Of a DNA stretch of 38,611 nt, positions 1-38,611 are shown piece after piece. The DNA comes from Parcubacteria group bacterium M6-OD1-3 (lineage in GTDB: Bacteria; Patescibacteriota; Minisyncoccia; Moranbacterales; UBA9337): NCBI GenBank assembly GCA_003056165.1, contig LSNR01000010.1:1-38611 (forward strand), in the 5' to 3' direction. Under the pieces are notes generated by a model. It was not told where the DNA came from, did no database searches, and saw only the letters and a program-made list of their open reading frames with translations. The stretch's first letter is position 1, and the number at the start of each line of letters is the position of its first letter. The position numbers and the translations under genes were made by a program.

Positions 1-1
1 C

Positions 2-976
2 CGACCACGCACAATATTTTTCCTACTTATTGCTAATTTAATGTTTAAAGTAACAGCAGGTCAACAATTTAATGCCCCAACAACATTAAATGATGTTGGT
101 TTTGTAGGTAGTAGTCTACTATTTACACTTCCAATAGTTTTTCTTTGGATGGGGCTTATTGCCTCTCAAAAATTCGGTGGAGCAGCTTCCGGAAGTGCAA
201 TGGCTTTTGCGAAAAATACAGGGAGCTGGGTAAAAAAACATGGAAGCAAAATGGCTTATCGTGGTGTTGATACTGTAAGCGGGCATAGAATTTCTGGAGG
301 AATAGGCGCTATTAAGCGTGGTTGGGATAGAATGGATGAAAATTACAAATCAAAATCGTCCGCTAAAGCTTCTAAATATGCGGAAAAAATAGGAGTTACT
401 GGAGCAGAAGAGCAGAATATGATAAATCAAGCAGGAGAATATAAAAAGCGTGGATTAGGAGAAGATGTTTTGAAAAATCTAGCTATTAACGGTGATGCTG
501 CTGCAGCGCACTTATTAGCAGAAAACAAACAGATGGATCGAAAAACTTATACAGAGTTTATGAGTAAAAATAAGAATGAGAAATTAAGAGATAAAGTTAA
601 TGGCAAAGTTAAACAAACAAGGATGGACCTGGTCGCCATAAATAAATCTAATAATTCAAAAGAAATTGCAAAAATAGTAGCAATAAAGGGGTGGACGGCA
701 GATAGAGCAAAGAGACATATAATATCTCAAGAGATGAATAGTCTTAATGCCGAACAATATGCTCAACAAAATTGGAAGGCGATAGGAGAAGAATATGAGA
801 AGACAATAGCTAGTCCAGTCGCGACTTCTGTGGAAAAAAGAGAAGCTGCTGCAGTAGCAGTTGGAGTAAGACGCACATTTAAAAATATGGCAAGTTCTGG
901 ACAAGCTTCAGTAGGAAAAAATATGAATTCAAATAATGTTGCTAAATTAAATAAAACATTTGGAGTTAGCGTTTAA
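2..976 (+). CDS. VirB6/TrbL-like integral membrane protein, C-terminal part (open at left edge)
   Basis: Frame stays open to the window edge (RPRTIFFLLIANLMFKVTAG...). TM segments are followed by a long charged Ala/Lys-rich tail. Sits directly upstream of PrgI and VirB4-like genes. Confidence 0.6.
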   Translation, partial: RPRTIFFLLIANLMFKVTAGQQFNAPTTLNDVGFVGSSLLFTLPIVFLWMGLIASQKFGGAASGSAMAFAKNTGSWVKKHGSKMAYRGVDTVSGHRISGGIGAIKRGWDRMDENYKSKSSAKASKYAEKIGVTGAEEQNMINQAGEYKKRGLGEDVLKNLAINGDAAAAHLLAENKQMDRKTYTEFMSKNKNEKLRDKVNGKVKQTRMDLVAINKSNNSKEIAKIVAIKGWTADRAKRHIISQEMNSLNAEQYAQQNWKAIGEEYEKTIASPVATSVEKREAAAVAVGVRRTFKNMASSGQASVGKNMNSNNVAKLNKTFGVSV

Positions 977-980
977 AAAA

Positions 981-2288
981 ATGAAATTTTCTGAATTAGA
1001 CAAAAAAACACAATTAACAATGAGTACAAATCCTCATTGTGTTTATGTTACCTCAAATCCCGATGATGAAACTTACGAGCAGGTAGTGAAAAGACAAGAA
1101 AAATTTTTGCAGTTGCCGGAAAAAATTCAAGATATTTTGTTATCAAAAGAAGTTGCCAAAAAAATTCAGAGAATTGGGCAACAATATCATTTGTCGCTTT
1201 TTCAAATGGCATCAATCGCTAGGTTAATAAGAGGCTATTATTTTGGAGAAATTAAAAAAAATGATTTTGCTAAAATATTAGTGCAAGAGATGAAAATTGA
1301 TTTGCAACGAGTAGAAGAAATTTCTAAATATATCATTGCATCAATTATAGAAACAGACATCACTACAATAAAAACTAACCCAAAAATTAAATTATCAATC
1401 CAGCAAGCTTTGGAAAAATATCCAAAAATTAGAAAACAGCTTGTGTCTGTTCAGTCAATGGAAATTATAGGACAGCAGTATCCTGTTAAAGGGACAATTG
1501 GAAATTGGATTAAAGATTATTATAATGTGGTTGGAGCAGGAAACTATGATATAATGAAAAGGAGTGGTTATTTATACAACAGTAAAAATACTAAAGCGTT
1601 AAATGTTGAAGAAAAACAAAAACTAGCTTTTTTATTGAAAGCACTGGAGAAAAATTCCATAGTGGAAGTTGATGTTAATAAGAATGAAATTATATTTAAA
1701 ATAAAGAAGAATTTATCTTTTAGGAATAGAATTGGAACGGATAATGAAATAGATGATTTGCAATCTGGACAAGCTTCTAATAGCCAAAATAATTTTGAAA
1801 AACCAGAAAAGAAAGGTGAAAAAAGGCAAGTGGAAAATTATTTTAAGCAAGTGGAAAATATTCAATTTAAAAAAACAAAAAATGATTTGCTGGAAAAAAA
1901 TAAAACAACGGAAACAAAGGTGAAACATATTCAAGGAAATAATTGGAATTTAAAAAGTAATCAATTTCAAAAAAATACAGAAAAATCAGAAAAAAAAAGA
2001 AGTGTTATTAAAAAAATATTTAAGAAACACAATAAACAAAGCATAGGTAAGGGAGAATTTTTAGAGAGAAAAAAGATTGTAGATAAGTCTAATAACTTAT
2101 ATTCCAAAAAAAATACTGATAGTAAAATAAAATTTTCTTCCCCACAACAATTTCCGGTTGAAAAGGTTAGAGGTTTTAGACCTAAAAACAAATATTTACC
2201 AAAATTTAATGAAACAAAAATTTCTGAGAAAAAAAATACGCAAACAGAGGATGATTTTTTTGGTAAAATAAGTCCGATAGATGATTAG
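981..2288 (+). CDS. Hypothetical Lys/Asn-rich protein of the T4SS-like locus
   Basis: Long ORF. ATG at 981 (MKFSELDKK) preferred over 960, which overlaps the upstream CDS. Low-complexity charged C-terminal half. Confidence 0.6.
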   Translation: MKFSELDKKTQLTMSTNPHCVYVTSNPDDETYEQVVKRQEKFLQLPEKIQDILLSKEVAKKIQRIGQQYHLSLFQMASIARLIRGYYFGEIKKNDFAKILVQEMKIDLQRVEEISKYIIASIIETDITTIKTNPKIKLSIQQALEKYPKIRKQLVSVQSMEIIGQQYPVKGTIGNWIKDYYNVVGAGNYDIMKRSGYLYNSKNTKALNVEEKQKLAFLLKALEKNSIVEVDVNKNEIIFKIKKNLSFRNRIGTDNEIDDLQSGQASNSQNNFEKPEKKGEKRQVENYFKQVENIQFKKTKNDLLEKNKTTETKVKHIQGNNWNLKSNQFQKNTEKSEKKRSVIKKIFKKHNKQSIGKGEFLERKKIVDKSNNLYSKKNTDSKIKFSSPQQFPVEKVRGFRPKNKYLPKFNETKISEKKNTQTEDDFFGKISPIDD

Positions 2289-2317
2289 TTTTAAAAATAA
2301 CAATAAGTATCTATATT

Positions 2318-2722
2318 ATGCATTATAATGTCCCACAATTTATTGATATAGAGGATAGAATAGTTGGCCCGCTGACAGCGAAGCAACTTTTGTGGATGTT
2401 TGCAATGGGCGGAGTTTTGTTAATTTTATGGGCAACAATTGATAATAAAATAAATTTTTTTATAGTAGGTATCCCTGTTAGTTTGGCTTTTGTAGCATTG
2501 GCTTTTTATCGCCCCTACGGACAACCTCTCAGCAAATTTATAGCTTCTGCTTTTTTGTTTACGGTTAAGCCAAAAGTTTATTTTTGGAGAAGAGAAAATA
2601 TGCTGGAGCGAAAAACAAAAATAAAATCAATTAAAAATGCAGATTTTGTACAAGAAAAAAAGAAAATAAAACAAGATGAATTACATAAATTGTCGGAAAT
2701 TTTAGATAGTGAGAAATTGTGA
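2318..2722 (+). CDS. PrgI family protein
   Basis: MHYNVPQFIDIEDRIVGPLTAKQLLWMFAMGG with two TM segments and YRPYGQPLSKF: a PrgI-like pattern next to VirB4. Confidence 0.8.
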   Translation: MHYNVPQFIDIEDRIVGPLTAKQLLWMFAMGGVLLILWATIDNKINFFIVGIPVSLAFVALAFYRPYGQPLSKFIASAFLFTVKPKVYFWRRENMLERKTKIKSIKNADFVQEKKKIKQDELHKLSEILDSEKL

Positions 2723-2979
2723 GTTAATAATTAAGAATGAAGAATAAATTTAAGATTTATGATTTGAACTATCTATTTGAAATAAATCTTGTTCAGGTGG
2801 ATATTTTTCTTGAAGGATGTAAGATACACGATATTTTTAATCGATAATAAAAAATGTAAGCAATATCCTAAAGGATAATAATTTAGAACTATTAAAATTT
2901 AAATACTGAATATTAACTATTATTTATAATAACCGATTGCAGGTGAATCAACTGACCAATAAATAAGTTTATCAGTTAA

Positions 2980-3681
2980 TTGAATATTATTATGGAATTA
3001 TTTCATTCAAAAAATAAACAAAATAAACAAAACTCTGGATTGAGTTCGCAGAAATATATAGATGTGGAAGAAATAAAAAACGATATTGTTGTTTTAAAAA
3101 ACAAATCATTGCGTTCAGTTTTATTGGCTTCATCTATAAATTTTGATTTAAAATCATCTGAGGAACAGGAAGCTATTATCGCTGGTTACCAGAATTTTTT
3201 AAATTCTTTAGATTTTCCAATTCAGGTAATGATTAGTTCAAAGAAGCTGGATATTGATCCATATTTAAGCTTATTAAATGATCAAAAGAAAAAACAAACA
3301 GAAGAATTAATGCGATTACAGATTTCGGAGTATTCAAATTTTGTTAAAAGTTTAACAGAGGTTTCTCAAATAATGTCAAAGCGTTTTTATGTGGTTGTTC
3401 CGTTTTATCCAATAGAAAGTCAGGAAGGTGGTTTTTTTAGTAAAATAATGGATACGTTTAATCCGAAACAGAAAATAACCGAAAATATTGAAATGTTTGA
3501 AACCTATAAGAATCAATTATGGCAAAGAGTTGATCAAATTTCTGCTGGATTAAATTCCTTAGGAATTAAAACAACAACTCTCAAGACAGAAGAATTGGTT
3601 GAACTATTATATTCCTCCTATAATCCATCAGTTTATTCAACGAGTGTAATTAAAGATTTGGATTCAGTTGAGTTGGGTTAA
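2980..3681 (+). CDS. TraC/VirB4 N-terminal-domain-like protein
   Basis: YIDVEEIKNDIVVLKNKSLRSVLLASSINFDLKSSEEQEAIIAGYQNFLNSLDFPIQVMISSKKLDIDPYL resembles the N-domain of VirB4/TraC. Directly precedes the ATPase. Confidence 0.7.
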   Translation: MNIIMELFHSKNKQNKQNSGLSSQKYIDVEEIKNDIVVLKNKSLRSVLLASSINFDLKSSEEQEAIIAGYQNFLNSLDFPIQVMISSKKLDIDPYLSLLNDQKKKQTEELMRLQISEYSNFVKSLTEVSQIMSKRFYVVVPFYPIESQEGGFFSKIMDTFNPKQKITENIEMFETYKNQLWQRVDQISAGLNSLGIKTTTLKTEELVELLYSSYNPSVYSTSVIKDLDSVELG

Positions 3682-3708
3682 TATAATTTTAAGATAGCGA
3701 AAATAAAA

Positions 3709-5520
3709 ATGAATTTTTTAAATAAAATCAAAAGAAACAATAAGCAAATTGATCCATTATTTGCGAGGGAAGATGAATATAGAAAGGGTTTGGCAGTAGT
3801 TAAAGATTTAATTGCCCCAGCAGCTTTTAAAGTTAATCATAGTCATTTAGAAATTGGTGAAACTTATGCCAAAACAATTTTCATAATGGCTTTCCCTCGT
3901 TTTTTAAGTGTTAATTGGTTCTCGCCGATTATCAACGTTGATTTCCCTATAAATATTTCTATTTTTATTCACCCAATTGAAACAAAGAAAATTCTTAAGG
4001 GATTGTTAAAAACAACTACCCAAATTCAGTCTAGAATAAATTTGGAAGCGCAAAGCGGTAAAGTTCGAAATCCGATGTTGGAGTCAGCAATGCAAAACAC
4101 GGAGGATCTAAGAACACGGTTGCAAGAAGGGACTGAAAGATTTTTTCGTGTGGGTATTTATATTACCATTTTTGGAGAAGATGTTAAGAGTTTAAATAAA
4201 ACACATCATGCCATAGAATCTATATTAGAAGCTCAAACAGTTTATTCTAAGCCAGCAAGTTTTAGGATGGAGCAAGGATTTGCTTCAACTATACCATTGG
4301 GTGAAGATAAATTGGATGTTGCAAACAATCTTAACACCTCTCCACTGTCAACGATTTTTCCTTTTGTTTCAGCAGAGCTTTCTTCTAATAGCGGTATTCT
4401 GTATGGAATTAATAGACACAATAATAGCTTAATATTATTTGATCGTTTTGAGATGGAAAATGCCAATATGGTTGTTTTCGCGAAATCTGGAGCCGGAAAA
4501 AGCTATGCCGTTAAACTTGAAATTTTGCGTTCGCTGATGATGGGAACATCAGTAATTATTGTTGATCCAGAAAACGAATATAAACATTTGGCCAATACGG
4601 TGGGTGGAAGTTTTATTAAAATATCCCTTAGTTCTAAATATCATTTAAATCCATTTGATTTACCGAGAGTTGGAGATGATGAAGAATCAGCAGATATTAT
4701 GCGTAACAATATTTCAAATTTGGTCGGACTTTTACGAATTATGTTGGGCAATTTAACACCGGAAGAAAATTCTATATTGGACGGAGCTATTAGAGAAACT
4801 TATGCTGTTAGGGATATTACGGAACAAACTGATTTCGGAATATTGACACCAGGACAATTTCCAACGATGTCTGATCTATATGATGTTTTAAGAAATATGG
4901 ATGGGGCTAAGTCGTTGGCGGTTAGGTTAGAGAGATATACTGAAGGAATTTTTTCCGGATTTTTAAATAAACATACTAATATAAAAATGGATAATTCTTT
5001 AATAGTATTCAATATTAGAGATTTAGAAGATGAATTACGACCAATTGCGATGTATGTCGTATTGCAATTTATCTGGGATAATATGCGAACAGAAAGAAAA
5101 AAGAGGTTAGTTGTGGTGGATGAGGCTTGGGTTATGATGCAACATGAAGATGCTGCCTCCTTCTTATTTGGAATTGCAAAGCGATGTCGAAAATATTATA
5201 CTGGACTAACAACAATTACTCAGGATGTTAATGATTTTATGAGTTCTCGTTATGGAAAAGCTATTGTGACGAATGCTTCTTGTCAATTTTTACTTAAGCA
5301 ATCAACAGCAGCAATTGATGTGGTTCAAGAAACTTTCTTTTTGACTGATCAAGAAAAATTTTTATTGTTGGAAAGTAATGTCGGGGAGGGAATATTTTTT
5401 GCCGGTAATAAGCACGCGGCGATAAAAGTAGTAGCGTCATATAGCGAAGATCAAATTATTACTTCTGACCCACGACAGTTATTGGAAATTGAGGAGGCGA
5501 AAAAAGAATTGGAGGAGTAA
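3709..5520 (+). CDS. VirB4/TraC-type conjugation/secretion ATPase
   Basis: Walker A FAKSGAGKSYAVKLE, IIVDPENEYKHLA, Walker B RLVVVDEAWVMM, LTTITQDVNDF motif. Confidence 0.92.
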   Translation: MNFLNKIKRNNKQIDPLFAREDEYRKGLAVVKDLIAPAAFKVNHSHLEIGETYAKTIFIMAFPRFLSVNWFSPIINVDFPINISIFIHPIETKKILKGLLKTTTQIQSRINLEAQSGKVRNPMLESAMQNTEDLRTRLQEGTERFFRVGIYITIFGEDVKSLNKTHHAIESILEAQTVYSKPASFRMEQGFASTIPLGEDKLDVANNLNTSPLSTIFPFVSAELSSNSGILYGINRHNNSLILFDRFEMENANMVVFAKSGAGKSYAVKLEILRSLMMGTSVIIVDPENEYKHLANTVGGSFIKISLSSKYHLNPFDLPRVGDDEESADIMRNNISNLVGLLRIMLGNLTPEENSILDGAIRETYAVRDITEQTDFGILTPGQFPTMSDLYDVLRNMDGAKSLAVRLERYTEGIFSGFLNKHTNIKMDNSLIVFNIRDLEDELRPIAMYVVLQFIWDNMRTERKKRLVVVDEAWVMMQHEDAASFLFGIAKRCRKYYTGLTTITQDVNDFMSSRYGKAIVTNASCQFLLKQSTAAIDVVQETFFLTDQEKFLLLESNVGEGIFFAGNKHAAIKVVASYSEDQIITSDPRQLLEIEEAKKELEE

Positions 5521-5540
5521 AAAATAATTTCAAAAATTTT

Positions 5541-6086
5541 ATGACTGAATTGGATAATAAATTTAGATTGGATGAGGCAAGAAGAAAAGCATTGCGGGCC
5601 AGAATGCAAAAGGCAGATAGAAATAGTAGTAAAAAAAGTTTGTATGGTGGAGCTAGCGAAGGAAAGGAAACAAAGAATAGAAATGGAGGACTAAAGGGGT
5701 TAAAAAATCCACTAGCTGTTGCTAAAAAAGCTAAAGATATTGCAACCGCTCCAATAAAAATACAATCATCTGATATCCCGATTTACGGCGTAGCATTTAT
5801 GTTAGCAGGTTTAAAGGATTTATTGGATCTATCTTTTATTGGTTCATTACCAGTAATTGGAACAGCAATAACATTTTGTATCTCTATTGCGATTGGTTTT
5901 ATTTTATTGTTTGATGGTGTGTCCGGTTTTCAAAGAAAAATAGCACGACGATTAACTAGGCGGTATTTGGTTTTAATAGTCGGAACAATGATAGAAGGAT
6001 TTTTATTTGGTTTAAACTTTTTTCCGTTTGAAATGTTTACGGTAGTGATAATTTATTGGATGAGTTTGGTGGATAGAAAAAAATAA
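5541..6086 (+). CDS. Hypothetical membrane protein of the T4SS-like locus
   Basis: Basic N-terminus then hydrophobic segments; co-directional, 20 bp after the VirB4-like gene. Confidence 0.65.
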   Translation: MTELDNKFRLDEARRKALRARMQKADRNSSKKSLYGGASEGKETKNRNGGLKGLKNPLAVAKKAKDIATAPIKIQSSDIPIYGVAFMLAGLKDLLDLSFIGSLPVIGTAITFCISIAIGFILLFDGVSGFQRKIARRLTRRYLVLIVGTMIEGFLFGLNFFPFEMFTVVIIYWMSLVDRKK

Positions 6087-6098
6087 TTTTTTATTATA

Positions 6099-6776
6099 AT
6101 GTCTATACATATGAAAATAATTACAAAAGATAACTTTTTTAATATTCAAACAATCACAACAAGTGGAATCATATTAATATGTATATTTCTTTTTGCTGTT
6201 TTTCCTACCCAAGGAATATTTCAAGAAATAATAATAAGTTTAATTTTCCTTTTGATAATTCCAATTATCTATATTAAACTAATATTGAAAAAATCTTTAG
6301 CTGATTTTGGCGTTAAACCATTTACATATAGAAAATGGAAGGAAAATTGGTTTATGATAACGATTCTATTTGCTGTGATGATTTTAATATTTTATTTTAT
6401 TGCACAATATGCTGATTTCTCAAATGAACATTTTGCAAAAAAAATTATCAGTGGAAAGGATTTTTGGTATTGGTTATTCTATGAACTGGTTGTAGTTAAT
6501 TTTTTTATTATTCTATATGAATTTTTTTTTCGGGGTTTTATAATGTTTTATTTTTTAAAAGGATTTCATTTTTATTCAATTTTTATTCAATTTTTATTAT
6601 TTTTATTATTTTTAGATTTGACAAACTTTTTAAATCTGGACGCTATCGGTTATATAGTAGTGACTTTACCAGCTGGTATAATCGCTTATAAAAGTAAATC
6701 TTTGGCATATTCGTATTTATTTAGTATAATAAGCATAATAATAGGAGATGTTATCTTTATTAAACTATTGAGTTAA
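6099..6776 (+). CDS. CPBP (CAAX protease-like) membrane protein, motif degenerate
   Basis: Multi-TM; VVNFFIILYEFFFRGFIMFYFL resembles the CPBP EExxxR motif with one Glu missing. Confidence 0.55.
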   Translation: MSIHMKIITKDNFFNIQTITTSGIILICIFLFAVFPTQGIFQEIIISLIFLLIIPIIYIKLILKKSLADFGVKPFTYRKWKENWFMITILFAVMILIFYFIAQYADFSNEHFAKKIISGKDFWYWLFYELVVVNFFIILYEFFFRGFIMFYFLKGFHFYSIFIQFLLFLLFLDLTNFLNLDAIGYIVVTLPAGIIAYKSKSLAYSYLFSIISIIIGDVIFIKLLS

Positions 6777-6810
6777 AAAATATCTTATTAAAATATTTAA
6801 TAAAAATAAA

Positions 6811-9756
6811 ATGAAAAAAACTATTAAAAAAACTTTTCTAGTAACAATAATTCTTCTGGAAATTTTAGCGCTTAATATTTATCCAGTGCAAGCCTTCAGT
6901 CTTTTGGGTGGGCTATTGGGTATGCCAGGAGGAGTTTCTCCTAATGCTAATGGAATGTTGAAGCAAGTCGAAGAAAGATATCATTTAAATAAAAAGTCTA
7001 TTCAGGATATTGGTGAAACATTTAATGTGGCTAGTCAGAAAAGTAAAGCTCCAGAAGTTGACTTATTTTTTAATCCAACCAGTCCTAAATTTGGTGAAAA
7101 AATGACAGCGACGGCATTGCCAAAATTTTTTCAAAATGAAAATAAAAAATTATATTTTACATGGTATTTAAAACATACTGATGGTAAAAATAAAGATCTC
7201 AATGAAGATGGAAAAATAAATCAAGAGGATTGGAAAATTGAGGCAATGAGAATTATTGCACAAAATGGATTTATTAGAGAGAAAGCTAATTACGAAAGTG
7301 ATGATGATAATGATGGCTATGATGCACAAATGGGAAAGGGAAATAATATTCAGCAAAAAAACAGATGTTATGTTCATGATTTTAAGAGTGGAGAAGACTA
7401 TGAAATTGCTCATATAAAAGATAATATTGATAGTCCTGGGAATGACTACTCTAGATTTGATTGTGATGGGACAATGATTTGTAGTAGTCCATATAGACTT
7501 TCTTGTGGTGGACAAGAGGGGACAATTAGTGTTCCAGAACAAAATTTAGGAGATGCTTCCTCAACAGGAGGAAGTGGAGGAGATAGCGGAAGTGGAGGAA
7601 GTGGAGGAGATGCCAGTGTAAGCTTAACTATTCCAGAACATAATGAAACCATTGATTATAAAAGTATTACAATATTTGATGCTGTTACTGATTCTGAATA
7701 TAGCCCTTATTGCAAGCCAATAAGCGAATCTCCAGGAAAAGGAATTGCTACTTGTCCAGAGGGAACAACGGCGAGGTGCATTACTGATAGCAGAACACTC
7801 AATCCAACATGTGATTTTATTGGTGATATGACTGCACGAGTTTGTGGAACTGCCGGAGCTGAAGAGGGCGCTTGTTGTAGTGGTGATTTATGTACAAGAA
7901 CAAATCCAACTGCATTTTCTAATCCAGGCGAAACAGGAACTATCAGTTGTACAACTCAAACTATTAACGATAACGATATAGAGCAAAGTTGTGAGCATCT
8001 ATTTCCTAGTGCACATATAAATAACACATGGTATGATACAGGAGATGGAAGTTTTGATTTAAATGAAGAAAAGTTTTGGGGAACTAATCCTCATGATCCA
8101 AGTACAGCTAATAATGATAATAATGATGAAGCTAATGTGGCAGGATTAGGAAGAGATAAATTTATGTGGACATATTTGCCAGGAGATAAAGTGGGTGTAA
8201 TTGTTGAAGGAACATCCTTATCTCCTACAAAACATAATGATTCATCATCTAGTATAATGTGGGCACTTCCAAATAATATTTTTGAAAAAAAAGGAGATAA
8301 TGATTGTACTATTCATCATGAACATGGAAACAAAAGTGGAGGTGATGATGGGGAAACTAAATATTCTGAAAATATCAAAGGTTATGATGTAGAAATTCCT
8401 TTCGCATCGGTTAATATAAATGCTTGTCTTAAATATAATCTAGTTGATCCAATGAAAGGCGGACAACCAGGAAATTTAGAAACAGAATTAAACTATTATC
8501 CATCTAATCCAAATAAGGGTGATATATTAACATTTTCTGCTAATATCTCCAATAATACTACAGATAACTCTCAATTATATTATAAATGGTCTGTTTATGG
8601 CGGTGATGAGCAAAGTTTAGATATGGATGATTGGACGGAATTATCAAATAATGCTGATTTTCGAAATATTAATGGGATAAAATTATTAGAAGGGCTGGGC
8701 TTAGATACTTTTGATATAAATCTTAATGAAATTAATAATAAGTATATTAGAGTATTTATTGAGACAGAAGAATATTATAACTTTGGTGAAAGTCAAGATA
8801 CTACCAGAAGTGGTAAAAGTGATGTAATAATCAAAATAGGTTCAATGTCTGACAATGCAATGAGCTTGCAAATTGCTGGAGGCAATGATGTGTCTAATGT
8901 ATGCAGTGATAACGGAGATAATTGTAAGGTTTTGAATGGTCAAATTATTGAGGCGAAACTGGATGATTCTGGGCTAAGAAATTTTTCTTGGACACTAAAT
9001 GGAAAACCAATAAATTATTTGCAGGAGGGTGAGACTACTCAAGGTAACATTGTCAGATTTCCAATAATGGGTAATCCTGGCGATAGTTATGTTCTTAAGG
9101 TTATTGCTAATGACACAGCTGGACTTGGCGAAAGTGGTAATGCTGGAAACAAAGTTATTTTAACTAAAAATGTAAAAGTAGTTAAACCGTCCGTAAAACT
9201 TGGTATAATAAATAGTCTAGACAGTGATAGTTGTACTGCATCGGGAGGATTATCTCCATTAAGACTTGGTACATATAATGATTTAAATGGTGATACTACA
9301 GCTGATTGTAGCCAATCGGTTTTTGTAGCTACAAGAAATAATATAAATGTTCCAATTAGTTATTATCCTGCAAATATTGAAAATTCACTAACAGACATTC
9401 AATGGTCGGTTAATGGCGTAAAGCAGGATAATGGAAATATTGATCTTTCAAATTATCCAACTGGCTCAACTATAATAGCATCAATAACTGCTCGTTATGC
9501 TCCGAGTAATAGGAGCGAATTGTCACAGACTTGGGGAGTTTCTCAATTTGAAACTGGAGGAAAAACTCTTTCAGACTCTATTAAAATTAGGGTTGGAACA
9601 AATCCTCAGCAAGCATCTGGTACGCCGACCAAAGTAATAGCGAGTTTAATTTATAATCTCCCAACACAGATATTGTTTTTAATCAAAATTGTATTAACAG
9701 TGGCAATTATTATTTTTGCTTCTGGAATAATAATGTCTTTTGATAGAAAAAGATAA
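6811..9756 (+). CDS. Large secreted, C-terminally membrane-anchored modular protein (EF-hand/dockerin-like Ca site, Cys-rich region, Ig-like modules)
   Basis: N-terminal signal/TM; DLNEDGKINQEDW Ca-binding-like loop; Gly/Ser linker; Cys-rich middle; C-terminal TM with DRKR. Confidence 0.75.
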   Translation: MKKTIKKTFLVTIILLEILALNIYPVQAFSLLGGLLGMPGGVSPNANGMLKQVEERYHLNKKSIQDIGETFNVASQKSKAPEVDLFFNPTSPKFGEKMTATALPKFFQNENKKLYFTWYLKHTDGKNKDLNEDGKINQEDWKIEAMRIIAQNGFIREKANYESDDDNDGYDAQMGKGNNIQQKNRCYVHDFKSGEDYEIAHIKDNIDSPGNDYSRFDCDGTMICSSPYRLSCGGQEGTISVPEQNLGDASSTGGSGGDSGSGGSGGDASVSLTIPEHNETIDYKSITIFDAVTDSEYSPYCKPISESPGKGIATCPEGTTARCITDSRTLNPTCDFIGDMTARVCGTAGAEEGACCSGDLCTRTNPTAFSNPGETGTISCTTQTINDNDIEQSCEHLFPSAHINNTWYDTGDGSFDLNEEKFWGTNPHDPSTANNDNNDEANVAGLGRDKFMWTYLPGDKVGVIVEGTSLSPTKHNDSSSSIMWALPNNIFEKKGDNDCTIHHEHGNKSGGDDGETKYSENIKGYDVEIPFASVNINACLKYNLVDPMKGGQPGNLETELNYYPSNPNKGDILTFSANISNNTTDNSQLYYKWSVYGGDEQSLDMDDWTELSNNADFRNINGIKLLEGLGLDTFDINLNEINNKYIRVFIETEEYYNFGESQDTTRSGKSDVIIKIGSMSDNAMSLQIAGGNDVSNVCSDNGDNCKVLNGQIIEAKLDDSGLRNFSWTLNGKPINYLQEGETTQGNIVRFPIMGNPGDSYVLKVIANDTAGLGESGNAGNKVILTKNVKVVKPSVKLGIINSLDSDSCTASGGLSPLRLGTYNDLNGDTTADCSQSVFVATRNNINVPISYYPANIENSLTDIQWSVNGVKQDNGNIDLSNYPTGSTIIASITARYAPSNRSELSQTWGVSQFETGGKTLSDSIKIRVGTNPQQASGTPTKVIASLIYNLPTQILFLIKIVLTVAIIIFASGIIMSFDRKR
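7567..7611 (+). repeat. Short GGAAGTGGAGGA-type direct repeats encoding a Gly/Ser/Asp linker
   Basis: ggaggaagtggaggagatagcggaagtggaggaagtggaggagat, encoding GGSGGDSGSGGSGGD. Confidence 0.75.
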
Positions 9757-9848
9757 AATCTGTAAATTTAATATAGCCCTGTTCTAAAAAACATTATTAA
9801 GAGGAAGAGATTGAATATAATTTTTGGAATAGTTGTTAAAATAATTTT

Positions 9849-11009
9849 ATGAGAAAGTTATTTATTGTGTCTACAGTGGTGTTGTTTTTATTAATAACAT
9901 CATTTTTGGTATATAAATTTATTTTAAAAAAAGATAATACTTTCTCTGAAATTCCTTCAGAAAAAAAATCTATAAAATCTGAAGAAAATAAAGTAAAGAA
10001 AGAAAACACAGATCAGTCTAGCGTTGAGAAAACTCTCGTTCAAGGTGAAATAAAAAAGATTGCTGACAACGGAGTGTTTTTTCCAGTTGTAGATGAGACT
10101 AAAAATAAGATAAAATATTATAGTAAAAATGAAGGAGGTTTTTGGGAAATTTCTTTTGACGGATCGTTTAAGAAGAAAATTGTTGATGAAAAGTTTTCAA
10201 ATTTGAATGCTATTATTTGGTCGCCAGATAAAAAAAATATTATTTTAAAAATAAATAGTGATTTCTATAATTATAAATATGGAGAAACTCCTAAAAAAAT
10301 TAAAGATAATATAAGCTATTTAGTGTGGTCAAATTTAGGGGATAAAATTATTTATATTTATAGAAATATAAATACGAATGAAAAAGAAATAAATATCGCA
10401 GATATGAATGGAGGTAACTGGAAAAAACTTGTAAATATTGAAAATGATAAGAATATGCTTTTTGCAATTCCACAAACTTCATTAGTAGTTTTTGGGAGCA
10501 AAGCCAACTCTCAAATAAAAACAAATTTTAAGGCTATTAGTATTGTTGGTGGGAGTGTGGATAATATAATTAAAGGTAAGTTCGGGGCGGACTATGTATG
10601 GTCACCAAATGGTGAGAAATTTATTATTAGCTCGGTCATAGAAAAGAATGGAAATAATATGGCTTTGGAGACAGGTAAGACAAACAAAACTGAAGAGTTT
10701 GTTAATTTAAATTTTCCGACATTAGCCTCAAAATGTGTTTGGACTAAAAATAATAAAACTATATATTGTGCTTTAGCATCTGGTATTCCAGAAGACGCAA
10801 TTATGCCAAATGATTATCAATCAAAAAAGTTTTATACAGTGGATTCTTTTTGGAAAATAGATACGGAGACTGGAAAAAAAGACAGGGTTGTTAAAATGGA
10901 TGATATAACTGAAAAAATAGATGCCACTAATTTATTTTTATCACCCAATGAAGATATTCTATTTTTTATAAACAGAAGAAATGACAGTTTATATAGAATA
11001 ACATTGTAG
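9849..11009 (+). CDS. TolB/WD40-like beta-propeller protein with N-terminal TM anchor
   Basis: N-terminal hydrophobic anchor; repeated blades such as IIWSPDKKNIILKINSD, YVWSPNGEKFIISS, LFLSPNEDILFFINR. Confidence 0.7.
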   Translation: MRKLFIVSTVVLFLLITSFLVYKFILKKDNTFSEIPSEKKSIKSEENKVKKENTDQSSVEKTLVQGEIKKIADNGVFFPVVDETKNKIKYYSKNEGGFWEISFDGSFKKKIVDEKFSNLNAIIWSPDKKNIILKINSDFYNYKYGETPKKIKDNISYLVWSNLGDKIIYIYRNINTNEKEINIADMNGGNWKKLVNIENDKNMLFAIPQTSLVVFGSKANSQIKTNFKAISIVGGSVDNIIKGKFGADYVWSPNGEKFIISSVIEKNGNNMALETGKTNKTEEFVNLNFPTLASKCVWTKNNKTIYCALASGIPEDAIMPNDYQSKKFYTVDSFWKIDTETGKKDRVVKMDDITEKIDATNLFLSPNEDILFFINRRNDSLYRITL

Positions 11010-11027
11010 TATAATTTTTGGTTGATG

Positions 11028-12257
11028 TTAAATTGATTTATTTAGGGATGATTTTTTTAACATTATTCCTGCAAAAATAATTATCCAAAAGATTAAAAAT
11101 AAGTCATTTTTCCAAATAGGAGTGTCGGCAATACCGTAAATGAGAATATAAAGAATAATAGTTAGCAAAATAGATGCTAACTTTTTTTGTTGTTGATCTG
11201 GGGAATGAGAGATGATATTTATTTGTCTCTTCATCCACAAAATTATCAGCCATAAAAAACCGACAAAACCCAATAATCCACAATGTAACCAAAAAGCTAA
11301 ATATAAATTATGCGGTTGAGGAACCGCCCATTCTGGATAAGGTAAAAAATATTTTTGGTAATTTAAGTATTTTTCTTGAAAATTATTAGCACCAATTCCT
11401 ATTAACCAGTTGTTGGATAAAATTTTTCCAGCTGATTTCCAGATGGCAACTCGCGATATTAAAGAAGAATTATTTATTGGATTAATCAGGTTTTGAAATT
11501 TGGGATTATTAAATTGACTGACAATAATTATTGATAATAATAGTAGGAATAATATAAAGTATTTAAAAAGGAAGAATGGTTTCTTAGTGGAGAAAATTAA
11601 TAAAAAACTTCCCAATATCGCTAGCCATGTTGCATAAGAATAAGTCAAATAAATAGCTGATAATAGAATTATTGTTGCTAAAATATTAAACGACAAACTC
11701 AAAGACAATGCGTGATTTTTAAAACTTGATTTCAAATTGTAAAAAGCGATTATTAAACCGGGTGCTAAACACATTGCCAAGTAATTTGGTGACAAATAAA
11801 AAGCAGACAAACGATGGTCATAAGTTGTTTTATCAAAAACGAAATATAAAATGGCAACTAAAGATATGCTGAAAGTTGAATAATAAATAGTTTGTAATAT
11901 ATTGTTAACGATAATTTGTTTTTTTGCTGTAAGATATATTATAAATCCAAAGAGTAATGGTAAAATAATCCAAGTTATGATAATACCCCAGTTGTGTAAT
12001 TGATTGTCGTTAAATATTGTAGAAATAATTACACCAATTAAAATTAAAAAGATTGGAATTGTATATTTAAAATTTAAAAGAAAGAGCTCTATTTTTTTAA
12101 AATCCGGTTTTGTTAATAGCCACCAAAAAACAGTTATAATCATTAAACAATCCAAGATATTCATTGGTACATTAAAAAATTTAAACTTTATTAGATAAAG
12201 CGGTGTTGCAAAGACAGTGAGATAGATAAAATTTTGTAAATTAAAAAGTTTTTTCAT
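11028..12257 (-). CDS. O-antigen ligase family (Wzy/WaaL-like) membrane protein
   Basis: Polytopic; NNWLIGIGANNFQEKY...PQPHNLYLAFWLHCGLLGFVGFL typical of the Wzy_C region. Confidence 0.8.
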   Translation of the reverse strand: MKKLFNLQNFIYLTVFATPLYLIKFKFFNVPMNILDCLMIITVFWWLLTKPDFKKIELFLLNFKYTIPIFLILIGVIISTIFNDNQLHNWGIIITWIILPLLFGFIIYLTAKKQIIVNNILQTIYYSTFSISLVAILYFVFDKTTYDHRLSAFYLSPNYLAMCLAPGLIIAFYNLKSSFKNHALSLSLSFNILATIILLSAIYLTYSYATWLAILGSFLLIFSTKKPFFLFKYFILFLLLLSIIIVSQFNNPKFQNLINPINNSSLISRVAIWKSAGKILSNNWLIGIGANNFQEKYLNYQKYFLPYPEWAVPQPHNLYLAFWLHCGLLGFVGFLWLIILWMKRQINIISHSPDQQQKKLASILLTIILYILIYGIADTPIWKNDLFLIFWIIIFAGIMLKKSSLNKSI

Positions 12258-13578
12258 TATTTTGTCGCGGTGTTAAACTAATTAGCAATATAATCAAAGG
12301 CAGAATATGAACAGAGAAAATTGCAGTTTCAAAAAGAGAATGAATAGAAAAAACTATTAATCCAGAAGCGATGCCAAGGCATAGGATGTTATTATATTGT
12401 AAAAATTTGCGAGTTGTTTTTAATATGGAAATAATTAAAATTAACAACCAAATTAAGGCATTTGGGATTCCGGTTTCGGAAGCGATGTCAAAAAAAGCGT
12501 TATGAGAATAAATTGGTTCGCGGTATTCGGCGGAAGGTTTTATCGTTGAGGCATAATTTCCCAAACCAACCCCCAAAATAGGATTATTTAAAATAACAGT
12601 AATTGATTGATGCCAAGTTTGTAATCTGTCAACATTGGAACCTTCATTTAAATTAAAGCTGGAAAACAGGCGTTGAGTTGCCGGATTTGGAATAATGAAA
12701 AATAGAATCATGAAAATTAAGATTAACTTAAGAAAAAAAAGTTTTTTTACGGGAATGTTCTTCGCAGATGTTTTTTTGCTAGATACCATTTGATAGGAAT
12801 AGAATGGAAGAAAACCTTTTTGTCTTAGAAAAAATATTGCGAAAAATAACAATCCTATCAATAATCCTAAATATCCACCACGTGAGAAGGTTAAAATGTC
12901 TGCTAATAAAATGATTAAAAATAAAAAACCGAAATGCCTAAAAGTTGAAGGTTTAAATATATAGAGGCTAAGTGAAATTGGGGCAGTTATTCCCAGATAA
13001 AATGCAAACATATGTGGATCGGGAAAAAAAGCCGTAGCTCGCAAAAGCGTGTGGCCACTAATGTTTACTAACCAGCTGGGATTTTCTAAAACGGCTTCAG
13101 CGAATGAATTTCCTAAAAAAGGAATGATTATTCTCGACCAAAATGAATATACTTTGTCAATTCCAAAAAAGAATTGAGCTATAAATTGAAGAAGTCCGAT
13201 TATGGCGGACAATCCCGATCCCCAAACCAAAAATTTTAATAATTTTAAAGACAAATCTTTCGTTCGCAAAAATAAATCGCTAATTATAAAATAGAGTGGA
13301 AATATGGATAATAGAAAAAGTAATTTTCTAATACCCCAATGAATATTTCCTGCGAAGAATAAGGAGAAAATATTTAGTAACAAAAATGAAATAATTAAAA
13401 TAGTAACCAAATTGAAAGGAATGAATATTTTCTTATTTTTTAATCCTTGCAATAACCACAGTAAGAAAATAAGTGGAATAATAATTCGTATCGAAGCCAA
13501 ATCGATACCTTCAAGCGGATTGAGGGCGATTTGAAAAGGTAGATATAAAAAGAATAGCAATAATATTTTTTCTAACAT
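12241..13578 (-). CDS. O-antigen ligase family (Wzy/WaaL-like) membrane protein
   Basis: Polytopic; LTFSRGGYLGLLIGL, NNPILGVGLGNYAS, PIYSHNAFFDIASETGIPNALIWLLI. Confidence 0.85.
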   Translation of the reverse strand: MLEKILLLFFLYLPFQIALNPLEGIDLASIRIIIPLIFLLWLLQGLKNKKIFIPFNLVTILIISFLLLNIFSLFFAGNIHWGIRKLLFLLSIFPLYFIISDLFLRTKDLSLKLLKFLVWGSGLSAIIGLLQFIAQFFFGIDKVYSFWSRIIIPFLGNSFAEAVLENPSWLVNISGHTLLRATAFFPDPHMFAFYLGITAPISLSLYIFKPSTFRHFGFLFLIILLADILTFSRGGYLGLLIGLLFFAIFFLRQKGFLPFYSYQMVSSKKTSAKNIPVKKLFFLKLILIFMILFFIIPNPATQRLFSSFNLNEGSNVDRLQTWHQSITVILNNPILGVGLGNYASTIKPSAEYREPIYSHNAFFDIASETGIPNALIWLLILIISILKTTRKFLQYNNILCLGIASGLIVFSIHSLFETAIFSVHILPLIILLISLTPRQNNEKTF

Positions 13579-13655
13579 AGTAGTAATACTATTTTATAGC
13601 TTGTTTCCTTTGTTGCCAAGGGTTGTTAATTAGTTATAATGTATATTCTTTTATT

Positions 13656-13689
13656 TTGCTATCTACAAAGTTAACTTTGTAGATAGCAA
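13656..13689. repeat. Perfect 34-bp loopless palindrome
   Basis: TTGCTATCTACAAAGTTAACTTTGTAGATAGCAA is self-complementary over its full length. Confidence 0.9.
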
Positions 13690-13805
13690 TTGCTAATGAT
13701 TATTATGTATAAACATTTAAAATTTTAATATATTTTTAATTTAGAGTATACTAAATAACAGCATCAATGGTTAACTGAAAAATCAATTTAAATAATATAA
13801 AAAAT

Positions 13806-14729
13806 ATGCCTGAATTACCTGAGGTGGAGACAATTCGTCGAGGTTTACGTCCGAGAATTATATCTAAGAAAATTAAAAAAATTATAATCAAAAAACCGAA
13901 TTTAATAAAACAATCCAGGCGATTTTTTTGTATGCGATTAGTAAGTAATTCTTTTATAGATGTTCAGCGAATTGGAAAATTATTGATTTTTCCTCTTGAA
14001 AAATTGAATAAGAAAAAAGAGAAACAATTTTTACTAATTCATTTAAAAATGACCGGACAGTTAGTCTATTGCGATGAAAAAAATTTTACGGCGGGTGGAC
14101 ACGCTAATTCTCGAGCGGAAGAAGAGTTATTTTTAAAAGATAAGCGAGAGGATTTTTGTCACCCGGGAAAATATACGCATATAATTTTTGAATTTGTGGA
14201 TAATTCAAAATTATTTTTTAATGACTTACGACAATTTGGTTACTTGAAAGTAGTAAATGAAACGGAATTAAAAGAAATTAAATCAAAATTTGGTATTGAA
14301 CCAGGTCAAAAGAACTTTACTTGGCAAAATTTTCAAGAAATTATTAAAGTAAAGAAGCAAGCCAATATTAAGGCGTTACTTTTAAATCAAGAAATAATTT
14401 CCGGTTTGGGAAATATTTATGTGGACGAAAGTTTGTTTGATGCAAAGATAAATCCACAACGAAAAGCAGGTTCTTTGGGAAAAAAAGAACAAAAAGCCTT
14501 GTTTAGATCTATTCAAAAAATAATCAAACAAGCCTTAAAATACAATGGCACAACTTTTAGTGATTTTATTGATGCTCGTGGAAAACGAGGAAATTTTAAA
14601 CAGAAATTAAAAGTTTATAGCAGACAAAACAAAAAATGTAAGCGATGTAAAAAAGGTGTCATCCAAAAAATAAAAGTCGCTGGTCGTGGCACACACTTTT
14701 GTCCTAGCTGTCAAAAATATCCACTTTGA
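13806..14729 (+). CDS. mutM: Formamidopyrimidine-DNA glycosylase
   Basis: MPELPEVETIRRGLRP N-terminus, HLKMTGQLVY, NDLRQFGYLK, C-terminal CKRCKKG...CPSCQ zinc finger. Confidence 0.97.
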   Translation: MPELPEVETIRRGLRPRIISKKIKKIIIKKPNLIKQSRRFFCMRLVSNSFIDVQRIGKLLIFPLEKLNKKKEKQFLLIHLKMTGQLVYCDEKNFTAGGHANSRAEEELFLKDKREDFCHPGKYTHIIFEFVDNSKLFFNDLRQFGYLKVVNETELKEIKSKFGIEPGQKNFTWQNFQEIIKVKKQANIKALLLNQEIISGLGNIYVDESLFDAKINPQRKAGSLGKKEQKALFRSIQKIIKQALKYNGTTFSDFIDARGKRGNFKQKLKVYSRQNKKCKRCKKGVIQKIKVAGRGTHFCPSCQKYPL

Positions 14730-14787
14730 GTTTTGCTCGATTTGTTGTAGAATAAGTTTAAGTAAATTAACTTAAAATAAAAATACT

Positions 14788-15951
14788 ATGACTAAAAAAC
14801 AAAAAATAATTGTTGCTATAGGAGCAATATTGTTGGCGGGAATAATGGTGTATATTGTTTCTGGTAGGGATATTGTTCGCAAAAATAGAATATCTCAAAT
14901 TAAGGCGGAGAATAAACAAGAAATGAAGAAAACTCCCTCTAACGAACCTCTTAATGAAAAAAATGTTAGTCCAATTTCTGGACTAGCTTGTGATAATTGG
15001 AATCGTCGAGCTTTGGCGGTAATGCAACCAGCAGATGTAACAGCACGACCAGCGGCTGGTTTTTCTCAAGCTGATATGGTTATTGAAATGCCTGTGATTA
15101 CTGCATCAGTAACTCGTTTGATGGCAATATATATTTGCAACACACCAAAAGAAGTTGGTTCAATGAGGAGTGCTCGACATGATTTTATTCATTTAGCCAA
15201 AGGTCTTGATGCAATTTTTGCTTCTTGGGGAAGATCAGAGTCACATTATGAAAATAGTAAGATAGGATTAGCTAAGGGAATTTTGGACAGAGGTGAAATA
15301 GAAAATATCAATTGTAATGGTGATGCTGGAAAATCAGCTAATGCTTGTTTAACAAATCCCTGTTTTAGAAAAGCTGGGATGAAAAGAGGTGTTGATAGTG
15401 GATATGCTCACCCTCAGGAATTCTGGAATTGCGCTAAGGATTTTGGGTATAGAATGGAAAATAATTTCATTGGATATCCTCATCAAAAAGAAGCTCCCTT
15501 GTCTGAAAGACCGAAAAGCGGTCATTTAAGGGTAGCTTTTGCAGGATTATTTGCTGTTGATTATGATTATGATCAAAAGACTAATACTTATTTGCGAACT
15601 TGGGGTAAGAAGATAGACAGGGATAGAAATAATAACAAAAGAATTGCTCCCAAAAATGTTGTTGTGTTAATTGCAAAATCAGAGCAGGTTGAGGGGCAAT
15701 ATAATAATGTTCAATTAGGTGATCCTTGGTATGATACTACCGACACAGGGGAGGCATATTATTATATGAATGGGAAAGAATATCGTGGAACATGGAAAAA
15801 AGATAAATCTGATATTGCTAGCAAATTGTATTTTTATGATGAAAATGGTGAAGAAATTAAATTTGTTCCTGGTCAAATTTGGGTGGAAATATTGGAACCG
15901 GGGCAAAGATTAAAATGGAGTACATCCTCTTTGACTAAACTTACACAATAA
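14788..15951 (+). CDS. DUF3048 (YerB-like) domain protein with N-terminal TM
   Basis: SPISGLACDNWNRRALAVMQPADVTARPAAGFSQADMVIEM...SMRSARHDFIHLAKGLDAIFASWGRS. Confidence 0.85.
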   Translation: MTKKQKIIVAIGAILLAGIMVYIVSGRDIVRKNRISQIKAENKQEMKKTPSNEPLNEKNVSPISGLACDNWNRRALAVMQPADVTARPAAGFSQADMVIEMPVITASVTRLMAIYICNTPKEVGSMRSARHDFIHLAKGLDAIFASWGRSESHYENSKIGLAKGILDRGEIENINCNGDAGKSANACLTNPCFRKAGMKRGVDSGYAHPQEFWNCAKDFGYRMENNFIGYPHQKEAPLSERPKSGHLRVAFAGLFAVDYDYDQKTNTYLRTWGKKIDRDRNNNKRIAPKNVVVLIAKSEQVEGQYNNVQLGDPWYDTTDTGEAYYYMNGKEYRGTWKKDKSDIASKLYFYDENGEEIKFVPGQIWVEILEPGQRLKWSTSSLTKLTQ

Positions 15952-15974
15952 ATTAATTTAAGATAGAACTTCTT

Positions 15975-16937
15975 ATGTTAATATTTTTATATGGCGAAGA
16001 TAGTTTTAGCTCTAGTGAAAAACTTCGGCAGATAAAAGAAAATTTTTTAAAAAACAATCCGGAGGCAACTTCGGTTGTTTTTGATTTTGATGAAAAAAAT
16101 TTTAATCTAAGTAAGATTAAAAGTGTTATTGGAGCCGGTGGATTATTTTCGACGAAAAAAAACATTCTTTTGAAAAATATTTTCTCAAATATAAATAAAG
16201 TCGAGCAAGATGAATTATTGAATTATTTGGAAATTGAAAAAAATATTTTTTCCGATAAAGATTTGTTCTTGATTTTACGGGAAGAAACCAACCCTCGAAA
16301 AAATAATAAATTATTTAAATTTTTATTAAATAATTCGAAAGTTGAGGAATTTGTGAAAAAACAAGGAATACAACTGGAAAAATGGATTGAAATGAAGGTG
16401 AATAAAAATAATTTGCAAATTGAAAAAGAGGCGATTAATGAATTAATGATATATACGGGTGAAAATATGTGGCGTTTGAATAATGAGATTAAAAAATTGC
16501 AAAATTATAAAGAAGAAAAAGATACAATAACAAGAGATGATATTGAAAAAATAGTCAGTTCTGGGGCGGAGGTAAATATTTTTGAAACAATTGAAGCTCT
16601 TTCGCAGGGAAATAAAAAGCGTGCTTTGCAAATGTTACATAACCAATTAAAACAAGGAAGTGACCCGTTCTATATTTTGTCGATGTATGTTTATCAATGC
16701 CGTAATTTGTTAAAAATAGCTGGTTTCTATTTCCAAGGAATTTCCGATCAATATGAAATCGCTAAGCTGGCAAAAGTGCATCCTTTTGTCGCACAAAAAG
16801 GAATACAACAACTGAGAACGACTAATTTGTCTCATTTGAAAAAAATTTATAAAAAACTTGAACAAATAGATGAAGATGCTAAAATCGGCAAGGCGGATAT
16901 CAAATTATTGTTGGATAAATTGGTAGCAAGTGTTTAA
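15975..16937 (+). CDS. holA: DNA polymerase III delta subunit
   Basis: MLIFLYGEDSFSSSEKLRQIKENF...; SSGAEVNIFETIEALSQGNKKRALQMLHNQLKQGSDPFYILSMYVYQCRNLLKI. Confidence 0.88.
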   Translation: MLIFLYGEDSFSSSEKLRQIKENFLKNNPEATSVVFDFDEKNFNLSKIKSVIGAGGLFSTKKNILLKNIFSNINKVEQDELLNYLEIEKNIFSDKDLFLILREETNPRKNNKLFKFLLNNSKVEEFVKKQGIQLEKWIEMKVNKNNLQIEKEAINELMIYTGENMWRLNNEIKKLQNYKEEKDTITRDDIEKIVSSGAEVNIFETIEALSQGNKKRALQMLHNQLKQGSDPFYILSMYVYQCRNLLKIAGFYFQGISDQYEIAKLAKVHPFVAQKGIQQLRTTNLSHLKKIYKKLEQIDEDAKIGKADIKLLLDKLVASV

Positions 16938-16984
16938 AAAACAACCATTTTAATACGGTCGTATTAAAGTGGTTGTTTTTTTGA
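16938..16984. terminator. Bidirectional intrinsic terminator between convergent holA and rpsT
   Basis: AAAAACAACCATTTTAATACGGTCGTATTAAAGTGGTTGTTTTTTT: long stem flanked by A and T tracts. Confidence 0.85.
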
Positions 16985-16994
16985 GTTCAATGTT

Positions 16995-17267
16995 TTATTT
17001 TTTCCGAGAAAGTTCTTTAACTGCTTTGTTTAGTCTTGATTTGTAACGAGCAGCGGTATTTTTTTTGAGAACCTTTTTTTGTGTCGCTTTGTCTAAAGCT
17101 TTAAGGGTCTTTTTAAGCAACTCTTCCGCTAGCTTTGCCTTTTTTGCAATAATTGCTTCGCGAGTTTTCTTTATTGCTCCACGATAAACACCTCTGATTT
17201 TTTTATTTTTCAAAGTTTTTCGAGTAGTTACTCGCACATATTTTTTCGCTGAATTTTTAATCGGCAT
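16995..17267 (-). CDS. rpsT: 30S ribosomal protein S20
   Basis: MPIKNSAKKYVRVTTRKTLKNKKIRGVYRGAIKK...NTAARYKSRLNKAVK. Confidence 0.95.
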   Translation of the reverse strand: MPIKNSAKKYVRVTTRKTLKNKKIRGVYRGAIKKTREAIIAKKAKLAEELLKKTLKALDKATQKKVLKKNTAARYKSRLNKAVKELSRKK

Positions 17268-17382
17268 ATAGTTATTGTCTTTAAATAATTAAAAGATTAA
17301 TGTTAAACGGTATTTCCAAACTTATTATTTTAATGTTTAGAGAATATCACAAAGATAATTTTTTAGCAAGAGGTGGGGAGTC

Positions 17383-17411
17383 TTGACTAATAGGAAAAAT
17401 TTTAATAGAAT
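17383..17411 (+). promoter_or_regulatory. Sigma70-type promoter of groEL
   Basis: TTGACT (17383-17388), 17-bp spacer, TAGAAT (17406-17411). Confidence 0.75.
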
Positions 17412-17414
17412 AAA

Positions 17415-17441
17415 TTAGCAGTTGAGAAGTTAGAGTGCTAA
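17415..17441. promoter_or_regulatory. CIRCE-like HrcA operator (one degenerate arm)
   Basis: TTAGCAGTT-N9-GAGTGCTAA against consensus TTAGCACTC-N9-GAGTGCTAA; right arm perfect; overlaps the predicted TSS of groEL. Confidence 0.85.
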
Positions 17442-17551
17442 CTTAGATTAGAATTTAAAAAATAAATTATTATTTAATTAAAGCAAGCCGTTTATCAATT
17501 ATTTTTTTAAAATCTTTTAAAATAATTGATGTCAGTTTGCAATTTAAGATT

Positions 17552-19213
17552 ATGAGCAAACAAATAAAATATCATGCCGATGCCAGAAAAAAAATTAAGG
17601 CGGGAATTGATCAAGTGGCTGACGCGGTAAAAGGAACTTTAGGACCAAAGGGAAGAAATGTTATTTTAGATAAAGGCTTTGGAGCTCCAACAATTACTAA
17701 TGATGGTGTAAGTATTGCTAAGGAAATTGACCTAGAAGACAAATTTGAAAATGTTGGTGCGGAACTTATTAAAGAAGTAGCGGATAAAACAAATGAGGCT
17801 GCTGGAGATGGAACAACTACTTCTACGGTTATCGCGCAGGCTTTAGCAAAAGAGGGGTTGAAATATATTGAGACAGGCATTAATCCAGTGGGTGTTAGAT
17901 TGGGAATGGAAGATGCCAAGAAGGATGTTATCAATATTTTGAAAAAAAATTCTAAAAAGATTTCTTCTCGAGAGGAAATTGCCCAAGTGGCAACTATTTC
18001 CGCAGAGTCCGAGGAGATGGGAAATATGATTGCTGATGTGATGGAAGAAGTTGGAAAAGACGGAGTTATTACTGTAGAAGAATCACAAACATTTGGACTA
18101 TCCAAAGAAATTGTAGAAGGAATGAATTTTGGTAAGGGATTTGTTTCGCCATATATGATTACAAATGTTGAGGAACAGAGTGCTGAATTAAAAGACGCTC
18201 CAGTTTTAATCACGGACAAGAAAATTTCTTCAATTAGTGAAATTTTGCCACTACTTGAAAAACTTACTCAATCCGGAACTAAAGAACTAGTGATTATTGC
18301 TGACGATATTGAGGGAGAAGCTCTAGCAACTTTGGTTGTTAATAAGCTAAGGGGTGCTTTGAATGTTTTGGCAATCAAAGCTCCGGAATTTGGTGATGCT
18401 AAAAAAGAAATGTTGGAAGATTTGGCGGTTTTAACTGGGGCTCAAGTAATAAGTGAGGAACGAGGAATGAAATTGGATAAAGCAGAATTAAAAGATTTGG
18501 GTGAGGTGCAAAAAATTATTGCGACCAAAGATAATACTACAGTTGTCGGAGGTAAGGGAAAGAAAAGTGCTATTGAGAGCAGAGTGGCATTGATTAAATC
18601 TCAAATTGAAAAAGCTGACAGTGATTACGATAGAGAAAAGCTACAAAAGAGAATGGCTAAACTTTCTGGTGGTGTGGCGGTTATCAAAGTTGGAGCTGTG
18701 ACAGAAACTGAACAAACTTATCTGAAACATAAAATGGACGATGCTTTATCTGCAACAAGAGCGGCGGTGGAAGAAGGAATTGTCGCCGGAGGTGGAACAG
18801 CTTTAGCTAAAGCTGTGGCTTTATTGGCAAATAAGAATAAAAATGATGAGGATCATGAATATCAAGCTGGTTACAATACTTTATTGAAAGCATTAAATGA
18901 GCCGTTGAGGCAGATTGTTAAAAATGCCGGAAAGAAAGAGGACGCTGTTGTTTTAAATAAAGTTATTGAGAGTAAGGGAATTAATTTCGGTTATAATGCT
19001 AAAAATGATCAATTTGAAGATGATATGATTAAATCGGGAATTATTGATCCATTGAAAGTGACCAGAACCGCTTTAGAAAATGCAGTGTCTATTTCCGCAA
19101 TGTTGTTGACAACCGAAGCAGTTGTGACAGATAAACCGGAAGAAAAATCTGCTCCAGAAGTTGCTCCTGCTGGAATGGGTGGGGGAATGCCAGGAATGGG
19201 TGGAATGATGTAA
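17552..19213 (+). CDS. groEL: Chaperonin GroEL (Hsp60)
   Basis: MSKQIKYHADARKKIKAGIDQVADAVKGTLGPKGRNVILDKGFGAPTITNDGVSIAKEI...; C-terminal GMGGGMPGMGGMM. Start set at 17552 rather than 17537. Confidence 0.98.
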   Translation: MSKQIKYHADARKKIKAGIDQVADAVKGTLGPKGRNVILDKGFGAPTITNDGVSIAKEIDLEDKFENVGAELIKEVADKTNEAAGDGTTTSTVIAQALAKEGLKYIETGINPVGVRLGMEDAKKDVINILKKNSKKISSREEIAQVATISAESEEMGNMIADVMEEVGKDGVITVEESQTFGLSKEIVEGMNFGKGFVSPYMITNVEEQSAELKDAPVLITDKKISSISEILPLLEKLTQSGTKELVIIADDIEGEALATLVVNKLRGALNVLAIKAPEFGDAKKEMLEDLAVLTGAQVISEERGMKLDKAELKDLGEVQKIIATKDNTTVVGGKGKKSAIESRVALIKSQIEKADSDYDREKLQKRMAKLSGGVAVIKVGAVTETEQTYLKHKMDDALSATRAAVEEGIVAGGGTALAKAVALLANKNKNDEDHEYQAGYNTLLKALNEPLRQIVKNAGKKEDAVVLNKVIESKGINFGYNAKNDQFEDDMIKSGIIDPLKVTRTALENAVSISAMLLTTEAVVTDKPEEKSAPEVAPAGMGGGMPGMGGMM

Positions 19214-19227
19214 TTTTGAAAATCGTA

Positions 19228-19278
19228 AAAAACAGCGAGGTCCCTATCTATTGGCAGATAGGCAATCTCGCTGTTTTT
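19228..19278 (+). terminator. Intrinsic terminator after groEL
   Basis: AAAAACAGCGAGgtccCTATCTattggcAGATAGgcaatCTCGCTGTTTTT. Confidence 0.85.
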
Positions 19279-19381
19279 ATTTTTTAAGAATTTTATTTGG
19301 AAAAAGTTTAAATTGCTGGTATGATTATTTAGTGAAATAATATAATCTAAAAAACTATAAATTAAGATTGTAGACAACTTT

Positions 19382-20656
19382 ATGAATTACAAAAAAACGA
19401 CTTTGAAAAACGGAGTAAGAATTATTACAGTGCCGATGAAAGGAACTGGCACAGCAACTATTATGATTTCAGTTGGTGTTGGTTCGCGTTATGAAAATAA
19501 AGAGGAGGCTGGGTTGTCACATTTTATTGAACATATGATGTTCAAAGGAACTAAGAAACGACCGATTCCGAGAAAAATTTATGAAGAACTAGATTCAATT
19601 GGCGGAATTTTTAACGCCTTTACCGGTAAATCTAGAACTGCCTATTATGCTAAGGCAGATGCTAAACACATTAATACAGCGATGGATGTACTTTTTGATA
19701 TGTTTCTTAATTCTAAAATGGAAATGAAAGAAATAAATCGTGAGAAAGGAACTATTTTGCAGGAGATGAGTATGTATGAAGATTTGCCAATGCAAAATGT
19801 AGAAGAAGTTTTTGAAGAGTTACTTTATAAAAGACAAAGATTAGGTAGAAAAATTATTGGAAATAAAAAAACAATTACAAATTTTAAAAGAAAAGATTTT
19901 GTGGATTACTTGAAGCGATTTTATTTAGCCAATAATACGGTTGTTTGCGTGGCTGGTAAAATTAACGAAAAAGATATAATAAAAAAAATAACAAAATACT
20001 TTTCTCAAGTCAAAAAAAATAAAAAATTGGAATTTGAAAGGGTGTTTGAGAAACAAAATGCGCCACAGGTGAATATTAAAAATAAAAAAACTGACCAGAC
20101 ACATTTAGTTTTGGGTGTGCGAGCTTATAAGAGCGACCACAAAGATAGACATGTCTTGAGTTTATTGGCTAGCATTCTTGGTGGAAATATGAGTAGTCGA
20201 CTTTTTATTCAAGTACGAGAGCGACAAGGTTTAGCTTATCATATAAGTACTAGTGTAGAAAGTTATCAGGATGTTGGTTATTTGGCGGTGAATGCTGGGG
20301 TGGAGCATAAGAATTTATTAAAAACAGTAGCGACAATTTTGCGAGAATTTAAAAAAATATCTTCGCAAAAAATAGATAATAAAGAATTACAAAAAACCAA
20401 GGATTACATTAAAGGTAAAATGATAATGAATATGGAAGCTTCTGATGCGGTTGCTGGTTATTTTGCGGGACAAGAAACTCTAGAAAATAAAATTGAAAAA
20501 CCGCAAGAAATTTTCAAAAAAATTGATGCAATTACATCCGAAGATATTTTGCGCGTAGCGAAGGATATTCTTGTGTCGGAAAAATTAAATCTGGCAGTAA
20601 TCGGTCCGCATGAAGGTGGTGAGAATAAATTGAAAAAAACATTGGAAGCATTATAG
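19382..20656 (+). CDS. M16 family zinc peptidase
   Basis: HFIEHMMFKGTKKRP (HxxEH), NAFTGKSRTAYYAK, C-terminal SRLFIQVRERQGLAYHI. Confidence 0.92.
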   Translation: MNYKKTTLKNGVRIITVPMKGTGTATIMISVGVGSRYENKEEAGLSHFIEHMMFKGTKKRPIPRKIYEELDSIGGIFNAFTGKSRTAYYAKADAKHINTAMDVLFDMFLNSKMEMKEINREKGTILQEMSMYEDLPMQNVEEVFEELLYKRQRLGRKIIGNKKTITNFKRKDFVDYLKRFYLANNTVVCVAGKINEKDIIKKITKYFSQVKKNKKLEFERVFEKQNAPQVNIKNKKTDQTHLVLGVRAYKSDHKDRHVLSLLASILGGNMSSRLFIQVRERQGLAYHISTSVESYQDVGYLAVNAGVEHKNLLKTVATILREFKKISSQKIDNKELQKTKDYIKGKMIMNMEASDAVAGYFAGQETLENKIEKPQEIFKKIDAITSEDILRVAKDILVSEKLNLAVIGPHEGGENKLKKTLEAL

Positions 20657-20714
20657 ATACTGAAGATATTATAGCACTTCACCTAGTTAAGGTGTCGATT
20701 CTTTTATTGAAGAT

Positions 20715-21197
20715 TTATAATAAAAAAAGTAAAATGATAGCGGTGAGGGAAATTAAAATATCGTTGCGGGCGTTGCGTAATGTCCACTCTCGTTCGGGAG
20801 CGTAACGAGGGTAACGATGTACCCAGGAATGAAAGTTGTAATATTTTTCTAAAAATTTCCAGCGAAATTTCCAATAGATAGAAGTAATAAAATCAGGAAT
20901 AATAGAAAAGAAAACACCGAGAATAATATTAAATGTGCTGGGCTTGTCTAAGCTATTATGAATGTGAAGAAAAAATAAAATAAGGCTAATTGCCAGGAAA
21001 CCAGTTAATAAATCTAAAACTACTTTCCATCCGGAATTTTTTACGGAAGTATTTTTACTAAAGACCTCCACATATTCTCCATGGCGAAGATGATCCATTG
21101 CATAATGAACAATAATAGATAATACTATTATTAGATAAGGGTTGTTTAAATTTTTACCGATAACGGCGCCAGCCAAGGCGTGAGTTGTTAAAATCAT
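20715..21197 (-). CDS. Membrane-bound metal-dependent hydrolase/phospholipase C-like small protein
   Basis: MILTTHALAGAVIGKNLNNPYLIIVLSIIVHYAMDHLRH with His/Asp metal-ligand-like pattern. Confidence 0.55.
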   Translation of the reverse strand: MILTTHALAGAVIGKNLNNPYLIIVLSIIVHYAMDHLRHGEYVEVFSKNTSVKNSGWKVVLDLLTGFLAISLILFFLHIHNSLDKPSTFNIILGVFFSIIPDFITSIYWKFRWKFLEKYYNFHSWVHRYPRYAPEREWTLRNARNDILISLTAIILLFLL

Positions 21198-21215
21198 AGG
21201 ATAGTTTTTTAGGTT

Positions 21216-21265
21216 GTAGATTCTTAGCCTTTTAGAACTCTAAAAGTTACCAGCTGAGAATCTAC
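21216..21265. repeat. Two-tier inverted repeat between divergent genes
   Basis: GTAGATTCTTAGC (21216-21228) pairs with GCTGAGAATCTAC (21253-21265), one G.T pair. Inner CTTTTAGA (21229-21236) pairs with TCTAAAAG (21239-21246). Confidence 0.75.
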
Positions 21266-21288
21266 ATGCTAACAATTTACAAGTTAAT

Positions 21289-21951
21289 ATGCTATACATC
21301 ATTGCTACTCCAATTGGAAATTTAAAAGATATTACTTTACGTGCTTTAGAAATTTTAAAAAGCGTGGATTTAATTGCGTGTGAGGACACAAGGGTAACAG
21401 CAAAACTCTTAAATGAATACAAAATCAAAAAACCACTTATATCTTATCATCAGCACAGCAAAGTTGGCAAGTTGGATAAAATAGTTGAAAAATTAAAAAT
21501 CGGAAAAAAGGTTGCCTTAGTGACAGATGCTGGAACGCCTGGTATTTCTGACCCTGGAAATATTTTGGTAGCGGAAGCGATAAAAAATGAAATTGAAGTA
21601 ATTGCAATTCCAGGAGTTTCGGCACTGGCAACAATTGTCAGTGTGGCGGGAATTGATATGCAAAGATTTATATTTTTAGGATTTCCTCCACATAAAAAAG
21701 GGCGTCAGACATTTTTTGAAAATATTTTAAAAAGTAAAATGCCGGTAATTTATTATGATAGCGTGCATCGTGTTTTGAAAAACTTAAAATTATTGCAAGA
21801 GTTGGGAGGTAATGATAAACAAATAATTATGGGAAGAGAATTAACTAAAATGTATGAAGAAATTATTCGCGGAAATACTGAAGATATTTTAAAATATTTT
21901 GCAGATAATACAGATAAAATGAAGGGAGAATTCGTAGTGATATTGAAATAG
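21289..21951 (+). CDS. rsmI: 16S rRNA (cytidine-2'-O)-methyltransferase
   Basis: MLYIIATPIGNLKDITLRALEILKSVDLIACEDTRVTAKLL...SYHQH...DAGTPGISDPG. Confidence 0.95.
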   Translation: MLYIIATPIGNLKDITLRALEILKSVDLIACEDTRVTAKLLNEYKIKKPLISYHQHSKVGKLDKIVEKLKIGKKVALVTDAGTPGISDPGNILVAEAIKNEIEVIAIPGVSALATIVSVAGIDMQRFIFLGFPPHKKGRQTFFENILKSKMPVIYYDSVHRVLKNLKLLQELGGNDKQIIMGRELTKMYEEIIRGNTEDILKYFADNTDKMKGEFVVILK

Positions 21952-21966
21952 TTTCGTAAAAATACT

Positions 21967-22965
21967 ATGAAAAATAAGAATATAACCCTAGATGAGGGTG
22001 GAGGTGGTTTTAAATCGGCGGAGATTGTTAAAGATATTCGGCGGATTTTGAAATTTACTGGTCAGTGGAAAAATTGTGGGGATGACGCAGCCTTGTTTAA
22101 TTTAGGAAGCGGGCAAAAATTGGTTTTTACCACCGACGCTTTTATTGTTGACCCGTTATTTTTTGCCGGTGGAGATATTGGAAAAATTGCGATGTGTGGA
22201 ACGATTAACGATTTGGTGGTAATGGGTGCTAAACCGATTGGAATTTCTTTGAGCATTGTAATGGAAGAAGGATTTCCCAAAAAAGATTTTGAGGAAATCT
22301 TAAAATCAATCAATAAAATTTCTTTGCAAACGAAGGTGCCGATTGTAACCGGGGATACCAAAGTAACGGAAAAAGGCAAAATTGATAAAATTGAAATTAC
22401 CACCGCCGGGGTTGGCTTGGTGAAAAATGATGGAGTGATAAAAAATAACGGTATTAAAAATGGTGATTACATCGTTGCCTCTGGAGATTTAGGTGAACAT
22501 GCCATTACTCTTTTAGCAAAAAGATTTAATTATCAAACAAAAATTAAAAGTGATTGTCGACCGTTGATTGAAGAATTAAAAAAGACACGGAAATACTTGA
22601 ATGCTTGCAAGGATCCAACTCGTGGTGGTTTAGCGGCTAATTTGGTGGAAATGGCGGAAAAGTCGGGAGTTAAAATTATTTTGGATGAGAAAACTTTACC
22701 TTATAAAAAAGAAACAAAAGCAGTCGCGGAACTTTTAGGAATTGATATTTTTTCTTTGGCTTCGGAAGGCAGATTTATTGCATCGGTTTCGCCAAAAAAT
22801 GTTGATAAAGTTTTAAAAATTTTGCAAAAATTTAATGAAGAAGCAAAAATAATTGGTCGTGCTCAAAAAAACAAAAAAGAAAATGGCGTGTATTTAAAAA
22901 CAGAATTAGGCTCATTACGAAAAATCGAAATGCCTAAGGGGAAATTGATACCGAGGATTTGTTGA
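21967..22965 (+). CDS. hypE: [NiFe]-hydrogenase maturation protein HypE
   Basis: GDDAALF, TTDAFIVDPLFFAGGDIGKIAMCGTINDLVVMGAKP, DPTRGGLAANLVE; ends with the HypE-type PRIC C-terminal Cys. Confidence 0.95.
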   Translation: MKNKNITLDEGGGGFKSAEIVKDIRRILKFTGQWKNCGDDAALFNLGSGQKLVFTTDAFIVDPLFFAGGDIGKIAMCGTINDLVVMGAKPIGISLSIVMEEGFPKKDFEEILKSINKISLQTKVPIVTGDTKVTEKGKIDKIEITTAGVGLVKNDGVIKNNGIKNGDYIVASGDLGEHAITLLAKRFNYQTKIKSDCRPLIEELKKTRKYLNACKDPTRGGLAANLVEMAEKSGVKIILDEKTLPYKKETKAVAELLGIDIFSLASEGRFIASVSPKNVDKVLKILQKFNEEAKIIGRAQKNKKENGVYLKTELGSLRKIEMPKGKLIPRIC

Positions 22966-23063
22966 CAAAGGGTTGTTTTATGAGTAGTTTGGAGGTAGCT
23001 ATTTTACAAAAACAAAATCATGTGTTTAAAGTGCCATTAATTAAGTCAAAAGGAGGGGGAGTA

Positions 23064-23291
23064 ATGGATTATTATGATTTAGCTTGGATAGGAATAGGTA
23101 GAGGCTTCGCTGCAATATTATTCTTAGGAATAGTGTTGTATCTTATCGGTAGTGTCCGTAGTTTTTTCCGAAACCCGCGATGTCCAAATTGCGGTTCGCG
23201 AAAACAATATGATGGCATTGTTGCTGACAGGAAGCCAGCAGAATATTGTTGCGGGCAATGTGGTTATTGGTATGATAAGGCAAAATTATAA
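23064..23291 (+). CDS. Small membrane protein with C4 zinc-ribbon
   Basis: Strong SD (aaaaggaggggg) before ATG at 23064; one TM; CPNCGSRKQYD...CCGQCGYW. Confidence 0.65.
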   Translation: MDYYDLAWIGIGRGFAAILFLGIVLYLIGSVRSFFRNPRCPNCGSRKQYDGIVADRKPAEYCCGQCGYWYDKAKL

Positions 23292-23306
23292 ATTTCAGGA
23301 GGAAGT

Positions 23307-23609
23307 ATGAAAACTTTTTTCGGTAGAATTTGGGAATTTTGTTGGCATCTTGTTTTTTGGCTTCTGAGAGTGATTTTAAATAAATGGAGCATAAGAAACA
23401 AGGTTGTGATTATTGTTGTTAGCGTTGTTTGCATGGTAATGACAATAGCTGGGGTAATATTTATTGTTGATATTATGGACTTAATTACGGGGCGACAAAG
23501 CGATTGGTGGGGAAAAATTAAGTTCGGTACAGCCGTCTATTTAATGGTTGGTATAATTGCCAACGGAGCATCAATAAATGCTTGGGGAGAAAAAGCCAGA
23601 TTTCTATAA
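23307..23609 (+). CDS. Small hypothetical membrane protein
   Basis: Strong SD (caggagga) before ATG; two TM segments; ends just before a terminator. Confidence 0.65.
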   Translation: MKTFFGRIWEFCWHLVFWLLRVILNKWSIRNKVVIIVVSVVCMVMTIAGVIFIVDIMDLITGRQSDWWGKIKFGTAVYLMVGIIANGASINAWGEKARFL

Positions 23610-23630
23610 AATATATAACAGATTTATTTT

Positions 23631-23667
23631 AGCGGTTTGATTTGTTAAATTTCAAACCGCTTTTTTA
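23631..23667 (+). terminator. Intrinsic terminator
   Basis: AGCGGTTTGA-tttgttaaatt-TCAAACCGCT followed by TTTTT. Confidence 0.85.
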
Positions 23668-23699
23668 TTTGATAAACTGTAATGAAAAATAAAGGAATT

Positions 23700-23735
23700 A
23701 TGTGTATCTTTAAAGATATCTTTAAAGATACACAT
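23700..23735. repeat. Perfect 36-bp palindrome downstream of the hypF-like gene
   Basis: ATGTGTATCTTTAAAGATATCTTTAAAGATACACAT is fully self-complementary; contains two overlapping TATCTTTAAAGATA palindromes; T-rich on the + side. Confidence 0.9.
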
Positions 23736-23738
23736 TTT

Positions 23739-25076
23739 TTAAGAATTTAAATAATAAATAATTTGTCCAACGGAAAGTCCGGTGTCTCCTAAAGGGATGC
23801 TGGACCTTTTATTTGCCAAAATATTTTTGGATTGAAAATAATTGTAAATAATTTTATTATTAGAAATTCCGCCAGATAAAATAATCTTAGATGTTTCACA
23901 TTTCATATTCTCCGTCACGGCGGACCCTAGGCATATTTTATGCCTTTTAATTATTTCGTGTAACCCTTGAGCGATATAAAGTTGAGCGGTGGCGGCGATG
24001 CGATGCTTGTCGCGGTGAAGATTTTTTATAAGATATTCAAAGAGATGACTGGTATTTAATAGGAACCTTGAATCAATATTTAGGTTTTCATTTTTGTGAA
24101 AAATTACTTCCCGAGGTCGCACCTCTTCCGTCGAGAATTTTTCTATCGAAAATTCTCTCCTCCTCGAGGAACGACCTCTGTCCGTAATTTTGCTAATTTT
24201 TGGTTTTAAATCTGAATAGGGTTTAGCGGAATTTTTTTCTAATAAATCAGTGGCTTGATGTTTGTATGCTCTTTCATTTTTGGCAAAATCTAACAAAACA
24301 GAAACGGCGTCCAGAATTCTGCCGGTGCTGGAAGTTTCTTGGCAATTAAAATTTTGTTGCAGTTGATTATATAAAAGTTCAAACTGATTTCGGGAATAAT
24401 ATTTTTTAACAAAATGATAGGCTAAATTTTTTCCAAAATTATTTTTTGTTAGATTTTTTGTAATGCAGATTTGTTTATTAAGATTGTCTGAATTTATTTT
24501 TGATAGAATGCTAATTAACATTCGTGCCGGTTCGCGAATTGCCAAATCCCCGCCAATCATTATTTGGTTTTCCAAACGACCAATTCGTTCAATTCGCAAT
24601 TTTTGAGTTGCATTTTGTATATAAAAAACTTCACCGCCCCAAATTTTTTCGTCTGTCCCGTAGCCGGTGCCATCAAGGGCGACGCCATAGGTATCACCTA
24701 TTTCTTTTCCTTTTAAAATTTCCGTTTCCAAAATCTGAGAAAAAATATGAGCGTGGTGATGTTGAATTTGGATATGTTTGGCATTAAATTTTGTTGCCAA
24801 TTCTTTGCCCCAAAGAGTAGTCTTCATTTCTGGATGCAAGTCTGTCAAAATGATAGTTGGTTTGATTCCTCTTGTGGAGGCCTTGCCTCCATAAAATGTA
24901 ACTGTGCTTAGAATTGATTTTTGAAATTTGCGGAAATTATTTTCATTTAATAAATCACCGAAATTTTCTGAATAATAGATTTTTCCGTTTTTGTAAATGG
25001 AAAAATTACCAGCTGATTCAGCGCCAAGAGCTAAAATTATATCGGAATTGTTAGTTTGAATAGAAATCTTTTTCAT
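23739..25076 (-). CDS. hypF: HypF-like carbamoyltransferase, Kae1-like domain only
   Basis: LALGAESAGNFSIYKNGKIYYSENFGDL, TDLHPE, QHHHAHI, GVALDGTGYGTDEKIWGGE, GGDLAIREPARML, SSTGRILDAVSVLL, KIILSGGISNN, GDTGLSVGQ. No acylphosphatase, zinc-finger or YrdC domain in the ORF. Confidence 0.88.
   Translation of the reverse strand: MKKISIQTNNSDIILALGAESAGNFSIYKNGKIYYSENFGDLLNENNFRKFQKSILSTVTFYGGKASTRGIKPTIILTDLHPEMKTTLWGKELATKFNAKHIQIQHHHAHIFSQILETEILKGKEIGDTYGVALDGTGYGTDEKIWGGEVFYIQNATQKLRIERIGRLENQIMIGGDLAIREPARMLISILSKINSDNLNKQICITKNLTKNNFGKNLAYHFVKKYYSRNQFELLYNQLQQNFNCQETSSTGRILDAVSVLLDFAKNERAYKHQATDLLEKNSAKPYSDLKPKISKITDRGRSSRRREFSIEKFSTEEVRPREVIFHKNENLNIDSRFLLNTSHLFEYLIKNLHRDKHRIAATAQLYIAQGLHEIIKRHKICLGSAVTENMKCETSKIILSGGISNNKIIYNYFQSKNILANKRSSIPLGDTGLSVGQIIYYLNS
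23911..23944. repeat. GC-rich hairpin segment inside the hypF-like CDS (insertion C)
   Basis: GGCATA-ttt-TATGCC (23930-23944) beside CCGTCACGG/TCCG...CGGA; 16/22 GC at 23911-23932 in AT-rich context. Confidence 0.55.
24113..24178. repeat. GC-rich nested palindromic segment inside the hypF-like CDS (insertion A)
   Basis: Outer GAGGTCG (24113-24119)/CGACCTC (24172-24178); inner GAGAATTTT (24133-24141)/AAAATTCTC (24149-24157); encodes TDRGRSSRRREFSIEKFSTEEVRPRE in frame. Confidence 0.8.
24872..24894. repeat. Hairpin segment inside the hypF-like CDS (insertion B)
   Basis: TTGTGGAGGC-ctt-GCCTCCATAA, 10-bp stem with one G.T pair; encodes FYGGKASTR. Confidence 0.65.
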
Positions 25077-25134
25077 GCTATTATTATATCAGAGTTTAGA
25101 AGTTTTGTATTATAAAATAATTATATTGAGGAAA

Positions 25135-25932
25135 ATGATAAAGCAAGAAAAAAAAATAAATAAAAAGAGTAAGCCAAAAATTGCGATTGTTAGTTTGACT
25201 TCTTGCGAGGGTTGCCAGTTTGCTCTTTTGGATTTGGGAGAAAAATTTTTGGATTTAATGGGGAAAGTAGAAATGGTTGATTTTCGTTTACTGGAAGATG
25301 AGGATGATCCGGGTGATAAATTGGACATTGGGATTATTGAGGGAAATCCGATGACAAAGGAAAATGAAAAAACATTAAAAGAATTACGAAAAAGAAGTAA
25401 AATCTTGGTGGTATTAGGAAATTGTGCGGCGATGGGTGGCATACCAGAAATAAAAAATTATCAAGAAGGAAAAAATACTATTAAATATGTTTATAAATAT
25501 ATTCAAGGAATTCAAAATCCAGAAATAAAAGAGGTGGATAACTTTGTAAAAGTTGATTTTGTTTTTCCTGGTTGTCCGATAACTGGGGAAGAATTTCTAA
25601 AATATTTTCCAATATTGTTAGAGGTAGCTAAGACAGAAGATTTTAGTAAAATTCCTGAAATTGCAGACCAGCCCGTTTGTGTAGAATGCAAAGCAAAAGG
25701 AAATAAATGTTTGCTATTGGAAGGTAAGCCGTGTTTTGGTCCGATGATTTTAGGTGGTTGTGATGCAGTATGTCCGACGGCAAGAATGGGTTGTCAGGGC
25801 TGTCGTGGTTTGCGACCAAAAGGAAATGTAAAAGCGATGCGAGCAACTTTAAAAAAAATGATGACAGATGAGGAGTTTGAAAATGTGACGGAAATATTCG
25901 GTTTGAGAGATGATATAGAAGAGAGAAAATAA
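25135..25932 (+). CDS. [NiFe]-hydrogenase small subunit (group 3-like)
   Basis: LTSCEGCQFALLDLGE, LGNCAAMGGIP, FPGCPITGEEF, CVECKAKGNKCLLLEGKPCFGPMILGGCDAVCPTARMGCQGCRG. ATG 25135 preferred over 25075. Confidence 0.92.
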   Translation: MIKQEKKINKKSKPKIAIVSLTSCEGCQFALLDLGEKFLDLMGKVEMVDFRLLEDEDDPGDKLDIGIIEGNPMTKENEKTLKELRKRSKILVVLGNCAAMGGIPEIKNYQEGKNTIKYVYKYIQGIQNPEIKEVDNFVKVDFVFPGCPITGEEFLKYFPILLEVAKTEDFSKIPEIADQPVCVECKAKGNKCLLLEGKPCFGPMILGGCDAVCPTARMGCQGCRGLRPKGNVKAMRATLKKMMTDEEFENVTEIFGLRDDIEERK

Positions 25933-25974
25933 TAGTCTTAAATATCATAATATAAAACTTAAATTAGGTAAACT

Positions 25975-27237
25975 ATGCAAATAAAAATAAATCATATAAA
26001 TAAAATGGAGGGGCATGCTGGATTTATGGCAAGTGTTCTTAATGGTGATGTAAAATCGGCGAAATTGGAAGTTAAGGAAGGCATTCGTTTGATTGAAGGA
26101 ATTTTAATTGGACGGCATTATAAAGATATGCCAATTATTGCACAAAGAATTTGCGGAATTTGTCCCGTGGTGCATAATTTGACATCTATTAAGGCGATTG
26201 AAAAAGCGATGGGTGTAGAAGTTACGGAAGAAACCGTACAATTGCGGAAGCTTTTGGAATACGGACAAATTATTCATTCTCACGCGTTACATTTGTTTTT
26301 CTTGTCGTTGGCGGATTTCTTAGATATGGACAATGACTTAAAAATGGTTAAAAAATATCCAAAAGAAACAAAAATGGCAGTACAAATTAGAGAATATGGA
26401 ATGGAAATTGTAAAAATTATTGGCGGTAGAGTTATTCATCCATTGACTGATGAAGTTGGTGGATTTAAAAAAATTCCGACATCTGAAGAAATTCAAAAAT
26501 TAATCATACAAGGAGAAAAAACTTTAACAACGGCAATAAAGTTAGGAAAATTCTTTGAGAAGATAAAGATTCCGGAATTTGAAAGAGAAACGGAATATAT
26601 TTCTTTAGGTAAAGACGGAGAATATGCAATTTATGATGGAGATGTCACATCTAATAGAGGTTTGCATATTCCAGTTAATAAATTTGAAAAAAATTTTGAG
26701 GAGCTACAACGACCGAGAGAGATTGTTAAGCGAGTAAAATCTGATGGAAAAACCAGTTATTTGGTAGGAGCTATTGCACGGATAAACAATCAATCAGAAA
26801 AACTTTCTCCTCAAGCAGAAAAATATTTTAAGTCGTTGGGATATAAAATGCCAGACTATAATCCTTTTCACAATATCTTATATCAAATGGTGGAAGTAAT
26901 TCATTTCATTGAAGAATCTTTAAAATTATTGAAACTCGTTGGACATAGTTCGCTGGAAAATGCTTTAACTGGAGAATATAAAGTTAGAGCAGGAACAGCT
27001 TCAGCAGCAGTAGAGGCGCCACGCGGAACACTTTATTATTATGTTGATATAGATGAAAATGGGTATATAAAAGATGCAAATATTATTACACCAACAGCCC
27101 AAACTCTTTCTAATTTAGAAGATGATATTAAAGAATATTTGCCATTAGTAATGGATTGCACCAAGAAAGAGCGAACACAAAAATTACGAGGATTTATCAG
27201 AGCTTATGACCCCTGCATTTCGTGTGCCGTACATTAA
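25975..27237 (+). CDS. [NiFe]-hydrogenase large (catalytic) subunit (group 3-like)
   Basis: L1 motif RICGICPVVH and C-terminal L2 motif DPCISCAVH, immediately followed by TAA. Confidence 0.95.
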   Translation: MQIKINHINKMEGHAGFMASVLNGDVKSAKLEVKEGIRLIEGILIGRHYKDMPIIAQRICGICPVVHNLTSIKAIEKAMGVEVTEETVQLRKLLEYGQIIHSHALHLFFLSLADFLDMDNDLKMVKKYPKETKMAVQIREYGMEIVKIIGGRVIHPLTDEVGGFKKIPTSEEIQKLIIQGEKTLTTAIKLGKFFEKIKIPEFERETEYISLGKDGEYAIYDGDVTSNRGLHIPVNKFEKNFEELQRPREIVKRVKSDGKTSYLVGAIARINNQSEKLSPQAEKYFKSLGYKMPDYNPFHNILYQMVEVIHFIEESLKLLKLVGHSSLENALTGEYKVRAGTASAAVEAPRGTLYYYVDIDENGYIKDANIITPTAQTLSNLEDDIKEYLPLVMDCTKKERTQKLRGFIRAYDPCISCAVH

Positions 27238-27258
27238 TTCATAAATCGTATAAAACAT

Positions 27259-27528
27259 ATGCATGATTTTTTATTAGCGAAGGAAGTGATTGATGAGGTG
27301 TTAAGAATAATTGAAGAAAACAACTTGAAGAATATCTCTGATGTTGAGTTAGAAATTGGGACAATAAGTATGGCTCATGATGGACTTTCGGAGCATACTG
27401 AAGATATAAGTATTGAAAATTTAAAGTTTGGCTTAGATAGTATTTCTAAAAATACTCTTTTGGAAAAAGTTATCTTTAAAATAAAAAAGGTTGAGGGTGA
27501 ACATTGGAAAATAAAATCAATTTTATAA
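27259..27528 (+). CDS. HypA-like protein lacking the Zn-binding CxxC domain
   Basis: MHDFLLAKEVIDEVLRIIEENNLKNISDVELEIGTISMAH... resembles the HypA fold; contains no cysteines; 21 bp after the large subunit. Confidence 0.65.
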   Translation: MHDFLLAKEVIDEVLRIIEENNLKNISDVELEIGTISMAHDGLSEHTEDISIENLKFGLDSISKNTLLEKVIFKIKKVEGEHWKIKSIL

Positions 27529-27548
27529 CTCTTTAATTACATCAGAAT

Positions 27549-28118
27549 ATGATTGCTAAATTAATAGGAATAGTTGATTCATTACATAATAATTATGCAA
27601 TAATTAATGTGGGCGGTGTTGGCTATCAAGTAAATTTAACTGACTTTACTTTTGGAAAATTAGCAGGGAAAAGAAATGTAGAAATTTATATTTATACCTA
27701 TGTGCGAGAAGATGTGTTGGCACTATATGGTTTTATGGAAATGGCGGAGAAAGAAATGTTTGAACTGTTGATTTCTATTTCCGGAATTGGTCCTAAGGCA
27801 GCAATGGGAATTTTATCAATCGCTGAGCCGAAAACTATTAGGGTGGCTATATTAAATGATGATGCTTCAGTTTTAACAAGAGTTTCTGGTGTTGGTAAAA
27901 AAACAGCTGAGAGAGTTATTCTGGAACTAAAAAATAAAGTGGCAGATATGTCTATTGATGATAAAAATGAAGCAGTGGCTGATAGTGAAGCTCTAGAGGC
28001 ATTGCAATCGATGGGTTATTCGGTAGTAGAAGCTCGTGAAGCATTAAAAGATGTGCCATCGGAGATCAAAGATATTAGCGAAAGAATTAAAATGGCCTTA
28101 AAAGATTTGGGAAAGTAA
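27549..28118 (+). CDS. ruvA: Holliday junction DNA helicase RuvA
   Basis: MIAKLIGIVDS...FELLISISGIGPKAAMGIL...VSGVGKKTAERVILELK; C-terminal domain III. Confidence 0.97.
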   Translation: MIAKLIGIVDSLHNNYAIINVGGVGYQVNLTDFTFGKLAGKRNVEIYIYTYVREDVLALYGFMEMAEKEMFELLISISGIGPKAAMGILSIAEPKTIRVAILNDDASVLTRVSGVGKKTAERVILELKNKVADMSIDDKNEAVADSEALEALQSMGYSVVEAREALKDVPSEIKDISERIKMALKDLGK

Positions 28119-28195
28119 TAAAAAATTAATAGGAAGACGTTCTCTTTTTTAGGGTGCTAGGAAATTTTATTGTTTAAAATAGATGTAGATTTGAA

Positions 28196-29209
28196 ATGGA
28201 TAAACAAAAAATAGAAAAATTTATTCAAGAAAATTCTCCAGATGGAGGATTTTTGCAATCGGAGGAGTGGAGAAAATTTCAAAAGAATGTTGGTGAAAAA
28301 ACTTTTAATGCTTGCGATGATGTTTTTTATGCAAATGTTATTAAGCACAAATTGCCGGTAGTCGGTGAATATTTTTATATACCTAGAGGTCCTGTTTTGA
28401 AAACTAAAATTAATAAGAAAGAAATTAAAAGTACTCTAGAGAAATTATTAAAATTGGCAAAAAAAAATAAAGCCGGTTGGATTAGATTTGAACCTTGTAA
28501 TAATAAGATTTTGAAGAATATAAAAAACAGTATTGAATTTGATATTATTAAAGCCCCACATGATATGCAGTCACGACAGATTTTCATAATAGATATTTCA
28601 AAAAATGAGGAAGAGCTTTTGACTGAGATGAAGTCAAAAACAAGATATAATATTAGACTGGCAAAACGAAAAGGTGTTGTCTGTAATTCATATAATTTTT
28701 CGGATGAAAAGTTTGGCAAAAAGTTTGATAAATTTTTGGAGTTGGTTGGAAAAACCGCCAGTCGCAAAGGTGTTAGATTTCATCAAAAGAACTATTATCG
28801 GAAAATGGTTGAAAGTATTCCGGAGAAAAATCTTAAATTATATGTGGCGGAATATCAGGGGAAAATTATTACAGCGAATTTAATTCTTTTTTTTGGTAAT
28901 ACGGTAACTTATTTGCATGGAGCTTCTGCAGATGAATATAAAAATGTTATGGCGCCATTTTTGCTTCAATGGCAGATAATTTTGGAAGCGAAAAAAAATG
29001 GTTTTACAAGATATGATTTTGGTGGAGTTAAGACTGAAAATAAAAAAGGAGAATTGATAATTTCGGAAACAAAATGGCGGGGAATTTCCAAATTTAAATT
29101 GGGCTTTTCTAAAACAATAAAACCATTTGAATTTCCTGGATCTTATGATATTATAGTTAATAAGAAAAAGTATTTTGCTTACAAGCTGTTGCAAAAATTA
29201 AAATTTTAA
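28196..29209 (+). CDS. FemAB/GNAT-type peptidoglycan bridge-forming aminoacyltransferase-like protein
   Basis: SPDGGFLQSEEWRKFQKNVGEKTF, MKSKTRYNIRLAKRKGV, YLHGASADEYKNVMAPFLLQWQIILEAKKNGFTRYDFGGV. Confidence 0.88.
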   Translation: MDKQKIEKFIQENSPDGGFLQSEEWRKFQKNVGEKTFNACDDVFYANVIKHKLPVVGEYFYIPRGPVLKTKINKKEIKSTLEKLLKLAKKNKAGWIRFEPCNNKILKNIKNSIEFDIIKAPHDMQSRQIFIIDISKNEEELLTEMKSKTRYNIRLAKRKGVVCNSYNFSDEKFGKKFDKFLELVGKTASRKGVRFHQKNYYRKMVESIPEKNLKLYVAEYQGKIITANLILFFGNTVTYLHGASADEYKNVMAPFLLQWQIILEAKKNGFTRYDFGGVKTENKKGELIISETKWRGISKFKLGFSKTIKPFEFPGSYDIIVNKKKYFAYKLLQKLKF

Positions 29210-29259
29210 AATAATTAAAATAATAATTTGCAAAAGTCAAATTATTGTTTCATAAAAAT

Positions 29260-29604
29260 ATGATGAAATATATTTTTAATTGGGCGATTATGACGTTGGC
29301 AGTCTTAATCAGTTCCTATATTATTCCCGGGGTTGCGGTGAGCGGAATTTTTGTTGCTTTTGTAGTAGCATTGGTTTTAGGAGTAATTAATATATTCTTC
29401 AAGCCGATTTTGCTGATTTTGACATTGCCGATAAATATTTTGAGCCTGGGTTTGTTCACATTAGTAATTAACGCTTTCTTGGTTATGTTGACTGCCAGAA
29501 TTGTGGATGGATTTTATGTAGATAGTGCTTGGTGGGCAATGGCGTTCAGTTTAGTTTTGTCGATAGCTCATTTTGGGCTACATACAATTGGTAACAAAGA
29601 TTAA
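29260..29604 (+). CDS. Phage holin family IV-like four-TM membrane protein
   Basis: MMKYIFNWAIMTLAVLISSYIIPGVAVSG...VNIFFKPILLILTLPINILSLGLFTLVINA pattern. Confidence 0.8.
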   Translation: MMKYIFNWAIMTLAVLISSYIIPGVAVSGIFVAFVVALVLGVINIFFKPILLILTLPINILSLGLFTLVINAFLVMLTARIVDGFYVDSAWWAMAFSLVLSIAHFGLHTIGNKD

Positions 29605-29633
29605 AAAAATAATTTGTTAATATATTTAAAAAT

Positions 29634-29990
29634 ATGTCTTTAGATAAAAAAAGAACTAAAGAATTAAAAGATGAGCTAATTGAAATAAAAAATAAGTTAA
29701 AAAAGGACTTGGATATAATCGCTGAGCCTGTGGGTGATAATGGTGAATATAGGACAAAGTTTGAAGATATTGGTGAACATAGGGACGAGAATGCTACGGA
29801 GGTGGAAAATTTTACAGACAATATTGCAATTAAGGAAAATTTGGAAAAACAACTTAAAAATGTTGACATTGCTTTGACAAAAATAGAGAAAGGAGTATTT
29901 GGTGTTTGTGATGAATGTGGTGGAGAAATAGATGAAAAGAGATTAAAAATAAATCCATCTGCTCGAAGATGTATTAATTGTGCGCAATAA
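29634..29990 (+). CDS. DksA/TraR C4-type zinc-finger family protein
   Basis: IEKGVFGVCDECGGEIDEKRLKINPSARRCINCAQ. Confidence 0.88.
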   Translation: MSLDKKRTKELKDELIEIKNKLKKDLDIIAEPVGDNGEYRTKFEDIGEHRDENATEVENFTDNIAIKENLEKQLKNVDIALTKIEKGVFGVCDECGGEIDEKRLKINPSARRCINCAQ

Positions 29991-29997
29991 TTTTTTT

Positions 29998-30417
29998 ATG
30001 ATAAATCATAGAAGAATACGAACAGTGTTATTGGCTCTGGGTTTAATTTCTAGTGATCAACTTATTAAATATTTTATCCGTCAAAGTGACGGATTTTATA
30101 TTTGTAATTACGGAATTGCTTTTGGAATAAAAATTTCTGAAATATTTTTCTGGACATTAATAGCAATTATTTTTTTTGGAATGTTTTATTTTTTAAAAAA
30201 TAAAAATAACTTTTTAATAATAAAAAATTTTAGATATGAAATAATATTAATAATTTCCGGAGCTGTTTCCAACATTATCGATCGAATTACTCTGGGTTGT
30301 GTTGTTGATTTTATAGATATCAAAATTATAAATTATCCTGTGTTTAATTTAGCAGATAGTTTTATATTTGTTGGTACAGCTCTAATTTTTTGGAAAATTT
30401 TGAAGCTGAAAATATAA
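29998..30417 (+). CDS. lspA: Signal peptidase II
   Basis: SSDQLIKYFI, NYGIAFGI, GAVSNIIDRITLGCVVDFID, PVFNLADSFI. Start 29998 (MINHRR) favoured. Confidence 0.9.
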   Translation: MINHRRIRTVLLALGLISSDQLIKYFIRQSDGFYICNYGIAFGIKISEIFFWTLIAIIFFGMFYFLKNKNNFLIIKNFRYEIILIISGAVSNIIDRITLGCVVDFIDIKIINYPVFNLADSFIFVGTALIFWKILKLKI

Positions 30418-30544
30418 ATTAGTGTTATATCTATAAAAAAGATTCCTAAACATTTTTGACAAACGAAAAAGGTTGGTGGACATAAATATTGAAAAGTATT
30501 AAAATGTAGTTAATGTTAAAAAAGTTTACTACTTAATTTAAAAT

Positions 30545-31141
30545 ATGCAAAAAATTTCTGAAAATATAAAAGAGCTAAAACCATTTGAACATAAAACACA
30601 TCGCAATGTTTGGCTAAGGTTTTTGTTGGTAGCTTTTATTTTTATAGTGTATTCTATTTTTATCTCTATGAAATATGGAGCAGGAGAAGGTTTTTTATTA
30701 AGCTGGTTAACTTGGTCATTCTTTGTTTTGTCAACGCCAATTGCAGACGCTGGATTTTTATTAGCATTTCCGTTAAGACTTATTTTAAAAGTAAGAATGT
30801 TTACTTCGGAGATTTATATAACCATTGTTGCTATAGTTTTGAATTTTTTTATGTATTTCTTAAAGCCAGAATTGTATAATAAAACAGCATTACTTACAAT
30901 TTTTAAACACATCATTGACCAACCGTTTCCAATGTGGATAATTTTTATTCTGTCAGCGATCGGAACTTTTATGTCAGTCAAATTTGGTGATGAACTTTTT
31001 GATGTTGTTAAACATGAGGATAGGGAATTTCATCAGAAGCATCATAAAAAACACAAACTCGTTTTTATGGTATTTCTCTTTGCAATAACTTTAGTTATGT
31101 ACAATATTTTGTTAAATAAAATGGGGATAGAAATAGGTTGA
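30545..31141 (+). CDS. Hypothetical multi-TM membrane protein with His-rich loop
   Basis: Several TM segments and a HEDREFHQKHHKKHK loop. Confidence 0.6.
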   Translation: MQKISENIKELKPFEHKTHRNVWLRFLLVAFIFIVYSIFISMKYGAGEGFLLSWLTWSFFVLSTPIADAGFLLAFPLRLILKVRMFTSEIYITIVAIVLNFFMYFLKPELYNKTALLTIFKHIIDQPFPMWIIFILSAIGTFMSVKFGDELFDVVKHEDREFHQKHHKKHKLVFMVFLFAITLVMYNILLNKMGIEIG

Positions 31142-31167
31142 GTGAATTTATATATTTCAAACTAAAA

Positions 31168-31191
31168 ACACCTTGTAAGAGGTGTCTTTTT
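31168..31191 (+). terminator. Intrinsic terminator
   Basis: ACACCT-tgtaag-AGGTGT-CTTTTT. Confidence 0.75.
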
Positions 31192-31196
31192 AAAAG

Positions 31197-31268
31197 TGTC
31201 CTTGGCAGGAATCGAACCTGCATCTAATCCTTAGGAGGGACTTGTTCTATCCGTTGAACTACAAGGAC
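31197..31268 (-). tRNA. tRNA-Arg(CCU)
   Basis: Reverse complement GTCCTTGTAGTTCAACGGATAGAACAAGTCCCTCCTAAGGATTAGATGCAGGTTCGATTCCTGCCAAGGACA folds as a cloverleaf; anticodon loop CTCCTAA. Confidence 0.93.
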
Positions 31269-31405
31269 AAAATCTATTATTATTTATTATATTATCTCAA
31301 CAATAATACAATAACACAATAATGATGATAATAATAAATTTCCGATATAGTTTAAAGGTGTGTTTTTTAAACAGCAAGGTCAAACTTGTTGTTGAAATTT
31401 CACTA

Positions 31406-32551
31406 TTATAACGTTTCTTGTAAAGAATTTAATTTTTGTAAACAAATTTTTTCAGCTTCTTCTAGCGATAAATTTTTTAACTCAAATGTGTATAAATCTC
31501 CAGTTAGTTTGCCGTTTTCAAAAATATTTAAATTTTTATGCTCTAAAATTTTAGAGCTAGATATCTTTAAAACACCCTTGACTAATTGAGGTTTTTTCAA
31601 GTATAGAATTAAAAACAACTCTCCGTTTTCGTAGTTACTTTGAATTTTATCTATTACAAAAGGAAGATCACTTGGTTCGGAGCGACTTTGAACAAAATCT
31701 TCTATGGAGACGGTTGCCCAAACAAGATTGAGAGAATTATCTCGTTTTAATTTGGACATAACCTTTCCCAGAAGTTTAAGAATATTAAATGGTTGAGTCT
31801 TGTAAAGATGGCGAATAATTTTTTGTTGGTTGGCACCACCGTCCATTAATTCGGAAGATATTTTTAAAGATTGGGGAGTTGTTAGTTTGTTTTGAAAGCT
31901 GTTTGTAGCACTAATAATTCCGGTTAATAGGCAATTAGATATTTTTTCACTTAAGTTAAAATTGATTTTAGTAAGAAGATTGTACACCGTTTCAGCTGTG
32001 GAGGAAGCGGTAATGTCAACGATATTTATTTGTCCAAAATTATCGTTAGTACTGTGATGGTCAATATTAATAACTGGAATTTCATAAAACATATCTGGAT
32101 TGTCTTCAAAAATTTTTCCGAGAGTTTCTTTATCTGGGGAATTTAAGCAAATTATCAGATCATATTTAAATTTGGCAGGAACGAAAGAAAAATCTCGAGG
32201 ATCGATAGCTCCATATTCTGGGGTAATATGAATTAGTGTGGTATCTTTTTTTTCTTCGGTTTTTATTTCAATTATTTTATTGCGAGTAGTATTAAATGAT
32301 AGGATAAAATCTCTAGAACCCAAAACGTCCTTTTGCAGATTTTTTGGTTTTGGCAAGAAATCAAATTGGCGGACGTTGTTTAAAGGGTCATAAAAAGCAA
32401 TAGTTGGATCGAAGTTGTTTTTTTTTATAAAAAAATAAAATGCCCAGCCAGAACCAATGGCATCGCCATCTGGATTTTGTGGAAGTAGAATTAGCGGTTT
32501 CTTTGCAGAAGCTAATGCTTTTTTAAATTGTTCAATAGGATTAAGACTCAT
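31406..32551 (-). CDS. DHH-family phosphoesterase (oligoribonuclease NrnA/RecJ-like)
   Basis: LLPQNPDGDAIGSGWAFYFF and VINIDHHSTNDNFGQINIVD. Start at 32551 (MSLNPIEQ) preferred over 32695. Confidence 0.87.
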   Translation of the reverse strand: MSLNPIEQFKKALASAKKPLILLPQNPDGDAIGSGWAFYFFIKKNNFDPTIAFYDPLNNVRQFDFLPKPKNLQKDVLGSRDFILSFNTTRNKIIEIKTEEKKDTTLIHITPEYGAIDPRDFSFVPAKFKYDLIICLNSPDKETLGKIFEDNPDMFYEIPVINIDHHSTNDNFGQINIVDITASSTAETVYNLLTKINFNLSEKISNCLLTGIISATNSFQNKLTTPQSLKISSELMDGGANQQKIIRHLYKTQPFNILKLLGKVMSKLKRDNSLNLVWATVSIEDFVQSRSEPSDLPFVIDKIQSNYENGELFLILYLKKPQLVKGVLKISSSKILEHKNLNIFENGKLTGDLYTFELKNLSLEEAEKICLQKLNSLQETL

Positions 32552-32844
32552 TTTTTTGAATGATAAATTATTTTTTATAAAATAAGATTTAAAATTAATT
32601 GTAGCGTTGGCTTTATATAGGAATGTTAGATATCCCAAGTTCTTTAAATTAGCAAGAATCACAGCTCTTGTCAAATTTTTATCATTTAACTTCAATAATT
32701 AATTGCAACATTTTAAAAGAGTGTTAGTTTTGAAAAAGTTGTTGTGCATAAGATAGCAAAAAAACTTGCGTAATTAATTGTTTTTTATTAAAATAGAGAT
32801 ACCTGAATAGAAAGATATTAATTTACTTTAAAAAATAGACAAAA

Positions 32845-33300
32845 ATGAAAGTAAAAGATATAATGACAAAGGAGGTTGTTTCTGTAAATACTAAAACTAA
32901 AATTAAAGAAGTGGCAAAGATTTTAATAAAAGAAAGAATTCACGGTGTGCCAGTGATTGATAATGATAGCAGGGTAGTCGGAATTATTACTGAAACAGAT
33001 TTTTTTGCCAAGGGTGAAAATAATTTATATATACCTTCTTTTATAGATTTTATGCAAAAGAGCAAGCTCTCCAAAGCAGTCTCTTTTAAGAAAAAAGTTG
33101 AGTTAAAAAAAATATTAAATGCTACAGCGGTTGACATAATGACAAAACATTGTATAACAATTTCCCCAGAGGCTGATGTAAGCGAATTATTGGAATTATT
33201 CAAAACAAAAAGGTTGCACAGTGTGCCAGTAATAAGAGATAATAATTCTCTATGCGGGATTGTTACACTAGCAGATGTAATCGCTCTCATTAAAATTTAA
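32845..33300 (+). CDS. Two-CBS-domain protein
   Basis: MKVKDIMTKEVVSVNTKTKIKEVAKILIKERIHGVPVIDNDSRVVGIITETD... second CBS VDIMTKHCITISPEADVSELLELF. Confidence 0.92.
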   Translation: MKVKDIMTKEVVSVNTKTKIKEVAKILIKERIHGVPVIDNDSRVVGIITETDFFAKGENNLYIPSFIDFMQKSKLSKAVSFKKKVELKKILNATAVDIMTKHCITISPEADVSELLELFKTKRLHSVPVIRDNNSLCGIVTLADVIALIKI

Positions 33301-33332
33301 TTTAAGCTTTGTATTAGCGTTAAAAAAATAAT

Positions 33333-35231
33333 ATGGACAAAAAAGAAAAAAAAATAATAATAGAGGATCGTGTTATTGATAAGGAAATTAAAAATACTTA
33401 TTCATGGTGGGAAAATGCGTTTGTTGCAATTAAAAAAAGTAGAGTGAAGACATGGCAAGGTGTTTTTATCCTGGCATTTATCGCCGGAACAGTAGCCACT
33501 CTTATTATGAATGTCTCTATGAATATTCAATCTATATCAGATGCTAATGGTGAAACTGCAACATTAGCATTAAATCCATCTGCAATCAACGTTAATCAAG
33601 GTGAAACCTTTACTGTGGATGTTATTTTAAATACAAACAATAATGATGTTGTTGCTACAAGAGCAATAGTTAATTATGACACAGCTAACCTTACTTTAAC
33701 TGGATGGGATACAACCAATTCAATCTTTGCTGCTAACAATACTTGTGTCTATAATAATAAACCATGTGAAATAGTTGATAATAATACAAATAATGGTAGC
33801 GTTAGCGTTACTTTATCTAAACCATCTCCTGGCGTAAATACTTCTTCTGGATTAATAGTTACTCTTACTTTTCAAGCATCTGCAAGTGCACAAACTGACA
33901 ATATAACTTTATCCTTTAATAGTAAAGGTGATTATACAGATTCAGATGTTATTTTTGATGGTAGTAGTGATGATGGTGTTGGAACGGATATATTGACTGG
34001 CGTTATGAATACAATAGTTACTATTGGATCGGCAGACACTACAGCCCCAACCTTAGCTGAAATAACAGCAGTATCTACACCAACATCTGATAGTACCCCT
34101 AATTACACCTTCAGCTCGACAGAGGCCGGAACTATAGCATATGGAGGATCTTGTAGTAGTTCAACTACACAAGCTTCAGTTGGCAATAATACAATTGCAT
34201 TTAATTCATTATCTGATGGAACTTATTCTGATTGTACAATCACAGTCACTGATGCTTCAAATAATGCTTCTAGTATATTGAATGTAACAAGTTTCGTGGT
34301 GGATACTAGTATACCAGATAATACAGCTCCCTCAAGATCAGGAAAGTCGATTTCAAAAAATAATTCAAATGGGACTGTTCAAGCAATATTATCTTTTAAT
34401 ACCAATGAAGATGCTACATGTAGATATTCTACAATAGCTAATACAGCTTATGACTCTATGATAGAAATATTTACTACTACTGGCGGAACAGTGCATCAGA
34501 CAACCGTCGATAACTTAGCAACGGGAAATGATTATAATTTTTATGTTAAGTGTGAAGATTCTAATGGAAATAGAAATAATTCTGATTATAAAATGGCACT
34601 TTCAACAGTGATAGCAACTGCAAACCCCGATGAAAATGCCACTGTTATTGAAAATACCTCAACTGAAATAAGCGTAAAAACCCCAAAAGTTAAAACTAAT
34701 AGAAAAGGTACTAGTATAAAACTTTCAAAAAGTAAAAAAGTTTATTCTAAGGAAACAAAAATTAAATTTAAAGGCTCTGTATCTGGACTAGTAAACGGAA
34801 AGGTACAAGTTTATGTTAATAAAAAACTTAAGTACACCTTTAATATTGATAATAATGGAAATTGGGGTAAAAAAGTAAAATTAAAAAAGAATGGTACACA
34901 TACTGTTAAATTTAAATATTTGGACAGTAATGATAATGTAGTATCAGAGTCTAGTAGTTATCGTGTTAAAATTGATACAAAAAAACCTAAGTTTAAGAAA
35001 ATGTTGTCTTTTTTAACTAAGCATCGTGGAGATAAAATTTGGTGGAAAGCAACTGATAATAATAAGATAAGTTATTATAAATATTATTTCAATAATAAGA
35101 AGAAAAAAACTAGAAGAGCTTCATTTATAGTTCCAACAAATACTTCAAGAGGATTACATACACTTAAGATAAAAGCTTATGATAAAGCTGGAAATAGAGC
35201 TATTAAATATGTTATCATAAATGTTCGTTAG
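33333..35231 (+). CDS. Surface protein with N-terminal TM, cohesin-like domain, Ig-like modules and basic C-terminus
   Basis: ATLALNPSAINVNQGETFTVDVILNTNNNDVVATRAIVNYDTANLTLTGW (cohesin-like); DTTAPTLAEITAVSTPTSDSTPNYTFSSTEAGTI (Ig-like); Lys-rich C-terminus. Confidence 0.8.
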   Translation: MDKKEKKIIIEDRVIDKEIKNTYSWWENAFVAIKKSRVKTWQGVFILAFIAGTVATLIMNVSMNIQSISDANGETATLALNPSAINVNQGETFTVDVILNTNNNDVVATRAIVNYDTANLTLTGWDTTNSIFAANNTCVYNNKPCEIVDNNTNNGSVSVTLSKPSPGVNTSSGLIVTLTFQASASAQTDNITLSFNSKGDYTDSDVIFDGSSDDGVGTDILTGVMNTIVTIGSADTTAPTLAEITAVSTPTSDSTPNYTFSSTEAGTIAYGGSCSSSTTQASVGNNTIAFNSLSDGTYSDCTITVTDASNNASSILNVTSFVVDTSIPDNTAPSRSGKSISKNNSNGTVQAILSFNTNEDATCRYSTIANTAYDSMIEIFTTTGGTVHQTTVDNLATGNDYNFYVKCEDSNGNRNNSDYKMALSTVIATANPDENATVIENTSTEISVKTPKVKTNRKGTSIKLSKSKKVYSKETKIKFKGSVSGLVNGKVQVYVNKKLKYTFNIDNNGNWGKKVKLKKNGTHTVKFKYLDSNDNVVSESSSYRVKIDTKKPKFKKMLSFLTKHRGDKIWWKATDNNKISYYKYYFNNKKKKTRRASFIVPTNTSRGLHTLKIKAYDKAGNRAIKYVIINVR

Positions 35232-35264
35232 TTTATAAATTTCAGTAATCTTATTCTAAAGATT

Positions 35265-35293
35265 AAAAACATCCACTTTAGTGGGTGTTTTTT
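35265..35293 (+). terminator. Intrinsic terminator
   Basis: AAAAACATCCACTTTAGTGGGTGTTTTTT. Confidence 0.85.
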
Positions 35294-35552
35294 AATTTTT
35301 CTAAAAATATAATAGAAGCCATTATTATAATAATGCCTGCTATAAATATTCAATTAAATATTTATTTAATATAAGTACATAAAATTTGTATATTATAATA
35401 ACTTCAGCTATAGTTAATTTATAGATACTCTTTAATATATTTAATAGCAAATAAGATTTTTAAAAATTAAATTATTATCAGGATTACCGTTTAAAAAGAT
35501 TTCTTTTTGTGACTTAAATTAGTTTCAAATAGTAAATTAAAAAGTCTGACTT

Positions 35553-36677
35553 ATGCTAAGTAAAATTTTAAAATTAGATTGGGTATTAATTATAGCCTCA
35601 TTTTTATTGTTGACGATTGGATTATTTGCCCTATATAGTATTTCAGCCTCTGGAAAAACAGAAGGCGGTATGAGTATTTTTGGTAAGCAATTTATATTTG
35701 CAATAATTGGAATAGCCATGATGTTTGGATTATCTTTTGCGGACTATCGATATTTTCGATCACATAGTAAAGTCGTTTATTTCTTTATGATAGTTATTTT
35801 GATTGGAGTTTTATTGGTGGGAACTATAACTAGAGGAACTGTTGGATGGCTGGCTGTTGGAAATTTTCACATTCAGCCAGTAGAATTGGCAAAAGTGTTG
35901 CTAATTTTATCATTAGCGAGTTTTATAGCAAAGAGTAAGGCGGTTTTGAGTGAGTTATCAAGAATAATAACAACAGTTGTTTTAGCTAGTGTGGCAATAT
36001 TTTTAATATTGCAACAACCTGATTTTGGAAGTGCTTTAGTGCTGTTTTCAATTTTAATAGCAATGATTTTATTGTCAGGAATTGAGTGGAAATATTTATT
36101 GGCAATGATTTTTATTGGAATTATTGTAGCGATTAGCGGTTGGTTTTTTTTAGCTAGCTATCAGAGAGATAGATTGATTAACTTTGTAAATCCAGGAAAT
36201 GATCCACAGGGTAGCGGTTACAATGTTATTCAATCTGTTATAGCGGTTGGGTCTGGTGGCGTTGCGGGCAAAGGATTAGGGCAGGGCTCACAATCTCAAT
36301 TAAATTTTTTGCCGGAAAATCATACAGATTTTATTTTTGCAGTGATAGTAGAAGAATTTGGCGCTTGGGGAGCTGGAATAGTCCTATTTTTATTTCTTGT
36401 TATTTTTTACAGATTAAAAAAAATTGCTGAAATTTCTGCAGACAATTTCGGCTATCTCGTTGTCATAGGAAGCATAGCGATGTTTTTTATCCAAGTTACA
36501 ATTAATATCGGTATGAATATGGGAATTATGCCAGTTACGGGAATTCCTTTGATTTTTCTTAGCTATGGTGGGAGTTCTTTGATTTCCACTTTTATTATTT
36601 TGGGGATTATTAACAATATTTTTATAGTTGGTAAAAAAAGTGTGGAAACAAAAATTAAAGCTGAGGATGATTTTTAG
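35553..36677 (+). CDS. rodA: FtsW/RodA/SpoVE family peptidoglycan glycosyltransferase (RodA-like)
   Basis: LDWVLIIASFLLLTIGLFALYSIS, QPVELAKVLLILSLA, QPDFGSALVL, NFLPENHTDFIFAVIVEEFG, PVTGIPLIFLSYGGSSLIS. Confidence 0.92.
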   Translation: MLSKILKLDWVLIIASFLLLTIGLFALYSISASGKTEGGMSIFGKQFIFAIIGIAMMFGLSFADYRYFRSHSKVVYFFMIVILIGVLLVGTITRGTVGWLAVGNFHIQPVELAKVLLILSLASFIAKSKAVLSELSRIITTVVLASVAIFLILQQPDFGSALVLFSILIAMILLSGIEWKYLLAMIFIGIIVAISGWFFLASYQRDRLINFVNPGNDPQGSGYNVIQSVIAVGSGGVAGKGLGQGSQSQLNFLPENHTDFIFAVIVEEFGAWGAGIVLFLFLVIFYRLKKIAEISADNFGYLVVIGSIAMFFIQVTINIGMNMGIMPVTGIPLIFLSYGGSSLISTFIILGIINNIFIVGKKSVETKIKAEDDF

Positions 36678-36744
36678 AGTTTGAAAACTTATTTTTGAAC
36701 TTAGCTATTGATTTTTAAAAATTAATATGTATAATATAACTATT

Positions 36745-37041
36745 ATGGAAGAACAAGAATATAAATTAGAAGATTCAATTAAATGCCCGATATGTAAGGC
36801 AGATTATAATCGCTCACAAGCAGTAGTTTTAAAAGAAGATAACTCCCAAACTATTCTTCATATAACTTGCGGTAAATGTGGGACAGCAGTGCTAAGTTTC
36901 ATCTCAAATGGTGCACAGGGAGTTGTAAGTATGAATCTGGCTACTGATTTGAACAAGCAAGAATCAAGAGTATTGTTTAATGGCAATTCAATACAGTTTG
37001 ATAATGTTTTAGAAGTTTATGAAAAATTAAAACAAATATAA
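36745..37041 (+). CDS. Small zinc-ribbon-like hypothetical protein
   Basis: CPICKADYN ... CGKCGTAVLSF. Start at 36745 (MEEQEYK) likely. Confidence 0.6.
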   Translation: MEEQEYKLEDSIKCPICKADYNRSQAVVLKEDNSQTILHITCGKCGTAVLSFISNGAQGVVSMNLATDLNKQESRVLFNGNSIQFDNVLEVYEKLKQI

Positions 37042-37151
37042 TGTTTGTTTTAGAATATTTAGAGTGATTATTTAAATAAGATTTTATAGTTTTGAAATTG
37101 TATTTGCAGAAAGAATTATAATTTTTGCAGATAAGTTTCATTTTTTTAATT

Positions 37152-37859
37152 ATGAAAAAAGAGATTGTATTAAAAGTAAAAATAAGAAATTCAAAGAAAG
37201 ATAATCTAAAAGAGGGTTTGAAAAACAAGAAAATTCCCGCTGTTGTTTATGGTAACGGAATTAAAAATGAAAATTTGTGGGTGAATGCACTACTTTTTTC
37301 AAATGTATATGAAAAAGCTGGAGAAAATACCATCGTAAAGCTAGATATTGAAAATGGAGAAAAAGATAATGTTTTAATTTATGATTATCAAGCAGACCCT
37401 CTTAGCGATGAAATAGTTCACATTGATTTTTTGCGAGTTGATATGAAGAAGGGGATTGAGGCAGAGGTGCCATTGGTGTTTGTTGGAGAATCTTCTGCAG
37501 TTAAAGAATTGGGCGGAGTTCTAGTTAAGAGTCTAGATACTGTTACAGTTAAATCGTTGCCAGATAAAATTCCTTCCGAGCTAACAATAGATTTGTCTAA
37601 ATTAAGTTCTTTCGAAGAACACTATAAGGTGTCTGATTTAAAAGTTGATGATGGCGTTGAGATAGTAACTGCTGGAGAAATTGTTATTGCTTCCGTAGCT
37701 CAACCAAGATCTGAAGAGGACTTAGCTAAGCTTGATGAAAAGGTAGAGGAAGATGTATCACAGGTTGAAGGTGCTCAAGAAGAGACTGAAGAGAGCAGTG
37801 ATGAAGAAAAATCAGATGAATCAGAAGGTAAAACAGATAATCAAGAAGAGAAGAAATAA
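37152..37859 (+). CDS. rplY: 50S ribosomal protein L25/general stress protein Ctc
   Basis: MKKEIVLKVKIRNSKKDNLKEGLKNKKIPAVVYGNGIKNENLWV...HIDFLRVDMKKGIEAEVPLVFVGES; acidic C-terminal tail. Start 37152. Confidence 0.92.
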   Translation: MKKEIVLKVKIRNSKKDNLKEGLKNKKIPAVVYGNGIKNENLWVNALLFSNVYEKAGENTIVKLDIENGEKDNVLIYDYQADPLSDEIVHIDFLRVDMKKGIEAEVPLVFVGESSAVKELGGVLVKSLDTVTVKSLPDKIPSELTIDLSKLSSFEEHYKVSDLKVDDGVEIVTAGEIVIASVAQPRSEEDLAKLDEKVEEDVSQVEGAQEETEESSDEEKSDESEGKTDNQEEKK

Positions 37860-37875
37860 AAAATGGGAAAACTTC

Positions 37876-37907
37876 AAAAACCACCTCATCCTAATGAGGT
37901 GGTTTTA
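37876..37907 (+). terminator. Intrinsic terminator after rplY
   Basis: AAAAACCACCTCAT-ccta-ATGAGGTGGTTTT. Confidence 0.85.
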
Positions 37908-38124
37908 ATGTTATTTTTAATTCTTTGCAATGCTTTTTTTGTGAAATACAGCAAGCAATATATTCGTTAACTTCTCTTCTGTTTTTATTATCTATTTTTC
38001 TAGATATTATACTAATACTTCTTTCCTATAAATATTTTTCTAATTATTACTTAACTTATTACTTACATAGTTTAGTATTCATTCAAAGTGTTGTAATTAA
38101 TTATTGAAGTTAGAATACAGAATA

Positions 38125-38153
38125 TTGACTTTGAAGAAGGGAGATAGTATAAT
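38125..38153 (+). promoter_or_regulatory. Near-consensus sigma70 promoter
   Basis: TTGACT (38125-38130), 17-bp spacer, TATAAT (38148-38153). Confidence 0.75.
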
Positions 38154-38252
38154 AATTAAGTAAATATAATCTGCAATACCTTAATTTCAATGAAAAAATG
38201 ATAAATGGAATTTAATGAAAAGGAATAATATTAAATTAACAAAAGAATATAG

Positions 38253-38324
38253 GCCGAGGTAGCTCAGTGGTAGAGCAAAGGACTGAAAATCCTTGTGTCG
38301 AGAGTTCAATTCTCTCCCTCGGCA
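38253..38324 (+). tRNA. tRNA-Phe(GAA)
   Basis: GCCGAGGTAGCTCAGTGGTAGAGCAAAGGACTGAAAATCCTTGTGTCGAGAGTTCAATTCTCTCCCTCGGCA; anticodon loop CTGAAAA. Confidence 0.95.
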
Positions 38325-38412
38325 CTAAAAAATCTAAAATTAAATTCTTGTTACGATGACTATCTCGTAGACAACTTTGTAAATCTCCCATAAATCCTGA
38401 ATGAGTTTTTAT

Positions 38413-38610
38413 TTATTTGCACAGTAAGTCACTTTTTGAATATTTATTATCTCCTCTTATGGATTTTTTAATTTTCCAATATTTAATTGCATCACTTCTT
38501 TTTTTACTAGGATTATCCTTTAGAAAATCTCGAATATAAGTATTGTATTTAAATTGCGGTGCTATTTTTTTTACAAAATTTGGGTCATTTTTCAGTTCTT
38601 GTTCTTTGTG
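38413..38610 (-). CDS. DUF6434-like domain protein, C-terminal part (open at right edge)
   Basis: Minus-strand open frame ...PQFKYNTYIRDFLKDNPSKKRSDAIKYWKIKKSIRGDNKYSKSDLLCK*; not in the ORF track because it is truncated. Confidence 0.6.
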   Translation of the reverse strand, partial: HKEQELKNDPNFVKKIAPQFKYNTYIRDFLKDNPSKKRSDAIKYWKIKKSIRGDNKYSKSDLLCK

Positions 38611-38611
38611 C

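Follow-up and report, generated by a model that had tools for sequence, protein, structure and literature searches.

The palindromic block that lies within the hypF-like gene described here is most probably a copy of a mobile palindrome, small and non-autonomous, that has recently spread in the source genome, is patchily distributed elsewhere and is tolerated in frame within coding sequence. Both its mobility and its in-frame tolerance are well supported; what was observed directly are the dispersed copies, their open in-frame reading, the absence of the element from orthologues, the conserved stems, the use of multiple frames and orientations, and the patchy distribution.

In the window (the whole stretch of 38,611 nucleotides that was analysed, contig C13), the palindrome is found where the initial annotation had placed it: on the minus strand GAGGTCG starts at 24178 and CGACCTC stops at 24113, and the inner pair AGAATTTT/AAAATTCT is present. 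The block was also correctly described as GC-rich in an AT-rich gene (50% G+C versus 34% for the gene and 31% for the window). Its RNA fold is predicted at −33.4 kcal/mol, against −21.2 ± 2.7 in dinucleotide shuffles (z = −4.45, 0 of 200 as good). The limits originally proposed hold for the conserved core (24113..24178, minus strand; ten copies in the genome), but the palindrome itself extends further, to 24100..24191 on the same strand (ca. 92 bp). Within the core, a 22-nt 5′ arm (GAGGTCGTTCCTCGAGGAGGAG, 24157..24178, minus strand) that is exact in six other copies and has two mismatches in the elp3 copy is followed by the variable inner stem AGAATTTT/AAAATTCT and a 3′ arm (CGACGGAAGAGGTGCGACCTC, 24113..24133, minus strand), exact in five other copies and with one mismatch in the miaA copy. 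Outside it the arrangement is AAAATTAC-GGACA-core-GGGAA-GTAATTTT, i.e. a 5×5-nt internal loop (GGACA/GGGAA) separates the core from an outer stem (AAAATTAC/GTAATTTT). Each arm contains a small REP-like hairpin (GAGG-TCGTT-CCTC and GAGGT-GCG-ACCTC).

As had been claimed, the reading frame is kept through the block, which a single uninterrupted ORF of 445 aa (23739..25076, minus strand) reads as the peptide TDRGRSSRRREFSIEKFSTEEVRPRE. The description of this gene as HypF-like stands insofar as it matches HypF_C and HypF_C_2 (PF17788, PF22521) and TIGR00143 (hypF, 2.2e-60), but only the C-terminal, Kae1-like part of HypF is represented and not the full-length protein; 17 orthologues were found in relatives. 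Positions 21967–27528 of the window form a hydrogenase and maturation cluster in a reduced Patescibacteria genome, with an AIRS-family protein (HypE-like), the truncated HypF (Kae1-like), small- and large-subunit-like hydrogenase proteins and HypA among its products.

The expectation that many copies would be dispersed in unrelated genes was borne out. The source genome (G000), that of a tiny, uncultured member of the Patescibacteria, is an incomplete assembly of 26 contigs and 818 kb, and the sequence searched was rebuilt from stretches to 817,128 bases (G+C 31.9%), with contig 26 lacking 637 bases. Searches by DNA, by arm and by covariance model recovered ten copies, nine of them genic, in frame and stop-free: three in leuS (C12), two in alaS and one in cca (C11), and one each in miaA (C23), elp3 (C10) and hypF. 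The tenth lies either right at the beginning of a glycosyltransferase-like ORF or immediately before it; this ORF was named from its sequence only, and the host genes were identified by NCBIfam and Pfam matches. Cores in this genome measure 49–68 nt, and the hypF copy reaches 92 nt with its outer stem. The element is read in differing frames and in both orientations (e.g. EVVPRGG..., RGRSSRR..., RGRTSSV...), five of the six frames being open in most copies. Since several frames and both orientations are used, what is repeated is the nucleic acid and not a single conserved peptide. All nine occurrences of CCTCGAGGAG in the genome fall within an element, and no convincing isolated half-element was found in G000. 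Two of the LeuRS copies (leuS_b and leuS_c) have cores identical across 68 nt, an identity that suggests recent local copying.

A DNA search of the genomes of 56 relatives, nine of them from the same family, recovered no copy. None of the 17 orthologues of hypF in relatives has the element, and neither of the two outcomes that the initial annotation held against a mobile element was observed, i.e. the block is not conserved in hypF orthologues and does not occur only once in the genome. The insertion point in hypF does correspond, as proposed, to a stretch of variable length in relatives, between LKPKI and L.TT.LFEYL. At the leuS_b and leuS_c sites the element is likewise missing from all aligned orthologues of relatives. 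Alignment to solved structures places 28 extra residues of AlaRS between chain residues 370 and 373, and in the CCA-adding enzyme 46 residues replace three between 160 and 164; in Elp3 and MiaA the extra residues fall between stretches aligned to solved structures. We did not obtain a clean nucleotide-level pair of empty and filled sites with a target-site duplication, the relatives being too diverged and two attempts with congeners yielding no clean junction.

Several of these protein sites are occupied in relatives by other peptides, which we take to be repeat-derived. The hypF site carries other repeat-like peptides, the leuS_b site CHSELDSES...IPDQVRDD and the leuS_c site PSSPFKKGGEP, and at the leuS_a site there is either a SEAKQS...SAPRND repeat or, in G008, a whole PD-(D/E)XK nuclease domain (PF13366). 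Reused in this way by unrelated repeat-like peptides, the same protein sites look like insertion hotspots. Both the LeuRS of the source genome (L257:1540-4815) and that of G008 (L258:253-3870) have in addition a serine-hydrolase domain (PF06821) inserted after the editing-domain match.

Comparison across copies indicated how much of the hairpin belongs to the element. Pairing reaches 94% in the stem closing the core, where 34 double-change cells were counted. In 41 copies aligned with a fixed 5×5 internal loop, the outer arms were 55% Watson–Crick paired, compared with 27–31% when one side was slid and 43% when flanks were re-paired within genomes (0 of 5000 as high as observed); a second measure of outer-arm pairing agrees. 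Because the outer arm and loop are nearly alike in the hypF, leuS_a and distant G325 copies, we take the outer arm to be part of the element. Because each copy's flanks pair, we had considered that the outer arms might be inverted target duplications, and set this aside on the strength of that same similarity; inverted duplication of the target could still apply to the copies whose outer arms differ. In the genome G060, a nested copy (C16, ca. 3252–3307) has the internal-loop motif CCTCGAGGA/GGGAAGAGG on two successive levels, which gives the impression of a hairpin enlarged by repeated nesting.

Beyond the source genome, related copies were found in about nine other, scattered genomes (G057–G060, G325, G111, G438, G291 and G467). 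Of 380 sampled genomes from the phylum, only the source genome and two others had the element, and a search among the relatives of G325 added G438, G456, G291 and G467. Scanning the species genome collection by pattern revealed true relatives in four MAGs, JAHIYV01, JAHJSY01, JAGMBS01 and JABGQE01 (17, 5, 6 and 7 model search matches, respectively), of which the first three are titled Patescibacteria or Paceibacterota and the last simply "bacterium". Some of the weaker model matches, four in G059 in particular, have the look of simple REP-type hairpins and not of the element. Most of the 95 pattern hits in the genome collection are chance matches in G+C-rich coding DNA, and six pattern hits in viral contigs, which we examined as possible viral hosts of the element, look like chance matches.

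Copies in the other carriers are mostly intergenic. Those in frame were in leuS and hisS of G057, a lamin-tail/PKD protein of G060, a RecJ-like protein, the C-terminus of a CTP synthase and one ORF of G325, and the G057 leuS copy occupies the leuS_a site in the opposite orientation. In one genus (g62), the model search recovered five copies in one species, at least seven in another and none in a third, and the loci fetched align with each other essentially over the element alone. That the two congeners have no clear insertion site in common and the third has no copy suggests recent spread. One G325 gene may share its insertion with G438.

As to how such a distribution could arise, an element with a core of about 50–70 bp (about 90 bp with the outer stem) would spread through the genome, and its insertions would survive in coding sequence wherever the site can accommodate added residues, their length leaves the frame intact and the frame used contains no stop. 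The ribosome would then translate the element, giving by the alignments some 20–45 added residues, which most likely form a surface loop in a host protein that is presumably made and active. Such insertions would be neutral selfish DNA, and not beneficial. The element might move as a single-stranded hairpin, e.g. by an HUH/Y1 transposase or by template switching at replication. We consider an HUH enzyme acting in trans plausible, with replication-based template switching of the hairpin as the alternative.

A rival explanation makes the element a REPIN, in which a RAYT (Y1/HUH) transposase acting in trans moves two inverted REP hairpins; here it would essentially be a bacterial REP system that tolerates coding sequence. 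The small REP-like hairpin in each arm fits this explanation. So does the occurrence of RAYT-like Y1 transposase domains (Y1_Tnp), which were present in all seven element carriers searched and in 8 of 19 non-carriers (Fisher p ~0.01, hand-computed), and other REPs of the genome are also read in frame (YGGKAST in hypF, and REPs within RAYT-like genes). However, a RAYT as the cognate transposase is not supported: of 22 RAYT-like genes that we inspected in carriers, not one has the element at its flanks, and the majority lie amid other palindromes. The three in G000 (C10:22170-22916, C17:56037-56738 and C5:29009-29653) are each found among their own, different small palindromes, and at the 19 RAYT loci of other carriers no match to the element model reached a convincing score. 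The long nested hairpin with 5×5 internal loops also differs from the usual REP shape. We regard a REPIN origin as possible but on the whole unlikely. The RAYT-like genes on C10 and C17 have a palindrome read in frame within the transposase gene itself (LRGLSSQS and NGGKASM).

Eight of the nine genic copies, and five of the six host genes, in the source genome act on tRNA. Among 50 random, length-weighted ORFs used as a control, five do so (lysS, ileS, pheT, tgt and gatA), two of the seven drawn ORF groups, one of them containing leuS, having been left out. By hand calculation, the chance of at least five tRNA genes in six would be ~5e-5 at a rate of 10% and ~2.5e-3 at its upper limit of ~22%, the comparison being post hoc. 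Because the comparison is post hoc, the control incomplete and the bias weaker in the other carriers, we treat the concentration in tRNA genes as a lead. That this family of mobile palindromes ends up preferentially in tRNA-acting enzymes, at sites reused by unrelated repeats and whole domains in related Patescibacteria, is a tentative and rather doubtful proposition; if it were true, the translation machinery of this large bacterial group would continually be supplied by selfish DNA with new surface loops, some of which might contact RNA.

The same concentration, together with the stable and conserved fold, could be read as the mark of a functional RNA structure, a regulatory or processing hairpin retained in the mRNAs of tRNA-related genes. 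This appears improbable, given that the position in the gene varies, one gene has three copies and both orientations occur; moreover, the element is missing from relatives' orthologues, copies are mostly intergenic in other carriers, and other repeat-like peptides occupy the same protein sites in relatives. Even less credible is that the ribosome skips the hairpin, so that it never becomes protein. Hairpins in the coding sequence of an A+T-rich genome do recall the Magnusiomyces system, where translational bypassing of palindromes in mitochondrial genes has been reported (cited in a passage of PMC6649704), but bypassing would not require that all nine genic copies be in frame and stop-free, and for the frame alone this would happen by chance in about 1 of 20,000 cases (one third to the ninth power). 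Finally, an ordinary lineage-specific loop expansion or low-complexity sequence, with the repeats as coincidence or vertical relics, would suit the variability of the hypF site in relatives but is refuted by the dispersed copies (exact copies of the 22-nt arm occur six more times, in three other genes) and by the recurrence of the family in distant genomes, and we give it next to no weight.

The mobile palindrome that we favour has its closest parallel in the Rickettsia palindromic elements (RPE), as the initial annotation had noted; the resemblance holds as an analogy, in that the element works like an RPE, but not as membership, given the several frames and both orientations. According to the passages on them in PMC2229807 and PMC10969869, RPE are dispersed palindromes, genic and intergenic, that are inserted in frame in conserved proteins (Ogata et al. 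2000), and the Wolbachia palindromic repeats (Ogata et al. 2005) are cited alongside them. Like RPE, the present element is a small dispersed palindrome forming a long stem-loop (ten copies, fold z −4.45, paired stems), with genic and intergenic copies, all nine genic ones in frame, and relatives have no copy at the hypF site or at LeuRS sites b and c. Unlike RPE, which measure ~105–146 bp (PMC2229807) and of which each family encodes a conserved peptide (PMC10969869), it has a core of only ~50–70 bp (~90 bp with the outer stem) and, depending on the copy, is read in several different frames and in either orientation. It also belongs to a different phylum, and its genic copies in the source genome are concentrated in tRNA-acting enzymes. 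No RPE model was among the NCBIfam hits, although the release used may hold none. For one RPE host protein, gmk, activity with the insert has been reported (PMC2229807).

Other known systems share some of these features. With REP/REPIN sequences the element has in common the REP-like mini-hairpins, their inverted arrangement and the RAYT-like genes in all carriers searched; it differs in its absence from the flanks of the RAYT-like genes inspected and, REP/REPIN being extragenic, in the genic position of nine of its ten copies in G000, though in other carriers most copies lie between genes. MITEs with coding potential (ERIC/RU-1, the 107-bp Correia element and YPAL/RU-2; PMC2229807) are also non-autonomous and have known in-frame fusions; here, however, no terminal TA or target-site duplication was established, and no parental insertion sequence or linked transposase was found. 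The coding palindromes of Nematomorpha mitochondria (PMC6649704) similarly form hairpins within coding sequence, but are long perfect inverted repeats, in contrast to an imperfect repeated family with conserved arms. Among the papers listed by our search, which was limited to an open-access library, none described a palindromic or MITE-like element from Patescibacteria.

In-frame protein-coding palindromes have so far been known mainly from Rickettsia and Wolbachia and viewed as an oddity of intracellular Alphaproteobacteria. That an apparently unrelated family does likewise in Patescibacteria, and has repeatedly entered single essential enzymes such as LeuRS and AlaRS, suggests convergence, and reduced genomes may tolerate such insertions generally. 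Judging from the gene sequences, the enzymes of at least six genes, mostly tRNA-acting, should bear extra loops encoded by selfish DNA. The reused protein sites offer a natural map of insertion-tolerant positions in aminoacyl-tRNA synthetases and other enzymes, and how palindromes move becomes a question testable across several genomes.

The hypF gene contains a second in-frame palindromic insertion, of a different family (TGGAGGCaagGCCTCCA, 24875..24891, minus strand), within the peptide YGGKAST; this insertion of seven residues is missing from 17 of 17 orthologues, and its palindrome is also found around and inside the RAYT-like transposase gene of contig C17 (56037–56738). At a third variable site (peptide ICLGSAVTENMK) there is an imperfect palindrome, CTCCGTCACGGCGGACC, at 23900–23945 of the window, where the length differs among relatives too, some having other repeat-like peptides. 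Nine other dispersed palindromic families of the genome were taken as a control; of their 65 cases 64 fall outside predicted genes, although predicted ORFs cover ~84% of the genome. Dispersed palindromes of other kinds in this genome (TCATTCCGGA..., GTAACGTACCATGGTACGTTAC, TTTCCCACGGCCGTGGG and TGTGTATCTTTAAAG...) are nearly all intergenic. Contig C1 also has a CRISPR-like array (ca. 14117–14567); its 36-nt repeat, ATCTACAAAAGTAGAAATTTGATAGGTCTATTTGAG, resembles Cas12a repeats when read as the reverse complement.
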